In this document: piece by piece, positions 1 through 64,000 of the stretch
Position numbering within the stretch: position 1 is the stretch's first letter
How the letters are laid out: every line of letters starts with the position of its first letter
Assembly: GCA_943787175.1 (NCBI GenBank)
Contig: CALSLK010000002.1
Span: 62,001 to 126,000 of the forward strand
DNA from: an uncultured Alphaproteobacteria bacterium
GTDB taxonomy: Bacteria; Pseudomonadota; Alphaproteobacteria; SP197
DNA: 64,000 nucleotides
Direction of reading: 5' to 3'
Notes under the pieces: generated by a model
What the model saw: the letters and a program-made list of their open reading frames with translations, nothing else
The model's database searches: none
What the model was told of the DNA's origin: nothing
Translations under genes and position numbers: made by a program

Positions 1-189
1 GAGGAACTCGAGGTGACCGTGTGCATGGCCGGTCTCGCCTTCGGCGGTCGAACGGAACACGGCGGCAACGTCGTTGAAGCCTTCAACGTCGGCCTTCTGT
101 GCGAAATAGAGGTAACGGCGATTGGCCTGGCTCTCGCCGGCGAATGCTGCTTTCAGATTGTCTTCGGTCTTGCTGCCACCTAGCGACAT
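1..189 (-). CDS. Rubrerythrin, N-terminal part (runs off left edge)
   Basis: Only the first 63 codons are inside the window. The protein starts MSLGGSKTEDNLKAAFAGES, followed by NRRYLYFAQKAD and then TAEGETGHAHGHLEFL. This is the first half of a rubrerythrin ferritin-like four-helix bundle: Glu in AGES and the E..H pair in EGETGH are the expected diiron ligands. Rubrerythrins detoxify peroxide in the cytoplasm. The gene follows irr in the same direction, behind a terminator-like hairpin and an Irr/Fur-type palindrome, which suggests iron- or peroxide-responsive control. The C-terminal half, including any rubredoxin domain, cannot be judged. Confidence 0.85.
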   Translation of the reverse strand, partial: MSLGGSKTEDNLKAAFAGESQANRRYLYFAQKADVEGFNDVAAVFRSTAEGETGHAHGHLEFL

Positions 190-296
190 GGGTTTCTCCC
201 TTTCCCGTGACGCCCCTTGCCGGGGTCGTCATGTCGCAACACCATTGTGATGCGACGGTTGAACTGACTGGATGGAGTATCAGCACTCCACACCTT

Positions 297-321
297 CTTA
301 CTTGGAATAGTTCTAAGTAAG
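297..321. promoter_or_regulatory. Irr/ICE-like palindrome upstream of rubrerythrin
   Basis: Two 11-base arms, CTTACTTGGAA (297-307) and TTCTAAGTAAG (311-321), are inverted repeats with one mismatch around a TAG centre. The core fits the pattern TTnGAAnnnTTCTAA, close to the iron-control element bound by Irr in alphaproteobacteria (known motif: TTAGAA, three bases, TTCTAA). It lies about 108 bases upstream of the rubrerythrin start and just past the irr terminator, so it is the likely operator of the rubrerythrin gene. Binding is inferred. Confidence 0.6.
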
Positions 322-340
322 TTTCAAGGTATCGGGACAG

Positions 341-380
341 AAAAAGCGCCAGCTCCGCGGCGACGGATCAGCTCTGGCGC
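341..380 (-). terminator. Rho-independent terminator of irr
   Basis: Read on the reverse strand, GCGCCAG (374-380) pairs with CTGGCGC (346-352), and five T residues follow (341-345). The upstream arm overlaps the last codons of irr, so termination would occur right after the gene. This separates irr from the downstream rubrerythrin gene. Confidence 0.65.
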
Positions 381-796
381 GGTGTGATCCGGATAACGAC
401 ATCAACACCAGCAATCTCTGTACCGGCGGGTGGCAGGGGCAGGTCGCCCACAGCGACACTGTCGGACGGAATATCCGTCAGGTCCTGGCTGGCTGTGTTG
501 AAGAAGTGATGGTGTGGCGCGGTGTTGGTATCGAAATAGGCGCGCCCGGAATCAACCACGACTTCGCGCAGCAGCCCGGCCCGGGTGAACTGATGCAACG
601 TGTTGTAGACCGTCGCCAGTGAAACCTGGATACCTTCCTGGAAGGCCTCGCGGTGCAGCACTTCGGCCGTGACGTGGCGGTCGCCGTCGCGGAACAGCAG
701 ATCTGCAAGCTCTTCACGCTGGCGCGTGGGCCGCATCCCGGCTTCACGCAGGCGCAGGCGCAGTTGGTCTGTGGTCATGGCGTCGGGTTTCATCAT
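368..796 (-). CDS. irr: Fur-family iron/heme response regulator Irr
   Basis: A protein of 142 residues with the Fur-family winged helix (residues about 15-85, including AGMRPTRQREELADLLF and SLATVYNTLHQFTRAGLL) followed by a dimerisation/metal domain containing YFDTNTAPHHHFF. The triple His (95-97) is typical of alphaproteobacterial Irr. Irr senses iron status through heme and controls heme synthesis and iron genes. An ICE-like palindrome lies just downstream, in front of rubrerythrin. Several in-frame ATGs (796, 793, 778) have no strong Shine-Dalgarno sequence, so the start is uncertain by a few codons. A PerR-like role cannot be excluded. Confidence 0.82.
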   Translation of the reverse strand: MMKPDAMTTDQLRLRLREAGMRPTRQREELADLLFRDGDRHVTAEVLHREAFQEGIQVSLATVYNTLHQFTRAGLLREVVVDSGRAYFDTNTAPHHHFFNTASQDLTDIPSDSVAVGDLPLPPAGTEIAGVDVVIRITPRQS

Positions 797-861
797 GCAG
801 GATCATATGGTGCTGTTATCTGGAATTACTACAAACTTGCCATCTGACGCAAGGCTGCCTG

Positions 862-1773
862 TTAGACTTGCCCGCCCCGCATGATCGCGATGGTGCGGGC
901 AACGCCCTGGGCAAGACCGACATGGGTTCGCGGCCCGATCAGGGCTTCCAGAGGTCCGATGTCGGAGGCCAGTGGCTCGCGAAAGCCGCGGTCGCTCTGG
1001 GGTTCAAGGATCTCACATTCGGGAATCTGTTGTTTCAGCACTGCAATCAGATCGGCCTCGTCAGTCACCTCGGTGGTAAGATCACAGGCGTGGCTGCCTT
1101 CCACATCAAGGGCGGCACAATTGCAAAACGCGTCGGCAATCTCTTCAACATACTCGACCCGATGCCGCCAGCGCGTGGTGAGCTGATGGGGCCTGCCTGC
1201 CACGACGTCGGCGATGGCCGCGTTGACGAATGCCGTGGCGCCAACCTCTCGCCCAGGCCCGTAAACCACGGCGGGGCGCAGACCGATGCTGGCAATGCCG
1301 CGATCGCGCCAGCGTGTTGCACTGTACTCCTCGTTCCAGTGTTTGAAGGTTCCATAGACCGTGAACAGCGTACCGTCGGCTGCACGCGCTGTTGCGGCAC
1401 CTGAACTGGCATAGACGACATGGGCGCAACCGGCATCAGCAGCAGCTTCCATGACGTTGATGTGACCAATGACATCGATCTTTGCACCGGTCACAGGGTC
1501 GTCCTTGCAAACCGGGATCAGAACGGCGGCCAGATGGATCACCCGGTCGGGCCGCGCGTCCCCGATGACCCTGGCGACAGTTTCCGTGTCGGCAATGTCC
1601 CCACTGGTCCAGGTCACGCGGTCCGCAGCTTCGCCGCCGGCAATGCGCAGCAGTTTGGTGTCATCGGCGGTGCGATCAAAGGCCGTTACGTTCCAGCCTT
1701 CTTCCAGCAACTGTTTGGTGACCCAGGAGCCCAGAAAACCTGCGGCACCGGTGACGACTATGGAACGCGACAT
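862..1773 (-). CDS. NAD(P)-dependent epimerase/dehydratase (extended SDR)
   Basis: About 303 residues. The start ATG at 1773 was chosen because CCAGGAGGTCATC precedes it; a longer upstream frame lacks this signal. The N-terminus SRSIVVTGAAGFLGSWVTKQLL carries the Rossmann TGxxGxxG motif, and the catalytic YxxxK is seen as VYGTFKHWNEEY (Y-x3-K). The family acts on nucleotide-sugar or small carbonyl substrates; nothing nearby fixes the substrate. It is divergent from the FAD oxidase gene, with 68 bases between the starts. Confidence 0.8.
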   Translation of the reverse strand: MSRSIVVTGAAGFLGSWVTKQLLEEGWNVTAFDRTADDTKLLRIAGGEAADRVTWTSGDIADTETVARVIGDARPDRVIHLAAVLIPVCKDDPVTGAKIDVIGHINVMEAAADAGCAHVVYASSGAATARAADGTLFTVYGTFKHWNEEYSATRWRDRGIASIGLRPAVVYGPGREVGATAFVNAAIADVVAGRPHQLTTRWRHRVEYVEEIADAFCNCAALDVEGSHACDLTTEVTDEADLIAVLKQQIPECEILEPQSDRGFREPLASDIGPLEALIGPRTHVGLAQGVARTIAIMRGGQV

Positions 1774-1841
1774 GATGATGACCTCCTGGGGCGAAGAAAT
1801 TTGCCTACCACGGCGAAACGGATCGGGCCACACTTCGACCC

Positions 1842-3233
1842 ATGACAACACTGACCTCCGAATTTCTCAACGCCCTCGCCACCGTCGTGGATGCGGGTGC
1901 AGTACGTGCCGGCAATGTCACCGAAACGCTCGACCCCGGCTTCGACAAGGCCAATCTGGATGCTGATGTCGTGGTCTTTCCCAAAAGCACGGAACAGGTC
2001 TCTGCAACGGTCCGACTGTGTTCCGAGCATGGTGTGGCCCTGGTGCCCCAGGGCGGACGAACCGGGCTGGCTGGTGGCGCGCGATCGCAAACCGGGCAGG
2101 TCGTCATCGACATGACCCGGATGAATCAAATGCTTGATCTCGATAGCCAGGGCGGCACGGCGCTGGTTGAAGCCGGCGTGGTGCTTTCTGCGGTACAGGC
2201 GGCTGCCGGCGAACATGGCCTTTCCACCGGCATCGATCTTGCCGCCCGAGACAGTGCCACCATCGGCGGCATGATCTCGACCAATGCCGGGGGTATCGAA
2301 GCCTTTCGCTACGGCACCACGCGCCACCGTGTTCTGGGCATGGAAGTCGTGTTGGCTGACGGCACCGTGCTTTCGGATCTCAAACGGGTTGTGAAGGCTA
2401 ACGAAGGTTATGACCTCAAGCAGCTTCTGATCGGTGCCGAGGGAACCCTGGGGGTCGTGACGTCGGCCGTGCTGGCGCTGGTGCCGCAAGATCGTGATGC
2501 CGTCACCGCGCTGGTTTCCTGCCCCAGGGCTGACGACGCGCTCAGAATCTTCCGGCGTCTTCATGGGTCGCCCCGGGGAACCCTGCTGGCCTGCGAGATC
2601 ATGTGGCCGACCTATGCCCGCATGACGGCAGCGGCTCTTAAGCTCGACAACGTGGTGAACTTTGCTCCCGATGATGATCTTTTCCTGCTGGTCGAATTTG
2701 CGGCATCAGACGCCGAGGCCGGGCAGATGGCTCTTGAGGAACTCCTTGCCGACGCACTGGAAGCCGAAGAGGCCAGCGATGCCGTGATTGCCAAGAGCGG
2801 CGAGGAACGCCGTCGTATGTGGCAGGTTCGCGAGGACAGCTTTGAAGCTGACAAATCCCTGCCGCACGGCTTCTGGTACGACATCTCGGTGCCCCATGCG
2901 CACATGCAGACCTATACCGATGGCCTGTTCGCCAGGATGGCGGCAATCGACCCTGCTATGGTCGTTCTGATGTTCGGCCATCTGGGCGATGGCAACCTGC
3001 ATCTTACCGTCACCAGGGGCACGCCGATGCCTGATCTACACGATGCTGTCGATCACGCCATGTTTGATGGCCTGCAGGCCATTGGCGGCTCTTTCAGTGC
3101 CGAACATGGTGTCGGACTGGAGAAACGCGGCCATCTGGCCAGACTGGGTCAGCCTGAACTTCTCGAAGCCATGCGGGCGGTCAAACAGGTTCTCGACCCC
3201 AAGGGGATCATGAACCCCGGCAAGGTCTTGTGA
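1842..3233 (+). CDS. FAD-linked oxidase (D-2-hydroxyacid dehydrogenase, GlcD/D2HGDH-like)
   Basis: A protein of 463 residues with a PCMH-type FAD-binding half (PQGGRTGLAGGA near residue 66, then IGGMISTNAGG) and the C-terminal FAD-oxidase cap ending in FSAEHGVGLEKRG and a DPKGIMNPGKVL tail. This is the arrangement of soluble D-2-hydroxyglutarate, D-lactate and glycolate dehydrogenases. The HLGDGNLH motif in the cap supplies His ligands for the catalytic metal in this family. It heads a forward run with the MaoC-like, ligase and deacetylase genes. The exact substrate is not deducible. Confidence 0.85.
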   Translation: MTTLTSEFLNALATVVDAGAVRAGNVTETLDPGFDKANLDADVVVFPKSTEQVSATVRLCSEHGVALVPQGGRTGLAGGARSQTGQVVIDMTRMNQMLDLDSQGGTALVEAGVVLSAVQAAAGEHGLSTGIDLAARDSATIGGMISTNAGGIEAFRYGTTRHRVLGMEVVLADGTVLSDLKRVVKANEGYDLKQLLIGAEGTLGVVTSAVLALVPQDRDAVTALVSCPRADDALRIFRRLHGSPRGTLLACEIMWPTYARMTAAALKLDNVVNFAPDDDLFLLVEFAASDAEAGQMALEELLADALEAEEASDAVIAKSGEERRRMWQVREDSFEADKSLPHGFWYDISVPHAHMQTYTDGLFARMAAIDPAMVVLMFGHLGDGNLHLTVTRGTPMPDLHDAVDHAMFDGLQAIGGSFSAEHGVGLEKRGHLARLGQPELLEAMRAVKQVLDPKGIMNPGKVL

Positions 3234-3282
3234 ATCTATCGAATCAGATACCTAACTTGTTCGGCCCAGGAGACGTGAACCG

Positions 3283-3771
3283 ATGCATTCCGATGTGATG
3301 ATCCAGAATCTTCTTGATGCCGATCCAATGGTGTCGGACTGGATGACGATCGAGCAGGCCGACACCGACCTCTTCGCCAAGCTGACCGACGACGAAGACC
3401 CCATGCACAATGACCCGGAATGGGCCGCTACGACCCATTGGGGTGGTACCATCGTGCAGGCCGCCCATGTGCTGTCGCTGGGTGTGGGGCAGGTGACGTC
3501 GTTGCCCGTGCAGACCGTTTCCGATGGCGGGCACTATGTACTGAACTACGGCTATGATCGGGTCCGGGTGGTCGCGCCGCTAAGGGTAGGCCACCCCTTC
3601 CGCTATTACGGCAAGATTGTCGATGTGCGGGCCAAGCCCGATGACGCTTATGTCATCAAGGTCAATGTCACCGTGGAAGTTCAGGGCCGGGACGAACCGT
3701 TCATGGTCTATGAAAGCCTGATTTACTGGGCGCAGAATCAGTCGATGGAAGAACCAGAGAAGGCGTCGTGA
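3283..3771 (+). CDS. MaoC/hotdog-fold dehydratase-like protein
   Basis: A protein of 162 residues. The segment FAKLTDDEDPMHNDPEWA matches the MaoC/NodN hydratase signature (F..lTgD.dpiH.D), with Asp and His as the expected catalytic pair. The remainder is consistent with a single hotdog domain (GTIVQAAHVLSLG helix). AGGAG lies 11 bases before the ATG. It ends 5 bases before an acyl-CoA ligase, so it probably handles an acyl-CoA or related thioester made by that enzyme. Hydration versus thioesterase activity is not resolvable. Confidence 0.7.
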   Translation: MHSDVMIQNLLDADPMVSDWMTIEQADTDLFAKLTDDEDPMHNDPEWAATTHWGGTIVQAAHVLSLGVGQVTSLPVQTVSDGGHYVLNYGYDRVRVVAPLRVGHPFRYYGKIVDVRAKPDDAYVIKVNVTVEVQGRDEPFMVYESLIYWAQNQSMEEPEKAS

Positions 3772-3775
3772 TGTC

Positions 3776-5413
3776 ATGACGATGCTTGATCAGTCCGCAG
3801 CCTGGCGCAGCAGACGCGAACAGGCGTTTGCTGCCGAAGCTCCGCATTCATTGGGCGCACTGCTCGAACGCGCTGCCCGTGACTATGGCGATACTACCGC
3901 CATCGACCTTTTCGAACGTGGCACAAGTTTGAGCTTTTCCCAATGGGACGACAAGTCCAGGCGCCTTGCCAGTGGGCTTCGTGACCTGGGTATCGAACGG
4001 GGCATGCATGTCGGTGTCCTGTTGCAGAACGTCGTAGAGTTCCCGGTGACCTGGCTGGCACTTGCACGCATGGGTGCGGTGATGGTGCCGATGAATCCCC
4101 GCTATACGTCCACCGAGCTCAACTATGTCATCACGGATGCGGAGATTCGGCATCTGGTGATCGGCTTTGAGTCGGTGGAGAAGATCGACGAGGTAAGGCG
4201 ACTCTGGCCCCAGACGGACCTTGATACGGTGATGGTCGTGGGTGATGGCGAACTACCTGAAGACTACACCGGCTGGAATGGTGTTCTTGAGAGTGGGTCG
4301 CCAGACTTTGTTCCTTCGCATCGGGTCGAACCGTCGGACCTGGCATCAATCCAGTACACCTCGGGCACCACCGGATTCCCCAAGGGTTGCATGCAGAGCC
4401 ATCGGTTCTGGCTGGTGTGCGGCTTCAATCAACATGTCATGCCCGAAGTCTTCACAACGGGATCGATTCTGGGCGAATCGCCGTTTTTCTATCTCGATGC
4501 CCTGCTCATGACGGCACGCAGCCTGTTCCAGGGTGCAACCCTGCTCCAGGCCGAGCGCATGAGCCTGCACAAGCACCACGGCCGCCTCGTCGATACCCAG
4601 TGCGAATGTGCCTTCGCCCCCGTGCTGAGTGACGAGCCGGGGCCGGAGGAACGTGAACACAGCATCAAGATGTTCATCTGCGTGGCCGGTTCGCCTCAGG
4701 AAAACGCAGAGATCGAGCGGCGTTATGGCGCGCCAGTGCGCGAGCTCTTTGGCATGACCGAAATCGGCATCGCGTTGGGCGTGCCTTACCACATTGACGA
4801 TCCAGCGATCATCGGAACCTGCGGGGTGCCCTATCCACTCTATGAGGCCAAGGTCATGGATGCTGCCGGGCAAACGTGCCCGAACGAGACGCCTGGTGAA
4901 CTATGGATTCGTGGCCCTGGCATCATGGAGGGCTACTGGAACAAGCCCGAGGTCAATGCCAGGAGCTTCTCGGACGGCTGGTTCCGCACCGGTGACATCT
5001 TTACGAGGACTACAGCCGGCTATTTCCGTTATGTCGGCCGCTTCAAGGACATGATCAAACGCAGCGGCGAGAACATTTCGGCAGTCGAAGTCGAAACTGT
5101 GATGCGTCAGTTCCGGCAGATCGAAGAGATCGCCGTCATTCCGGTCAAACACCGGGTCCGTGGTGAGGAGGTGAAGGCCTTCATCACGCTGGATCCCAAG
5201 GTAAGCGTTGCAACGTTTGATTACGCCGCGCTGCATGCCCACTGCACCGAACATCTGGCCTCGTTCAAAATCCCTCGCTACATCGAGATCATTGAGGCGT
5301 TCGATCACACGCCCTCGGCCAAGATCAAGAAGAACGATCTGATCGCCAGCAATAGCCTGAAGGGCGACTGGGACTACACGACGAATGCCAGGGTTGAAGT
5401 GGAGGTAACGTGA
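3776..5413 (+). CDS. AMP-forming acyl-CoA synthetase/ligase
   Basis: A protein of 545 residues of the ANL superfamily. The P-loop motif is IQYTSGTTGFPKGCMQSH (about 190-207), followed by the A5-type motif ELFGMTEIG and the hinge/A8 region GWFRTGDIF...YFRYVGRFKDMIKRSGENIS. The C-terminal domain has the acyl-activating Lys in PSAKIKKNDL. It activates a carboxylic acid to acyl-AMP and then acyl-CoA. Its stop overlaps the start of the polysaccharide deacetylase gene (TGATG), so translation is probably coupled. Substrate chain type is unknown. Confidence 0.85.
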   Translation: MTMLDQSAAWRSRREQAFAAEAPHSLGALLERAARDYGDTTAIDLFERGTSLSFSQWDDKSRRLASGLRDLGIERGMHVGVLLQNVVEFPVTWLALARMGAVMVPMNPRYTSTELNYVITDAEIRHLVIGFESVEKIDEVRRLWPQTDLDTVMVVGDGELPEDYTGWNGVLESGSPDFVPSHRVEPSDLASIQYTSGTTGFPKGCMQSHRFWLVCGFNQHVMPEVFTTGSILGESPFFYLDALLMTARSLFQGATLLQAERMSLHKHHGRLVDTQCECAFAPVLSDEPGPEEREHSIKMFICVAGSPQENAEIERRYGAPVRELFGMTEIGIALGVPYHIDDPAIIGTCGVPYPLYEAKVMDAAGQTCPNETPGELWIRGPGIMEGYWNKPEVNARSFSDGWFRTGDIFTRTTAGYFRYVGRFKDMIKRSGENISAVEVETVMRQFRQIEEIAVIPVKHRVRGEEVKAFITLDPKVSVATFDYAALHAHCTEHLASFKIPRYIEIIEAFDHTPSAKIKKNDLIASNSLKGDWDYTTNARVEVEVT

Positions 5414-6309
5414 TGGCCACGTGTGGTGACGAATCGGTTTCCATCTGGCTTCGGACCGACGATGAGATTCTCGCAGCCTTCCGAAAAGTCGAGGCCGGAC
5501 GCAGCCTCAAACCGGAAACATGGCCAAACAGAGCCAGAGTGGCCGTGGCACTGTCGGTCGATGTCGACAATCAGTCCGCCGAGGTTGTCGAAGGCAAGGG
5601 GCCCGCATTCGTCTCTCTGGGACATTATGGTGCGCGCCGGGGCCTGGAGAGGCTAATCGACGTGTTTGATCGACACTGCGTCCCCGCGACGTTCTTCATG
5701 CCTGCCATGAGCCTGATGAGTGAGCCCGGCATGGCGCAGGCGATTGCGCGGGCCGGCCATCACGAGATTGGGCTTCATGGCTGGGTCCATGAGTTGCCAA
5801 CCGATCTGACCAAAAGCCAGCACCGGAAGTTGCTCACCAAATCAGCCGATTGCCTCGAACGACTGACGGGAACCAGACCTGTGGGATATCGTGCACCCGC
5901 TGCTGTGGTTGCCGAACACACCTATCCGCTCCTGAAGGAGCTTGGCCTTCTCTACAGTAGTTCGCTGCTGAGTGATGATGTGCCGTTCGAGGTCAATCTC
6001 GACGGCGCACCTGACGGCATGATCGAAATTCCAATGTGCTTCGGGCTGGAAGACTCGCAGCTAGCGACCCCGTTCAGCGGGTTCGCGAATGCCTTCCCGC
6101 CAAGCGAGGTTTTGAAGATATTCAAAGATGAGTTCGATATCGCCTACGAGGAAGGTACCTGCGCTGTCATGGTGCTCCACCCTCATGTCAGCGGGCAACG
6201 TTCGCGCATCGGCGTGATTGACGCGTTCCTCGCCCATATGGCTTCCAAGCCGGACGTCTGGTTTGCAACCCATCAGCAGCTGGCAGAATGCGCCAGGCAG
6301 CAGCTCTGA
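5413..6309 (+). CDS. Polysaccharide deacetylase (NodB/CE4 superfamily)
   Basis: A protein of 298 residues. The ATG at 5413 overlaps the ligase stop and follows GGAGGT (5401-5406); a GTG one codon earlier is possible. CE4 motifs are visible: ALSVDVDN (motif 1 Asp pair), GLHGWVHE (motif 2 His residues) and GYRAPAAV (motif 3 Arg). These supply metal binding and base/acid catalysis for hydrolysis of N-acyl or related amide bonds. There is no signal peptide, so it probably works in the cytoplasm, as do PuuE/allantoinase-like members. The adjoining ligase suggests small-molecule rather than cell-wall chemistry. Confidence 0.8.
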   Translation: MATCGDESVSIWLRTDDEILAAFRKVEAGRSLKPETWPNRARVAVALSVDVDNQSAEVVEGKGPAFVSLGHYGARRGLERLIDVFDRHCVPATFFMPAMSLMSEPGMAQAIARAGHHEIGLHGWVHELPTDLTKSQHRKLLTKSADCLERLTGTRPVGYRAPAAVVAEHTYPLLKELGLLYSSSLLSDDVPFEVNLDGAPDGMIEIPMCFGLEDSQLATPFSGFANAFPPSEVLKIFKDEFDIAYEEGTCAVMVLHPHVSGQRSRIGVIDAFLAHMASKPDVWFATHQQLAECARQQL

Positions 6310-6337
6310 TCAAAGCGCCGCCCACCGGTTTTGCGCG

Positions 6338-7735
6338 TTACTGGCCGACCCGCAGGCGTTCCATCAACTGTGCCACCGTGGGTATGAAGCCGTCGGCATA
6401 CCAGGGATCACTGGCAAAGCGGTAGGCGTTGTGACCGGCAAACATCAGTTGGGTTTCGATGTCATCGCTGTGGCTGATGCTCTGCAGGGTCTTCTGGATG
6501 CAGAAGCTGCGGGGATCGGGTTTCTTGCCCGTGGTACCGCCTTCATCGCATTTCCAGTTCGAGAACCGGCACTGGGACAAACAACCCATGCATCCGACCT
6601 GATGGCTGCGGATCTGGTGTGACTTTTCAGGGGTCACAAAGACCAGGGTCGAATCGGGTGTTTTCAGTGGCTCGGTAAAGCCTGCCGCCAGCCAGTCGCG
6701 CACATGAACTTCATCATGTTCGGTCAGCCAGACGCCGCGGCCGCGCGGGCCAAACTTGAATTCCACGACATGGTCGCCGACCTCTTCGGTGGAATAGGCC
6801 ACCTGGCGATCGTTACGGCCCTTCAGCTCCATCAGGAAACTGTTCTCGACGGCTGAGGAATAGAATCCGGTCGGGCTGAAACGGTTGAGATAGATCTCAC
6901 CCTCGCGCAGGGTTGGAAGCCGGCGTTTCCAGGTGTCGGAAATCGGGCTTTCCTGGGTCAGCAGCGGCCGTGTGCCGAATTGAAAGCTGATCGGACCGAT
7001 CTCGGGGTTGTCGAGCCAGTGCTCCCACTCATCAATGCGCCAGACACCGCCAGCCATGACAATCGGGGTCTCATCAAGACCGCAGGCAATCATCACCTTG
7101 CGCAACGCCGCAACGCGGGGATATGGATCTTCGGGGACCTGAGGGTCCTCGACATTGGAGAGTCCGTTGTGACCTCCGGCGCGCCAAGGGTCTTCATAGA
7201 CCACGCCGCCGAGCCATTCGGGGAAACGGTGATAGGCCCGTTTCCAGAGGATCTGAAAAGCCCGGGCCGAGCTGATGATGGGATAGTAGTAGACGCCATA
7301 TTCGGCGCAGATCTGGGCCATCTTGTAGGGCATGCCCGCGCCACAGGTCACGCCGTTCACAACGCCCTTGGCGCCTTCGAGTACGCCATGGAGGATACGC
7401 TCGCAGCCGCCCATCTCCCACAGCACATTCATGTGGATCGCGCCGTTGCCACCTGAGATCTCGTGGGCAACCTGCGCCTGGTGGATGCCGCCCTTGATGG
7501 CATAGGCAACAAGCTCTTCGTGCCGGTCACGCCGACTCTTGCCATTGTAGACCTGATCGACCATCGCGCCGTCTTCGCCCGTGAAGTCGGCGTTGACCCC
7601 TGAGAAGGTTCCCACGCCGCCACTGGCGGCCCATGCGCCGGAGCTTTCGCCATTGGAAATAGCGATGCCCTTGCCGCCTTCCACCAGCGGAAGGGCTTCA
7701 CGTCCTGAAATTCGAATAGCGTTAAGCGATTTCAC
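6338..7735 (-). CDS. Nitronate monooxygenase-like FMN oxidoreductase
   Basis: About 465 residues from a GTG at 7735. This start is preferred over an upstream TTG at 7774 that lies inside the pnp terminator hairpin. The N-terminal half has the 2-nitropropane-dioxygenase TIM-barrel pattern (VEGGKGIAISNGESSGAWAA, HMNVLWEMGG, VTCGAGMPYK, PIVMAGGVW), which binds FMN. The C-terminus is unusual: CMGCLSQCRFSNWKC forms a Cys cluster that could hold a metal or Fe-S centre, followed by FCIQKTLQ. It may oxidise nitronates or other activated carbanions; the substrate is not known. Confidence 0.75.
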   Translation of the reverse strand: MKSLNAIRISGREALPLVEGGKGIAISNGESSGAWAASGGVGTFSGVNADFTGEDGAMVDQVYNGKSRRDRHEELVAYAIKGGIHQAQVAHEISGGNGAIHMNVLWEMGGCERILHGVLEGAKGVVNGVTCGAGMPYKMAQICAEYGVYYYPIISSARAFQILWKRAYHRFPEWLGGVVYEDPWRAGGHNGLSNVEDPQVPEDPYPRVAALRKVMIACGLDETPIVMAGGVWRIDEWEHWLDNPEIGPISFQFGTRPLLTQESPISDTWKRRLPTLREGEIYLNRFSPTGFYSSAVENSFLMELKGRNDRQVAYSTEEVGDHVVEFKFGPRGRGVWLTEHDEVHVRDWLAAGFTEPLKTPDSTLVFVTPEKSHQIRSHQVGCMGCLSQCRFSNWKCDEGGTTGKKPDPRSFCIQKTLQSISHSDDIETQLMFAGHNAYRFASDPWYADGFIPTVAQLMERLRVGQ

Positions 7736-7773
7736 ACCCTGTCCCGTCCTATTTCCCAGCCATCTTAACGACA

Positions 7774-7807
7774 ACGGCCGGACGGTAAAAGCATACCGCC
7801 CGGCCGT
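7774..7807 (-). terminator. Hairpin terminating the rimP-pnp operon
   Basis: A 14-base stem with a single mismatch (7774-7787 with 7794-7807) and a 6-base loop lies 20 bases beyond the pnp stop. The T-tract after it is poor (TGTCGTT), so it may act as a 3' end stabiliser or RNase block as much as an intrinsic terminator. Confidence 0.5.
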
Positions 7808-7827
7808 GTCGGTTCAACACCGATCAA

Positions 7828-10057
7828 TCAGTCATCGTTCCGTGGACGACGACGACGTGGGCGATCTTCGCCGCTCTTGTCTTCGTCATCACCGCCTTCG
7901 GCCTTGCGAGCGTCACGCTCGGCACGGCGTTCGGCATCACGCTCGGCCATTTTGGCCGAGATGTCTTCGCCAGTCTCCTGATCGACGACACGCATGGAAA
8001 GCTTGATCTTACCGCGGTCATCGACGCCAAGCACCTTGACCTTGACCATATCGTCTTCCTTGACGACATCGGTCACCTGACCGACCCGGCCTTCGGCCAG
8101 TTCGGAAATGTGGACCAGGCCGTCGCGCTTGCCGATGAAGTTCACGAACGCTCCGAAGTCCATGCACTTGACGACCTTGCCGTCATAGATCTCACCAACC
8201 TCAGGCTCGGCAACGATGTCACGGACCATGGCGATAGCCGTATCCGTGGCAGTCTGGTCAGCCGAAGCAATCTTCAGCGTACCGTCATCATCGATGTCGA
8301 TTTTGGTGCCCGAGACTTCTGTGATTTCACGGATCATCTTGCCGCCCGGGCCGATGATGTCGCGGATCTTGTCGGTCGGGATCTGCATGGTGGTGATGCG
8401 CGGGGCGAAGTCGGAGATCGACTCACGTCCGGCACCAATCGCCTTGCCCATCTCGCCCAGGATGTGCAAACGCCCTTCCTTGGCCTGGCCCAGAGCGACC
8501 TTCATGATCTCTTCGGTAATACCGGCGATCTTGATGTCCATCTGCAGGCTGGTGATACCCTGATCGGTACCGGCGACCTTGAAGTCCATGTCGCCCAGAT
8601 GATCTTCATCACCCAGAATGTCCGACAGGACGGCATAACGGTCGTCTTCCTTGATCAGGCCCATGGCGATACCCGCACACGGACGCTTGAGCGGAACACC
8701 GGCATCCATCAATGCGCAGCGAACCACCACACACCGACGCCATCGAGGACGAGCCGTTCGACTCGGTGATCTCCGAGACGATGCGGATGGTGTAGGGGAA
8801 GTCTTCCTTGGCAGGCAGCAGGGGACGCAGGGCGCGCCATGCCAGCTTGCCGTGGCCGATCTCGCGACGACCCGGTGAGCGCATGAACGAAGCTTCACCG
8901 ACCGAATAGGGCGGGAAGTTGTAATGCAGCATGAAGTGCTCGCGGTACTCGCCCTCGAGCGCATCCATGATCTGCTCGTCCTGACCGGTGCCCAGCGTGG
9001 TCGTGACCAGTGCCTGGGTTTCGCCACGGGTGAACAGCGCCGAACCGTGCGAACGGGTCAGCACGCCGACTTCTGAAACGATCGGGCGCACGGTCTTGGT
9101 GTCGCGGCCATCGACGCGGATACCGGTCGAAAGCGTGGCTTCACGCAGGGTGTGCTTCTCGATCTTTTTGAGAAGACCCGAAAGCAGGCCGCCTGAAACC
9201 GCTTCGTCATCGGCGAAGTGGTCCTTGGCAATCTTCTTGGCTGCGGCGACCTTGTCCTGGCGCGCCATCTTCTCGGGCTCTTTGAAAGCCTCGACCAGTG
9301 CGTCACCGACCAGATCAGCGATCTTGGCTTCAAGGGCACTGTGATCTTCGGGCTCAGGGATATCCCAAGGCTCCTTGGCACAGGCTTCGGCCAGCTCGAT
9401 GATTGCCTGAATGACGGGCTGGAATTCCTTCTGGGCAAACATCACGGCGCCCAGCATGACTTCCTCGGAAAGCTCGTGAGCTTCGGATTCAACCATCATG
9501 ATGGCATCGGAACGTCCGGCAACCACCAGGTCGAGCTTGGTATCTGCCATTTGCTGCAGGGTCGGATTGATGACGTATTCGTCATCGACATAACCCACGC
9601 GCGCACCGCCGATGGGGCCCATGAAGGGAATGCCCGAAAGGGTGAGTGCGGCCGAGGCACCGACCAGAGCGACGATATCGGGATCGTTCTCGAGGTCGTG
9701 GGAGAGGACCGTGCAGATCACCTGGGTTTCATTGCGGAAACCCGGCGCAAAGAGCGGGCGAATGCACCGGTCGATGATGCGCGAAGCAAGGGTTTCCTTT
9801 TCCGCCGGGCGGCCTTCACGCTTGAAGAAGCCACCGGGGATCTTGCCAGCCGCGAACGCCTTTTCCTGGTAGTTCACGGTGAGCGGGAAAAAATCGATGC
9901 CCTCTTTGGGCGTCTTCTGGGCGACGGCCGTGCAAAGCACAGTGGTCTCGCCATAGGTTGCCAGCACGGCCGCGTCGGCCTGCCTGGCAATGCGTCCGGT
10001 TTCCAGCGTCAGCTTGCGCCCGCCCCAGACAACTTCTTTCGTGTGAATTGTAAACAT
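7828..10057 (-). pseudogene. pnp: Polyribonucleotide nucleotidyltransferase (PNPase), frameshifted
   Basis: Two overlapping frames together give a full-length PNPase of about 742 residues. The first (from [13 protein letters not shown], 10057 down to about 8716) has both RNase-PH cores up to [15 protein letters not shown]. The second resumes at LMDAGVPLK and carries the KH domain ([15 protein letters not shown]) and the S1 domain ([15 protein letters not shown]). The switch is one surplus base at about 8716 (CTGCGCATTG where CTGGCATTG would keep frame). PNPase degrades RNA phosphorolytically and belongs to the degradosome. The rest of the gene is perfectly conserved, so a sequencing error is more likely than inactivation. 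It is the last gene of the operon. Confidence 0.9.
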
Positions 10058-10256
10058 TGAGTTTTTCTCTTTCTCTTCCTACGGATCAAACGGCAATTCG
10101 TTCATGTCAGACGCGGTCCTGGCCCCCGTATGCGGCCTGGTTGTCTGTGAATCGGATGTTCATGTGAACGTCGATTTCATGACGCCCCCCATGGGCGCCA
10201 CACGGAACTGCCGTGTCGTCTCGAAATCATCCGGCCTCTTGTTGTGAATCACGAAC

Positions 10257-10278
10257 GGGGACGCGCTTGCGCGTCCCC
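10257..10278 (-). terminator. Perfect hairpin after rpsO
   Basis: GGGGACGCGC and GCGCGTCCCC form a perfect 10-base stem around TT, 12 bases beyond the rpsO stop. The following reverse-strand bases (GTTCGTGATT) are only weakly T-rich. It could be a partial terminator or an mRNA-processing structure between rpsO and pnp, where RNase III-type processing is known in other bacteria. Confidence 0.45.
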
Positions 10279-10290
10279 GCCGTGGCCCGA

Positions 10291-10560
10291 TCAACGCCGG
10301 ATGCCGAGTACTTTGATGAGCGTTGCATAACGCTCTTCGCTGACACCACGCAGGTAATCAAGCAAGGAGCGGCGGCGGCTGACCAACATCAGCAACCCGC
10401 GCCTGGAATGCTTGTCCTTGCGGTGTGTCTTGAAATGTTCGGTAAGGTTGGTGATGCGTTCCGTGAGGATCGCGACCTGGACCTCGGGCGAACCGGTGTC
10501 GTCTGTGCCACGACCGAATTCCTTGATGAGTTCGGTCTTGCGTTCAGCCGTTATCGACAT
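10291..10560 (-). CDS. rpsO: 30S ribosomal protein S15
   Basis: A protein of 89 residues, the normal size for S15. It begins [18 protein letters not shown] and contains [19 protein letters not shown] and the RRRSLLDYL signature, with KVLGIRR at the end. S15 is a primary 16S rRNA-binding protein of the small-subunit platform. It overlaps the end of truB by 17 bases and precedes pnp, the classic truB-rpsO-pnp order. In other bacteria S15 represses its own translation; no such structure was verified here. Confidence 0.97.
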
Positions 10561-11473
10561 CGTGGCCTCTCTTTTCGTTCAGGTTGAAAACACGCAACGG
10601 TTTCAGGATGCCTTCTGTGACCTCGCCAAGTGCGACAAGGCCAACATCGTCATGGACCTGAACGGTACCGTTGCAACTTTCGGGTGCTTCGACCGGCTGT
10701 CCCTGCCTGAGCAGTTGAGCCATAGTCTCCGTAACGGCGAGCGCCGGGATGTCGTCCAGCGCCGTCTCTACGGGCAAAAGCGCCTCGATAGGCGGCGGTT
10801 CATTAGCATATTGGTCAAGTTTATCCACCGAAATCGCCATGGCTTCGGTAAAGGGCCCGACGCGCGTACGGCGCAGGGCAGGCACATGACCCAGTGTGCC
10901 AAGATGTTCAGCGATGTCGCGTCCAAGGGCGCGCACATAGGTCCCTTTGCCGCACAAAACCTCGAAACAGGCATGATTTTCATCGGGCATACCGGTCAGG
11001 ATGAAGTGTTCGATGGCCACCTGGCGCGGCTTCATTTCCGGGGTTTCTCCGCGCCGAGCCAGATCATAGGCGCGCTCGCCATCGATCTTAAGGGCCGAAA
11101 AAATCGGCGGAATCTGGGTAACTGTACCGGTAAATGCGGGAAGCGCTGCTTCGATGGCTTCACGAGTCGGGCGCACATCGCTTTCGTCTGTCACTTCGCC
11201 CTCGGCATCATGGGTGCTTGTTGCCACGCCCCAACGGACCGTGAAGGTGTAGATCTTGGAGCCGTCCTGGCACCACGGGATGGTCTTGGTCGCTTCGCCC
11301 AGGGCGATTGGGAGCAGGCCGGTCGCTTCCGGGTCGAGTGTTCCGCCGTGGCCAAGCTTGGCAGCCTGGGTGGCGCGGCGCACACGCCCGATCACCTGGG
11401 TCGATGTCATGCCGGTTGGTTTGTCGACGATAATCCAGCCGTCGACCTTCTGCCCCTTGCGTCTACGCGCCAT
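10544..11473 (-). CDS. truB: tRNA pseudouridine(55) synthase TruB
   Basis: About 309 residues from ATG 11473 ([18 protein letters not shown]); an upstream TTG at 11497 is less likely. The catalytic Asp lies in [15 protein letters not shown]. Other family blocks are [30 protein letters not shown] and [11 protein letters not shown]. The enzyme makes pseudouridine 55 in the T-loop of tRNAs. It sits between rbfA and rpsO in the translation operon and overlaps the rpsO start by 17 bases. Confidence 0.95.
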
Positions 11474-11508
11474 GAAACGACCCGGCCTGTGAGGCAACGC
11501 AGCGAAGA

Positions 11509-11880
11509 TCAGACGTCATCGGTACCTTTGAGCAGGGAATCGATGCGCTGGGCATGATCGAAGCCCATATCGGGCTTGAAGCTGAGCTCGGGAACCAGAC
11601 GCAGTCGGATGCGGCGGCCGACTTCTCCGCGAAGAAAAGGCGCGGCGCGCTTCAGGCCCACCAGCACCTCGTCGATGTCTTCTCCGCCCAGAGGCATGAC
11701 AAAACAGGTGGCGTGCCGCAGATCAGGGCTCATGCGCACTTCGGAAATGGTAATGGCGCGCCCTGACAGTGATTTGTCGTGCACCTCGCCACGGGTGAAG
11801 AGTTCCGACAGCACATGACGGACTTCCTCGCCGACGCGAAGCTGGCGCTGGCCGGGAGGTGCGTTACGTTTCTTGGCCAT
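11509..11880 (-). CDS. rbfA: 30S ribosome-binding factor RbfA
   Basis: A protein of 123 residues with RbfA family blocks: RVGEEVRHVLSELFTRGEV, ITISEVRMSPDLRHATCFV (KH-like fold) and LRLVPELSFKPDMGFDHAQRI near the C-terminus. RbfA helps 16S rRNA 5' end maturation and cold adaptation by binding free 30S subunits. It starts 10 bases after the infB stop and is followed by truB. Confidence 0.93.
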   Translation of the reverse strand: MAKKRNAPPGQRQLRVGEEVRHVLSELFTRGEVHDKSLSGRAITISEVRMSPDLRHATCFVMPLGGEDIDEVLVGLKRAAPFLRGEVGRRIRLRLVPELSFKPDMGFDHAQRIDSLLKGTDDV

Positions 11881-11890
11881 GGTTCAGCCG

Positions 11891-14554
11891 TCAATCATCA
11901 AGACTGCGGGCGACCTCGGTCAGCTCGTAAGCCTCGATCTCGTCGCCGACCTCGATGTCATGATAACCCTCGAGCTGAATACCGCATTCGCTGCCCTGCT
12001 TGATCTCGCGGACTTCGTCCTTGTGATGACGCAGTGACTTCATGGCACCGTCGAACATGATCTGGCCATCGCGAAGCAGACGCACGCGTGCAGTGCGGCG
12101 GACAAGACCATCCATGATACGGCAACCGGCGATACGGCCGACCTTGGAGATTTCGAAGGTGTCGAGCACCTGGGCAGCACCCAGAACCTTTTCGTGGGTC
12201 GAGGGGGTCAGCATGCCCGAAAGCATGGCTTTGGCCTCATCGAGAAGTTCATAGATGATGCGGTAATAACGCAACTCCACGCCTTCCTTCTCGGCCATCT
12301 GGCGGGCCTGACTGTTGGCGCGCACATTGAAGCCCAGAATGATGGCGTTGGATGCCTTGGCGAGCGTGACGTCGCTTTCGCTGATGCCGCCCACGGCCGA
12401 GACCAGAATGCGGGGTTTCACTTCGTCGGTGCCCATCTGCTCAAGGCTGTGGGAGATCGCTTCGGCAGAGCCCTGTACGTCGGTCTTGATGACGAGTGGA
12501 AGTTCCTCAGCCGACCCGGCAGCAATGTTGGCAAACAGCTGCTCAACCGAACTGCGACCCACCGAGGTGAGCTTGTCCTGGCGTTCCTGTTCCTCGCGAT
12601 ACGTGCTGATCTCGCGGGCCCGCTTTTCGTTCTCGACAACAAAGAACTCATCGCCGGCAACCGGCGTGCCCGATAGGCCAAGGACCTCGACAGGCACCGA
12701 AGGTCCGGCCTTCTTGATTTGTTTGCCATGGTCGTCGATCAGGGCGCGGATGCGGCCCCACTCCTTGCCCGCGACAATCATGTCACCGACCTCAAGGGTG
12801 CCGCGCTGGACCAGCGTAGTCGCAACGGCGCCGCGACCCTTTTCAAGCCTGGCCTCAACAACGATACCCTCGGCGGCGCGGTTCGGGTTGGCTTTGAGTT
12901 CGAGAAGCTCGGACTGGAGAAGAATGGTTTCTTCGAGTTTGTCGAGACCGGTGCCCTTCAGGGCAGAGACTTCGACATTCAGGATGTCGCCACCCATCTC
13001 TTCGACCACCAGTTCATGCTGCAGCAGGTCCTGGCGGACCTTGTCGGGGTTGGCGCCGGGCACATCACACTTGTTGATGGCAACAATAATCGGCACATCG
13101 GCAGCTTTGGCATGATCAATGGCTTCGCGGGTCTGGGGCATGACCGAATCGTCGGCGGCTACCACCAGAATCACGATGTCGGTCACACTGGCACCGCGCG
13201 CGCGCATGGCCGTGAAGGCGGCATGGCCCGGTGTGTCCAGGAATGTGATCTTGTCGCCACCTGCCAGATTCACCTGATAGGCGCCAATATGCTGCGTGAT
13301 GCCACCGGCTTCGCCGGCGACCACATCGGTCTTGCGCAAGGCGTCCAGCAGAGAGGTCTTGCCGTGATCGACATGGCCCATGATGGTGACGACCGGCGGA
13401 CGCGATGCCTTGAGCTCATCGGGATCATCGTCCTGCTTCAGGCCGACTTCGACGTCGGCTGCAGAGACCCGGTTGACCTTCAAGCCGAATTCCTCGACCA
13501 GAAGTTCAGCAGTGTCGGCGTCGATCGTCTGATTGATGGTGACCATCTGATCCATGTTCATCAGCTTCTTGACCAGTTCGCCGCCGCGGACCGCCATGCG
13601 GTTGGCCAATTCACCGACTGTAATTGCTTCTGGAATCGTGACTTCGCGTACGAACTTCCTGGCTTCACCGGTTGACGGCTGCTGGCCTGCCTGCTGCAGG
13701 CGCAACTTGTCGCGTGCGCGCTTTGCGGCGGCCTGACTACGGGCGCGATCCTGTTCGCCATCGCCCGAAAGGGCCTGTGCAACGGTCAACTTGCCGCTAC
13801 GACGGCGGTCTCCGGCACGGTTCTTGGGCGCAAGAGGCGAACGTTTTTCACGTTTGCCCTTACGCGTTTCACTGTCGTCACCACCCGATGGTTTGACGGG
13901 GGCGGCAATGACCGGTTCGCTGGGCGCCATGTCGACTTCCGGCTCTTCTTCCGGATCGGCATTTTTCTTGGCCAGGCGCTGGGCCTGTTCCTCACTACGC
14001 AGGCGCGATTCTTCCTCGCGTTCGCGGCGGACCTCTTCTTCCTTTTCGCGAATCTCTGCTTCGGCGCGCTCGGCCTCCAGGCGCTTTTCTTCTTCGGCAC
14101 GCGCCTGTGCGTCAATTTCAGCCTGCTTGTGCGCCTCTGCTTCAGCAAGGCGTGCCTGGGCGAGCGCACGGACACGCCCTTCACGTTCCACGTTGGTGAG
14201 GTCTTTCAACACCATGGAGGGACGAGCACTGCGCGGCTTTTCGACATCGCGTCGGGCCTTGGGCTTGGCCTTGGACTCAGGCTCGGGCGCCTTGACCTCG
14301 ACCACTTCGGGTTCGGGCGCAGGTGCGGGCTCGGGCGCTACTTCCACGACGGGTTCAGCCGGAGCCTCTCCCTCAGATTTACCGGGTCGGATGACACGGC
14401 GCTTCTTGACCTCAACCGCAACCGATTTGGATCGGCCATGGCTGAAGCTCTGGCGCACCTGACCGCCATCAACGGTCGTCTTCAGCTCCAGCCGCCCTGG
14501 GCGGCCGAGACTCAGCGTCTTTGACTTCTTGTCGCTGTCGTCTGCATCTGACAT
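11891..14554 (-). CDS. infB: Translation initiation factor IF-2
   Basis: About 887 residues from [10 protein letters not shown] (ATG 14554, preceded by AGGAAGGACGG). A long charged N-terminal region, rich in Glu, Ala and Arg and probably helical (residues about 60-270), leads to the IF2_N domain ([20 protein letters not shown]). The G domain follows, with G1 GHVDHGKT at about 391-398, G3 DTPGH at about 438 and G4 NKCD at about 493, and then domains II to IV. IF-2 is the GTPase that places initiator tRNA and joins the subunits. The gene is intact. Confidence 0.97.
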
Positions 14555-14556
14555 GG

Positions 14557-15156
14557 CTACCGTCCTTCCTTCCAGACACCGGTCAGGCCACGAAATCCGG
14601 CCAACCGGGAACACTCACGCTTAATTCCATCCGCAAGCCCACCGGGCGTTACGGCAACATGCACCGCCGATTCGCGCCCAAAGGGCGAACCAAGTTCGGC
14701 ACCATCAAGGACACGGATCGCCTGTTCGCGATCCGCACCTGCAAGCTTCTGCAACCCGTCCATAGAACCATCGCGGGCATGCAGCAACAGCGCGTCGCCG
14801 CGCGCGTGTGCCGCGCGGCACTTCTCAAAGCCTGTTACGGCCGCTCCGGCACGACGTGCCAGGGCCAGCAGATCGCCAACCCGTGTGACCAGCAGCCGTT
14901 CGATCAGTTGATCAAGATCGGCATCAGCCAGCGCGCGTGTCTTGAAGCCGCGCGAGAAAAGTCCCTTTGAAACCGCATACTGTACTGCGTCGCCATGGGC
15001 CGTAACCCAAACACCACGACCAGGAAGGCGTTCGGCAAGATCGGGCACTACCTTGCCATCGGGGGCCAGGGCAAACCGAATCAGACCATCCTTGCTGCGC
15101 GAAACGCCAGACGCGACACAGCGCCGCTCGGCATCTGTCTCGTTGGTCTGCGTCAT
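14557..15156 (-). CDS. YlxR (DUF448) plus L7Ae-like RNA-binding protein
   Basis: A protein of 199 residues made of two parts. The N-terminal YlxR domain (about 8-80) has RRCVASGVSRSKDGLIRFAL and VVPDLAERLPGRGVWVTA. The C-terminal L7Ae/L30e-like domain (about 95-180) has LLALARRAGAAVTGFEKC. The fusion is usual in alphaproteobacteria between nusA and infB and is thought to act in RNA binding during transcription-translation coupling. It ends 2 bases before the infB start. Confidence 0.85.
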   Translation of the reverse strand: MTQTNETDAERRCVASGVSRSKDGLIRFALAPDGKVVPDLAERLPGRGVWVTAHGDAVQYAVSKGLFSRGFKTRALADADLDQLIERLLVTRVGDLLALARRAGAAVTGFEKCRAAHARGDALLLHARDGSMDGLQKLAGADREQAIRVLDGAELGSPFGRESAVHVAVTPGGLADGIKRECSRLAGFRGLTGVWKEGR

Positions 15157-15170
15157 GATGGCGGTAGCGT

Positions 15171-16748
15171 TCAGGATGCCGTTTCCTCCTCGGCCTCGGT
15201 TGCCTCAACAGTTTCCTCAGCCGGCGCTTCCTCGTCATCGAACCAATGGGCGCGTGCGGCCATGATGATGGTGTTGGCTTCGTCCATGTTGAGATAGCTC
15301 TCGGGCAGGTAATCCTTCAGCAGTTCGTCACTGGCCAGATCACCCAGGTCATCGAGCGTCTTGATACCCTTTTCACCCAACTGAACAATCATCGAAGGTG
15401 AGAGGCCGTCAATTTCGGCAATCGCATCATCCACGCCCAGTTCACGGCGGCGTGCATCCATCTTCTGGTCGCGGTCTTCAACAAAGGAAAGCGCGCGGTT
15501 CTGCAGTTCCTGGGCAATCGCCTCATCCAGACCGTCAATTCCCGCCAGCTCGCCAACGGGGACATAGGCAACTTCGTCAGCCTCGCTGAAGCCTTCGGTG
15601 ACCAGCAGACGTGCCAGCACGTCATCGACATCCAGCGCTTCCATGAGATGTTCTGAGCGGATCCGCATTTCCTCGATCCGACGCTCGCTTTCGTCGGTCT
15701 CGGTCATGATGTCGATGTCCCAGCCAACCAGCTGTGACGCAAGACGCACATTCTGGCCACGGCGTCCGATTGCCAGCGAAAGCTGATCGTCAGGCACCAC
15801 GACTTCCATGCGGCGGTCGTCTTCGTCCATGACAACCTTGGTCACTTCGGCAGGCTGCAGGCCATTCACGACAAAGGTCGCGGTATCGGGCGACCAGGGA
15901 ATGATGTCGATCTTCTCGCCACCCAGTTCGCTCACCACGGCCTGGACACGGCTGCCGCGCATACCAACACAGGCACCGACCGGATCGATCGCGCTGTCGT
16001 TGGACAACACGGCAATCTTGGCGCGGCTTCCGGGATCACGGGCCACAGCCTTGATCTCGATGATGCCGTCATAAATTTCCGGCACTTCCTGGGCAAACAG
16101 CTTGGCCATAAACTGGGGATGGGTGCGGCTGATGAAAATCTGCGGGCCGCGCGGTTCGGGCCGGACGTCGTAGATATAGGCGCGCACGCGGTCGCCGCGG
16201 CGCAGAATCTCACGCGGCAGGCAGTCGTCGCGACGCAGCATGGCCTCTGCCTTGCCCAGGTCGATGACCCAATTGCCGTGCTCGGGCCGCTTGACCAGAC
16301 CGTTGATGATCTCGCCGATACGGTCCTTGTACTCGCCAAACTGACGCTCACGCTCGGCCTCGCGCACTTTCTGCACGATGACCTGTTTGGCGGTCTGGGC
16401 AGCAATGCGGCCAAATTCGATCGGTGGCAGCGTTTCGGCGATGAAATCACCCAACTGAGCGACTTCATTCTGCGTGCGGGCTTCGTCCAGGGTTACCTGG
16501 CAGCCGGGAACCTCGATTTCCTCGACAACCTCGATGAAGCGCTGCAGCAGCACGGCACCGGTCTGGCGGTCGATCTCGGCACGGATGTCGAGTTCGAGGC
16601 CATACTTGCGTTTGCCGGCATGTTGAATTGCCTGTTCCATGGCCTCGACCACGGTTTCGCGTTCGATGCCCTTTTCGCGCGCAACTGCATCAGCAACCTG
16701 GATCAACTCCTGGTATGCAACTGTTGCGACGGCTTCCGTGGCTGCCAT
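15171..16748 (-). CDS. nusA: Transcription termination/antitermination factor NusA
   Basis: A protein of 525 residues. The N-terminal RNA-polymerase-binding domain (about 1-130) is followed by an S1 domain (VNG..., DRVRAYIYDVRPEPRGPQIF), two KH domains (DPVGACVGMRGSRVQAVVSE and LSLAIGRRGQNVRLASQL) and C-terminal helix-hairpin-helix repeats (LLVTEGFSEADEVAYVP, QLGEKGIKTLDDLGDLA). An acidic tail is rich in Glu and Ala. NusA modulates pausing, termination and rRNA antitermination. It starts 3 bases after the end of rimP. Confidence 0.96.
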   Translation of the reverse strand: MAATEAVATVAYQELIQVADAVAREKGIERETVVEAMEQAIQHAGKRKYGLELDIRAEIDRQTGAVLLQRFIEVVEEIEVPGCQVTLDEARTQNEVAQLGDFIAETLPPIEFGRIAAQTAKQVIVQKVREAERERQFGEYKDRIGEIINGLVKRPEHGNWVIDLGKAEAMLRRDDCLPREILRRGDRVRAYIYDVRPEPRGPQIFISRTHPQFMAKLFAQEVPEIYDGIIEIKAVARDPGSRAKIAVLSNDSAIDPVGACVGMRGSRVQAVVSELGGEKIDIIPWSPDTATFVVNGLQPAEVTKVVMDEDDRRMEVVVPDDQLSLAIGRRGQNVRLASQLVGWDIDIMTETDESERRIEEMRIRSEHLMEALDVDDVLARLLVTEGFSEADEVAYVPVGELAGIDGLDEAIAQELQNRALSFVEDRDQKMDARRRELGVDDAIAEIDGLSPSMIVQLGEKGIKTLDDLGDLASDELLKDYLPESYLNMDEANTIIMAARAHWFDDEEAPAEETVEATEAEEETAS

Positions 16749-16751
16749 TTC

Positions 16752-17264
16752 CTACTCCAATTCCTCGTCTCGACCGTCCTTGGACGGTGTCATCGCCTTC
16801 ACCAATTCGTCGGTCAGGACCAACTTGGCCTCGCCGATGCATGCAAAGGGCAGATCAATCATCCGATCACCCTTCAGTTCAAACCGCACCTTCCCGTCTA
16901 CCAGTCCCAGCAGCTTGCCGCGAAAGCGGCGCTGCCCTTCCTGGGCCGGGTCGACCGTTGCCATGGCTTCAAAGCCCGCATACCGGTCAAAATCCTCTGG
17001 CCGCACCAGAGGTCTGTCGATGCCTGTGGAGCTGACCTCCAGGTGGAACTTCCCCGGGATCGGATCCTTAACATCCAGCACGGCCGAGATGGCCCTGCTG
17101 ATTCTCGCGCATTCGTCGACCACGACCGGCGAGCCGTCTTCACGTTCGGCCATCACCTGGAGCGTCCGACTGGGTGCAGCGAACAACTTCACGCGCACCA
17201 CCCGGAAGCCCAAGGCTTCGATGGACGGATTGATCAGACCTTCGATCTCGCCCGCAAGGCTCAT
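16752..17264 (-). CDS. rimP: Ribosome maturation factor RimP
   Basis: About 170 residues from MSLAGEIEGLINPSIEALGF (ATG 17264 with GGAG 12 bases upstream; a TTG four codons earlier is possible). Family blocks are VDECARISRAISAVLDVKDP, LEVSSTGIDRPLV and the C-terminal Sm-like domain. RimP is needed for 30S maturation. It is the first gene of the operon and lies behind a leader with its own terminator. Confidence 0.93.
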   Translation of the reverse strand: MSLAGEIEGLINPSIEALGFRVVRVKLFAAPSRTLQVMAEREDGSPVVVDECARISRAISAVLDVKDPIPGKFHLEVSSTGIDRPLVRPEDFDRYAGFEAMATVDPAQEGQRRFRGKLLGLVDGKVRFELKGDRMIDLPFACIGEAKLVLTDELVKAMTPSKDGRDEELE

Positions 17265-17370
17265 CTTTTCATCCAACTCCGTGCGCGAAGCCGGGGACCG
17301 GATCGTCGGGCAAAGACCTCACGCACAGCCAAAAAACCGAATCAGTATCGGCAAACCAAAAGCCCAAACA

Positions 17371-17393
17371 AAAAAGTGGGCCGATGGCCCACC
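17371..17393 (-). terminator. Intrinsic terminator inside the rimP operon leader
   Basis: On the reverse strand GTGGGCC, ATC, GGCCCAC forms a perfect 7-base stem (17377-17393) followed by six T residues (17371-17376). It lies between the predicted promoter and rimP, about 105 bases upstream of the start codon. No reverse-strand gene ends here, so the natural reading is premature termination (attenuation) of the operon or release of a roughly 50-base RNA. Confidence 0.65.
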
Positions 17394-17432
17394 CTGTTAC
17401 CTGCCAAGAAGGCCATGCTTCAAGGCGGCGCG

Positions 17433-17460
17433 ATCATAGTCATGACACGCGCAAGAGCAA
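17433..17460 (-). promoter_or_regulatory. Sigma70-type promoter for the rimP-nusA-infB-pnp operon
   Basis: Reverse strand -35 TTGCTC (17455-17460), 16-base spacer, -10 TATGAT (17433-17438). Transcription would start near 17425 and cross the leader terminator before rimP. Confidence 0.5.
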
Positions 17461-17584
17461 GTGTTTTCGCGATTTTCGAGGCGGTGTTAAAAGTCGGCAC
17501 CATCCATGGTCGGCAACGAATTTCTGGCCCGCCGATTCGCATCCGCCTTGACTTCACCTTCGCCTGCCGTGAAACGTCGCCACC

Positions 17585-17806
17585 ATGAATGGTGAGATCA
17601 TCTGGTACAATGCGTCCAAGCGCTATGGGTTTGTCCGTCCCAGCGAGGGTGGCGCCGAGATCGTGTTTCACCTGGACGAGGCCGATGAGGCCTTGCTGGG
17701 AGCAATTTTGCGTGGTCAGGCCGTGAATTTTATGGTGCGCCAGGACCCGTCAGGGCCGGTTGCGAGGCGGCTGGCGCCGGGTCATCTGCTCGACGATTCG
17801 ATCTGA
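17585..17806 (+). CDS. Small cold-shock-domain-like protein
   Basis: A protein of 73 residues. NGEIIWYNASKRYGFVRPSE and IVFHLDEAD resemble the RNP-1 and RNP-2 strands of a cold-shock (OB-fold) domain (usual form GxVKWFNxxKGYGFI and VFVH). The usual Lys-Gly-Phe core is replaced by Lys-Arg-Tyr-Gly-Phe, so it is a divergent member. A role in single-stranded nucleic acid binding is likely. It is transcribed divergently from the rimP operon. Confidence 0.7.
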   Translation: MNGEIIWYNASKRYGFVRPSEGGAEIVFHLDEADEALLGAILRGQAVNFMVRQDPSGPVARRLAPGHLLDDSI

Positions 17807-17904
17807 GCCAGCACTTGGCCGCTTCGGCCTGATCGAAGCACGATAGCGGTGTGTGCCAGGAGTCGATTCGTCATAGACTGGCTTTCTCGGCTCATGAGGC
17901 AGCA

Positions 17905-18534
17905 ATGACACCTGACGACGCCACGGCGCTTAACCAGAACCCCCATGGCACGCCCGATGACGAGCGCGATCTCGAGGCTGCCATCGGCGCCCAGGTGCGC
18001 ACGCAGCGCAAGAAACTGGGCATGACGGTGGGGGAACTGGCGTCACTGGCAAATCTTTCTGCGGGTATGCTCTCCAAGATCGAAAACGGCCTGACATCGC
18101 CGTCGCTGACCACGCTGAAAGGGCTGGCAATGGCCCTTAACGTGCCGTTTACCGCACTTTTCCAGCGATTTGAGGAACAACGTGACGCCAGCCATGTGAG
18201 GGCAGGCGAAGGCCTCAAAATCGAACGGCGCGGGACCCGCGCCGGCCATCAATATGCCCTGTTGGGCCACGGCGTGCACAAGCAGGTTGCGGTCGAACCC
18301 TACATGATCACCCTGACTCACGAATCCGAGGTCTTCCCGCTGTTCCAGCATGACGGCCAGGAGTTCCTTTATGTCGTGGAAGGCGCCATGGACTATCACC
18401 ACGGTGGCCGCAATTACCGCATGGATCCTGGCGATTCGCTGTTCTTTGACGCCGACGCGCCCCACGGCCCCGAGACGTTGCATGAGGTGCCCGTGCGGTT
18501 TTTGAGTGTGATTGTGTATCCGCGGAGCGAGTGA
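17905..18534 (+). CDS. XRE-family regulator with C-terminal cupin domain
   Basis: About 209 residues from ATG 17905 (GAGGCAGCA upstream; a GTG at 17851 is less likely). A helix-turn-helix domain (about 25-85, RTQRKKLGMTVGELASLANL and KIENGLTSPSLTTLKGLA) is joined to a cupin (about 135-205, with HDGQEFLYVVEGAMDYHHGG and DAPHGPETLHE). Such regulators commonly sense small metabolites in the cupin pocket and control neighbouring catabolic genes. The tail lies against a dispersed repeat; the nearest genes are the convergent dioxygenase and hydrolase. Confidence 0.85.
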   Translation: MTPDDATALNQNPHGTPDDERDLEAAIGAQVRTQRKKLGMTVGELASLANLSAGMLSKIENGLTSPSLTTLKGLAMALNVPFTALFQRFEEQRDASHVRAGEGLKIERRGTRAGHQYALLGHGVHKQVAVEPYMITLTHESEVFPLFQHDGQEFLYVVEGAMDYHHGGRNYRMDPGDSLFFDADAPHGPETLHEVPVRFLSVIVYPRSE

Positions 18535-18547
18535 GGGGGGCTATTAG

Positions 18548-18876
18548 CTTCAGTCGCCGGGCGCATGCTCTGCTTTGTCTTTTAGCCTCAGTCGCTGGCA
18601 CTCACTCCGCTCGTTTGGCTAACGCCGCATGCGCGGCGGGGTCGCAGTCGCTCCCCGTCGGCCCATGCGGATCTCCCTATAAACGCAACACCTGAGCTGT
18701 TTGTGAAACGTACCCTGCGCAGCCGGTGAGTAGGCATTCGGCGGCGAGAGCGGAGCGGCCGCCGACCGGTGCGACCGCACCGGCGGGCCGGTCAGGCCCG
18801 GAAGCCAAGCGTGCGGAGTATGCGCCCGGCGACTGAGGGAACAGACAAAAAGCGGAGCGAGTGCCGACGCCTAAGC
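18548..18876. repeat. Long-palindrome dispersed repeat, copy A (two interleaved elements)
   Basis: GC-rich gene-free gap between convergent genes. It shares long blocks with the copies at 23899-24150 and 41489-41770, for example the GCGGCGGGGTCG block and the paired GGCGGC, GCCGCC and CGGTGCG, CGCACCG stems. Here two ends interleave: the outer left end (18548, CAGTCGCCGGGCGCATGC) pairs with the end at 18838, while the inner left end (18586, CCTCAGTCGCTGG) pairs with 18850-18876. There is no gene inside. Confidence 0.75.
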
Positions 18877-19704
18877 CCGCTTTGACAACTCCGCGTCGAA
18901 AACCCTCGGAAAGTACGCACTGTCGATCGGATCACCGGTCTTCAGTCCGCAGTCGGGGAAGTCGGGTTCCATGACGCCGGGGCGCTCAATATAGAGGCCG
19001 TCGTCGCCGACCCAGGTGCAGTTGGCTGCACGCCGACGGTGGGGTCCGGGGTTGCCGGGAGCACCGTGCATGGTCATGCCGTGAAAGGCGAGGACGTCGC
19101 CGGGTTCCAGATCGAAGCTCACGATGTCGTCGGCGAAGGTCTGCTCGACATCGGGCGGGTCGAGATAGCCGTCATCGGCCCCCCTTCCGAAATCGGAACC
19201 GTCGCGGAACGTGATGGGCCGGAACGCCTTGCCCAGTCGGTGCGATCCCTTGACGCATTGCAGGCTGACCGAGGCGGGACAGGGATCAAGTGGAGCCCAC
19301 AGCACGACAATTTGTCGGCCTTCGACACAGTAATAGGGCTGGTCCTGGTGCCAGGTGCTGCGTTTGGTCACGCCGGGCTCTTTCACGAAGATTCCATCGA
19401 ACAGGAAGTTCGCCTTCGTTGAGCGCATCAGTGCTGCACCCAGCTCGGCCGCGGGACCCTCCGTCACGAACTTTTCGATATGAGGCGCACGTTTCCAGGC
19501 AATGTAGTCGGTGAAGAAGTCAGGCTCGCCCTCTTCCTGGATGCGGCGTGTGTAGCGGTCCGATGTCGCCATGGCCTCATCCACGCCTCGGCGCAACGTC
19601 TCGACCCAGTTGTCCTGGTAGACGCCCTTCAGCGCGACGACACCATCGGCTTCAAAGGTCGCGATTTCGCGTTCATCGGGAAGACGTAACGGGCTGTCGG
19701 GCAT
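18871..19704 (-). CDS. Phytanoyl-CoA dioxygenase (PhyH) family protein
   Basis: A protein of 277 residues of the Fe(II)/2-oxoglutarate oxygenase superfamily. TWHQDQPYY supplies the HxD metal pair, GDVLAFHGMTMHGAPGN the distal His region, and RRRAANCTWVGDD the Arg strand expected to hold 2-oxoglutarate. It hydroxylates a small substrate; within PhyH proteins, ectoine, phytanoyl-CoA and many natural products are known substrates. It is 26 bases downstream of an M24-fold hydrolase in the same direction, so they probably share a pathway. The 3' end touches a dispersed repeat. Confidence 0.85.
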   Translation of the reverse strand: MPDSPLRLPDEREIATFEADGVVALKGVYQDNWVETLRRGVDEAMATSDRYTRRIQEEGEPDFFTDYIAWKRAPHIEKFVTEGPAAELGAALMRSTKANFLFDGIFVKEPGVTKRSTWHQDQPYYCVEGRQIVVLWAPLDPCPASVSLQCVKGSHRLGKAFRPITFRDGSDFGRGADDGYLDPPDVEQTFADDIVSFDLEPGDVLAFHGMTMHGAPGNPGPHRRRAANCTWVGDDGLYIERPGVMEPDFPDCGLKTGDPIDSAYFPRVFDAELSKRA

Positions 19705-19730
19705 GCTGGGTCTCCTTGCCTCTACGGTTC

Positions 19731-20885
19731 CTACTTCACCACCAGATCGTGCGGCATGGAAGAGACACGCTCGAAATGATCGTCATGCATGATGCCGGTT
19801 TCACCCAGGCTCATGGTCAGCGTGTTGGCGGAATCGACCAGAATCATGTGCATGAAGATCACCATGCCCGGTTCGATCACGGTGGTATTGCCTGGATAGA
19901 TCATGGGCTCTTCCATCCATGATGGCGGGAAGTTCGCGCTGAGCGAATAGCCGCAGGCGTTCAGGCGACAATCCTTCAGGCCATGGGCATCAACCACGCG
20001 GGCATGGGCTTCATAAATGTCTGCATAGGTTGCGCCCGGTCGGGCGGCCTCCTGACAGGCGGCCAGCGCCTCAACACCGGCAGCGTGCATGGCCTTGTGG
20101 CGTTCGCCTGCAACGCCGGTAAGGACCGTGCGCATGATCGCGACGTGGTAGTGGCGATAGCCTGCCCCATATTCCAGCTGTACCTGGTCCTGTGCGCCGA
20201 CCTTGTTGCGGCCGGTGAAGTATCGCACCAGCATGGCGCCGTCGCCTGAACCGATGATCGGCCGGCTTGCTGCGGGATCACCACCGCCCTCCAGAATGGC
20301 CTGCATCATGCGCGAATAGAGAATGCCCTCGTCGACGCCGGGCTCGATGGCTTCGTTGAGCGCTTTCAGTGCGTCGTCACATAGCGCGCCAGCCTTGCGC
20401 ACATAGTCCATTTCCGTGGGGCTCTTGATCAGACGCAGGCCCTGGATCAGGTAGGTTGCATCGGAATGTTCACAGAAACCATCCAGTGCGTGGCGCACCA
20501 TCTCCCAGCGCTGCCCGGTCAGGCACCAGGCGTGAAGTTCGACGCCGACATGTTTGCCGGCCAGGCCCTTTTCCTTGAGCACCGCGACGACATCGTGGGC
20601 GGGATTGGCACCGCCTTTGTCGATCCAGATGCGAACGTCGGGAATCATGGAGGTGTGGGCAGCCTGCAATTTGTCGGCCGAACGTGTAACCAGAACCAGG
20701 TCGCCATCGGCCCGCAGGATCAAGCACTGAAAGAGCGAATAGCCACCGGTGTCATAGCCGGTAAGGTAATACATGCTCTCCTGCTTGAAGAGCAGTACGG
20801 CATCCAGACCCTGCTTTGCCATCTTCTCGCAAGCGCGCCGTCGGCGCCCGGCAAGCTCGTCTTGGGAAAAATGCAGAACGGCCAT
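19731..20885 (-). CDS. M24-fold hydrolase (Xaa-Pro peptidase/creatinase/ectoine hydrolase-like)
   Basis: About 384 residues from ATG 20885 (GGGGATCG upstream; a longer frame begins at 20918). The N-terminal creatinase domain (about 1-150, including YYLTGYDTGGYSLFQCL) is followed by the pita-bread domain. The five metal ligands of M24 peptidases (D, D, H, E, E) are mostly not visible: the first site reads LEYGAGYRHYHVAIMRT, and the His and first Glu regions read CGYSLSANFPPSW and EPGMVIFMHMIL. This suggests a creatinase-type, metal-independent C-N hydrolase rather than a peptidase. It pairs with the adjacent PhyH dioxygenase. Confidence 0.75.
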   Translation of the reverse strand: MAVLHFSQDELAGRRRRACEKMAKQGLDAVLLFKQESMYYLTGYDTGGYSLFQCLILRADGDLVLVTRSADKLQAAHTSMIPDVRIWIDKGGANPAHDVVAVLKEKGLAGKHVGVELHAWCLTGQRWEMVRHALDGFCEHSDATYLIQGLRLIKSPTEMDYVRKAGALCDDALKALNEAIEPGVDEGILYSRMMQAILEGGGDPAASRPIIGSGDGAMLVRYFTGRNKVGAQDQVQLEYGAGYRHYHVAIMRTVLTGVAGERHKAMHAAGVEALAACQEAARPGATYADIYEAHARVVDAHGLKDCRLNACGYSLSANFPPSWMEEPMIYPGNTTVIEPGMVIFMHMILVDSANTLTMSLGETGIMHDDHFERVSSMPHDLVVK

Positions 20886-21005
20886 GAACGATCCCCTGGG
20901 TAGGTGAGATCGGATCATGCCGTTGCAGGTGCGTGAAGGTAAAGGCTAGAAGTGTGGAGAAGACCGATGCCGGTCAGTGGTCCGATCATAAACAAGAGGA
21001 ATTCG

Positions 21006-21491
21006 ATGGAGATTGATCCCCGCCTGTTTCAGCTGCGCGCGTCAGTCAAACCTGAATGGATCGACGAGTACGGCCATCTCAACATGGCCTATTACGTGCT
21101 GATCTGTGACCACGCGACGGCGGCATTCTGGGATGCGATGAATGCGCCCAGGATGCAGGACCAACGCGATGGCGCCGAATACGCCGTGGTCGAAACCCAT
21201 GTGAACTATCTTGATGAGGTGCGCGAAGGTGATCCGGTGCTGGTGACCACACAGGTCATTGCGGCAGATACCAAACGCTACCGCCTGTTCCATCGCATGT
21301 ATCATGAGGACAAGGGTTATCTGGCCGCGACCAACGAGGTGATGTCCCTGGGCTTCAATCTCAACACGCGCGCTATGATGGAGTTTGTGCCGGAAGCCTA
21401 TGATCGCCTGCAACAGGCCGTCGTGGAGCATGCCGATATGGAACAGGACCGCAATCTGGGCCGGGCGATCGGCCAGGCGAGGAAGCGATGA
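21006..21491 (+). CDS. Hotdog-fold thioesterase family protein
   Basis: About 161 residues from ATG 21006 with AAGAGGA 6 bases upstream. VKPEWIDEYGHLNMAYYVLICD carries the acyl-CoA thioesterase signature (Asp and Gly-His in a D-YGHLN context), followed by VVETHVNYLDEVREGDPV. Similar domains occur fused to carnitine 3-dehydrogenases in proteobacteria, which hints at betainyl-CoA or a similar substrate, but no dehydrogenase is present here. Its stop overlaps the next gene start (ATGA). Confidence 0.75.
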   Translation: MEIDPRLFQLRASVKPEWIDEYGHLNMAYYVLICDHATAAFWDAMNAPRMQDQRDGAEYAVVETHVNYLDEVREGDPVLVTTQVIAADTKRYRLFHRMYHEDKGYLAATNEVMSLGFNLNTRAMMEFVPEAYDRLQQAVVEHADMEQDRNLGRAIGQARKR

Positions 21492-21647
21492 GCGACGAAA
21501 CCGTGAAGAAAGACGAGCCTGTTGATGAGGCCCCCCGCATCGGCCCCGACGGCAAGCCGATGGCCAAGGAATATGGCGGTTCAAAGGGCCCCGAGCCTAC
21601 GCGCCATGGCGAGTGGGAAGTTAACGGACGGGGTGGTCGACTTTTGA
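21488..21647 (+). other. DUF1674 (SDHAF4-like) module whose own stop is bypassed
   Basis: The first 50 codons encode a complete DUF1674-type sequence: PMAKEYGGSKGPEPTRHGEW followed by EVNGRG. These small proteins normally end in a Asp-Phe dipeptide right after this block. In the +1 frame the DNA reads GTC GAC TTT TGA (Val-Asp-Phe-stop, 21636-21647), so one surplus base around 21631-21636 removes the natural stop and fuses the module to the downstream lipoprotein. DUF1674 proteins assist succinate dehydrogenase flavinylation in relatives. Confidence 0.6.
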
Positions 21648-22525
21648 GCCTCACGGGCGGCACGCTGTTCGCTATGGCTATGCTGGCCTTTGTTGTGTCG
21701 GGTTGTACGCCGCCAAGCCCGTCGGCGGGTGACCCCAATGCGGCTGCCATGCAGGAAACCATTGCCGTAGCCGAGGCCGGCGATCCCGTCGCCCAGACCG
21801 TTGTCGGCACGATGTTTGAAGCCGGCGTCTTTGGTGATCCCGACCCCTATGCCGCGGCGCTCTGGTACGACAAGGCGGCGCAACAGGGTGATCCGCTGGC
21901 GGCCTTCTATCTGGCGGGCCTGTTCGAGGATGGCCGCGGGGTCGAGCGCGATTATCTCTCGGCTGCCAATCTCTACCGGCGTTCGGCCCAGGCAGGGCAT
22001 GGCAGCGCCGCCTTCAAGCTGGGCTATCTCTACGAGAAGGGTCTGGGTGTCGAACAGGACTTTGTCGAGGCGCGCACCTGGTACGATATTGCACAGCAGG
22101 GATGGCTTGATGGCGGGATCAACCCGTTCTTGCCGGCCTATCTGGAGGCTTCGGCAGATCCTGATGTGGTTGATGCAGGATTGCCGGTCGCGGTACCGCA
22201 GGATGCAGGCGCCGATCTTGCCATTTCCAGTGTTGCACCGGCTGGGACGGTCGAGTCGGTCGGACTGGCCAACGCGTTTCACGTGCATCTGGGTTCAGAA
22301 AAGACGGTCGAGGGCGCGATGGCCCAATGGCAGAACCTGAGGGTGCGCTTTGAAGGGCTGTTGGGTGCCTACACGCCCGCGCTGGCCAAGCTGCAACTGG
22401 CAGGTGGCGCGACGTATTATCAGATCCTTGCGGGCCCTCTGCTCGCCGAGTCGGATGCAGATATCCTGTGTGCCCAGCTCCAGCCGCAGGGCCAGTACTG
22501 CAATCCGATTCCGCCCACGGGTTAG
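21488..22525 (+). CDS. Sel1-repeat lipoprotein with SPOR-like tail (read-through from DUF1674 module)
   Basis: The open frame is 345 residues, but the protein proper probably starts at TTG 21644 (MSLTGGTLFAMAMLAFVVSGC), where a lipobox (VVSGC) would end a lipoprotein signal; an internal signal at residue 53 of a fusion makes little sense. Sel1-type tetratricopeptide repeats follow (DPVAQTVVGTMFEAG, DPLAAFYLAGLFEDGRGVE, GSAAFKLGYLYEKGLGVE). A C-terminal SPOR-like region (FHVHLGSEKTVEGAMAQW to YYQILAGPL) may bind denuded peptidoglycan. The likely location is the periplasmic side of the membrane. Confidence 0.75.
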   Translation: MSDETVKKDEPVDEAPRIGPDGKPMAKEYGGSKGPEPTRHGEWEVNGRGGRLLSLTGGTLFAMAMLAFVVSGCTPPSPSAGDPNAAAMQETIAVAEAGDPVAQTVVGTMFEAGVFGDPDPYAAALWYDKAAQQGDPLAAFYLAGLFEDGRGVERDYLSAANLYRRSAQAGHGSAAFKLGYLYEKGLGVEQDFVEARTWYDIAQQGWLDGGINPFLPAYLEASADPDVVDAGLPVAVPQDAGADLAISSVAPAGTVESVGLANAFHVHLGSEKTVEGAMAQWQNLRVRFEGLLGAYTPALAKLQLAGGATYYQILAGPLLAESDADILCAQLQPQGQYCNPIPPTG

Positions 22526-22529
22526 TGAT

Positions 22530-23168
22530 TTAGCGTCCGTCTTCGACCAGGACAAACAGACCCAGTCCAACCAGCACCGAACCGGCAAGCCACCTGCGTA
22601 TGGTCGCTGCAGTGGGGTTTTGGCCAAGACGACCGAGCGCAGCCGAAGCGCCAAAGGCGATGGCAAGGTCGACGGGCAAGGCGGTCAGGGGAACCAGCAG
22701 ACCCAGGATCAACATCTCCAGGCCCGGTGCAGGACTGAGTGGCGAGACGAACTGCGGCAGGAACGCCAGAAAGAACAGAGCCGTTTTCGGATTGAGAACC
22801 TCGATGATGAAACCCTGCCGGTACAGGTGTCCGGCCGAATGGCGCGTCACAGGCTTGTCTGACTCACGTCTGTCGGCCTCGTCCTTCTCGCGCCAGGTCG
22901 CGACGCCAAGCCAGATTAGATAGGCCGCACCAATCCAGCGCACGACATCAAACAGCGCCGGCGTTGCCGCCATCAGCGCGGTCAGGCCAGTCGCTGCCAG
23001 AACGACGTGCACCACCGCCCCGCTTGCAAGGCCTGAGGCCGAAGCAAACCCGGCTCCCCGGCCAAGGGCAATGGTGCGTGTCACGACATAAAGCTGTGAC
23101 GGTCCCGGCAACGCGTTCATGACAATGGCCGCGACCGTCACCAGAAGCAGGGTCTCAAGAGTGGGCAC
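22530..23168 (-). CDS. LysE/RhtB-family amino-acid exporter
   Basis: About 212 residues from GTG 23168 (VPTLETLLLVTVAAIVMNALP); the frame extends upstream only into Arg-rich nonsense over the neighbouring gene. The GPSQLYVVTRTIALGRGAGF block after the first helix and the NPKTALFFLAFLPQF motif are typical, with about six hydrophobic segments. The family exports amino acids or homoserine-type compounds across the inner membrane. The substrate is unknown. It starts 5 bases after the end of the flavin-reductase-fold gene, so the two are co-transcribed. Confidence 0.85.
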   Translation of the reverse strand: MPTLETLLLVTVAAIVMNALPGPSQLYVVTRTIALGRGAGFASASGLASGAVVHVVLAATGLTALMAATPALFDVVRWIGAAYLIWLGVATWREKDEADRRESDKPVTRHSAGHLYRQGFIIEVLNPKTALFFLAFLPQFVSPLSPAPGLEMLILGLLVPLTALPVDLAIAFGASAALGRLGQNPTAATIRRWLAGSVLVGLGLFVLVEDGR

Positions 23169-23173
23169 GGCGG

Positions 23174-23827
23174 TCAGCCGAACTTGATGGTTTTGAGATG
23201 GTCGGGGCGAGCCACACCCGCTTTCAGGCGGGGGTCGTCTTCGGGTTCGCCAATCACGGTATGGACGGGGATGATGCCGGCCCAGATATCGAGTTCGTAA
23301 TCTTCTTCGTCGTCTTCGCAATGGCCGGTGCGGATCTTGGCGCTGGCTTCCTCAATCGTCATGGCAACGATCGTGGTGGCCTTGATTTCCTGGCTGTTGA
23401 CGGGGCGCAGAGTGTCCCAGTGACCGGGAACAAAGCGCTCCAGAAAGGCTTTGAGAGAGGCTTCCTGTTCGTCGCTGCCTTCCACCACTTCGGCTGTTCC
23501 AAACAAGGTTGCGGAACGATAGTTCACGCTGGAATGAAAACCCGAGCGTGCCAGGACGAGGCCATCGAGGTGGAAGACGTTCAGGCTGACGGGAATACCG
23601 GTCTTGACCTGACGCAGCATGCGACTGGCTGAGGAACCGTGCCAGTAGACCTTGTCACCCTCGCGCCAGACCAGCGTTGGCGTGACATGGGGGTGGCCAT
23701 CAATCACATAGCCCACGGAGCCCGTGCCGATTTCATCGATCAGGCGGTGCACGGTGTCATGATCGTAATGGGCGCGCTTGTGCAGACGTTTGACGCGGCT
23801 GCGCTCTGTCGGTGTGAAGTCGGTCAT
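23174..23827 (-). CDS. Pyridoxamine 5'-phosphate oxidase-family FMN-binding protein
   Basis: A protein of 217 residues with the split-barrel FMN fold: GSVGYVIDGHPHVTPTLVWREGDKVYWHG (strands, residues about 36-64), SRMLRQVKTGIPVSLNVFHLDG and RSATLFGTAEVVEG. Known relatives include nitroimidazole-resistance and heme-utilisation-like proteins as well as true PNPOx. The C-terminal PNPOx dimerisation motif is not evident, so true PdxH activity is unlikely. It precedes the LysE exporter in a two-gene unit. Confidence 0.75.
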   Translation of the reverse strand: MTDFTPTERSRVKRLHKRAHYDHDTVHRLIDEIGTGSVGYVIDGHPHVTPTLVWREGDKVYWHGSSASRMLRQVKTGIPVSLNVFHLDGLVLARSGFHSSVNYRSATLFGTAEVVEGSDEQEASLKAFLERFVPGHWDTLRPVNSQEIKATTIVAMTIEEASAKIRTGHCEDDEEDYELDIWAGIIPVHTVIGEPEDDPRLKAGVARPDHLKTIKFG

Positions 23828-23898
23828 GGTTTGTTGTTTCCTGGTTGGTGAATGACTGTTGGACGCAGGGATTTGCCCACGCGTTTTTTGTTTTCTAG

Positions 23899-24150
23899 CC
23901 TCAGTCGCCGGCGTTCACTCGGTTCACTTGGCTAACGCCGCATGCGCGGCGGGGTCGCAGTCGCTCCCCGTCGGCCCAAACGGGCCTCCCCATGAACGCG
24001 CCACCTGAGCTGTTGGTGAGACGCACCCACCACTGGCGGTGAGCAGGCATTCGGCGGCGAGAGCGAAGCGGCCGCCGACCGGTGCGACCGCACCGGCGGG
24101 CCGGTAGCGGCGTAAGCCAAGTGAGCGGAGCGAACGCCCGGCGATTGAGG
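23899..24150. repeat. Long-palindrome dispersed repeat, copy B
   Basis: A 252-base element with imperfect terminal inverted repeats of about 43 bases: CCTCAGTCGCCGG at the left and CCGGCGATTGAGG at the right, with the pairing continuing through CACTTGGCTAACGCCG. The interior has the same nested stems as copies A and C. It fills the whole gap between two reverse-strand genes. No coding is likely. Confidence 0.8.
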
Positions 24151-24164
24151 CCAAAGATAAACCT

Positions 24165-24902
24165 CTACCCCTTGCGGCCCGAGAAGATGGCGTGGCCTGC
24201 CTTGAGCCAATGCACATCGACTTCAACAAGGCCGGCTTCGCTCATCCAGCGCATCTGGTCGAACAGGCTTGAGGGCATGTCGATGGGGTCGGCGTCGGGC
24301 GCGCTGTAATAGTTCCAGCCGTCGTCGCGGAAGAAGTGGAGCATCTTGTCGTTGCCATCAAGTTCCTGGGCACGTTGTGCAACGCCGGTATCCCAGTGGC
24401 GCTCCCAGAGCTTCAGCCCGGCGTCACGTTGGGCTTCGACGAGGTCACAGATCACCACCACACCGCCTGGTGCAAGCTGACCTGCCAGGTCCTTGAAAAG
24501 TTGTGCCTTACCCGGACCATCGAGATGATGCACGGCGAGCGATGAGACAAAGGCATGGACCGGTGAGTCGAAGTTTCGCCACCCGGTCTCTGCGATGTCC
24601 ATCAGGGCGCTGCTGTGTTCAACGCCGACTGCATCCAGCTTGGCTGCAGTCGAATCAAGCATGGTCTTCGAGCCGTCCAGGGCGTGAAAGACCGCTTTGG
24701 GGAACTGTCGCGCAATGGCCTCAGCCAGTAATCCTTCACCACAACAGATCTCGACGATCACGGCGCCATCAGGTGCCGGAGGGATAACACTCACTACTGT
24801 TTCGACCTGCACCTCGCGCTCGGGCACGAAATAGGCGCCGTAATCAATGAAGTGCTGCGAGGTTTCTTCGGTCCACGCATCGGGATGGGTTGTATCGGTC
24901 AT
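24165..24902 (-). CDS. Class I SAM-dependent methyltransferase
   Basis: A protein of 245 residues. Motif I is VIVEICCGEGLLAEAIARQF (SAM-binding GxG), followed by VFHALDGSKTMLDSTAAKL and the post-I acidic Asp; VSSLAVHHLDGPGKAQLFKDL and GGVVVICDLVE match motifs II and III. The fold is the type-11 methyltransferase. The substrate is not evident. Its 3' end abuts repeat copy B; upstream is the divergent DUF302 gene. Confidence 0.8.
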   Translation of the reverse strand: MTDTTHPDAWTEETSQHFIDYGAYFVPEREVQVETVVSVIPPAPDGAVIVEICCGEGLLAEAIARQFPKAVFHALDGSKTMLDSTAAKLDAVGVEHSSALMDIAETGWRNFDSPVHAFVSSLAVHHLDGPGKAQLFKDLAGQLAPGGVVVICDLVEAQRDAGLKLWERHWDTGVAQRAQELDGNDKMLHFFRDDGWNYYSAPDADPIDMPSSLFDQMRWMSEAGLVEVDVHWLKAGHAIFSGRKG

Positions 24903-25105
24903 GTCATAGATCCTTCTGAATTTTGACTAGCTTACGAAACAATGGCCCTATGAAAAGGTCCATTCCATATCAAAAAATGGAGCCAATGGTTCCGGGTTCG
25001 AAGCCGCCAAGGGCCGGGCTTCATGTCATCACAACGCGGTGAGGCCACAGCCAGTCAGCGTTTGAACATGGTAGACATCGTAGCAATAACTCATTGGATT
25101 GGTTC

Positions 25106-25564
25106 ATGTTGGTGCCACGACTTACCGTTTCGGTAGCGTTTGTTTTTCTAGTGTTGTCGTCGCCCCTAATGGCGGCAGACCTTGTGACCAAGCAAAGCCC
25201 CTACAGCGTCAGCGAAACCCTGGACCGCCTGGAGGCCCTGTTGGCCCAGAACGGCATCGGCGTTATGGCGCGCATTGATCATGCCGCCAATGCCGAGCGT
25301 GTCGGCCTGGAACTGGCGCCTTCCCAACTGTTGTTGTTCGGCGATCCTGCAAAGGGCACGTTGTTGATGCAGGAAGAGGCCGTGGTTGGCATTGATCTCC
25401 CCATGAAGGCGCTTGCCTGGGAAGCCGCCGATGGCGTCATTTGGCTCGCCTATGTCGTCCCCTCATCCATTGCCAGTGAACGCGGTGTCGCTGGCGCACA
25501 GGACACCGTGGCCGCAATGGATGCCGGCCTCAACAAACTTAGCGATGCGGCAATCGCTCCCTGA
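25106..25564 (+). CDS. Secreted DUF302-domain protein
   Basis: About 152 residues from ATG 25106 (a TTG four codons earlier also fits). A signal peptide (LVPRLTVSVAFVFLVLSSPL, cleavage after MAA) is followed by the DUF302 fold: YSVSETLDRLEALLAQNGIGVMARIDHA, LLLFGDPAKGTLLMQEE and VGIDLPMKALAWE. The family is periplasmic or cytoplasmic with unknown function; a heme- or fatty-acid-like ligand has been suggested for relatives. It precedes the cobalamin riboswitch but ends before it. Confidence 0.8.
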   Translation: MLVPRLTVSVAFVFLVLSSPLMAADLVTKQSPYSVSETLDRLEALLAQNGIGVMARIDHAANAERVGLELAPSQLLLFGDPAKGTLLMQEEAVVGIDLPMKALAWEAADGVIWLAYVVPSSIASERGVAGAQDTVAAMDAGLNKLSDAAIAP

Positions 25565-25611
25565 ACAACCATTCCTGTCTTGGATGCACCAGCAGGGCTG
25601 TGTTAAGCGGT

Positions 25612-25780
25612 CGTTGGTTCAGGTGCCCGGGTAACCGGGAGAATCGGGAAGGCGGTGAAAATCCGCCACGTGCCCAACGCCGTGAACGGGGACCGTCGGT
25701 ACACAATGCCACTGGCTCAGGCCGGGAAGGCGTGCCGCCGGGTTGAACCGCAGTCGGAAGACCGGCCTGGAACCGAACAG
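25612..25780 (+). promoter_or_regulatory. Cobalamin (B12) riboswitch
   Basis: The conserved skeleton is present in order: GGTGCCC (25622-25628), GGGAAGGCGGTGAAAATCCG, the ACGTGCCC element, GCCACTGG, CGGGAAGGCG and CCGCAGTCGGAAGACC. The closing stem is GGTTCAGG with CCTGGAACC. It ends about 54 bases before the bluB start, so B12 binding would shut down bluB expression, by sequestering the ribosome site or by termination. Confidence 0.92.
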
Positions 25781-25833
25781 AACGCCATCGTGGACAGATG
25801 GAGGTTCGCCAGCTTGCCATGAGGGGGACCATC

Positions 25834-26535
25834 ATGGACGCCGTTACCTATTCCGACCCGTTTACGCCCGAAGAATGTGAAGCCGTTTACCGCTGTATCT
25901 TCGAACGGCGCGACATTCGTGCGCAAATCCTGCCCGATCGTATCCCTGATGACGTGCTGGCCCGGATCCTGCGGGCTGGTCACCACGCCCCGTCCGTCGG
26001 CTTCATGCAGCCCTGGGATTTTGTTCTGGTGCGTGATCACGGCGTGCGCGAAAGGATCCATGCCGCCTTTTGCCGTGCCGATGAAGAGGCAGCGCTGATG
26101 TTCGTGGGCGAACGCGCGAAGGCCTATCGGAACCTGAAGCTTGAAGGCATCTTGGAAGCGCCGTTGGGCATCTGTGTTACCTGCGACCGAAGCCGCAATG
26201 GGCCCGTCGTGCTGGGCCGCACCCATCAGCCCGACATGGATCTCTACAGTGCAGTCTGCGCCGTGCAGAACCTTTGGCTTGCCGCCCGCGCCGAAGGCGT
26301 CGGGATCGGATGGGTATCCATTGTTGCCAGGGATGATCTGCGAGCAGCGTTGGGCATTCCCGAAGAGATCGAAGTGATCGCTTATCTCTGCGCTGGCTAT
26401 GTCAGCGGATTTCCCACGCGCCCTGATCTGGAACAGCGCCGTTGGCTCGATCGCATGCCCCTGCGGGACGTCGTTCACCTGGACAGGTGGCAGGGTAGAG
26501 AACTCAATGAAGAACTCGCCCGCCAACTTGAGTGA
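25834..26535 (+). CDS. bluB: 5,6-dimethylbenzimidazole synthase BluB
   Basis: About 233 residues from ATG 25834 with GAGGGGGACC upstream. The nitroreductase-like fold shows RRDIRAQILPDRIPDDVLAR, then GHHAPSVGFMQPWDFVLV, CAVQNLWLAARAEGVGIGWVS and YLCAGYVSGFPTRPDLE. BluB consumes reduced FMN and oxygen to form the lower ligand of vitamin B12. The cobalamin riboswitch directly upstream confirms the pathway. It stands alone here, without other cob genes. Confidence 0.95.
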   Translation: MDAVTYSDPFTPEECEAVYRCIFERRDIRAQILPDRIPDDVLARILRAGHHAPSVGFMQPWDFVLVRDHGVRERIHAAFCRADEEAALMFVGERAKAYRNLKLEGILEAPLGICVTCDRSRNGPVVLGRTHQPDMDLYSAVCAVQNLWLAARAEGVGIGWVSIVARDDLRAALGIPEEIEVIAYLCAGYVSGFPTRPDLEQRRWLDRMPLRDVVHLDRWQGRELNEELARQLE

Positions 26536-26559
26536 GGTAAATCAGGTCATCGGAGGGCG

Positions 26560-27936
26560 TTAGTCGAACAGGGGATTGGCACGCTCAAACGCGCGTGCGG
26601 CCTGAAGGACCAGGGCGTCTTCGCGACGGCGCCCGGCGATCTGAAGGCCGTAGGGAAGGCCCGCCTTGGTAAATCCGCAAGGCACACTGATGGCGGGCTG
26701 GCCGGTCGCATTGAACGGTTGCGGGAAGGTCTCGTAATTGTCTTCTGCCATGGGCCAGTCAGGCGGAGCATCCTGACCGGTGGGATAGGCCGTGACGGCA
26801 GCCGCTGGTGTCATGATCAGGTCCCAGTCCCAATGGAACTCATCCATCAGGCGGGTCATTTCGCTGCGCATGCGCCGGGCGTGGAAAAACCGTTCGAAGG
26901 TCACCGTGTTTCCTGCTTCGACGGCATCACGCATCTCCCGGCCGATCCCTGCGCGGGTTTCCTCATCCATGCCCGAAGCCGACTCTGCAGAAAGAGTTTC
27001 CCAAAGTATGCCGAACCAGGGATAGGGATCCGGAAACCCGGGATCGACCTCTTCAACCGTAGCTCCGGCATCGCACAGAACGTCGATGGCGATGCGGCAG
27101 CCCTGGGCGATCTCGGGGTCGCACCAGGTGAACCCGAGGTCGGCGCTATAGGCAATGCGCAGACCCGCTACGCCGTTCTCCAGAGTGGCGGTATGATCGA
27201 CGCCGTCATCGGGCAGGCTGTGCCAATCCATCAGGGCGTGTTTTGCCATGGCGTTCATCATCATCGCTGCATCGCGTACGGTCCGTGCAATGGGCCCCGA
27301 TGCTGAGAGCCGCCCGAAATGCTCGCCCGGAGCCTGGGGTACGCGCCCGAAGGTGGGTTTGTGACCGACCAGATTGGTGAACGAAGCAGGCGTGCGGATC
27401 GATCCGCCACCGTCGCTGCCCAGGGAAAGCGGACCGCAACCTGAAGACACCGCGGCAACACTGCCTCCCGAGGAGCCGCCGGGCGTGCGCCCGATATCCC
27501 AGGGATTGACCGTGAGTCCTGTAAGCGGGGAATCCGTCACCCCGGAGTTGCCGAACTCCGGGGTCGTCACCTTGCCGGTAAAGACGCAACCTGCTGCACG
27601 CAAATGTGCAACGGCAGGGTCATCTTCAGGATTGGGTTCGTCCGACGTGGTCAGACTGCCATAGCGCGTGGGCCAACCCTTCAGCCACATCAGGTCCTTG
27701 ATCGATACCGGCACACCCTCCAGCGGTGAGCGCGCCGTGCCGGCACGCCAGCGTGCCTCTGAATCTGCCGCCTGGGCCAGGACGGTCTCGTCATCGCGAT
27801 GGCAGAAGGCATTGAGGACCGGATCGACCGCATTGATCCGGGCGAGCACGGCATGCGTCGCTTCAACCGGAGAAAGGGTGCCGGCCGCATAGGCCGCCGA
27901 TAACTCCGCAGCGGTCATCCAGATGATGTCGGTCAT
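26560..27936 (-). CDS. Amidase (amidase-signature family)
   Basis: A protein of 458 residues. The Ser-cisSer-Lys triad is visible: Lys in GVPVSIKDLMW (about 80), the Gly/Ser-rich GRTPGGSSGGSVAAVSSG (about 150-167) and the nucleophile region GSDGGGSIRTPASFTNLVGH. These enzymes hydrolyse small amides or act in amide transfer. No gatB/gatC partner is present, so the GatA role is unlikely. The substrate is unknown. It is convergent with bluB. Confidence 0.88.
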   Translation of the reverse strand: MTDIIWMTAAELSAAYAAGTLSPVEATHAVLARINAVDPVLNAFCHRDDETVLAQAADSEARWRAGTARSPLEGVPVSIKDLMWLKGWPTRYGSLTTSDEPNPEDDPAVAHLRAAGCVFTGKVTTPEFGNSGVTDSPLTGLTVNPWDIGRTPGGSSGGSVAAVSSGCGPLSLGSDGGGSIRTPASFTNLVGHKPTFGRVPQAPGEHFGRLSASGPIARTVRDAAMMMNAMAKHALMDWHSLPDDGVDHTATLENGVAGLRIAYSADLGFTWCDPEIAQGCRIAIDVLCDAGATVEEVDPGFPDPYPWFGILWETLSAESASGMDEETRAGIGREMRDAVEAGNTVTFERFFHARRMRSEMTRLMDEFHWDWDLIMTPAAAVTAYPTGQDAPPDWPMAEDNYETFPQPFNATGQPAISVPCGFTKAGLPYGLQIAGRRREDALVLQAARAFERANPLFD

Positions 27937-27996
27937 GATCTTTTCCTCAGCCTTGGTACGGTGTTAGAGAGCAGCGCTTGGTTTCACCGTCTGGAG

Positions 27997-28614
27997 ATGT
28001 TTGTCGTGCGCCACCTGTTTGTCTCGTTTTTTGTTCTGGTCCTTGGCCTGGGCCATGTTCACGCGGTGTGGGCCCAGAACCTTCCCGAAGAGGTCGCCGG
28101 CACAATCAAATCTGCTTCTGCAGCCGACCTCACGACATACCTGCGCACCGTCAACATGGAGCTGGTCATGGCGACCGGCGAAGTATCACAGCAGCGCGAG
28201 ATCATCGCCTATGCCCTCATCCAGCGCAAAGATGACATGATCGAAACCATGGGTGCGGCCTCTATGGTCGACGGGCAGTTCCGCGATGCCATCGACTTTG
28301 GCGCGCGCGCTTTTCCTGAGCAGACCCCGGCTCTGGCCGGTGCGGTGGCGTATCTGTTGCCCGAGGAAACAGACGCCATTGTCATCCATGCCTTCATGAT
28401 GGCGCCGAACACCGCAGGTGAGTCGGTCGCAACCATTGCCGAGATCACCGGGCGCGATGTCGACGAACTTTTTGCGCTCATCTCAGGCGATGCCGAGTTG
28501 CTGGGTTGGGACGTCGAAGCCTTGCGTCACGATGTCCACAATGCTGACGTTTCCGGTCATGTTGCGCGTGCACAAGAAGCCGGCAACGCCGTGCTCGACG
28601 CCATGGGCATGTAG
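27997..28614 (+). CDS. Secreted protein of unknown function
   Basis: About 205 residues from ATG 27997 (a GTG 36 bases earlier is possible). The signal peptide is MFVVRHLFVSFFVLVLGLG ending near VWAQ. The mature part is helical, with Ala, Glu and Asp predominant and no Cys: SASAADLTTYLRTVNMELVM, AIDFGARAFPEQTPAL, and AEITGRDVDELFALISGDAE. No family was recognised. It is likely periplasmic. It ends 8 bases before the convergent acetyltransferase gene. Confidence 0.6.
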   Translation: MFVVRHLFVSFFVLVLGLGHVHAVWAQNLPEEVAGTIKSASAADLTTYLRTVNMELVMATGEVSQQREIIAYALIQRKDDMIETMGAASMVDGQFRDAIDFGARAFPEQTPALAGAVAYLLPEETDAIVIHAFMMAPNTAGESVATIAEITGRDVDELFALISGDAELLGWDVEALRHDVHNADVSGHVARAQEAGNAVLDAMGM

Positions 28615-28622
28615 CGCTTCAT

Positions 28623-29330
28623 CTAGCCGCGCTCTCTTGCGATGAGGTCCGCCAGTCTTTCTTTCTGTTGTCCGGCTTCGTTGAAGTTGCCTGCATCCAG
28701 CCATGCTTCAAACCCGGCGCGAACGGCGGGCCATTCTTCATCGGTGATGCTGTACCAGGCGGTGTCGCGGTTATGTCCGTCAATGATCCTGTGGCGGTAG
28801 AAGATCCCTTCGTGCTGGAACCCGAAGCGCAGGGCGGCACCGCGTGAGCCCTCGTTAAGGGCATTGCACTTCCACTCCATGCGTCGGTAGTCCAGATCGT
28901 CAAAGGCGTGACGCAGGGAGAGAAAGATCACCTCGGTTGCTGCCCGGGTCTTCTGTAGAAACGGCGCAAACCAGATATGGCCGATTTCGATGGAGCGGTG
29001 ATCCGGTTCGATGGAAAGGTAACTCATCATGCCGGCCAGGCGTCCGCTCTCCAGGTCACGGATGGCAAAGTAGAGCGGATCGGTGCTGGCCTTGCAGGCC
29101 GTGAACCAGGTCTGGAATGCCGCTTCATCGCCGAACGGGCCATAGGGCAGATAGTCCCAGATCGCCTGACCGGCTTTCCCTTCATGACCAACTGCAAAGA
29201 GCTCGGCGCAATGACTGGGTGTGTGGATCGGCTCCAGGGCTGCCCAGCGACCTGTATGGGAGATGGCAGCCGGACGGGGAGAGGAAAGTCTGGCGACGGC
29301 GTCACCGCTCAGGTTCCGGGTTTGCGACAT
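28623..29330 (-). CDS. GNAT-family N-acetyltransferase (RimJ/RimL type)
   Basis: A protein of 235 residues. The GNAT core includes RLAGMMSYLSIEPDHRSIEI (strand 4 region), GHIWFAPFLQKTRAATEVIF (acetyl-CoA-binding loop), then YRRMEWKCNALNEGSRGAAL and FGFQHEGIFYRHRII. It is closest to proteins that acetylate small molecules or N-termini. It is divergent from a MocR-type regulator 104 bases away, which probably controls it. Confidence 0.85.
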   Translation of the reverse strand: MSQTRNLSGDAVARLSSPRPAAISHTGRWAALEPIHTPSHCAELFAVGHEGKAGQAIWDYLPYGPFGDEAAFQTWFTACKASTDPLYFAIRDLESGRLAGMMSYLSIEPDHRSIEIGHIWFAPFLQKTRAATEVIFLSLRHAFDDLDYRRMEWKCNALNEGSRGAALRFGFQHEGIFYRHRIIDGHNRDTAWYSITDEEWPAVRAGFEAWLDAGNFNEAGQQKERLADLIARERG

Positions 29331-29375
29331 GACAATGGTGCTCTGTTGGTTGATCCGTCCAGATGGTGGCGGTCA

Positions 29376-29428
29376 AATTGGACTTGTGACAAGGTCCACT
29401 GAGAACAGCTTTTGCAAGCCAATTGGAC
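29376..29428. promoter_or_regulatory. Candidate MocR operator
   Basis: AATTGGAC occurs twice as a direct repeat (29376-29383 and 29421-29428), with an inverted GTCCA (29394-29398) between them next to the small palindrome CTTGTGACAAG. Direct repeats plus an inverted half-site between divergent genes are the usual arrangement for MocR/PdxR-type regulators. The site sits directly in front of the regulator gene. Confidence 0.45.
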
Positions 29429-29433
29429 CGACC

Positions 29434-30894
29434 ATGGCACTTCCCGCTCCCGACGCCGGACCTCTGCCCCTGTCGCTTGACCGCGGTCTTGGTACGCCCA
29501 TGTCGGGCCAGCTTTATGACCAGCTTCGTGAGCTGATCCTTTCGGGCCGCCTGCCTCCGGGAACGCGCCTGCCTTCAACACGTGGGCTGGCAGCCGAGCT
29601 TTCGGTGTCGCGCAACACCGTGGTGGCATGCTTCGATCAGCTCTTTGCCGAAGGTTACGTAAGTGGTGCCGTGGGTGCCGGCACTTTTGTAGCCGAAGGC
29701 GCTGCAGGTTCCGGCCGGACAGACAAACTCCCGGCAATCCAGGATCTGCCTGGGCCCTCGCAGCGCGGAGAGGCTCTTGCTGCCATGGCACCGCCACGGG
29801 CAAGGCGTCATCGTGCCTTTGCCGTTGGTGTTCCGGCTCTGGACGCCTTTCCCTTTGCGCATTGGTCGCGCCTGATGGGGCAGGCGTGGCGTGGACCAGG
29901 CGTCGATACCCTGGCGTTGGGGGCGCCAGCCGGACTTGATGCCCTGCGTGCCGCAATTGCTCGCTATCTGGCGGTTGCGCGTGCCGTTGCCTGTTCACCC
30001 GATCAGGTGATTGTCACCTCGGGCATACAGCAGGGCATTGGGCTGACCTGCCAGTCGCTCCTGAACCGGGGTGATCGTGCATGGGTCGAAGATCCAGGAT
30101 ACCCGGGCGTGCGAGGCGCTCTGGCTGGTGCGGGAGTCGATGCGGTGCCGGTGCCGGTCGATGCCGAAGGTCTGGATCTCGACGCCGGCGAAACGCTTGC
30201 AGGGGATGCACGCCTGGCCTGTGTCACGCCGTCGCATCACTATCCCCTTGGAACCGTCATGAGCCTGCAGCGCAGGCTGGCGCTGATCGACTGGGCGGAG
30301 CGTTCGAACGGCTGGATTCTGGAAGACGACTACGACAGCGAGTTCCGCTATCGCGGCAGGCCGCTGGCTTCCCTGCAGGGGCTCGACCGCTCAGGCCGGG
30401 TCATCTACGCCGGTAGCTTCTCCAAGGTCATGTTTCCGTCCCTGCGTTTGGGCTACCTGGTGGTGCCCGAACATCTGATCGATGCCTTCCTCAAGGTGCG
30501 CGCGGCGTTGGATGACCATGCCCCGCTGACGGCGCAGCCAGCGCTGGCCCGATTCATGGAAGAGGGGCATTTTGCGGCCCATGTCCGGCGCATGCGGCGT
30601 CTTTATGGCGCACGTCAGGAAGCCCTGCTGGAAGCAGCCGCCAAACATCTCGACGGATTGGTGACCCTGGCCCCGGATGACGCGGGCATGCATCTGGTTG
30701 GCACGTTTGATGATGCCCGGAGGGATGATGTCGCACTGGCTGCCAAAGCCGATGATGCCGGTATCGCAACGGTCGCCTTGTCGTCCTATGCAACGTCTGC
30801 AGTGGTGCGGCCCGGACTCGTGTTGGGTTACGCCGCGGTGAACGAGGCTGAAATCATGCGCGCGGCCAAACGGCTTGGCGAGATCATGAGGTGA
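29434..30894 (+). CDS. MocR-family regulator (GntR HTH plus aminotransferase-like domain)
   Basis: About 486 residues from ATG 29434. The N-terminal GntR winged helix (about 20-85: SGQLYDQLRELILSGRLPPG, PSTRGLAAELSVSRNTVVAC) is joined to a fold-type-I aminotransferase domain. The PLP lysine is in YAGSFSKVMFPSLRLGYLV; other PLP-site blocks are VEDPGYPGVRG and LEDDYDSEFRY. MocR proteins use PLP or an amino-compound external aldimine as effector and typically regulate the divergent neighbour, here an acetyltransferase. The 3' end overlaps the convergent cyclase by 11 bases. Confidence 0.88.
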   Translation: MALPAPDAGPLPLSLDRGLGTPMSGQLYDQLRELILSGRLPPGTRLPSTRGLAAELSVSRNTVVACFDQLFAEGYVSGAVGAGTFVAEGAAGSGRTDKLPAIQDLPGPSQRGEALAAMAPPRARRHRAFAVGVPALDAFPFAHWSRLMGQAWRGPGVDTLALGAPAGLDALRAAIARYLAVARAVACSPDQVIVTSGIQQGIGLTCQSLLNRGDRAWVEDPGYPGVRGALAGAGVDAVPVPVDAEGLDLDAGETLAGDARLACVTPSHHYPLGTVMSLQRRLALIDWAERSNGWILEDDYDSEFRYRGRPLASLQGLDRSGRVIYAGSFSKVMFPSLRLGYLVVPEHLIDAFLKVRAALDDHAPLTAQPALARFMEEGHFAAHVRRMRRLYGARQEALLEAAAKHLDGLVTLAPDDAGMHLVGTFDDARRDDVALAAKADDAGIATVALSSYATSAVVRPGLVLGYAAVNEAEIMRAAKRLGEIMR

Positions 30895-32224
30895 CCATTT
30901 CGCGCGGGAGGTAACAGACCTCTACGGGAGCCTTTCGCCCGCGCAAGTCTTGCGGGCCGCCCTCGATCATGCCCAAAGGCACGGAACCCGCCGCATCGAG
31001 AAGATCGCGGCTGACAACCAGGGACGCGCCGAGCGTGCGGGAGAGTTCCTCCAGGCGCGAAGCAACGTTCACGGTGTCGCCAATGACGGCGTATTCCAGA
31101 CGCCAGGCTGAGCCGACATCGCCGAGAACCACGTCGCCATAATGCACACCAACAGACAGGGTGACAGGATCCTGATTCATGCTGGTGCGCACCTGGTTCC
31201 AGTCATCGGCGACCTGGAGAATGGCAAGGGCCGCTTCAAGCGCATGCGCAGCATCGTGTTCGCCGGGATGGGGTGTGCCAAAGGTTGCCATGACTCCATC
31301 GCCCAAAAACTTGTCGAGCGTTCCCCCGTGCTCGAACACGGCCTGCTCCAGCCGGCCGTGCAGTTCACGCAGCAGGGCGATGGTGGCCTCTGGACCAAGC
31401 CGTTCGGAAAGACGCGTGAAGCCCACGACATCGACGAACATCACGGCGATGTTCTGGCGGCGGACTTCCGCCAGGGGCTGATCGTGGCTTGCCAGCTCGT
31501 CAACCATGGTGGGAGGAAAGTGTCGCGCAAGATTGGCGCGTTCGCGTGCGACGGTAATCTGGCGCGACAGCAACCGGCGCGTGCGCCAGACGACGACGGA
31601 AAGCACCAGCGTCGTGATCGCCAGAACCAGAAGGTCCTGACTCCAGACCTCGACATTGACGAAGTCGGGATGATTGATGAGGTCGACTTCCTCTTCGACG
31701 GTGATGCCCTGGGGAATCACTACGATGCTTTCTGGCAGGGACGCGACCCACCAGAACCCGGCACTCCAGACCAGTGCGGAAAACGCGCCGGCCCAAAGGA
31801 CCAGCCAGGGCGAGAAGTAGAGTGTCGTCAGGGCCAGCACGAAGTAGAAATAGACCACCGGGTGGTTGTCCAGAAGCATCTGTGGCGGCCACGGCGGATC
31901 GAAGATGATCTGGGCGCCGAACATGGCAAATGCGGCGACACTGATTTCAAGAGCAACAATCAGGTAGACCTGCCAGAATCGAAACCAGGTGCTCGACAAC
32001 AAGGCAATTTGTACTGCGCCCAGGCCAAGCATGACCAAAAGGCACGCTTCGATCAGCCACAGGATGTCGAACGGCACCCAGACCAGCATGGCGATCATCA
32101 CCAGAGGTATGGCGATCAGTCGCAGTTTTGCTCCCAGGCGTGCACCCGCAATCTCTTCGGCTCGAACGGCGCGCCATGCCTGGCGCACGGGTCCCCGAAC
32201 CATGGGTGGCTGTGCTGTGCTCAT
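30884..32224 (-). CDS. Membrane-bound class III adenylate/guanylate cyclase
   Basis: A protein of 446 residues. About five or six hydrophobic segments (residues about 35-225) are followed by a short linker and a class III cyclase domain (about 255-440). Metal Asp residues are in FVDVVGFTRLSERL and FLGDGVMATFG; YAVIGDTVNVASRLEELSR provides the transition-state Asn/Arg region. It makes cAMP (or possibly cGMP) at the inner membrane. Its start overlaps the stop of the upstream LDH2-type dehydrogenase gene (ATGA), so the two are translationally coupled. Confidence 0.85.
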   Translation of the reverse strand: MSTAQPPMVRGPVRQAWRAVRAEEIAGARLGAKLRLIAIPLVMIAMLVWVPFDILWLIEACLLVMLGLGAVQIALLSSTWFRFWQVYLIVALEISVAAFAMFGAQIIFDPPWPPQMLLDNHPVVYFYFVLALTTLYFSPWLVLWAGAFSALVWSAGFWWVASLPESIVVIPQGITVEEEVDLINHPDFVNVEVWSQDLLVLAITTLVLSVVVWRTRRLLSRQITVARERANLARHFPPTMVDELASHDQPLAEVRRQNIAVMFVDVVGFTRLSERLGPEATIALLRELHGRLEQAVFEHGGTLDKFLGDGVMATFGTPHPGEHDAAHALEAALAILQVADDWNQVRTSMNQDPVTLSVGVHYGDVVLGDVGSAWRLEYAVIGDTVNVASRLEELSRTLGASLVVSRDLLDAAGSVPLGMIEGGPQDLRGRKAPVEVCYLPREMVTS

Positions 32225-33234
32225 GTCGGAAGCGCCACGTTCACCTGTCGCGCAGCATCACAGAGACCGCGCCAGACACCATCGTGGAGAACGATGCCGT
32301 TGGCCTGCGCATGGGCTTCCTTTTCGGCTTCGGGTTCGCCTGCGACCTGCACCTTGTCAAAGCCAGATGCCGGTGGCGTCGCACGGATGCGCGTGACTTC
32401 GCGTTCCGCAGCTTCGGCATAGTCAGCGCCCATGCCGAAGGCATCGATGTCGAGTGCGATGAGGAGCCAGTTGAACTCGAAGGCATTGCCCAGCATGGAC
32501 TTGCCCACCAGCTCGGCAATGGTGGCAAGGCCATAGCCCTTGTAGCCACCGGCCGGCAAAATGGCGCCACCGTCGTCATAGGCATTGATGCTGGTGGTTG
32601 GGTTGCCATCACGGTCGGCCAGCCAGCCCTCGGGCACCGGTTCGCCGGTGCGACGCCGGATGCTCACCTTGCCATTGGCAACAACACAGGTTGCAAAATC
32701 TGCCGAGACCATACCGGATTCGCCTGCCTCCATGGCAAGTGCCCAGGGGTTGGTCGACATCGTTCCACCGCGACCGCCATGGGCTGCGACCATGGGGAAT
32801 CGCTCTGAACCGCCGCCGCCAAAACCAATGGCAAGCTTGCCTTCGCGCGCCAGACGTTCGCTATAGGCCCCCAAGCGTCCGGTGTGGGCGACTTCCGTGA
32901 TTCCTGCGCAGACGATGGATTGATCGCGCCCCATATCGAGCAGCTCGTCGACGGCACGCTCCATGGCGGGAATGCCCAGCCCTCTGCCGCCATCGACATG
33001 CACCACGGTGTTGCTGCGCCGCTTCGCGGTAATGTTGCCGACTGGCCGGGCCTGTTCGGTGGCGAACAGGTCGAGGTAGTAGGCGACCCGATTGACCCCG
33101 TGGGAAACCACACCTTTCATTTCCGCATCAGCCAGATGGTGCGCAACCGTTTCTGCATCGCAGGGCTGCATTCCTGCGCCCGTCAGGATTTCGGCGCAGA
33201 AAGTTTCAAGCAGTTCCGGCTGGATCTTGGGCAT
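32221..33234 (-). CDS. Malate/L-lactate dehydrogenase family (LDH2/YbjC-type) oxidoreductase
   Basis: A protein of 337 residues of the LDH2/MDG2 family, which does not use a Rossmann fold for NAD(P). Blocks seen: VAHHLADAEMKGVVSHGVNR (catalytic His), VVHVDGGRGLGIPAMERAV, VAHTGRLGAYSERLAREGK, MSTNPWALAMEAG and GYKGYGLATIAELVG. Members reduce or oxidise 2-oxo/2-hydroxy acids (malate, ureidoglycolate, 2,3-diketogulonate). No pathway context fixes the substrate; the agmatinase-family gene is divergent. Confidence 0.85.
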   Translation of the reverse strand: MPKIQPELLETFCAEILTGAGMQPCDAETVAHHLADAEMKGVVSHGVNRVAYYLDLFATEQARPVGNITAKRRSNTVVHVDGGRGLGIPAMERAVDELLDMGRDQSIVCAGITEVAHTGRLGAYSERLAREGKLAIGFGGGGSERFPMVAAHGGRGGTMSTNPWALAMEAGESGMVSADFATCVVANGKVSIRRRTGEPVPEGWLADRDGNPTTSINAYDDGGAILPAGGYKGYGLATIAELVGKSMLGNAFEFNWLLIALDIDAFGMGADYAEAAEREVTRIRATPPASGFDKVQVAGEPEAEKEAHAQANGIVLHDGVWRGLCDAARQVNVALPT

Positions 33235-33312
33235 AAAGCATCCCGTGGTTGGAAAGTTGGCCGTTCTCTAATCCTCACGCTAACCTAAGCAGATCACCAA
33301 GGGGAGAGGCGC

Positions 33313-34272
33313 ATGGCGCAGAAGAATGGCGACTTCGCCTTCACATCGGACTCGCTTTACGGCACATCCGACGACAACACCTATTCGGGCGCATTGAGTT
33401 TCATGCGCCGACGTTACACGCGTGATCTCACCGGCGTTGATGTCGCGGTTTCGGGTATTCCTTATGATCTGGGCACATCGAACCGGGCAGGCACACGGTT
33501 CGGACCGCGCGCCATCCGGCAGGCCTCCAGCCACATCGCCTGGGGTCCGCAATGGCCCTATGACTTCGATCCCTTTCATCGCCTGGCGGTGACCGACTGG
33601 GGCGATCACAGCTTCAGCGCCGGCTATACCGACCGCATGCTGGAATCCGTGGAAGCCAACACGCTTGAGATGTTTCAGGCCGGTTGTTTCCCCATGACCA
33701 TGGGCGGCGACCATTTCGTCACACTCCCCTTGCTTCGCGCGGCGGCGAAACATCATGGCGGAGCACTTTCGCTGATCCATTTCGATGCCCACACGGATAC
33801 GAGCCGAAGCGACAACCTCAATCACGGAACCATGTTCTGGCACGCCATGCAGGAAGGCCTGATCGATCCCAAACGCTCGATCCACATGGGTATCCGCATG
33901 TTTGTCGACTGGGATGACGGCTTTACCAAGATCGGCGGGTGGGATGCCCAGCGTCTTTCTCCTGATGCCATTGGTGAGCGCATCCACGACGTTGTTGGCG
34001 ACAACAAAGCCTATGTCACCTTCGATATCGACTTTCTTGATCCGTCTTATGCGCCGGGCACGGGAACGCCGGTGGTGGGTGGGCCGACCACCATGCAGGC
34101 CCTGGATATCCTGATGCGTCTCAAGGGCCTCAACATTGTCGGTATGGACCTGGTGGAGGTCGCGCCCGAACATGACAACGGCGAAGTCACGGCACTGGCC
34201 GGTGCATCTCTCATGTATCAGGTGCTGCACGTGCTGGCTGAAGACAGGCCCAACATGATCACGGCAGATTGA
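33313..34272 (+). CDS. Ureohydrolase (agmatinase/arginase family)
   Basis: A protein of 319 residues with all binuclear Mn motifs: GGDHFVTLPLL, HFDAHTDT and FDIDFLDPSYAPGTGTPVVGG. Ureohydrolases split a guanidino compound to urea and an amine; the agmatinase branch is favoured by length and by GIPYDLGTSNRAGTRFGP near the N-terminus, but guanidinobutyrase or similar is equally possible. The ribosome site GGGGAGAGGC lies just upstream. No urease genes are in the window. Confidence 0.87.
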   Translation: MAQKNGDFAFTSDSLYGTSDDNTYSGALSFMRRRYTRDLTGVDVAVSGIPYDLGTSNRAGTRFGPRAIRQASSHIAWGPQWPYDFDPFHRLAVTDWGDHSFSAGYTDRMLESVEANTLEMFQAGCFPMTMGGDHFVTLPLLRAAAKHHGGALSLIHFDAHTDTSRSDNLNHGTMFWHAMQEGLIDPKRSIHMGIRMFVDWDDGFTKIGGWDAQRLSPDAIGERIHDVVGDNKAYVTFDIDFLDPSYAPGTGTPVVGGPTTMQALDILMRLKGLNIVGMDLVEVAPEHDNGEVTALAGASLMYQVLHVLAEDRPNMITAD

Positions 34273-34332
34273 CCATGGAAATATGGAAAGCTAGAACTTT
34301 CCTATAATGCAACAGAACCGAGTGAGGACGTC

Positions 34333-35019
34333 ATGACCAAACGAGCCCTGGTAACCGGCGCCAATCGAGGCATCGGCTTTGAAATCAGCCGCCAGCTTGG
34401 CAAGGCGGGTCATGCCGTCCTGTTGGGCGCACGCGATCTGGCCCAAGGTGAAGAGGCTGCCGCCAAACTGCGCGGTGAAGGTCTGGATGTCACGGCCGTG
34501 GAAATCGATGTCTCCAAGGCTGCTTCGGTGAAGAAGTGCGCGGCATCCCTGAAGAAGCAGGGTCTTGATGTCGATGTGCTGGTCAACAATGCCGGTGTCA
34601 TCGCCGAAGGTGATCTGCTCACCGGTCCCGACCCCATGAAGGGCGCGCTTGGCGTCAATCTCATGGGGCCGCTCCAGACAACGCGAGAGTTTGCACCGGG
34701 CATGGCCAAGCGAGGCTGGGGGCGCATCGTCAACGTCTCATCGACCTGGGGTTCGTTCGAAAGCGGCCTTGAGGGACCTGCCGCCTATGCCATCTCCAAA
34801 GCCGCATTGAATGCGCTCACGGTGCGCCTTTCGCGCGAACTGAGCGATGGCATCCTGATCAATGCGATGTGCCCGGGCTGGGTGCGCACCCGCATGGGGG
34901 GCGATGAAGCCAGCCGCTCGGTCCAGGAGGGCGCCGATACCGCGCTGTTCCTGGCGACCCTGCCCGATGGCGGCCCGACAGGCGGCTTCTTCCGCGACCG
35001 TGCGCCGATTGCCTGGTAA
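34333..35019 (+). CDS. Short-chain dehydrogenase/reductase
   Basis: A protein of 228 residues. TGANRGIGFEISRQL is the TGxxxGIG cofactor motif; the catalytic set is NNAGV (Asn), VSSTWGSF (Ser) and YAISK (Tyr-Lys). It is likely NADP-dependent, from the ARDL residues after strand 2. It is a classical SDR of unknown substrate. The promoter region holds TATAAT (34303-34308) beside the palindrome GGAAAG, six bases, CTTTCC. It is followed 76 bases later by an HD-domain protein. Confidence 0.85.
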   Translation: MTKRALVTGANRGIGFEISRQLGKAGHAVLLGARDLAQGEEAAAKLRGEGLDVTAVEIDVSKAASVKKCAASLKKQGLDVDVLVNNAGVIAEGDLLTGPDPMKGALGVNLMGPLQTTREFAPGMAKRGWGRIVNVSSTWGSFESGLEGPAAYAISKAALNALTVRLSRELSDGILINAMCPGWVRTRMGGDEASRSVQEGADTALFLATLPDGGPTGGFFRDRAPIAW

Positions 35020-35094
35020 AGCCGGGCCCGGCATGCCTTGCGTCTGCACGGCAATGATGTTCAAGATGTCGGCACAGATACAGGAGAATGCGTG

Positions 35095-35673
35095 ATGAAA
35101 AAGGTGAGCTTCGTGCACATGGCCGACGGTACGGCCGAGGACTACCAGCTCATTGCCGAGGCAATGGAAAGTGCCCACAACCCCTTGGCCGACGATCTGC
35201 TGGAACTGCTCCAGAAGAACGAAGGCCATGATATCGGCTATCAGGTCTCACGCCTGGAGCATTCTCTGCAATCTGCCACCCATGCCTTCCGTGATGATCA
35301 GGACGAAGAGATGGTGGTTGCCGCATTGCTGCACGACATCGCCGACACCATCGCGCCCTACAACCATGCCGATGTCGCCGCGGGTATTCTCCGGCCCTAT
35401 GTCTCGGACCGCACCCATTGGGTGGTGAAGTATCACGGCCTGTTTCAGACCTACTACTACGCTCACCATTTCGGCAACGACCGGAACCAGCGCGACAAGT
35501 ATCAGGGCCACCCGCACTTCCAGGCCTGTGTCGACTTCTGTGAGAAGTACGACCAGAACGCGTTCGATCCCGCCTTCGACACCATGCCGCTATCGGCCTT
35601 CGAACCCATGGTCCGCCGCATCCTTGGCCGTAAACCCGGTTTCGACATGTCGTCACGCGACGTCGCGGCCTGA
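35095..35673 (+). CDS. HD-domain protein (PhnZ/TmpB-like fold)
   Basis: About 192 residues from ATG 35095 with CAGGAGAATG upstream. The HD signature is complete: [13 protein letters not shown] (first His), [13 protein letters not shown] (HD pair), [11 protein letters not shown] and a later [19 protein letters not shown]. The family includes phosphohydrolases and mixed-valence diiron oxygenases such as PhnZ; the His-rich YYYAHHFG region resembles the latter group. No phosphonate genes are nearby, so the substrate is open. Confidence 0.7.
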
Positions 35674-35743
35674 CGGCCGCGTGTAGCGCACCAGACCCCG
35701 GATAAGCCTTGGGTTTACCGGGGCGCTGACCTGCTCTGGCGGA

Positions 35744-37687
<1,944 letters not shown>

Positions 37688-37786
37688 CTGGCCTGTCTCC
37701 CCACACGGTTCCTGATCCGCTCGCGTAAGACGCGAGTCGTTATGCCCTTATTGTCACCACATTGGTACCGGCCCGCAACACGCCGA

Positions 37787-38206
37787 TCACTCGTTCTGCC
37801 TGCGTTTCAGGCGTTTGATCACGCCGGTGCAGGAGAGGACCGGATGGCCGTCAACCTCCAGGACCGCACGCATGAACACAAAGCTGTTGGTGCGCCGCAG
37901 GATTTCCGGCCGGGTTTCGATCAGGGCGCCCTCATGGACCGGTGCAAGAAATTCCGATGAGAACGAAATGGTGAGTGGTGCCTCTTGCGGGTAACCGCGA
38001 ACGGCTTCCGCGCAGATGGCAAAGTCGGCAAAGGTCATCAGGGCACCGCCATGGATCGCGCCGCCGGCATTGGCGTGCTCGGCCTCCATGCGAAATGCAT
38101 AGGTCCTCTCCTCGCCCGTGTCGCGGGCATAAAACGGCCCGGTCTTCATCTCGAAGGGATCGTCTGGGTCGAGGATGTAGAACCCTTCGGGCATGGTTGA
38201 GGACAT
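37787..38206 (-). CDS. PaaI-type hotdog thioesterase
   Basis: About 139 residues from ATG 38206 (CGGAGATC upstream; a frame extends to 38251). HANAGGAIHGGALMTFADFA is the PaaI/4HBT HGG-type signature (Asp is the usual catalytic acid near it), followed by TISFSSEFLAPVHEGALIE. It hydrolyses acyl-CoA thioesters such as phenylacetyl-CoA or medium-chain types. It stands alone between acs and the divergent creatininase gene. Confidence 0.8.
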   Translation of the reverse strand: MSSTMPEGFYILDPDDPFEMKTGPFYARDTGEERTYAFRMEAEHANAGGAIHGGALMTFADFAICAEAVRGYPQEAPLTISFSSEFLAPVHEGALIETRPEILRRTNSFVFMRAVLEVDGHPVLSCTGVIKRLKRRQNE

Positions 38207-38293
38207 CGTTGATCTCCGGGATACGTTTCGGTTGTTCGTGGGCATCGGCACGGGTTGCCGTTAGGCTTGCGCTTTCGCATGAGGGAGAAGGCC

Positions 38294-39040
38294 ATGCAAC
38301 TGCAACAGGCGACCTGGCAGGAGGTCGAGCGTTACCTCCAGACATCCACCGGCATCATCATGCCCATCGGCTCGGCCGAACAGCATGGGCCCAACGGCAT
38401 GATCGGTACCGATGCGATCTGTCCCGAGGTCATTGCCAAAGGCCTGGGTGAGGCTGCCGGCGCCATGGTGGCTCCGACGATTTCTGTGGGCATCGCCCAG
38501 CATCACCTGGGTTTTGCAGGCTCGATGTGCCTGCGCCCCTCGACCCTGATTGCGCTCATGCGCGACTACATCGTCTCCCTGTCGCGTCACGGGTTCGACC
38601 GGTTCTTTTTCCTGAACGGTCATGGCGGCAACATTGCCACGGTGCATGCCGCCTTTGCCGAGGTGCATTCGGAAGTCTCGATGCTGACACGCGAAGCGGC
38701 ACGGCCTATCCGCTGCACGTTGTCGAACTGGTGGGATTCCAAGGGCGTGCAGAAAATCAGCAAGGAACTTTACGGCGATGATGAAGGCCAGCACGCGACC
38801 TGCAGCGAGGTTTCCGTGACTCAGTTCGCCTATCCTGACATGATCAAGAATGCCAATTTCGAGGGTCGTGCACCGGCCTATAGCGGCATTCACGATGCCG
38901 ATGATTATCGCCGCCGTTATCCCGACGGCCGCATCGGCAGCCTGCCGTCGCTTTCGACCCCCGAGGCCGGAAAGCGGCTCTATGACGCGTCGATCAATGA
39001 CTTGAAAGATACCTACCGTGCTTTTCTGACAGAAGACTGA
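38294..39040 (+). CDS. Creatininase-family amidohydrolase
   Basis: About 248 residues from ATG 38294 with GAGGGAGAAG upstream. Family motifs: PIGSAEQHGPNG (metal Glu/His), GTDAICPEVIAKG, SVGIAQHHLGF, FFLNGHGGNIATV and EGQHATCSEVSV. Creatininase-like enzymes hydrolyse cyclic or small amides using two Zn/Mn ions; members also open formamides in flavin and mycofactocin metabolism. No mycofactocin or creatine genes are nearby. Confidence 0.85.
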   Translation: MQLQQATWQEVERYLQTSTGIIMPIGSAEQHGPNGMIGTDAICPEVIAKGLGEAAGAMVAPTISVGIAQHHLGFAGSMCLRPSTLIALMRDYIVSLSRHGFDRFFFLNGHGGNIATVHAAFAEVHSEVSMLTREAARPIRCTLSNWWDSKGVQKISKELYGDDEGQHATCSEVSVTQFAYPDMIKNANFEGRAPAYSGIHDADDYRRRYPDGRIGSLPSLSTPEAGKRLYDASINDLKDTYRAFLTED

Positions 39041-39076
39041 ATTTCAAAAGAGCGCTTAACTATAGGAACAACTCAA

Positions 39077-39803
39077 ATGACAGATTCGTCCCTTACGCGC
39101 CGTAACCTTTGTTGCGGCGTTGCCGCTGCTGCTGCTGCGGTAACCGCTGTTTCCGTATCGGGTCAGGCGCAGGCGCAGGCCAACGCGTGCACCGCCTATA
39201 CCTCGCAGCGCCAGCAGGCCATGAGCCCGGCTGAAGCGATCGAGGAACTGCGTCGCGGCAACGCGCGCTTTCCTCAACAACCAGTCGGTCCATTGCGATC
39301 TGCTCGAGCAGGTCCACATGACCAGTGCCGGTCAGGCGCCGTTTGCGGCCGTCGTGGGTTGCATGGATTCGCGGGTGCCGCCCGAACTGGTGTTCGACCA
39401 GCAGATCGGCAGCATCTTTTCCATTCGCATCGCCGGCAATTATGTCGACCCCAGCATTACAGGTGGTCTTGAATTTGCCACAGCGGTCGTGGGCACACGC
39501 GCCATTCTGGTGCTGGGTCATACAGGCTGCGGCGCGATCCGTGGCGCCATCGACGATGTCGAACTGGGCAACCTCACCACCACGCTGGCCCATCTGACGC
39601 CTGCGGTCGAAGCAGCCGGTGCGGTTGGCGCCGACAGCGCCGACAGCAACGTCATGTGGGATGTCGCGGCAGAGAACGTGCGCCTCGGCATGGCCTCGCT
39701 CACCGACAACAGTGCGATCCTGGCCGAGCAGGTCGCCAAGGGTGACCTCCTGATCGCCGGCGCCATGCACGATGTCGCCAACGGTCAGGTCACGTTCCTC
39801 TGA
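39077..39803 (+). pseudogene. Exported beta-class carbonic anhydrase, one frameshift
   Basis: A first frame starts with the Tat-like signal SLTRRNLCCGVAAAAAAV ending near GQAQA, then AIEELRRGNARF. A surplus C at about 39272 shifts it; the second frame continues NNQSVHCDLLEQVHM and carries the Zn site: VVGCMDSRVPPEL (Cys, Asp-Arg dyad) and LGHTGCGAIRG (His, Cys). With the base removed it is about 241 residues. It interconverts CO2 and bicarbonate, here in the periplasm if the signal is real; most beta enzymes are cytoplasmic. The defect is probably a sequencing error. Confidence 0.88.
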
Positions 39804-39932
39804 CCGGAGCTGCCAAAAGCCATGCATGCGGGGAGGCAGGAATGTCTCCCCGTTTGTTGTTGCAGCTGGCCGCAACAGGTTTCACGCCATGACAATCCGC
39901 TCTATGGTCCAGCCACCATTCCAGGAGGGAAC

Positions 39933-41474
39933 ATGAACGGAGCTGAAAGCCTTGTGCGCACGCTGGTCGAAGGGGACGTCGATGTCTGCTTCACCAACCC
40001 CGGCACCTCGGAAATGCATTTCTGTGCCGCGCTCGACCGGGTCGATGGCATGCGTTGCATCCTGGGTCTGTTTGAAGGTGTCGTGACCGGTGCTGCCGAT
40101 GGCTATGGCCGCATGATGGACAAGCCTGCGGCGACTCTGCTTCACACCGGTCCCGGGCTGGGCAACGGCGTGGCCAACCTGCACAACGCAAAGAAGGCCA
40201 AGACGCCGATTGTCAACATCGTGGGCGAACACGCGACCTATCACATTGCCCATGACGCGCCGCTGACCGCCGATATCGAGGCCATCGCATGGCCGGTTTC
40301 CCACTGGGTCAAGACCTCGGCGGATGCTCCCTCAGTCGCCGTGGATGGCGCCCAGGCCATTGCCGAGGCAAAGACGGCGCCTGGCCGCATCGCTACGCTG
40401 ATCCTTCCGGCCGACACCGCCTGGAACGAGGCGCAAGGAACCGCAAAGGTGCCTGATGTTCCGCCTCCCGGTTCCGTGACCGAAGGCGCGGTGCGTGATT
40501 GCGCCGATGCCCTGCGTTCGGGCGAACCCGCGATGATCGTGGTCGGTCACCGTGGCCTGCGCGCCGATGCGCTTGAGATCGCCGGACGCATTGCGGCCAA
40601 GACGGGCGCCGAGATCCGCACCGAATTTGCTGCCGCTCGTGCCGAGCGCGGCGCGGGGCAGGTCACACCCGAACGTATGCCCTATGTCGTGGACCAGGCG
40701 TTGGCGGTTACGAAGGACGTGCGCCACATGATCCTGATCGGGGCCAAGACGCCGGTTGCGTTTTTCGCCTATCCCGACAAACCCAGCGTCCTGATTCCAG
40801 ATACCTGCCAGACCCATCTTCTGGCATCGGCCGAAGAAGACATCATGGGCGCGCTGGAATGGCTCGCCGACGAGCTGGATGCCGGGAACGCCGAGCCGGT
40901 GCGTGAAGCAGCACAACGCCCGGATCTGCAGACCGGCGACCTCACCATCGACACCATCGCCAGCGCGATCGGCCATCTGATGCCGGAAGGCTGCATTGTG
41001 TCGGATGAGGCGATCACGTCGGGGCGCATGCTGCATCCCTTCACCAAGGGTTGCCCGCCCCATGACTGGCTGTTCGGCACCGGCGGCTCCATCGGGCGCG
41101 CCCTGCCCGAAGCAACCGGCGCGGCCGTGGCCTGCCCGGACCGCAAGGTGCTCTGCATCTCCGGTGACGGCAGCGCGATGTACACGCTCCAGGCGTTGTG
41201 GACCCAGGCGCGCGAAAATCTGGATGTGGTCACGGTGATCTATGCCAACCGCACTTATGCCATCCTGCATGGCGAGCTCAGGAACGTGGGTGCCAATCCC
41301 GGTCCCAAGGCCCATGATATGTTCGACCTCGACCGCCCCAACCTCGATTGGGTCGCCATGGCCAACGGCATGGGCGTGGAAGCCACGCGGGTCGACACCT
41401 CCGAAGGGTTCAACCGCGCACTGGCGGCCGCCTTCAACAGCAAGGGCCCGTTCCTGATCGAGGCGGTGGTCTAG
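39933..41474 (+). CDS. Thiamine-diphosphate-dependent enzyme (acetolactate synthase large subunit-like)
   Basis: About 513 residues from ATG 39933 with CAGGAGGGA upstream. The N-terminal PYR domain has ILGLFEGVVTGAADGYGRM (activating Glu). The C-terminal PP domain has SGDGSAMYTLQALWTQA with the Asn about 26 residues on in IYANRTYAIL. The middle domain lacks an obvious FAD stretch, as in MdlC- or oxalyl-type members. It decarboxylates a 2-oxo acid or related thioester. True acetolactate synthase is unlikely without an ilvN partner nearby. The 3' end abuts repeat copy C. Confidence 0.8.
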   Translation: MNGAESLVRTLVEGDVDVCFTNPGTSEMHFCAALDRVDGMRCILGLFEGVVTGAADGYGRMMDKPAATLLHTGPGLGNGVANLHNAKKAKTPIVNIVGEHATYHIAHDAPLTADIEAIAWPVSHWVKTSADAPSVAVDGAQAIAEAKTAPGRIATLILPADTAWNEAQGTAKVPDVPPPGSVTEGAVRDCADALRSGEPAMIVVGHRGLRADALEIAGRIAAKTGAEIRTEFAAARAERGAGQVTPERMPYVVDQALAVTKDVRHMILIGAKTPVAFFAYPDKPSVLIPDTCQTHLLASAEEDIMGALEWLADELDAGNAEPVREAAQRPDLQTGDLTIDTIASAIGHLMPEGCIVSDEAITSGRMLHPFTKGCPPHDWLFGTGGSIGRALPEATGAAVACPDRKVLCISGDGSAMYTLQALWTQARENLDVVTVIYANRTYAILHGELRNVGANPGPKAHDMFDLDRPNLDWVAMANGMGVEATRVDTSEGFNRALAAAFNSKGPFLIEAVV

Positions 41475-41488
41475 CTCGGTTTGTTCAG

Positions 41489-41770
41489 CCTCAGACGCCG
41501 GGCGCGAACTCCGTTCGCTTGGCTTACGCCGCTGGCGCGGCGGGGTCGCCGATCGCTCCCCTGTCCGGCCCAGGCGGGCCTCCCTATGACGCACCGGCTG
41601 AGCCGTTCGTCTCGCGCACCACCTGCGTCGTATGTGAAAGGTGCCCTGCTCCTGTGATGAGCAGGCAATCGGCGGCGCGAGCGAAGCGGCCGCCGACCGG
41701 TGCGACTGCACTGGCGCGCCGCCAGCGCGCGGAAGCCAAGCGCAGCGGAGCGCGCGCCCGGCGCCTGAGG
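41489..41770. repeat. Long-palindrome dispersed repeat, copy C
   Basis: A 282-base element, the most divergent of the three. Ends CCTCAGACGCCGGGCGCG and CGCGCCCGGCGCCTGAGG are inverted repeats, and pairing continues through the CGCTTGGCTTACGCCG and GGAAGCCAAGCG blocks. The interior contains the conserved GGCCGCCGACCGGTGCGAC. It lies between the TPP-enzyme gene and the convergent EVE gene. It is slightly longer than copies A and B. No coding is likely. Confidence 0.8.
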
Positions 41771-41808
41771 CGAACAAGAAAAACAGGACCGCAGGCGCTC
41801 CGCGTCCC

Positions 41809-42224
41809 CTAACCCTTCACGCCGCCCATCTCGCACAGCATGGCCCAGTGTTCGTCGCTGACGGGCACGACCGACAGGCGTGACTGGCGCACCAGGCCGA
41901 ACTCGGCAAAGCGAGTCATCGGCCTTGATGTCGGCCAGGGTCACGGGCTCTTGACCGGTTTGACGGGTTTCACGTCGACCACGACCCACTTGCTGCCTTC
42001 TTCGGCCGTGGGTCGGGATAGGGCGCGCTGACGACCTTCATGATCCCCACGATGCGCTTCTCGTCGACCGAGTGATAGAAGAACGCCTTGTCGCCCTTCT
42101 TCATCTTGCGCAGGTTGGCGGCGGCCTGGTGGTTGCGCACGCCGTCCCAGTAGCTCTGGCCCTCGGCAACCAGATCGTCCCAGCCCCATTCGCTGGGTTC
42201 CTGCTTCATCAGCCAGCTGGCCAT
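41809..42224 (-). pseudogene. EVE-domain protein, about three frameshifts
   Basis: Reconstructed size about 138 residues, normal for a stand-alone EVE protein. Frame 1: MASWLMKQEPSEWGWDDLVA, GVRNHQAAANLRKMKKGDKA, FFYHSVDEKRIVGIMKVVSA. Frame 2: EEGSKWVVVDVKPVKPV. Frame 3: VTLADIKAD. Then RFAEFGLVRQSRLSVVPVSD ending in MLCEMGGVKG. Shifts lie near 42012, 41946 and 41917. EVE (PUA-like) domains bind modified DNA or RNA bases. Sequence loss is not seen, so these are probably base-calling errors. Confidence 0.85.
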
Positions 42225-42274
42225 GGCGGACTCCCTTACTTTTGGTTGTTCGGCTCGGCATCATACCAAAAGAA

Positions 42275-42303
42275 AACCCCCGGCGGTGATCCTGCCGGGG
42301 GTT
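42275..42303 (-). terminator. Terminator of the interrupted secreted-protein gene
   Basis: Reverse strand AACCCCCGGC (42294-42303) and GCCGGGGGTT (42275-42284) form a perfect 10-base stem, followed by TTCTTTT. It begins at the last base of the stop codon of the gene at 42303-42990. It could also serve the EVE gene region in the other direction. Confidence 0.75.
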
Positions 42304-42990
42304 CAAACTTCAACAAGCCGAACAATCAGCTTCGGGCTGGCGTCGTCCTGAGCGGAGTTTTCATCGTCGTCCTCGATGTCCTCGACGTTCTCGACCGTCT
42401 CGACGGCTTCGACGACCTCGTCAGAAGCGCCGGCATTGATGTCGTCGGCAGCAAGGCCCGTCGCGCCGGCAGCGGCAACGGCACAGGTCAGCCGTGGATG
42501 TGTCAACACCGGCCGTGCAGCGGCTCGAGCGTTGGCAACAATCAGCACCAACATCGGCGGCAGTGCCACCTGCGTTGACCACAGCCGTGGAGGCTTCTTC
42601 GACAATGGAAGTTACCTCGCCAGGAGCGGCAGTAGCCGCCGCACGGGCAATCTGCGCTGCGTCAGCAGGGCGCTGTGCAGCGGCCGCGCCGGCAACGGCA
42701 CCAGCCGCACTCTGATTCTGACCGATCGCAGCAGTGGTCAGCGCGGCAACCGTGCCGGTCGACAGGTTCGGATTGTTGGCCAGGATGGCGCCAACCGCAG
42801 CAGCCAGATCAGCAGGACGAAGCCGTCGCGGCACTTCCGCCAAGCTGGGCCTCAACAGCCGCCACAAGAACGGAGTTCAGCGCCGCATCGATCTGTGTCT
42901 GCGATGCGGTCGCGGGATCAATTCCGCTGGCTGCAAGCTGCGCGGCAACCTGATCTTCGATGCTCTGCGCCATACGCGGGCGCAGCGATC
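42303..42990 (-). pseudogene. 3' part of an Ala-rich secreted-protein gene interrupted by the 12.7-kb insertion
   Basis: The frame enters from the IS end at 42990 and continues through SIEDQVAAQLAASGIDPATA, then LAAAVGAILANNPNLSTGTV, AAQRPADAAQIARAAATAAP, and ends in an acidic tail (VEDIEDDDENSAQDDASPK). At least three single-base frameshifts (about 42967, 42828 and 42530) split it. The other end of the gene is at 55711-55754: removing the insertion and one ATC restores a signal peptide (MKRILVGVFAATLL then IAAPAYGA). The reconstituted protein is about 242 residues, Ala-rich, helical and exported. The family is unknown. Confidence 0.7.
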
Positions 42991-43057
42991 TGAGGTGGTC
43001 CCAGAAAATCGGACAGTTGATTAAGGTGTATTCCGCCATTTAATGGAGGAATACGAA

Positions 43058-43339
43058 ATGACGCCCCGACGACGGTTTACAGCAGATTTCAAGGCTCGAG
43101 TTGCGCTTGATGCGCTGCGTGGCGATAAGACGATCCAGGAGATAGCGACCAGGCACAAGGTGCACCCGAACCAGGTGAGCACATGGAAGCGCCAGGCGAT
43201 GGACGGTTTGGGTGCGGTGTTTTCGAATGGCGCCGACAAAGGTCGGCTGGAGCACGATGATGAGGTCCACGATCTCCATGCCAAGATCGGTCAGTTGACG
43301 GTGGAGCGGGATTTTTTGGCCAAAGGGCTCAAACGATGA
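43058..43339 (+). CDS. IS3-family transposase OrfA (left copy)
   Basis: About 93 residues from MTPRRRFTADFKARVALDAL (GGAGGAATACGAA upstream; a frame extends 15 bases earlier). HTH region IQEIATRHKVHPNQVSTWKR recognises the IS ends; the tail KIGQLTVERDFLAKGLKR is the leucine-zipper segment. The stop overlaps the orfB start (ATGA), so OrfB can be made by coupling rather than only by frameshifting. Confidence 0.92.
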   Translation: MTPRRRFTADFKARVALDALRGDKTIQEIATRHKVHPNQVSTWKRQAMDGLGAVFSNGADKGRLEHDDEVHDLHAKIGQLTVERDFLAKGLKR

Positions 43340-44268
43340 GCCGGGGGAATCGCAAGGCGATGATCAGACGCGATCACCCCGACCTGAGTTTGAGCCAACA
43401 GTGCCAAGTTCTGGCGATCAGCCGTTCGTCGTTCTATTACAGGTCGAAGGGCGAAAGCGTGGAGAACCTGGCGTTGATGCGTCGCATCGACGAGCTGTTT
43501 CTGAAGTATCCGTTTTACGGTTCCCGTCAGATGGTGCGCCAGTTGCGGCGCGAGGGCATTTGCGTGGGGCGTCACCGGGTCCGTCGTCTGATGCACCTCA
43601 TGGGGCTGGAGGCGATCTATCAAGCGCCAAAGACCAGTACACCCCATCCGGCGCACCGGATTTATCCCTATCTTCTCAAGGGAATGGTCATCGACCGGCC
43701 CAATCAAGTCTGGTGTGCCGACATCACGTATATCCCCGTTCAGCGCGGCTTTTTGTACCTGGTTGCGATCATGGACTGGGCCACGCGTCATGTACTCGCC
43801 TGGCGATTGTCGAACACCATGGATGTCTGGTTCTGCCTTGAGGCGTTAAACGAGGCGCTAGCCCGATATGGAAAACCGGAGATCTTCAACACCGACCAGG
43901 GCAGCCAGTTCACCAGCTTTGACTTCACCGGTTTGCTCAAGGCGGCGGAGGTTACGATCTCCATGGATGGCCGGGGCCGCTGCATGGACAACATCTTCAT
44001 CGAGCGGCTGTGGCGCTCTCTCAAATACGAGGCGGTCTATCTGCACGAGCTGACGGATGGGTTCAAGGCCGAACAGGTCATCGGCGATTGGGTCAATTTT
44101 TACAATACTGAGAGGCCACATTCGGTCCACGACGGCCAAACGCCCGCCGAGGCCTTCGGAAACGGGCGGCCCATGGATATGATGGACAAGGCTATCGCCT
44201 TGACCACATCTCCACAGGCTCAACAACAGCAGCAGCAAGATGTGATAAACAGGTTCTTGGCGGCATGA
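43336..44268 (+). CDS. IS3-family transposase OrfB with DDE domain (left copy)
   Basis: A protein of 310 residues. An HTH_21 segment (LMRRIDELFLKYPFYGSRQM) precedes the integrase core with the three acidic residues in WCADITYIPVQRG, NTDQGSQFTS and NIFIERLWRSLKYE. The tail has a poly-Gln run (QAQQQQQQ). It catalyses IS excision and strand transfer. The gene is intact, so this element is probably still active. Confidence 0.93.
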   Translation: MSRGNRKAMIRRDHPDLSLSQQCQVLAISRSSFYYRSKGESVENLALMRRIDELFLKYPFYGSRQMVRQLRREGICVGRHRVRRLMHLMGLEAIYQAPKTSTPHPAHRIYPYLLKGMVIDRPNQVWCADITYIPVQRGFLYLVAIMDWATRHVLAWRLSNTMDVWFCLEALNEALARYGKPEIFNTDQGSQFTSFDFTGLLKAAEVTISMDGRGRCMDNIFIERLWRSLKYEAVYLHELTDGFKAEQVIGDWVNFYNTERPHSVHDGQTPAEAFGNGRPMDMMDKAIALTTSPQAQQQQQQDVINRFLAA

Positions 44269-44399
44269 TCAGGAAACGGAATACACCTTAACTTCGCTGC
44301 CAAACTGTCCAACAATGTGGGACCACCTCAGTCCGCACACGCCTTCGGTGGTCCGGCTGCAGAACGACCAACTGAGATCAACCATTAGGAGTAAGACAC

Positions 44400-44579
44400 A
44401 TGCAAGCATTTACTGACCTTGTCGGCACCTCCGCTGTGCCCGCCACACGCCTTTGATATGGCTGAACTGACGAGCTGACACCGGCGCTGGACACCGCTAT
44501 GGCTGCCCATGACACCGCAGATCAGGCGAGTGACTCTCGCCAGCAACCTCATGTCGCACTTCGCCCGGCTGCTGAATGA
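44400..44579 (+). pseudogene. Precursor-like unit 1 (leader frameshifted)
   Basis: Begins MQAFTDLVGTSAVPA, but one extra C (GCCCGCCACACG) causes an early stop after 18 codons; a missing base 40 bases later restores the frame. The restored tail after the leader would be DSRQQPHVALRPAAE, or end in Pro-Gly-Cys if one more base is corrected (CCCGGCTGCTGA). It is a decayed or mis-sequenced copy of the family, first in the array. Confidence 0.6.
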
Positions 44580-44612
44580 CCAACTGAGATCAACCCCTGA
44601 GGAGTAATTCCC

Positions 44613-44840
44613 ATGCAAACCTTCACTGACCTTGTCGGCACTTCCGCTGTGCCCGCACACGCCTTTGATATCGCTGAGCTGATGGAGCTGACCCCGGCGC
44701 TGGACACCGCTATGGCTGCCCATGACACCGCAGATCAGGCGAGTGCTTCTCCTGTCTCTACTCTGCATTTCGCTGCCCTTCTGACTTTTCCTCGCCCGGG
44801 GCTGCTGAATGACCAACTGAGATCAACCCCTGAGGAGTAA
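44613..44840 (+). CDS. Precursor-like peptide, unit 2
   Basis: A peptide of 75 residues: conserved leader starting MQTFTDLVGTSAVPAHAF and continuing ELMELTPALDTAMAAHDTAD, then a tail of 31 residues beginning ASPVSTLHFAALLTFPRPG. The tail runs through the spacer and stops inside the next ribosome site. If the run of four G near 44800 were three, the tail would end FPRPGC and stop at TGCTGA like its neighbours. The ribosome site TGAGGAGTAATTCCC precedes the ATG. Confidence 0.7.
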   Translation: MQTFTDLVGTSAVPAHAFDIAELMELTPALDTAMAAHDTADQASASPVSTLHFAALLTFPRPGLLNDQLRSTPEE

Positions 44841-44845
44841 TTCCC

Positions 44846-45031
44846 ATGCAAACCTTCACTGACCTTGTCGGCACTTCCGCTGTGCCCGCACACGCCTTTG
44901 ATATTGCTGAGCTCACGGAGCTGACCCCAGCGCTGGACACCGCTATGGCTGCCCATGACACCGCAGATCAGGCGAGTGAGGCTGCACATACTGGTTCGTA
45001 TTGTCACAGCATACGGCTTCGGTGCTGCTGA
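44846..45031 (+). CDS. Precursor-like peptide, unit 3
   Basis: A peptide of 61 residues. The leader of 44 residues is nearly identical in DNA to unit 2 (ELTELTPALDTAMAAHDTAD in its second half). The tail is EAAHTGSYCHSIRLRCC with three Cys, one Thr and two Ser, suitable for thioether, disulfide or azole formation. Stop TGA directly follows TGCTGC. It starts 5 bases after the unit 2 stop, so the two are coupled. No processing enzyme is encoded nearby; the modification type is unknown. Confidence 0.75.
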   Translation: MQTFTDLVGTSAVPAHAFDIAELTELTPALDTAMAAHDTADQASEAAHTGSYCHSIRLRCC

Positions 45032-45066
45032 CGACCAACTGAGATCAACCATTAGGAGTAATTCCC

Positions 45067-45252
45067 ATGCAAACCTTCACTGACCTTGTCGGCACTTCCG
45101 CTGTGCCCGCACACGCCTTTGATATTGATGAGCTCACGGAGCTGACCCCAGCGCTGGCCACCGCTATGGCTACTCATGGAACATCGGTAGAGGCGAGTGA
45201 AGCTAAATATTCTCCTGCATATACTGTTGGCTGTGTCTGCGTGAAGGAGTAA
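45067..45252 (+). CDS. Precursor-like peptide, unit 4
   Basis: A peptide of 61 residues. The leader differs slightly from units 2 and 3 (DIDELTELTPALATAMATHG, then TSVEAS). The tail is EAKYSPAYTVGCVCVKE with two Cys. Downstream, GAAGGAGTAATTC looks like the ribosome site of another unit whose leader has been deleted, so the last codons (VKE) are probably foreign to the original core. Confidence 0.7.
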   Translation: MQTFTDLVGTSAVPAHAFDIDELTELTPALATAMATHGTSVEASEAKYSPAYTVGCVCVKE

Positions 45253-45314
45253 TTCATCGCCTTTCCGCTGTGCGGCACTTGGCTTTCGTGTCTGTTGCGG
45301 CTGCTGAGCGACCA
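45253..45314 (+). pseudogene. Orphan core remnant fused behind unit 4
   Basis: After the ribosome-site-like GGAGTAATTC there is no leader. In the +1 frame the sequence reads SSPFRCAALGFRVCCGC followed by TGA and then the usual spacer. This is the pattern of a core end that lost its leader by a deletion between two units. Confidence 0.45.
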
Positions 45315-45342
45315 CTGAGATCAACCATTAGGAGTAATTCCC

Positions 45343-45528
45343 ATGCAAGCTTTTACTGACCTTGTCGGCACGTTCGCTGTGCCCGCACACGCCTTTGATA
45401 TCGCTGAGCTGATGGAGCTGACCCCAGCCCTGGCCACCGCTATGGCTACTCATGGAACATCGGTAGAGGCGAGTGAAGGTCCGGGTAGTCTACTACTCAC
45501 TGGCGGCTGGAATTCGCCTTGCTGCTGA
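45343..45528 (+). CDS. Precursor-like peptide, unit 5
   Basis: A peptide of 61 residues. The leader starts MQAFTDLVGTFAVPAHAF and ends in TSVEAS like unit 4. The tail is EGPGSLLLTGGWNSPCC, ending in Cys-Cys, stop TGA after TGCTGC. TTAGGAGTAATTCCC is placed 0-1 bases from the ATG spacing seen in the other units. The tail has no similarity to the tails of units 1-4. Confidence 0.75.
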   Translation: MQAFTDLVGTFAVPAHAFDIAELMELTPALATAMATHGTSVEASEGPGSLLLTGGWNSPCC

Positions 45529-45565
45529 AACGACCAACTGAGATTAACCATTAGGAGTGATTCCC

Positions 45566-45589
45566 ATGCAAGCATTTACTGACCTTTGA
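45566..45589 (+). pseudogene. Precursor-like unit 6, cut by an IS after seven codons
   Basis: TTAGGAGTGATTCCC and the start MQAFTDL are followed directly by the IS end at 45587, whose first bases supply a stop (TGA). The rest of the unit and anything that once lay downstream of the array is missing. Confidence 0.7.
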
Positions 45590-45604
45590 ATAGCCCCTAG
45601 TTTT

Positions 45605-46481
45605 CTAGACGCCTTCGGTTATCGTTTTCTGCTGCCGTTCGAACTCAACGGGCGACAGCATCCCGTTCTTCGTATGCTTTCGCTTGGGGATTGTAGAACA
45701 TCTCGATGTAGTCGAACACATCCTGCCTGGCATCGGCTCGGGTTTTATAGGTCCTGCGCCTTATCCGTTCACGTTTGAGCAGATTGAAGAAGCTCTCCGC
45801 GACAGCGTTGTCATGACAGTTGCCGCGCCGGCTCATCGAATGCTCCAGATTGTGCGCCCTGAGGAATGACGCCCAGTCCCGGCTGGTGAACTGGGAACCC
45901 TGGTCCGAGTGGATCAGCACCCTGTTCTTCGGCTTTCTGCGCCACACCGCCATCAACAGCGCCTGCAGGACAACGTCCGTCGTCTGGCGGCTCTGGATGG
46001 ACCAGCCAACGACACGACGGGAGTAGAGGTCGATCACGACAGCCAGATAGGCAAAGCCTTCAAGGGTCCTGATGTAGGTGATGTCCGTCACCCAGACCTT
46101 GTCCGGGTCCTCCACGTCGAACTGCCGGTCCAGCGTGTTATCGACGACCACGGACGGCTTGCCGCCATAAACGCCAGGCCGGCGCCTGTAGCCGATCTGG
46201 GCCTTGATGTCCGCCTGCCTCGCAAGGCGGGCGACACGGTTCGGGCAGCACGTCTCACCCTGATCCAGCAGGTCATCATGTAGCTTGCGATATCCATACA
46301 CCTTGCCGCTCTCCTTCCAGGCCTTCCGGATCAGCTCGGTCTGGCGCGCGTCTTCCCGGGCCCGCTTGCTCAGCGGGTTCCTGAGCCAGGCGTAGAAGCC
46401 GCTGGGGTGGATGCGCAGACAGCGACACATCGCACGCACCGGAAACACCGGGCGATGCTCGGCAACGAACGCGTATCTCAC
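45605..46481 (-). pseudogene. IS3-family transposase OrfB, C-terminus frameshifted
   Basis: A DDE transposase starting (GTG 46481) RYAFVAEHRPVFPVRAMC, with HTH_21 region YGYRKLHDDLLDQGETCC and catalytic residues in VWVTDITYIRTLEG, IHSDQGSQFTS and DNAVAESFFNLLKRE. After MFYNP a run of four C (45686-45689 on the other strand as G) shifts the frame and it stops early at 45645; with three it continues KRKHTKNGMLSPVEFE and ends at 45605. The element is therefore inactive or the base is an error. Confidence 0.85.
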
Positions 46482-46747
46482 TTTGCATCCCTGGCGAAAT
46501 ACGCGGTGGCTTTTTTTAGGATGTCGCGTTCCTCGGTCACCCTCGTCAGCTCGCGCTTCAACCGACGGATCTCGGCATCCCTGTCGTCACCGCCGGACGG
46601 CGCCGAGAACTTCTTCTTCCACGCGTAGAGCGAATGCGGGCTTACGCCCAGGCGCTGCGAAACCTCCGAAACCGGATAACCCCGCTCGGTGATTTGCGCT
46701 ACCGCGTCGCGTTTGAAATCGTCGCTGAAATTACTTTTGCTCATCAT
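46478..46747 (-). CDS. IS3-family transposase OrfA (second element)
   Basis: A protein of 89 residues: MSKSNFSDDFKRDAVAQITE, HTH region VSEVSQRLGVSPHSLYAWKK and zipper AEIRRLKRELTRVTEERDIL. CTAAAAAAAGCC near 46508 is a run suited to programmed -1 frameshifting into orfB. The gene starts behind GGAGGCC. It is complete. Confidence 0.92.
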   Translation of the reverse strand: MMSKSNFSDDFKRDAVAQITERGYPVSEVSQRLGVSPHSLYAWKKKFSAPSGGDDRDAEIRRLKRELTRVTEERDILKKATAYFARDAK

Positions 46748-46805
46748 GGCCTCCTTGCCTCAAATTTAGGGAAGAAGGTGTCTACGAATCTCGGGGCTAT
46801 TCAGT

Positions 46806-47357
46806 TTCTCAAAGTGGTCCACGCCAAACAATGAACTGGCCAAGACCTTCGCCTTCATCGATGGCAGGCCACGCGAGGTTGACCAAATGTCTAGTGCATC
46901 GTCGCTAGCCATCAAAGCAGGCCATTTCAATGAACCGTTTATTCTGCAGGAAGGCACTTTGCGCCTGGGACTACCTCCCGACGCCTTAGAAGGCGAGATA
47001 ACCGAGCCGGTGTCCTGCGATATAGCACCGCTGCAGGGCTCACTTGACGGCATCATACACGGTGACGGGCGGGTCATTCGAACCGATCCCGCCAACAATA
47101 TATATGTCATTGGCGCTGACGAGATTACCCTTGATGGGCCCGGTGTGGCAGAGGCAAAGTTGACGCAGGTAAGACCCACCGAGCGGCCAGATCCTGCTCG
47201 CGGGGCCCTTCAGTGTCAGGCCCTGATGGCATGCACTGGATATAAATGGTCGGCACTTTTTGTTTATCGCCCGACTACTGACTTTTTCGTCTACCTGCTT
47301 GCGCCTGTATCTGTATCTGGGGCCGTCACAGTGACGGCGGCTGTGACGTCACTGTGA
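46806..47357 (+). pseudogene. 3' part of an unknown gene truncated by the second IS
   Basis: The frame is open from the IS border and reads FSKWSTPNNELAKTFAFIDG, then GHFNEPFILQEGTLRLGLPP, LQGSLDGIIHGDGRVIRTDP and NNIYVIGADEITLDGPG. Composition is protein-like, and the first Met is only at 46887, so the real start is lost in the IS. The last third overlaps the convergent gene at 47291 and may be read-through. No family was recognised; the upstream part must have lain where the precursor array now ends. Confidence 0.4.
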
Positions 47358-47665
47358 CGTTGCCTGTAACGTTTCACTCGCTCGTTTGAAGTGTCACTTT
47401 TGAACTGACGCGCACCCCAATTATGGGGCGAGAGAACGCTGTCGTTATCGTCCAAAAGCCCTGTTTCCCGCAGCTTTTCAAGGTGCCTCCGAGCAGCTGG
47501 AAGACGCAACCGGCAAGCAAAGGAAATGTCTTTTTCGCTGGGCAAAACGCCGTCATTCATAGACGCAAGACACAAGATTGAAACCCAGAATTTATAGGTT
47601 TCAAAGCAAAGTGACTGCACTTTGGGATCGTTAAGTGCTTCGGAATGGAGTCGAAACCACCTCAT
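47291..47665 (-). CDS. Phage-type replication protein, N-terminal winged-helix domain
   Basis: A protein of 124 residues beginning MRWFRLHSEALNDPKVQSLC, then FWVSILCLASMNDGVLPSEK and RRHLEKLRETGLLDDNDSVL and SNERVKRYRQRHSDVTAAVT. This is the layout of the N-terminal domain of phage replisome organisers and related plasmid or phage replication proteins, which normally continue with a longer helicase-loader part; here it stops after a Thr/Val-rich linker, so it may be truncated. It points to a phage or plasmid origin of this cargo. Confidence 0.55.
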   Translation of the reverse strand: MRWFRLHSEALNDPKVQSLCFETYKFWVSILCLASMNDGVLPSEKDISFACRLRLPAARRHLEKLRETGLLDDNDSVLSPHNWGARQFKSDTSNERVKRYRQRHSDVTAAVTVTAPDTDTGASR

Positions 47666-47721
47666 TTATGTCTTTGATTCTGGGTATGACTCTGTCTTGA
47701 TTGATGCTGCGGGAGGTGAAG

Positions 47722-48321
47722 ATGCGACAAATAGTAATCGGGCTAGTGCTTGTGGCGCTGTTCGCAGTAACAGCTCGCGCCGAAGAGCCTTGGGATGGGT
47801 GGCAGAGCGACTTCATAGACCCCGCTGACGAATTCGACCCCGCTGACCAAGCCCTGTGGCTGCGGGGGGTAACGAGTGTCTTTATCATGACCGCTGACAG
47901 CGTAACGGACGGCTGCTGGACGAACGAGAGCGCCGTCAGGACCGCCATCGAACTCTCGCTGCGGCGTGCAGGAATCGAGGTCGAACAGACCTTCCTACGA
48001 TATGATGCCTTCATGTCATATGATGCCTTCATGTCATCGTTTGCTGCAAGGAGCGATCATCCGCACGTGCTCTTTCTCGCTGTGATTGGCGAAAGACTGG
48101 GACATGGCGGCTGCCTAGGCAGGTACGAGTTGCAATTCGCTCAGATGGTCCAAGCCGACCTGATCGTGCCGGGCGCATCTGATTTGATGGTTTTTGACCC
48201 TATGAACAATAGTGGCCTCCTGTCTGGCTATGACACCATGAACGAACATGTCCGTACCTTCGCGATAGAACAGACGGACGCCCTCGCCCTGCGCATCCTT
48301 CGCGCACGGGATGCTGAGTGA
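47722..48321 (+). CDS. Secreted protein of unknown function
   Basis: About 199 residues from ATG 47722 with GGGAGGTGAAG upstream. Signal peptide MRQIVIGLVLVALFAVTARA, mature start EEPWDGWQSDF. Contains two Cys and an 18-base tandem duplication giving YDAFMS twice (about 47998-48034). No family was recognised. Its stop overlaps the next gene start (GTGA), so it forms a unit with the small lipoprotein. Confidence 0.6.
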   Translation: MRQIVIGLVLVALFAVTARAEEPWDGWQSDFIDPADEFDPADQALWLRGVTSVFIMTADSVTDGCWTNESAVRTAIELSLRRAGIEVEQTFLRYDAFMSYDAFMSSFAARSDHPHVLFLAVIGERLGHGGCLGRYELQFAQMVQADLIVPGASDLMVFDPMNNSGLLSGYDTMNEHVRTFAIEQTDALALRILRARDAE

Positions 48322-48548
48322 TCAAACGCGTCGTAGGTGCCATCCTGCTCGTGGGGTGTCTCGCCGCATGTGACGATCCCGATGAGAAATACGATGAGGG
48401 CTATGGCGATGGGTATGCTGTTGGTTACAACACTACCTGCGAGATCCGAGCTACCGATATCTATGGCTACTTCGACAACGAGCATTATGCTCGAGGATAT
48501 GCCCGTGGCGTGACGGATGGCATTATCGCCTGCAACAGGACCCGCTAG
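48318..48548 (+). CDS. Small lipoprotein with Gly-Tyr repeats
   Basis: A protein of 76 residues from GTG 48318. Lipobox LAAC after MIKRVVGAILLVGC gives a 58-residue mature lipoprotein. The mature part is built on Gly-Tyr steps: YDEGYGDGYAVGYNTTC and YARGYARGVTDG, with two Cys. Such GYxxGY lipoproteins occur on phage and mobile elements; the function is unknown. It overlaps the upstream secreted gene by 4 bases. Confidence 0.65.
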   Translation: MIKRVVGAILLVGCLAACDDPDEKYDEGYGDGYAVGYNTTCEIRATDIYGYFDNEHYARGYARGVTDGIIACNRTR

Positions 48549-48777
48549 TAGTCAGAACCAGCAGATAGCCGTGCGTTGATTGATTATCGTTGTGTTGAGA
48601 GTTGCACTGGCAGTTCCGGCTCTCGCTTATGACGAAGCGGATGGAGCAGAGTTACGCGGGTTTTCATGCCAAATGTGATAACCACAGAGGCGCACAACAT
48701 ATCCTTGATCACACCCTAATGTTCTTCTATTGTTCTCTTGCGTTTAACTGCGTCGCCAGAGGGCAGGAAAAACAAGC

Positions 48778-49266
48778 ATGGCTAAGGTAGAAGAACGTAG
48801 TCGGGGTGGCTCGAAGCCCGGTGAGCGCCGTGGTGGTCGACAGAAAGGCACGCCCAACAAGGCCAGCGCCGCTACTTGGGAACGCATCCATAACGACGCG
48901 GATCCCATCGGTTTTCTGATTGCCATCATGAACGGCGAAGGTGTCGAATCCGGGTCGATCAAAGACGGCACCGATAGCGACCTGATTGTGCCGACGCTGG
49001 ATCAGCGCCTGAACGCGTCGTCACAGCTTTCACGTTGGATGCCTCCCCCACCCAGAGTTCGCCCTATCGCCATGGACCTCCCCGACATGAACGAGCCGTC
49101 TGACATGGTGGCGACAATGTCGTCCGTTGTATCTGCGATGGCGCAGGGCGAAGTCACGCCAGACGAGGCCAAGGCAGTTGCTGATGTGGTCGAGATACAG
49201 CGTCGCGTTATCGAAACCGAAAGCCTTGAAAACCGCATCACCGCCTTGGAAGGAATCAGGAAATGA
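48778..49266 (+). CDS. DUF5681-like phage protein
   Basis: A protein of 162 residues. The basic N-terminus GGSKPGERRGGRQKGTPNKA is the DUF5681 signature found in phage and mobile-element proteins near terminase genes. The middle is acidic and Pro-rich; the C-terminus is helical (VVEIQRRVIETESLENRITA). It is probably a packaging or DNA-binding accessory in its original phage. Its stop overlaps the next small gene (ATGA). Confidence 0.65.
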   Translation: MAKVEERSRGGSKPGERRGGRQKGTPNKASAATWERIHNDADPIGFLIAIMNGEGVESGSIKDGTDSDLIVPTLDQRLNASSQLSRWMPPPPRVRPIAMDLPDMNEPSDMVATMSSVVSAMAQGEVTPDEAKAVADVVEIQRRVIETESLENRITALEGIRK

Positions 49267-49439
49267 GCGCATTGAAACGCCGCGTGAGACGCTTGGATCA
49301 GCGCAGTGGCAATCCCCCGCCGATTGTCGTGCGAAGCCTGCCCGATGACACGCCAGAAGACATTGAGCGCATGATTGCCAAGGCCACCAATGGAGACGCC
49401 ACGGCAAACGTCCTGCACATCAAGTGGGTCTTTGTTTGA
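49263..49439 (+). CDS. Small protein, 58 residues
   Basis: Starts ATGAGC overlapping the upstream stop. The sequence begins MSALKRRVRRLDQRSGNPPP, then VRSLPDDTPEDIERMIAKAT, and ends HIKWVFV. Basic N-terminus, acidic helix in the middle. The last 30 bases recur as an inverted copy at 50816-50845. No family was recognised; it is probably co-translated with the DUF5681-like protein. Confidence 0.55.
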   Translation: MSALKRRVRRLDQRSGNPPPIVVRSLPDDTPEDIERMIAKATNGDATANVLHIKWVFV

Positions 49440-49521
49440 CCATACCCTCATCCAAAGAAGCTACGCCTGAAGAGATGCTCGCTGCAGCTTAGTGGGGAAA
49501 CTTCATTAAGAAGCGCCGGGG

Positions 49522-49818
49522 TTAACGGATGCATTCCACCGATAAGGGTTCGTTGAAGTTGGAGACACCCATAAAGAGCAGGTGAGCCGAACCTGCATCA
49601 ACGATCCCACTTGCAGTAGCAGCCATCTGGCCGTCTGCATACAAGGCGCACTTGACGATAAATCCATGATCGCTCAGGTCGCCGGTGAAATATGAGGCCT
49701 CTACGGCCCCAAAATCTGTATTGGTGGTATCGATAGACAGAACTTGTCCATCGACCTCTTCAGCGTGAGCTGGTCCGGCTAACAGCACGCTTGTAAGAAG
49801 CGCAAATACCCACCTCAT
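49522..49818 (-). CDS. Small secreted protein of unknown function
   Basis: About 98 residues from ATG 49818 (GGAGGAC 8 bases away; ATG 49824 is too close to it). Signal peptide MRWVFALLTSVLLAGPAHA, mature EEVDGQVLSIDTTNTDFG, ending LSVECIR. Two Cys could form a disulfide. No relatives were recognised. It is reversed relative to its neighbours and bracketed by a 30-base inverted repeat (49412-49441 and 50816-50845). Confidence 0.6.
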   Translation of the reverse strand: MRWVFALLTSVLLAGPAHAEEVDGQVLSIDTTNTDFGAVEASYFTGDLSDHGFIVKCALYADGQMAATASGIVDAGSAHLLFMGVSNFNEPLSVECIR

Positions 49819-49904
49819 AGTCATGTCCTCCGCTTATTGCTGTTCTCAACTAGTCACGAATGCAGCACGGCGGTCAATGACACGGGCGGCTTTATGCTAC
49901 CGCT

Positions 49905-49987
49905 TAGCAGACTGCCTGCCCATTGCCGCTAAGCCGCAGCTGTGACTAAGCTGCTTCCAGCTATCTGGAGGCGGCATCATGAGACGG
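49905..49987 (+). repeat. Shared leader repeat, copy 1 (before pentapeptide gene 1)
   Basis: 83 bases nearly identical to 51560-51640 and 53830-53901: the tail of a small gene (AGCAGACTGCCTG to CAGCTGTGA), GCAGCT seven bases AGCTGC as a hairpin, TCCAGCTATCTGGA as a second hairpin, then GGAGGCGGCATC and ATGAGACG. The start codon and first three codons are part of the repeat, so a transferable expression signal is likely. Confidence 0.75.
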
Positions 49988-50664
49988 TTGTTTGCGTTTG
50001 CCACAGTCTTGCTTGCTGGCAGCCCCGGCATGGGCTGACTGCGACGATGGTGACTGTGTTCAGTGTGACCTCAGCAGGCGCCGACCTCAGCGGTGCCAAC
50101 CTCGAGGGTGCCGTCCTCGAGCGGTGCCTTCCTCACCGCTGCCCACCTCAGCTGTGCGCAACCCTCAGAGATGCCAACCTCAGCGGTGCCAACCTCATGG
50201 GTGCCAACCTCAGGCATGCCGACCTCAGGCGTGCCGACCTCAGCGATGCCAACCTCAGCGGTGCCAACCTCAGGGGTGCCAGTCTCAGCGGTGTCAACCT
50301 CAGCGGTGTCAACCTCATGGGTGCCAACCTCATGGGTGCCTACCTCAGTGGTGCCTACCTCAGTGGTGCCTACCTCAGTGGTGCCCTCCTCTTCGGTGCC
50401 TACCTCAGCGATGCCGACCTCAGTGGTGCCAACCTCAGCGGTGCCAACCTCAGCGGTGCCGACCTCAGCGATGCCGACCTCAGCGGTGCCGACCTCAGCG
50501 GTGCCCACCTCGGCAGTACCAGCCTCAGCGGTGCTGACGTCAGCGATGCCACCCTCGACGGTCTCAACATCAAGGGTGCCGATCTCAGTGGTGCTTTGAT
50601 GCAGGGCGTCGTGTTCTGCAATACCGTGATGCCGGACGACTCAGTCCTCTACTCAGGCTGCTGA
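49980..50664 (+). pseudogene. Pentapeptide-repeat protein 1, frame broken near the signal peptide
   Basis: The start ATGAGACGG (49980) gives MRRLFAFATVLLA as in gene 2, but the frame breaks near 50022. Another frame continues APAWADCDDGDCVQCDLS, then the pentapeptide frame follows: over 20 repeats of Ala-(Asp/Asn)-Leu-Ser-Gly ([17 protein letters not shown]) to about 50600, ending VLYSGC. Two more shifts (about 50120 and 50150) cancel each other. Such right-handed beta-helices mimic DNA or bind surfaces; with a signal peptide this one would be exported. Confidence 0.7.
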
Positions 50665-50714
50665 GTGGTGGGAGGACTACCAGAGCCGGCAGTGAGCGGT
50701 TTGGTGACTGAGGT
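50663..50714 (+). repeat. 52-base repeat, copy 1
   Basis: GAGTGGTGGGAGGACTACC, AGAGCCGGCAGTGAGCGG and TTTGGTGACTGAGGT, found again at 53777-53828 with one difference. One frame reads EWWEDYQSRQ and stop, so it is probably the 3' end of a lost small gene duplicated with its neighbourhood. Confidence 0.7.
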
Positions 50715-50815
50715 GGGCGGCCATTGCCGCTAAACTCGGTGTGACGACTAAGAGCCTCCGGTTTAGGCCTCGGCGGGCATGCAGCCAGCAGTGCTAGAAG
50801 CAGCGGATGAGGACG

Positions 50816-50845
50816 TGGTCAAACAAAGACCCGCTTGATTGCAGG
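50816..50845 (-). repeat. Inverted copy of the 3' end of the 58-residue gene
   Basis: TGGTCAAACAAAGACCC then CTTGAT and TGCAGG match the reverse complement of 49412-49441 with one mismatch and one missing base. The pair encloses the secreted-protein gene at 49522 and pentapeptide gene 1. It is a trace of local rearrangement or inversion. Confidence 0.6.
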
Positions 50846-50853
50846 TAATCTGA

Positions 50854-51111
50854 TCAACTTATGACTTTTTCGTTGTCCTTATCACCAACGGACGCTCGGA
50901 AAGCCGCGAGCCAAGTGACAATCAAGATACCAAAAAAGTTCCAGAGCAAAATGCTGCGCCAGCCTTTGTGCGCGCGAAACACCGCTATAATCGATGGTGT
51001 CCAATATAAGACAATGAATGCCCAACTCCCGGCATCCTCACTCCTGCTGCTTAGATAGCCAACAACAAAAAGACCAACAAACAGCGCAATTATAGCAATG
51101 ACCATGTTCAT
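50854..51111 (-). CDS. Superinfection-immunity-like small membrane protein
   Basis: A protein of 85 residues. First hydrophobic segment MVIAIIALFVGLFVVGYL, loop SSRSEDAGSW, then the family-like block YWTPSIIAVFRAHKGWRSIL, LLWNFFGILIVTWLAAF and a charged tail. The Pro-x-Ile-Ile-Ala, charged loop, Asn-Phe-Phe-Gly, Trp-Leu-Ala pattern matches the T4 Imm-type superinfection immunity family (PF14373). Members may block DNA entry of related phages, but many are of unknown role. It lies next to the nuclease-helicase gene. Confidence 0.6.
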   Translation of the reverse strand: MNMVIAIIALFVGLFVVGYLSSRSEDAGSWAFIVLYWTPSIIAVFRAHKGWRSILLWNFFGILIVTWLAAFRASVGDKDNEKVIS

Positions 51112-51161
51112 AGGCTGTCTTCCCCGATGACATTGTTACTAAAATATCTGGAGGCGTCACA

Positions 51162-51443
51162 TTGAAAGTAGTTACTGCGATCATTTTGGCACTGGGCCTT
51201 TGGTACTTCTTCGTGCTGGAACAGGACCAATGGTTGGCTTTCGTCTATTCAAACAAGGACGACCTGACCACGCATGAAATGTATGGGCCCTATGATTCCT
51301 TGGAGAAATGCCGAGACGCAGCACTGGCCGTGATTTACGACCGTAGCTTGCAAGAACATGCCGATTACGAGTGTGGTTTGAATTGCGAGCCATGGGGCAG
51401 CGATGGCGGCTTTCCGATGATGTGCGAAGTGACCTCACGATGA
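51162..51443 (+). CDS. Small membrane-anchored or exported protein
   Basis: A protein of 93 residues from TTG 51162 with ATCTGGAGGCGTCAC upstream, a ribosome site like that of the shared leader repeats. N-terminal hydrophobic segment KVVTAIILALGLWYFFVL, then a Cys-containing domain: PYDSLEKCRDAALAVIYD, DYECGLNCEPWG and FPMMCEVTS. Five Cys suggest periplasmic disulfides. The DYECGLNC motif recurs in small proteobacterial proteins of unknown function, from memory only. Confidence 0.6.
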   Translation: MKVVTAIILALGLWYFFVLEQDQWLAFVYSNKDDLTTHEMYGPYDSLEKCRDAALAVIYDRSLQEHADYECGLNCEPWGSDGGFPMMCEVTSR

Positions 51444-51447
51444 AATC

Positions 51448-51600
51448 ATGCCCACTGACCGCGACATCTGGACTGCTGCCAACGAGTTCATCAAGGCAAA
51501 CGATGACCCACTGCTGCACGTAGCGTTGCGTTATGACGCACTCCTGAAAGAGGGCGACCTAGCAGACTGCCTGCGCATTGCCGCTAAGCCGCAGCTGTGA
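51448..51600 (+). CDS. Small protein, 50 residues
   Basis: ATG 51448, four bases after the upstream stop. Begins MPTDRDIWTAANEFIKANDD, then LLHVALRYDALLKEGDLADC and ends LRIAAKPQL. Acidic and helical; similar short proteins with DIW and a duplicated helix are common on mobile elements. Its last 40 bases are the first part of the shared leader repeat, and truncated tails of the same gene precede the pentapeptide genes at 49905 and 53830. Confidence 0.55.
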   Translation: MPTDRDIWTAANEFIKANDDPLLHVALRYDALLKEGDLADCLRIAAKPQL

Positions 51601-51640
51601 CTAAGCTGCTTCCAGCTATCTGGAGGCGCATCATGAGACG
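51560..51640 (+). repeat. Shared leader repeat, copy 2 (before the nuclease-helicase gene)
   Basis: Same block as 49905-49987 with one base fewer in GGAGGCGCATC. Here the first half is still the 3' end of a complete small gene (51448-51600), suggesting that this is the ancestral copy from which the others were derived. Confidence 0.75.
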
Positions 51641-53630
51641 GGAGTTTGCATTCTACAGCGCCACTTTGACAAAATTTTCATCGCAGTCGAGTGCTGAAAT
51701 TTTTGGTGAACTTGCACAAAAAAATGATTTCGGTTTTAACAAACAGCAAATCAACGCTTGGCTCACACAGATCGATGTCCTGAAAGATCAGCTGGTTGGT
51801 ATTTTAGATGGGCATATCCATTTTGAGTTCATCATTCCCCGAATGGGTAAGCGTGCCGATTGCGTGATAGTGCTAGCGGGCGTCGTGTTCGTTCTTGAGT
51901 TCAAGGTCAATTCGGACAACTTTGACCGATACGCTATCGATCAGGCGCATGACTACGCTCTAGATTTGAAGAATTTCCACCGCGGCAGCCACAATGCGGC
52001 CATTGTACCTGTGCTCGTTGCGACAAAATCAGCAGCAATAGCTGCCGATGTCACTTTTGCTGCAGACCAAGTGGCGGCTCCACTCCAGACGGGATCTGCT
52101 GGAGTTCGTGTCGCCATTGAAAGCGTTTTGGCTATTTCAAATACCCCAAACCTTGACCCAGACCAGTGGGTCGAAAGCGGTTACCAACCGACACCAACGA
52201 TCATCGAAGCGGCGCAGGCGCTCTATCAGAACCATGACGTCCAAGCGATTGCCCGTTCTGATGCTGGTGCTAAGAACCTGCAAGCAACTGATACTCTTAT
52301 CGCTGAAATCATCGAGCGTTCAAAGACGATAGGACGAAAATCGATCTGCTTCATTACCGGCGTTCCGGGTGCCGGCAAAACGCTCGCAGGGCTAAATATT
52401 GCCGCCAAGCGCGCATCTGAGCATGCGGATGAACACGCTGTATTTCTTTCTGGTAACGGACCGCTAGTAAATGTCCTGCGTGAAGCTCTGGCACGCGACC
52501 AGTCAAACCGCGAGGGCATCAAGAAAAAGGATGCTCAACGAAAGGTGCGTGCATTCGTTCAGAATATTCATCACTTTCGGGACGAATATCTGCAGGATCC
52601 AAACGTACCAATCGAGAAAGTGGTGGTGTTTGACGAGGCTCAACGCGCATGGACTAAGGAACAAGCTTCAAAATTCATGCAGACGAAGCGTGGCCACGCC
52701 AGTTTTTCGCAGTCGGAACCTGAATTTTTGATCAGTGTGATGGATCGCCACTCCGATTGGTGCACGATCGTGTGCCTTATCGGTGGTGGACAAGAGATCA
52801 ACACTGGCGAAGCTGGCTTGCTTGAGTGGTTGACCGCTTTACAGGATCGTTTTCACGATTGGGATGTGCATGCATCCGCCCTTCTGGATGATCCGCACTA
52901 CACGGTCGCCCCCGAGGCCGTGCGGCTACTGAGGACTGATCGTGTAACGAAACACCCCAACCTACATCTCTCTATTTCCATGCGCTCATTCCGGGCGGAG
53001 CAACTGTCAGCTTTCGTTGGTGCAGTGCTTGATGGCAATGCAGAGGACGCGAAACAACTCTTTACTGAGCTTAGAGCCAGATACCCAATCTGGTTGACGC
53101 GCGATCTAAAAAGGGCGCGCGGTTGGCTTCGGGCGGTTTCCCGCGGCAGCGAACGGTTTGGTCTGGTAGCGTCTTCTGGCGCTGGTCGCCTCCGTCCAGA
53201 AGGGATCCACATCAAATCGTCTATCGATCCAGAGAGTTGGTTTCTGAACGACAGAATTGACGTTCGATCCTCATACTATTTGGAAGATGTTGCCACTGAG
53301 TTTGATATTCAGGGTTTAGAGCTCGATTGGGTGGGTGTGTGCTGGGACGCTAATTTGAGATATGGCCCATCCGATTGGGAATCTCATGCTTTTCGCGGCA
53401 CCAAATGGCAAAACGTTCGGACGGGTGAAAAAAAGCTCTATTTGACAAATGCGTATCGGGTTCTCCTCACGCGTGCACGTCAGGGCATGGTTATTTTCGT
53501 TCCTGAAGGCGATGATTTGGACCTAACTCGACCGAAGGAATTCTATGACGGCACATATGAGTTTTTGAAGCGCTGCGGTCTTCCAATCACGGAACCCAGT
53601 GCAATTGAACCGGCAGAACCACGTGATTGA
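51633..53630 (+). CDS. Nuclease-helicase fusion, Schlafen-group-3 (DUF2075) helicase domain
   Basis: About 665 residues from ATG 51633 (shared leader repeat; a longer frame begins at 51597). An N-terminal PD-(D/E)xK-type nuclease site is suggested by MGKRADCVIVLAGVVFVLEF then K (Asp near 75, Glu-x-Lys 89-91). The P-loop ATPase has GVPGAGKTLAG (about 242-252), Walker B VVVFDEAQRAW (about 329-337), a motif near CLIGGGQEINTGE and a late motif RVLLTRARQGMVIFVPEG. This is the DUF2075 helicase fold seen in defence islands. Local codon use is more AT-rich than the host genes. Antiphage defence is the best guess; substrate and trigger are unknown. Confidence 0.75.
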   Translation: MRREFAFYSATLTKFSSQSSAEIFGELAQKNDFGFNKQQINAWLTQIDVLKDQLVGILDGHIHFEFIIPRMGKRADCVIVLAGVVFVLEFKVNSDNFDRYAIDQAHDYALDLKNFHRGSHNAAIVPVLVATKSAAIAADVTFAADQVAAPLQTGSAGVRVAIESVLAISNTPNLDPDQWVESGYQPTPTIIEAAQALYQNHDVQAIARSDAGAKNLQATDTLIAEIIERSKTIGRKSICFITGVPGAGKTLAGLNIAAKRASEHADEHAVFLSGNGPLVNVLREALARDQSNREGIKKKDAQRKVRAFVQNIHHFRDEYLQDPNVPIEKVVVFDEAQRAWTKEQASKFMQTKRGHASFSQSEPEFLISVMDRHSDWCTIVCLIGGGQEINTGEAGLLEWLTALQDRFHDWDVHASALLDDPHYTVAPEAVRLLRTDRVTKHPNLHLSISMRSFRAEQLSAFVGAVLDGNAEDAKQLFTELRARYPIWLTRDLKRARGWLRAVSRGSERFGLVASSGAGRLRPEGIHIKSSIDPESWFLNDRIDVRSSYYLEDVATEFDIQGLELDWVGVCWDANLRYGPSDWESHAFRGTKWQNVRTGEKKLYLTNAYRVLLTRARQGMVIFVPEGDDLDLTRPKEFYDGTYEFLKRCGLPITEPSAIEPAEPRD

Positions 53631-53776
53631 GAGCCTGCAGGGGAACCGAAACCCATTCATTGATGGAATGCTGCTTTGGTGACGCGTCACTAGACGACTT
53701 CTCGGCATCTGAAGCGCGATGCAATGCTGCTTTGCCGACTAGGAGTTCGCGATGAAACGCATCGCTGCTGGCTGTC

Positions 53777-53828
53777 GAGTGGTGGGAGGACTACCAGAGC
53801 CGCCAGTGAGCGGTTTGGTGACTGAGGT
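53777..53828 (+). repeat. 52-base repeat, copy 2
   Basis: Near-identical to 50663-50714. A frame starting at 53737 region reads LLAVEWWEDYQSRQ and stop. It is followed at once by shared leader repeat copy 3, whereas copy 1 is followed by unrelated sequence. The stretch 53631-53776 holds no recognisable gene. Confidence 0.65.
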
Positions 53829-53829
53829 A

Positions 53830-53901
53830 CCTGCCCATTGCCGCTAAGCCAGAGCTGTGACTAAGCTGCGTCCAGCTATCTGGAGGCGGCATCATGAGAC
53901 G
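53830..53901 (+). repeat. Shared leader repeat, copy 3 (before pentapeptide gene 2)
   Basis: 72 bases matching 49905-49987, with small changes (AGAGCTGTGAC and TGCGTCCAGC) that weaken the first hairpin. The ribosome site GGAGGCGGCATC and ATGAGACG are retained. The upstream small-gene tail is shorter here. Confidence 0.75.
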
Positions 53902-54268
53902 TCAGTTTCTTGCGTTTGCCACAGTCCTGTTGCTAACAGCCCCGGCATGGGGTGGCCTCCTCAGCGGTGCCGACCTCAGCGATGCCGACCTCAGCGATGC
54001 CGACCTCAGCGGCGCGGACCTCAGCGGCGCGGACCTCAGCGGTGCCAACCTCAGATTTACCGACCTCAGAGGTGCCAACCTCACCGGTGTCAACCTCAGC
54101 GGTGCCGACCTCACCGGTACAGCGCTTAGCGATGCCGACCTCAGCGGCGCGGACCTCAGCGGTGCCAACCTCAGTGGTGCCCTCCTCAGCGATGCCTTCC
54201 TCTTTGGTGTCGACCTCAGCGATGCCAACCTCAGGCGTGTCCGTCGTCAGAACATTTGGGACGCGTGA
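53894..54268 (+). CDS. Pentapeptide-repeat protein 2, secreted
   Basis: A protein of 124 residues. Signal peptide [20 protein letters not shown], then about 18 pentapeptides of the Ala-Asp-Leu-Ser-Gly type ([34 protein letters not shown]), ending [15 protein letters not shown]. It folds as a right-handed quadrilateral beta-helix. It is an intact paralogue of the broken gene at 49980, with the same leader repeat. It ends 102 bases before the right IS. Export plus DNA-mimic fold is an unusual combination; the function is unknown. Confidence 0.75.
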
Positions 54269-54437
54269 GCTCGTTTTCTAATTGAGTATCTGGCTCATCT
54301 TGATTTGATGTTAAGCCGCTTGTTGTTGATGGTTCAAGCGGCGGGTTTGGATGGTGAGTTTTTTGATCTTTGAGGTGGTCCCAGAAAATCGGACAGTTGA
54401 TTAAGGTGTATTCCGCCATTTAATGGAGGAATACGAA

Positions 54438-54719
54438 ATGACGCCCCGACGACGGTTTACAGCAGATTTCAAGGCTCGAGTTGCGCTTGATGCGCTGCGT
54501 GGCGATAAGACGATCCAGGAGATAGCGACCAGGCACAAGGTGCACCCGAACCAGGTGAGCACATGGAAGCGCCAGGCGATGGACGGTTTGGGTGCGGTGT
54601 TTTCGAATGGCGCCGACAAAGGTCGGCTGGAGCACGATGATGAGGTCCACGATCTCCATGCCAAGATCGGTCAGTTGACGGTGGAGCGGGATTTTTTGGC
54701 CAAAGGGCTCAAACGATGA
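54438..54719 (+). CDS. IS3-family transposase OrfA (right copy)
   Basis: Same 93-residue protein as in the left copy, starting MTPRRRFTADFKARVALDAL after GGAGGAATACGAA. HTH and leucine-zipper segments are present. The stop overlaps orfB by ATGA. Confidence 0.92.
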   Translation: MTPRRRFTADFKARVALDALRGDKTIQEIATRHKVHPNQVSTWKRQAMDGLGAVFSNGADKGRLEHDDEVHDLHAKIGQLTVERDFLAKGLKR

Positions 54720-55648
54720 GCCGGGGGAATCGCAAGGCGATGATCAGACGCGATCACCCCGACCTGAGTTTGAGCCAACAGTGCCAAGTTCTGGCGATCA
54801 GCCGTTCGTCGTTCTATTACAGGTCGAAGGGCGAAAGCGTGGAGAACCTGGCGTTGATGCGTCGCATCGACGAGCTGTTTCTGAAGTATCCGTTTTACGG
54901 TTCCCGTCAGATGGTGCGCCAGTTGCGGCGCGAGGGCATTTGCGTGGGGCGTCACCGGGTCCGTCGTCTGATGCACCTCATGGGGCTGGAGGCGATCTAT
55001 CAAGCGCCAAAGACCAGTACACCCCATCCGGCGCACCGGATTTATCCCTATCTTCTCAAGGGAATGGTCATCGACCGGCCCAATCAAGTCTGGTGTGCCG
55101 ACATCACGTATATCCCCGTTCAGCGCGGCTTTTTGTACCTGGTTGCGATCATGGACTGGGCCACGCGTCATGTACTCGCCTGGCGATTGTCGAACACCAT
55201 GGATGTCTGGTTCTGCCTTGAGGCGTTAAACGAGGCGCTAGCCCGATATGGAAAACCGGAGATCTTCAACACCGACCAGGGCAGCCAGTTCACCAGCTTT
55301 GACTTCACCGGTTTGCTCAAGGCGGCGGAGGTTACGATCTCCATGGATGGCCGGGGCCGCTGCATGGACAACATCTTCATCGAGCGGCTGTGGCGCTCTC
55401 TCAAATACGAGGCGGTCTATCTGCACGAGCTGACGGATGGGTTCAAGGCCGAACAGGTCATCGGCGATTGGGTCAATTTTTACAATACTGAGAGGCCACA
55501 TTCGGTCCACGACGGCCAAACGCCCGCCGAGGCCTTCGGAAACGGGCGGCCCATGGATATGATGGACAAGGCTATCGCCTTGACCACATCTCCACAGGCT
55601 CAACAACAGCAGCAGCAAGATGTGATAAACAGGTTCTTGGCGGCATGA
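54716..55648 (+). CDS. IS3-family transposase OrfB (right copy)
   Basis: The same 310-residue DDE transposase as in the left copy, with intact WCADITYIP, NTDQGSQFTS and IERLWRSLKYE. Because both copies are complete, either could drive movement of the whole island. Confidence 0.93.
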   Translation: MSRGNRKAMIRRDHPDLSLSQQCQVLAISRSSFYYRSKGESVENLALMRRIDELFLKYPFYGSRQMVRQLRREGICVGRHRVRRLMHLMGLEAIYQAPKTSTPHPAHRIYPYLLKGMVIDRPNQVWCADITYIPVQRGFLYLVAIMDWATRHVLAWRLSNTMDVWFCLEALNEALARYGKPEIFNTDQGSQFTSFDFTGLLKAAEVTISMDGRGRCMDNIFIERLWRSLKYEAVYLHELTDGFKAEQVIGDWVNFYNTERPHSVHDGQTPAEAFGNGRPMDMMDKAIALTTSPQAQQQQQQDVINRFLAA

Positions 55649-55710
55649 TCAGGAAACGGAATACACCTTAACTTCGCTGCCAAACTGTCCAACAATGTGG
55701 GACCACCTCA

Positions 55711-55754
55711 ATCAGAAGGGTGGCGGCAAAGACGCCGACAAGAATTCGTTTCAT
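55711..55754 (-). pseudogene. 5' part of the interrupted secreted-protein gene
   Basis: ATG 55754 behind GAGGAGAATCC encodes MKRILVGVFAATLL and two bases of the next codon before the IS end. Joining to 42990 across one ATC continues with IAAPAYGA, completing a signal peptide with an Ala-rich mature protein. 55755-55961 is the promoter side and holds no recognisable gene. Confidence 0.7.
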
Positions 55755-55961
55755 GGATTCTCCTCGATTGAACAACCCGTTACACATGCGCATCAGCACG
55801 ATCGTTGGCCCCCCGACGCAAACACTCGACCAGATGCGAATCTACTTGGCTCCGTTATAGCAAACCTGTCCCGAAATGATAATGCCTAATCGTACAGCGT
55901 GAAATCGGGCCGGAATTGTTGCGATTTGGGCACAGTGAGGCCCTTCAACCGCGTTGACGTA

Positions 55962-56255
55962 TCAGGTGATGGTGGTCGTCCCGACCGCGGCTTTCCATGG
56001 GCGGATATCGACGGAGGCGAAGAGATCCGCCTTCTTGTAAGGGTCTCCGGCGGCCCAATTGCGGGCTTCCTGGAGCGATTCGGCCTCGATCACCAGCATG
56101 GAACCGATCATCCGGCTGCCGTCCTCGCTCAGCATCGGGCCACCCAGCTTGACCCGGTCACCGGAGTCGCCAAGAAAGCCCAGATGCGCCTCCCGGTTGG
56201 CAAGGCGCAGCGAGCCGTCTCCGTCCCGATCGATGGCATGAATGACAAACAGCAT
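55962..56255 (-). CDS. YciI-like protein
   Basis: A protein of 97 residues with the YCII ferredoxin-like fold: MLFVIHAIDRDGDGSLRLAN, HLGFLGDSGDRVKLGGPMLS, then SMLVIEAESLQEARNWAAGD and ADLFASVDIRPWK. His and Asp residues in the usual positions suggest a small-molecule lyase-like role as in muconolactone-type relatives, but most YciI proteins are uncharacterised. It follows gpsA in the same direction, 32 bases away, and is often found next to it. Confidence 0.85.
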   Translation of the reverse strand: MLFVIHAIDRDGDGSLRLANREAHLGFLGDSGDRVKLGGPMLSEDGSRMIGSMLVIEAESLQEARNWAAGDPYKKADLFASVDIRPWKAAVGTTTIT

Positions 56256-56287
56256 GGTGGTCTCCTGATTGGATGTTGTTGAAACGT

Positions 56288-57286
56288 TCAGTTGAATTCG
56301 TCACCTGCGGGCCGCGCCAGCAGGCGCTCGATGGCCTGATCCAGGCTGCACCGGCCTGCGATGACGTCGTTGATGGCACCGGCAATGGGCATTTCGACAC
56401 CAATCCGATCCGCCAGGGCAACCACGGCCGGTGCCGTCACGGCACCCTCGACCACGCTGGTTCTCCCGGCCATCAGGTCGGCAATGGTGCGGCCCTCGCC
56501 CAGTCCCTTGCCGAAGGTAAAGTTACGCGACAACTCGCCCGTGCAGGTCAGCACCAGGTCGCCCAGGCCCGACAGGCCCATCAGGGTCTCGCGCCGGGCA
56601 CCCAGAACCTCGCCCAGGCGCGCCATTTCGGCCAATCCGCGGCTGATCACGGCCGCCCGGGCGTTGTTGCCCAGACCGCGGCCCATGGCGATGCCGCAGG
56701 CAATGGCGATGACGTTCTTGACTGCGCCGCCGATCTCGATGCCCACGACATCGTCGCTGCGGTAGATGCGGAACATCGGTCCAGAAAGGCACTGGGAAAT
56801 TGCTTCAACGTCGCCCTGGGTTCCAGCAACCGTCACGGCGGTCGGCAGGCCTGCGGCAACCTCGGCCGCAAAGGAGGGGCCGGAGAGTCCGCAAACGGCC
56901 CGCCGGTCCAGAGCGTGGGCGGCAAGCTCTGTCATCAGGCGTCCGGTCTCGAGATGGATGCCTTTGGTGCAGACACAGACCGGCACGGACGCACCGATAT
57001 GGGGCGCAAGGTTCCCGCACACCAGGTCCAGATGGCTGGACGGGGCAACCAGCAGCAGCGCGTCACAGGCTGCCAGGTCCGGCAGGTCGCGGGTTGCGCC
57101 GATGCCCGGGTCCAGCGCGACACCGGGCAGAAAGACGGGATTGGCATGGGTTTTGTTGATGGCATCGACGGTCTCGGGCTCGTGCGCCCAGAGGGTTACC
57201 CTGGCGCCGGCACGCTGTGCCGCGCAGGCCAGCGCCGTGCCCCATGCACCGGCCCCGACGATCCCAAGATGCAGGTTGGCGTTCAT
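56288..57286 (-). CDS. gpsA: Glycerol-3-phosphate dehydrogenase [NAD(P)+]
   Basis: About 332 residues from ATG 57286. N-terminal Rossmann motif GIVGAGAWGTALACAAQRAG, then CTKGIHLETG, LSGPSFAAEVAAGLPTAVTV, the Lys-containing GGAVKNVIAIACGIAMGRGL and GLGDLVLTCTG. It makes sn-glycerol 3-phosphate for phospholipids in the cytoplasm. The start overlaps the tsaD stop (ATGA), so tsaD-gpsA-yciI form one unit. Confidence 0.95.
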   Translation of the reverse strand: MNANLHLGIVGAGAWGTALACAAQRAGARVTLWAHEPETVDAINKTHANPVFLPGVALDPGIGATRDLPDLAACDALLLVAPSSHLDLVCGNLAPHIGASVPVCVCTKGIHLETGRLMTELAAHALDRRAVCGLSGPSFAAEVAAGLPTAVTVAGTQGDVEAISQCLSGPMFRIYRSDDVVGIEIGGAVKNVIAIACGIAMGRGLGNNARAAVISRGLAEMARLGEVLGARRETLMGLSGLGDLVLTCTGELSRNFTFGKGLGEGRTIADLMAGRTSVVEGAVTAPAVVALADRIGVEMPIAGAINDVIAGRCSLDQAIERLLARPAGDEFN

Positions 57287-58299
57287 GCTGCCAGCGGCCA
57301 GCGTGCACGGGCTGGAACATCCAGCGGATCCTGCAGCCCGCGTTGCAGACGCTCGATCCCCGCCCAGGCGATCATGACGCCGTTGTCGGTGCAAAGCCGT
57401 GCCGGCGGCACAACCAGCTCCAGGTCTGATGCGCGGGCAAGCCCGTCGAGGGCGTCGCGCAGCGTGGTATTGGCGGCAACACCACCTGCGACCACCAGAT
57501 GTCGCCCCTGGGGCCAGCCCTGCCGGAAGATCTCAGCAGCGCGACCGGTGCGTTCGACCAGAATATCGGCGACGGCCTGCTGGAAGCTGGCCGCAAGATC
57601 GGCAATGTCCTGTTGATCGGGCGCAGGCAGGTTCTCCAGCGTCTGGCGCACGGCGGTCTTGAGGCCGGAAAAGGAGAACTCGCAATCATCGCGCCCGGTC
57701 ATGGGGCGCGGCAGGGCAAAGCGGTCAGGCCGCCCGTCTGCAGCGGCACGTTCCACCGCGGGGCCGCCGGGAAAACCCAGACCCAGCAGCTTGGCTGTCT
57801 TGTCGAAAGCTTCACCCGCCGCATCGTCAATCGTGCCGCCCAGTTTCTGATAGGCGCCGACCTCTTCAACGACAAGAAGCTGGCAATGACCGCCAGAGAC
57901 CAGCAGAAGCAGATAGGGGAAGGTGACCTCTCCGGTCAGGCGCGCGGTGAGCGCATGACCTTCCAGATGGTTGACTGCGATCAGCGGAAGCTTGTGCACC
58001 GCGGCAATTGCTTTGGCTTCGACAAGGCCGACCATGACCCCGCCCACAAGCCCTGGTCCGGCGGTGGCGGCAATGCCGTCCAGGTCGCCAAAGTCCAGTT
58101 CGGCCTGTGCCATGGCCTGCCCGATCATGGTGTCCAGACGCTCGACATGGCTGCGCGCTGCAATTTCGGGGACGACACCGCCAAAGGGGCGGTGATCCTC
58201 ATGTTGCGAGTGCAGAACATGGGCCAGCACCTGGCGGTCGCTGGACACGACCGCCACGGCGGTTTCATCACAACTTGTCTCGATGCCGAGCATGATCAT
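57283..58299 (-). CDS. tsaD: tRNA N6-threonylcarbamoyladenosine transferase TsaD
   Basis: A protein of 338 residues. LGIETSCDETAVAVV (ASKHA phosphate loop), the metal-binding region VNHLEGHALTARL (His pair), LLLVSGGHCQLLVV and VVAGGVAANTTLRDAL are all present. It joins threonylcarbamoyl-AMP to A37 of ANN-decoding tRNAs with TsaB and TsaE, which are not in the window. It is divergent from hemC, as in many proteobacteria. Confidence 0.96.
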   Translation of the reverse strand: MIMLGIETSCDETAVAVVSSDRQVLAHVLHSQHEDHRPFGGVVPEIAARSHVERLDTMIGQAMAQAELDFGDLDGIAATAGPGLVGGVMVGLVEAKAIAAVHKLPLIAVNHLEGHALTARLTGEVTFPYLLLLVSGGHCQLLVVEEVGAYQKLGGTIDDAAGEAFDKTAKLLGLGFPGGPAVERAAADGRPDRFALPRPMTGRDDCEFSFSGLKTAVRQTLENLPAPDQQDIADLAASFQQAVADILVERTGRAAEIFRQGWPQGRHLVVAGGVAANTTLRDALDGLARASDLELVVPPARLCTDNGVMIAWAGIERLQRGLQDPLDVPARARWPLAA

Positions 58300-58401
58300 G
58301 GGTTCCGATTACAGGAGAGAGTCGTCAGTGCCTAGTCTGATTGGCGTCTGATCGGCATCTTCATGCTTTTCTCGCCAGGCATTCTGCCGTAAAGCCCGCA
58401 T

Positions 58402-59325
58402 ATGCGACAGATACGAATGGTGACGCGCGGCAGTCCGCTGGCCCTCTGGCAGGCCAAGGCAACAAGTGCTGCCCTGATGGCGGCCCATCCCGGCCTGCCC
58501 GAGCCTCAGGTCATCGTGGTGCGCACGACAGGCGACCGGGTCCGCGACCGCGCGCTTTCCGAAGTGGGTGGCAAGGGTGTGTTCACCAAGGAAATCGATC
58601 GTTACGTGCTCGACGGTCAGGCCGAGATCGCGGTGCACTCCATGAAGGATGTCGAGACGGAGCTTGATCCGGGCATTGTGCTGGCCGCGATGCTGCCGCG
58701 TGAAGATGCGCGTGACGCGTTCATTTCGCCGGTTGCGTCCAGCATAGCGGAGCTTCCTCAGGGAGCTGTTGTCGGCAGCGCATCGATCCGCCGCAAGGCT
58801 CAACTCCTGAAACAGCGGCCCGATCTCGACGTTGTTCTGTTTCGGGGCAATGTGGATACCCGCCTGGCCAAGCTTGCTACCGGTGAGGTCGCCGCGACGC
58901 TTCTTGCTGCGGCAGGCATGATTCGGCTGGGCCGCGGAGACGAAGCCACGGCTATCCTTGATCCAGCCGACATGCTGCCTGCGGCCGGTCAGGGTGCTGT
59001 CGGAATCACCTGCCGCAGCGATGATTCCGAACTTCAGGCGCTGCTCGCTGCGATCGACGACCGTGAAACCAGCATCGCGGTCTCCTGCGAACGTGCCGTT
59101 CTTGCCAGACTCGACGGCTCCTGCCGCACACCGATTGCCGCGCAGGCCGTCATCAACGGCGACCGGATATCTCTGGAAGCCATGGTGCTTTCAGAAGACG
59201 GTCGCCAATGCGCCAGTACGTCGCGTCGCGGTGCCGTGGACCAGGCGATGGATCTGGGTGATGACGCGGGGCGCGAATTACTGGCCGCCGCCGGGGCTGA
59301 TCTGTTCGGCAGCAGGCCCGCGTGA
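58402..59325 (+). CDS. hemC: Hydroxymethylbilane synthase
   Basis: A protein of 307 residues: RMVTRGSPLALWQAKATSAA, GVFTKEIDRYVLDGQAEIAV, HSMKDVETELDPG, VVGSASIRRKAQLLKQRPDL, and the dipyrromethane-cofactor Cys in LDGSCRTPIAAQA (about residue 241). It polymerises porphobilinogen to hydroxymethylbilane in heme and B12 synthesis. Its stop overlaps the hemD start (GTGA). Confidence 0.96.
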   Translation: MRQIRMVTRGSPLALWQAKATSAALMAAHPGLPEPQVIVVRTTGDRVRDRALSEVGGKGVFTKEIDRYVLDGQAEIAVHSMKDVETELDPGIVLAAMLPREDARDAFISPVASSIAELPQGAVVGSASIRRKAQLLKQRPDLDVVLFRGNVDTRLAKLATGEVAATLLAAAGMIRLGRGDEATAILDPADMLPAAGQGAVGITCRSDDSELQALLAAIDDRETSIAVSCERAVLARLDGSCRTPIAAQAVINGDRISLEAMVLSEDGRQCASTSRRGAVDQAMDLGDDAGRELLAAAGADLFGSRPA

Positions 59326-60041
59326 GCATCCTGCTGACCCGGCCTCTGGCCGATTCGCAGCGGTTTGCCGCAAGACTCGGGCAGGACGGTATCGAATGTA
59401 TCCAGGCACCCCTGCTATCCATTGAGCCGGTCGTTCAGGCCCCTCCCGATCTTGAAGGCCTGCAGGCGGTCCTCCTGACCAGTGCAAACGGGGCACGTGC
59501 CCTGGCGGGTCTCACAAGTCGCCGTGACATCAGAATTCTGGCAGTGGGTACCACCACGGCCCGTCAGGCACAGATCGATGGGTTTGCCGATATCCTGGCT
59601 GCAGGCGGCGATGTTGGCAGTCTTGCGGAACTGGCACGTTCAGAACTGCAACCTGGTGGCGGTCGTCTGGTTCATCTTGCCGGAAGCGTCCAGGCAGGGG
59701 ATCTCGCGGGTTTGCTGGACCGCCATGGTTTTGCCGTTGAGCGTTTCGTGGCCTACCGTGCGGTAACGGCAGGTGAACTGCCCGATACGGCAAGGGATGC
59801 GCTGCTGGGTGGCCAACTCGAAGGCGTCGTGTTTTTCTCGCCACGGACTGCAGCGACCTTTGCTACACTGGTGACCAAAGCCGGGCTCCAGGCAACCACC
59901 GCAGGTCTTGTGGCATTTTGCCTCAGTCAGGCTGTGGCAGAGTCACTTGGAAGTCTGACCTGGCGCGCGCACAGTGTGCCGGACGAACCCGAAGGCGAAT
60001 TGCTGGCACAGCTCATCCGTTCCAGTCTGGAGATGTCATGA
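59322..60041 (+). CDS. hemD: Uroporphyrinogen-III synthase
   Basis: A protein of 239 residues from GTG 59322. Low-conservation family with a recognisable N-terminus LLTRPLADSQRFAARLGQDG, AVLLTSANGARALAG, and the C-terminal block DTARDALLGGQLEGVVFFSP with SPRTAATFATL. It closes the tetrapyrrole ring. It sits between hemC and a mitofilin-like gene in an operon with 4-base overlaps. Confidence 0.88.
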   Translation: MSILLTRPLADSQRFAARLGQDGIECIQAPLLSIEPVVQAPPDLEGLQAVLLTSANGARALAGLTSRRDIRILAVGTTTARQAQIDGFADILAAGGDVGSLAELARSELQPGGGRLVHLAGSVQAGDLAGLLDRHGFAVERFVAYRAVTAGELPDTARDALLGGQLEGVVFFSPRTAATFATLVTKAGLQATTAGLVAFCLSQAVAESLGSLTWRAHSVPDEPEGELLAQLIRSSLEMS

Positions 60042-61429
60042 CCGCAGATCCCAAGAATCCGAACAATGATCCCGGCCAGGCCGAGGGATCGGATGAGAGG
60101 TACGAGGCCGTTGAAACAACGTTGGCCGTGGCATCCGATGACCCCGTCGACGTGGAACTGACCGGCGAAGCGCTGAAAGAGGATGGTGACGCAGAGAATG
60201 CGCCCGGGACGACCCGGGAACAGGCGTCTGGTTCGGGGAGCCGCGCCTTGACGCTGTTTCTGGTCGTGGTGCTCAGCCTGGCAGCGGCCGCCGTAGGCGC
60301 CGCACTGGGCCCTCGCATCCTGCCCCAGGAGTCCGATTCCGGTTTGGCCTCCCTGCAAACCCAACTATCTGCGTTGCAGTCAGAAGTGGCGTCCCTCAAA
60401 AGCGCATCAGGCCAGGACGCGGCGTTGACGGCACGCATGGACACCCTGGAAACCAAACTTGGTTCGCTGGATGATCTTCAGGCCCGTCTGAGCGATGCCG
60501 AACTGGCCGTTGCCGCGCTTGCAGCAGAAGCACCCGATGCCGACACACAACGGCTCGATGCGCTTGCCGCAAGGGTCGACTCGCTTGAGGCCGCCCCGGC
60601 GGTCGTGCCCCAGTCTGGTGACAACGCCACCACGAGCGAACCGGTGACCAGCGTGGAAATGGCAGAATTGCGCGATCGCGCACGGGCCCTGATCGAACGG
60701 ATTGAAGCACTGCCGCAAGGCAGCTTTGCCACCCTCGACGGCCTGGATGCACGACTGGCTGCGCTTGAGGCGGCAATGCAGGCCAATGCGGCCGCGTTGG
60801 GTCAGGTCTCCACCGTTGATACGGCTGTGGGCGCGCTGGGTGACCAGCTTGCCAGTCTTCAGGCTGACCTTGATGCGCTCGAAAAGCGCGCGGTTGATCC
60901 GGGATCGGCCTTCGTCCTGGCAACCGGCCAGTTGCGCGAAGCGGTTGCCATCGGCAACGCCTATCGCGACCGGCTGGAAGCAGCCTCCGCGCTGGCGCCT
61001 GATGATGCCGTCGCCGCATCGTCCCTGCAGACGCTTTCGTCGCATGCCGACAAGGGCATTGCGACGACCCGATCACTGGGCGCGCGTTTGCCCGATGCGA
61101 TCTCCGACGCAGTCACGGCCGAGCGCGTGGCCACGTCAGACGGCATCCTCGATCAGACGCTGGCCAGGCTCGAGGGGCTTGTGAGTATCCGCCGGGTCGA
61201 TGGCCAGGCTGAAGGTGCCGATGCCGATGCCGTGACGTCGCGGGCCGAGGCACTGTTCAACGCCGGAAATCTCGATGCGGTGCTCAAGGAACTGGAGGGA
61301 CTTTCCGACGAGGCTGCCGGCGCAATGTCGGACTGGATCGAGGACGCCAGGGCGCATCTTGATGCTCAGGCGGCCCTGGATGACCTGCACGACCGCGCCA
61401 TCGCGCTGGTCGGCGGCACGGTGAACTGA
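60038..61429 (+). CDS. Mitofilin-like membrane protein (COG4223 type)
   Basis: About 463 residues from ATG 60038 (ATGA overlap with hemD). A cytoplasmic acidic region (residues 1-65) is followed by one membrane helix (ALTLFLVVVLSLAAAAVGAA), then a long coiled coil (about 100-280; LQTQLSALQSEVASLKSASG and repeated heptads) and a C-terminal domain with DGQAEGADADAVTSRAEALF. It is the alphaproteobacterial homologue of mitochondrial Mic60, found between hemD and hemY-like genes, and probably shapes the inner membrane in the periplasm. Confidence 0.85.
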   Translation: MTADPKNPNNDPGQAEGSDERYEAVETTLAVASDDPVDVELTGEALKEDGDAENAPGTTREQASGSGSRALTLFLVVVLSLAAAAVGAALGPRILPQESDSGLASLQTQLSALQSEVASLKSASGQDAALTARMDTLETKLGSLDDLQARLSDAELAVAALAAEAPDADTQRLDALAARVDSLEAAPAVVPQSGDNATTSEPVTSVEMAELRDRARALIERIEALPQGSFATLDGLDARLAALEAAMQANAAALGQVSTVDTAVGALGDQLASLQADLDALEKRAVDPGSAFVLATGQLREAVAIGNAYRDRLEAASALAPDDAVAASSLQTLSSHADKGIATTRSLGARLPDAISDAVTAERVATSDGILDQTLARLEGLVSIRRVDGQAEGADADAVTSRAEALFNAGNLDAVLKELEGLSDEAAGAMSDWIEDARAHLDAQAALDDLHDRAIALVGGTVN

Positions 61430-61432
61430 GCC

Positions 61433-62764
61433 ATGATCGCTCTTTTCTTCTATCTCGTCCTGATCGCGTGTGCGGTTGCCCTGGTCATCTGGCTTGTCGA
61501 CATGGGTGGCGAAGTCTCCATGGTCTGGGGTGCCTATGAGGTCACGACCACGGTGCCGCTGCTGATTCTAGGGATCGTGGCGCTGACGATCACCCTGCTT
61601 GTTGTCTTTGCGATTGTCGGGTGGCTCTGGCGCGGCCCGGGTCGCTTGAAAAAGGCGGTGGTTCAGCGCCGCCGCGAAAAGGGCTACGAGGCGTTGACCT
61701 CGGGTCTTGTCGCTGTCGCCGCCGGTGATGCCGCAGAGGCGCGTCGCCACGCCGCAAAGGCTGACAACCTCCTGGGTCATCCGCCGCTCACCCTGCTCCT
61801 GACAGCGCAGGCGGCACAACTTGATGGCGATGGTGAAGCAGCCGAGCGCCATTTCGAAGCGATGCTCGAGCGCCCGGAAACGGAATTTCTGGGACTGCGC
61901 GGCCTGATGATGGCTGCCTTTCGACGGGGCGATCATGACAGCGCACGCGAATATGCCCGACGGGCGCATGCGCTGCGCCCGGATGCACGCTGGGCTGCCG
62001 AAGCCGTGTTCGATCTCCAGACGCTCGAAGGCGACTGGAAAGGTGCCCAACAGACTCTCGAAGCCGCGCGGGATCGCCGTGCGATCGGTGTCGATGTCAC
62101 ACGCCAGCGCCGTGCCGTGCTGCTGGTCGAGGAGGGCCGTCAGGCGCTGGAGGATCTTGATCGCGCCGGTGCCCTGCGCCGCGCCAAGGAGGCCCATGCC
62201 GAGTCGCCGGACCTGGTGCCGGCAACCACGCTTCTTGCCCGTTTGCTGATTGATGATCAGAAGCTGCGCGCTGCTTCCAGGGTGATCGAGAAAGGCTGGG
62301 CCGCGACGCCACATCCCGACCTGGCCCAACTCTATGTCGAGACGGGCCGGGATTCCGGGGTTACCCATTACAAGCGGATCAGCAAGCTCGTTTCGCTGGC
62401 ACCCGATGCACGGGAATCCCATATTGCCGCGACCAGGGCTGCGCTCGACAGTGACCTGACCGGTGAAGCACGCCGTCATCTCGCCGAGATCGGTGATGAA
62501 CCCGTCACGACTCGCGTCGCACGTCTTTGGGCTGAACTTGAAGAGGCCGAAGGCCATGCCGAACAGGCCGACATCTGGTTGCGGCGTGCCGTCGATGCCG
62601 AGCCCGAGGTGACCTGGCAATGCGACCGCTGTGGCACCGTGTCGGACACGTGGTCGGCTGTGTGTGACGGTTGCGGGGCGTTCGATACCGCGGTCTGGCG
62701 CACGCCGGGTCGGTTAGAATCGTCGGTTTCGGGTGTGCCTGCCTCGCTGTTACCGGGCTCCTAG
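61433..62764 (+). CDS. HemY-like tetratricopeptide membrane protein
   Basis: A protein of 443 residues. Two membrane helices (IALFFYLVLIACAVALVIWL and LLILGIVALTITLLVVFAIV), then TPR-type helices: GYEALTSGLVAVAAGDAAEA, LLLTAQAAQLDGDGEAAERH, AHALRPDARWAAEAVFDLQT. The C-terminus has a zinc-ribbon-like pair, CDRCGTVSDTWSAVCDGCGA. The hemY-type protein follows hemC-hemD in many proteobacteria; it is not the protoporphyrinogen oxidase of the same name. Its role is unknown, possibly heme enzyme assembly. Confidence 0.85.
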   Translation: MIALFFYLVLIACAVALVIWLVDMGGEVSMVWGAYEVTTTVPLLILGIVALTITLLVVFAIVGWLWRGPGRLKKAVVQRRREKGYEALTSGLVAVAAGDAAEARRHAAKADNLLGHPPLTLLLTAQAAQLDGDGEAAERHFEAMLERPETEFLGLRGLMMAAFRRGDHDSAREYARRAHALRPDARWAAEAVFDLQTLEGDWKGAQQTLEAARDRRAIGVDVTRQRRAVLLVEEGRQALEDLDRAGALRRAKEAHAESPDLVPATTLLARLLIDDQKLRAASRVIEKGWAATPHPDLAQLYVETGRDSGVTHYKRISKLVSLAPDARESHIAATRAALDSDLTGEARRHLAEIGDEPVTTRVARLWAELEEAEGHAEQADIWLRRAVDAEPEVTWQCDRCGTVSDTWSAVCDGCGAFDTAVWRTPGRLESSVSGVPASLLPGS

Positions 62765-62823
62765 TTCAGGCTCATTAAGGTGGCCGGGGCTCCAACCTTC
62801 AGGGAGACTGGTAGCGCATTCAC

Positions 62824-62957
62824 TCAGTAGGCGCCGCGGCGGGCGAGCACTGCTGGAATTGTCTTGAGCATGATCGTGAAATCCAGCCAGAGCGACCAGT
62901 TCTTGGCGTACCAGAGATCAAAGGCCACACGCGTGTCATGTCTGCCGTCAGCGCCTT
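62824..62957 (-). pseudogene. C-terminal remnant of a bacterial sugar transferase
   Basis: The last 38 or so residues read RVAFDLWYAKNWSLWLDFTI and end VLARRGAY and stop. This is the conserved end of undecaprenyl-phosphate glycosyl-phosphotransferases (WcaJ/EpsL type; DL.Y..NWSLW.D). The start and catalytic part are missing where the IS begins at about 62958. It probably once initiated exopolysaccharide synthesis. Confidence 0.65.
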
Positions 62958-63025
62958 TGGGACAGATTGAGTGGTTTTCATAAGGGAGTTTTTCTGGCTC
63001 ATCGCAGTGACCGTAGGGAACGAAG

Positions 63026-63400
63026 ATGAGGCAGAAAACCATGAGCAAGAGCGCCCCGGCAGAACAGGCCATCCGCGACATTCGGCGCAAGACGCGCAAG
63101 CGTTATTCGGCTGAGGAGAAGATCCGGATCGTGTTATCGGGCCTGCGCGGCGAGGAGAGCATCGCGGCTTTATGTCGCCATGAAGGCATCGCCGAGGGTC
63201 TTTATTACAGTTGGTCCAAGGAGTTCCTGGAGGCTGGCAAGAAGCGCCTTGCCGGCGACACGGCGCGTCAGGCCAGCAGTCCCGAGGTTAAGACACTGCG
63301 TGTCGAAGCCCGCGATCTCAAGGAGGCGCTGGCCGAACAGATACTGGAGAACCGGTTACTCAAAAAAAGCATGATCGGGGATGGGGGAGACGAGGAATGA
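63026..63400 (+). CDS. IS transposase OrfA-type protein (third element)
   Basis: A protein of 124 residues: KTRKRYSAEEKIRIVLSGLR, HTH region GEESIAALCRHEGIAEGLYY, SWSKEFLEAGKKRLAGD and a helical tail LKEALAEQILENRLLKKS. This is the IS3-type DNA-binding subunit. Its stop overlaps the start of the next gene (ATGA). Confidence 0.85.
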   Translation: MRQKTMSKSAPAEQAIRDIRRKTRKRYSAEEKIRIVLSGLRGEESIAALCRHEGIAEGLYYSWSKEFLEAGKKRLAGDTARQASSPEVKTLRVEARDLKEALAEQILENRLLKKSMIGDGGDEE

Positions 63401-64000
63401 GATATCCCGCATCTGAGAAACTGGAAATCATCAGGCTGGTCGAAGGCTCTCATCTACCGGTCCGGCGGACGTTGGATAAGCTGGGCATCCCGAGCACGAC
63501 GTTTTACCGGTGGTACGACCGGTATCGAGGTGGAGGCGGCCTTGATGACCGCACCAGTGGCCCCGGTCGGGTGTGGAACCGCATCCCCGACGATGTGCGC
63601 CAGCAGATCGTGGAGATGGCCCTGGATGAGCCGGAACTATCGTCCAGGGAACTGGCCGTGAGGTTCACTGACACGAGACGCTATTTTGTCTCAGAAGCGT
63701 CTGTCTACCGGCTGCTCAAGGCCCACGACCTGATCACCAGCCCGGCCTTCATCGTCATCAAGGCAGCGAATGAGTTCAAGGACAAGACCTCAGCTCCGAA
63801 CCAGCTCTGGCAGACCGACTTCACCTACTTCAAGGTCATCGGATGGGGATGGTTCTATCTGTCGACCATTCTCGACGACTACTCGCGCTACATCATCGCC
63901 TGGAAGCTGTGCACCACCATGAAGGCGGGCGATGTGACCCAGACACTGGAACTCGCGTTGGAAGCATCAGGCTGCGACCAGGCCGAGGTCATCCATAAAC
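63397..64000 (+). CDS. IS transposase OrfB-type protein (third element), partial
   Basis: From ATG 63397 to the window end, 201 codons present. HTH segments IIRLVEGSHLPVRRTLDKLG and ELAVRFTDTRRYFVSEASVY precede the integrase core with the first two acidic residues in LWQTDFTYFKVIGWGW and STILDDYSRYIIAWKL. The rest lies outside. It is a DDE transposase. Confidence 0.88.
   Translation, partial: MRYPASEKLEIIRLVEGSHLPVRRTLDKLGIPSTTFYRWYDRYRGGGGLDDRTSGPGRVWNRIPDDVRQQIVEMALDEPELSSRELAVRFTDTRRYFVSEASVYRLLKAHDLITSPAFIVIKAANEFKDKTSAPNQLWQTDFTYFKVIGWGWFYLSTILDDYSRYIIAWKLCTTMKAGDVTQTLELALEASGCDQAEVIHK

Follow-up and report, generated by a model that had tools for sequence, protein, structure and literature searches.

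Most descriptions of prochlorosin-type lanthipeptide systems, in which a single enzyme makes dozens of ring peptides, come from picocyanobacteria, and the role of these systems is unknown (PMC10783134). In these systems the enzyme ProcM has 29 ProcA precursors and SyncM has 79 SyncA precursors, whose genes are scattered; the same account describes the prochlorosin leader as Nif11-type, about 60 residues long and ending in GG, and describes a CCG zinc motif in the LanM enzyme (PMC10783134). In class II clusters at large, precursors are mostly single (37%) or paired (39%) (PMC7268733). According to a review, clusters homologous to that of ProcM have been estimated in alpha- and gammaproteobacteria (PMC12328550), so that the host group studied here may not itself be new.

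We analysed a window of 64,000 nucleotides from the genome of an uncultured alphaproteobacterium, which carries a tandem array of small genes. The array is very probably a piece of a prochlorosin-like class II lanthipeptide system, in which one enzyme serves many substrates, with a new leader family. This reading is based on the anatomy of the genes, the presence of a LanM, the co-occurrence of leader and LanM, the multi-core tail that adjoins LanM in each of two sister species, and selection on the leaders and on one core. Like the prochlorosins and synechococsins of marine picocyanobacteria (ProcM, SyncM), the system has one CCG-type LanM, many scattered precursors, a shared leader and hypervariable cores. 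However, the leader here has ~44 residues, no Pfam match and an (E/Q)AS end, two of three genomes have no C39 match, some precursors look multi-core, and the host group differs. Because the leader is neither Nif11-type nor GG-ended, we do not file the system as a prochlorosin member; the likeness lies in the way of working, placement in the ProcM clade aside. With ordinary class II clusters it shares a LanM with DUF4135 and LANC_like domains and cores with Ser/Thr and Cys, whereas its leader copies number 58, and the stretch of the LanM contig in the source genome (L021) yielded none. Among the literature matches listed, judged by titles and the beginnings of abstracts, we found no account of this leader or of the genus with lanthipeptides, and no description of multi-core precursors of this kind among those matches. 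The alphaproteobacterial leader family offers a comparison set for asking what such peptide libraries do, with species-specific repertoires, one cross-species unit, one core under selection and apparently multi-core genes, as well as a new leader-LanM pair with which peptide libraries could be made.

The array in the window

The array (44331-45586) sits between two insertion sequences and contains four open units, one frame-broken copy and two remnants, one at each end. In each unit, AGGAG lies shortly 5′ of the ATG and is followed by a ~44-codon leader and a tail unlike the other tails; the tails have 17-31 residues and are mutually unrelated. The features are as follows.

42991..44330, + strand: left insertion sequence, a flank outside the precursor system; frames 43043-43339 and 43336-44268; ends TGAGGTGGTCCC/GGGACCACCTCA
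44331..44369, + strand: remnant of a further unit next to the left insertion sequence, with part of a leader joined to the GGCTGC..GACC edge (read from the sequence)
44400..44456, + strand: unit 1, leader copy disrupted by a one-base frameshift, reading MQAFTDLVGTSAVPA before the frame is lost; the DNA profile of leaders matches at 44400-44531
44613..44840, + strand: unit 2, open reading frame of 75 aa; tail without Cys, reading beyond the usual stop
44846..45031, + strand: unit 3, open reading frame of 61 aa, core EAAHTGSYCHSIRLRCC
45067..45252, + strand: unit 4, open reading frame of 61 aa, core EAKYSPAYTVGCVCVKE
45343..45528, + strand: unit 5, open reading frame of 61 aa, core EGPGSLLLTGGWNSPCC
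45566..45586, + strand: unit 6, only the first codons (MQAFTDL), truncated by the right insertion sequence
45587..46803, − strand: right insertion sequence, a flank; frames 46478-46747 and 45645-46481; ends TGAATAGCCCC/GGGGCTATTCA

Unit 1 (start 44400) runs in frame for 15 residues before the shift and meets a stop at 44456. Repeat finders recovered the array independently (5 copies of 179 nt; TRF score 1027), indicating that it is not due to chance. A scan of the array for promoters and terminators found 0 and 0, against 0.7 and 1.0 expected by chance. The units and the repeat finders together confirm the original prediction of repeated small genes with a conserved leader and variable tails; its count of about seven genes holds if the remnants are included, while only four are open.

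The boundary between leader and core was examined in 25 units of the source genome. Conservation is 1.5-1.7 bits per base over the final three codons of the leader, is still 1.5 and 1.2 bits in core codons 1 and 2 (usually Glu-Ala), and drops to 0.1-0.6 bits in codons 3-8, so the sharp fall comes two codons beyond the Ala-Ser. The predicted boundary at Ala-Ser is therefore real but slightly displaced, and conservation in the last third of the leader is uneven (0.8-1.8 bits). Moreover, the tail ends in GGCTGC-TGA in 8 of the 25 units and in TGCTGC-TGA in 3 more, which means that the variable part is often flanked by two conserved edges.

Leader genes and their cores

The window array accounts for only a small fraction of the leader genes. 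One unit, used as query against the source genome assembly (G000; 3.89 Mb in 38 contigs, completeness 91.78%), had 67 matches with E values up to 10. A DNA profile of the leaders, applied to selected stretches of the genome, identified 58 leader copies, which are spread over nine contigs: C10 has 36, C24 has 6, and there are 5 in the window (C2), 4 on C22, 3 on C27 and 1 each on C8, C14, C6 and C1. One of these copies is a 65-base fragment. An openness test, which asked for an open leader, a recognised boundary and a tail, was passed by 31 of the 58; the filter took 62 ATG-anchored frames from four genomes, kept 42, and discarded frames without a recognised boundary and frames fitting two frameshift patterns. 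Three units on one stretch (L012 9012, 11631 and 13267) carry one common frame break (QATHGHR-stop), reflecting either duplication after breaking or a systematic sequencing error.

The leader follows the pattern F-x-D/E-LVG ... ELTxLTPAL ... (E/Q)AS over ~44 residues and ends in AS or variants of it, with no double glycine. Three precursors were compared with known leader families, none of which fitted: Pfam gave no match, and NCBIfam gave nothing above cut-off, with one match far below it (11.3 of 150 bits). The original prediction did not recognise the leader as one of a known class; the system is most likely a class II lanthipeptide system.

The leaders are under purifying selection. We found a dN/dS of 0.30 over 819 pairs of 41 leaders, the pairs not being independent, with 0.31 within the source genome, 0.32 for the six pairs that the window provides and 0.27 for leaders of other species. 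The original prediction had named a ratio of about 1 as grounds for refuting it; the ratio is about 0.3, and a modifying enzyme is present in the genome.

The 38 distinct cores range from 7 to 54 residues, mostly 11-31, which disfavours a diversity-generating retroelement with its fixed-length, substitution-only variation. For core composition, the two cores longer than 32 residues were set aside, and the other 36 distinct cores, which come from four genomes, were compared with 2000 shuffles of codon DNA. Cys is present in 31 of the 36 cores (18.5 expected; maximum 30), which have Ser/Thr as well, and absent from the other 5. In total the cores have 54 Cys (25.7 expected; maximum 45), and 25 cores have Cys among the last four residues (5.6 expected; maximum 13). 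Ser and Thr together were not clearly enriched in this set (109 against 97.3 expected; maximum 127). Lys is nearly absent from the cores (0.5%), which argues weakly against cationic membrane-active peptides.

Only two cores were common to different genomes in a screen of open units. One of them, EASGTFTQHVNPTTHC, is identical over 16 residues between contig C10 of the source genome and contig C212 of a sister genome (G008), at loci with flanking genes in common. This core has 8 synonymous and 0 non-synonymous changes, whereas the two leaders differ at 16 of 40 residues (Fisher p 0.014, in a test run after the match had been seen). At another locus pair with flanking genes in common (L016 7664 in the source genome, L074 8279 in G008), the cores differ. 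The second common core belongs to a 201-nt unit that is identical throughout in C10 of the source genome and C139 of G008.

Among 15 leader copies whose frames were examined, five read as an in-frame leader followed by at least 2 Cys-containing cores with AS- or AG-ended spacers between them, although each could alternatively be a single long core:

L016 7165 (source genome): apparent multi-core frame, three cores
L087 197 (G008): apparent multi-core frame, two cores
L084 5234 (G004): apparent multi-core frame, two cores
L085 410 and L085 1122 (G004): apparent multi-core frames, two cores each

In the L085 frames the leader as read starts at QQSF or SF, and the spacer LEPDL(L/T)HQAS is repeated.

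The LanM enzyme and its probable link to the leader

The source genome has one LANC_like place, on contig C3 rather than on the window contig, and it corresponds to a LanM in pieces. The pieces match TIGR03897, PF13575 (DUF4135) and PF05147 (LANC_like), each below the TIGR03897 cut-off. An intact LanM of 1054 aa is present in G008 and in another family genome, G004; that of G008 scores 630.2 bits against the TIGR03897 cut-off of 304 and has both the dehydratase (PF13575) and the cyclase (PF05147) domains. When aligned with LicM2, the G008 enzyme shows the zinc-site motifs WCHG at 925 and CCG at 971, and we presume that the other cyclase residues, as at WCHG 925, act as zinc ligands. At the CCG position LicM2 has CHG, and so has CylM, within a very weak aligned stretch. 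Of 10 other LanM-match loci examined in Alphaproteobacteria (the two longest frames of each), 8 have CCG as well, so it is not distinctive. Other LanM-match frames that were compared show about 25-36% identity where they align.

Among 16 genomes of the family, 3 have LanM (G000, G004 and G008) and 5 have the leader, with 62 matches in G000, 13 in G008, 7 in G004, 3 in G002 and 1 in G003. LanM had no match in G002 or G003, although both have leader copies. The leader therefore occurs in 3/3 genomes with LanM and in 2/13 without it (Fisher's exact p 0.018, calculated by hand and ignoring relatedness). In a class-wide sample of 385 genomes, scoring no more than 16 candidates from each genome found the leader in 2, which both belong to this genus; LanM was found in 20, including the source genome, 7 of them above the curated cut-off. 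Named records hold 8 related loci, from three MAG assemblies (uncultured Alphaproteobacteria bacterium/Rhodospirillaceae bacterium).

The surroundings of LanM were also compared in the two sister species. Contig C298 of G008, which carries LanM, ends about 290 nt upstream of that gene with a frame on its strand that reads ...DAS-DALPTSGSACHTNWCVEGEALEAS-GTGPTVTFPCISDEAQEAS-HASGTWVSSCVCIH-stop. Contig C137 of G008 starts inside a leader gene, MQASFNDLVG...MAHEAS-EAIPTLG, which runs off the contig edge. In G004 the flanks of both contigs lie on one contig in matching order, and a tail ending in HASGTWVSSCVCIH stands about 280 nt upstream of LanM, without a leader. The simplest reading would be that G008 has a single leader-plus-many-cores gene beside LanM, bridging C137 and C298, the leader and the multi-core tail being on separate contigs with no read joining them. 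No leader copies were found on the LanM contig stretch of the source genome (L021), where the contig ends inside LanM.

The LanM genes of G004 (L072 4086-7250) and G008 (L071 11511-14675) have a dS of 0.11, against 0.97 for the adjoining RND genes, and on the ABC side near LanM the two genomes share 92% DNA identity. It looks as if LanM with its ABC side had been exchanged recently between the two species.

The broken LanM of the source genome raises the possibility that the system is dead there, with LanM and many precursors being pseudogenes and the array a decaying relic split by insertion sequences. Compared with the G008 gene, the source LanM has five single-base indels in the 2.76 kb present (the contig ends before the gene start), while the 4.2 kb of adjoining RND/MFP genes has none. 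Further, 27 of the 58 leader copies fail the openness test, some being short fragments, and three units have the common QATHGHR-stop break. On the other hand, four of the five LanM indels extend a C or G run by one, the dN/dS of LanM between the source genome and G008 is 0.056 (0.059 for the neighbouring RND gene), and the source gene, followed in the frame of G008, has one stop, taken as its own end. Other genes are broken too: two genes along from LanM, a gene carries two single-base insertions, and 13 of 46 queried frames are split between frames (10 of 43 once the two LanM queries and one array antisense frame are set aside), in a count where one gene was counted twice and some frames may be spurious. 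Given that other conserved genes are also frame-broken, we do not take the LanM indels as proof of decay, and we consider a dead system rather unlikely. More generally, frame breaks in conserved genes were seen on several stretches of the source assembly (L021, L020, L011, L018 and others), where gene calls need care, and its open frames are shorter than those of G009, base composition not being controlled.

It is improbable that the tails are modified by another RiPP enzyme (for example YcaO, radical SAM or MNIO) while LanM serves other substrates. The leader lacks a GG end and two of three genomes lack a C39 partner, which would suit such an enzyme, but leader and LanM co-occur in the family, both G008 and G004 have a like-built multi-core tail a short way upstream of LanM, and a leader gene stands at the neighbouring G008 contig edge. 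With regard to the class II lanthipeptide reading as a whole, the LanM indels, the 27 failing copies, the LanM-less genomes G002 and G003, the missing C39 and GG, the lack of a Pfam match, the Cys-less cores, the Ser and Thr content, the split of leader and tail between two G008 contigs, the leaderless tail of G004 and the differing cores at the L016/L074 locus pair were counted against it. The original prediction of RiPP precursors with tailoring in trans is supported by the single LanM on another contig, its co-occurrence with the leader in the family, and the multi-core tail beside it.

Proposed processing, export and mobility

We propose that the shared leader would be recognised and bound by the one LanM, whose gene lies at another place in the genome; the enzyme would then dehydrate Ser/Thr of the core and join Cys to the dehydrated residues as (methyl)lanthionine rings. 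A protease would then cut the leader off after (E/Q)AS, and the ring peptide would be exported. The ring chemistry, cleavage at AS, the exporter and the biological role are all inferred. Some genes appear to carry a series of cores after a single leader, with an AS-ended spacer before each core. Extending this, and with slightly less than even confidence, we suggest that each such core would follow its own cleavage spacer, the LanM-adjacent gene would be a multi-core gene of this kind with the scattered single-core units as its relatives, release would be by an AS-specific protease, and export would use the ABC or RND system rather than C39.

A double-glycine leader end with a C39 peptidase-transporter is common, although not universal, in class II lanthipeptides. 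A C39 transporter was rejected as the partner here: the C39 peptidase (PF03412) had no match in G000 or G008, and its matches in 5 of 10 genus genomes fall in G004 and in four genomes without LanM. Candidate exporters would be an ABC transporter or an RND pump beside LanM. A TIGR01194 cyclic-peptide ABC transporter (305.9 bits; cut-off 286.2) is encoded on the LanM contig of G004, with a 99% identical copy on C137 of G008; the LanM contig of the source genome stops short of that place, and no close copy was found in this genome. Beside LanM stands an AcrB-type RND pump together with its adaptor, and a TolC-family protein is encoded nearby. Among 10 genus genomes the pump occurs in 3 (E up to 1e-100), precisely those that have LanM, but since the two are physically linked this co-occurrence is not independent evidence.

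Precursor units would multiply by tandem duplication, at many loci and sometimes crossing species, the leader and flanks being kept while the cores diverge. The original prediction had the array moved as a cassette by a transposon, and this was not supported. The two flanking insertion sequences differ in their ends and sequence, for which reason a composite transposon was rejected, and four precursor loci (C1, C10, C14 and C27) have flanking genes in common with leader-bearing G008 loci, so that they look old and fixed. Single precursor units, by contrast, appear to move between species: the identical 201-nt unit, set against a dS of 0.84 for LanM and 1.1 for the RND gene between the source genome and G008, suggests a recent transfer of a single unit. 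That the repeats are merely selfish DNA linked to insertion sequences, with no peptide product, is very improbable, for although insertion sequences flank the window array and the right one also stands among C10 units, purifying selection acts on the leaders and on one core, the cores are enriched in Cys, loci with flanking genes in common occur in two species, and the surroundings of LanM suggest that precursor and enzyme are linked.

The left insertion sequence, which we take to be IS3-type, has 100% identical copies at 54371-55710 of the window and at L015 5493-6834, indicating that it probably moved recently in the source genome. The right one has a 99.8% identical copy amid precursor units on C10 (L012 9490-10706). 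Elsewhere in the window, frames 49942-50664 and 53894-54268 overlap 15-base tandem repeats; the former encodes five-residue repeats of the A(D/N)LSG kind, presumably pentapeptide-repeat-like.
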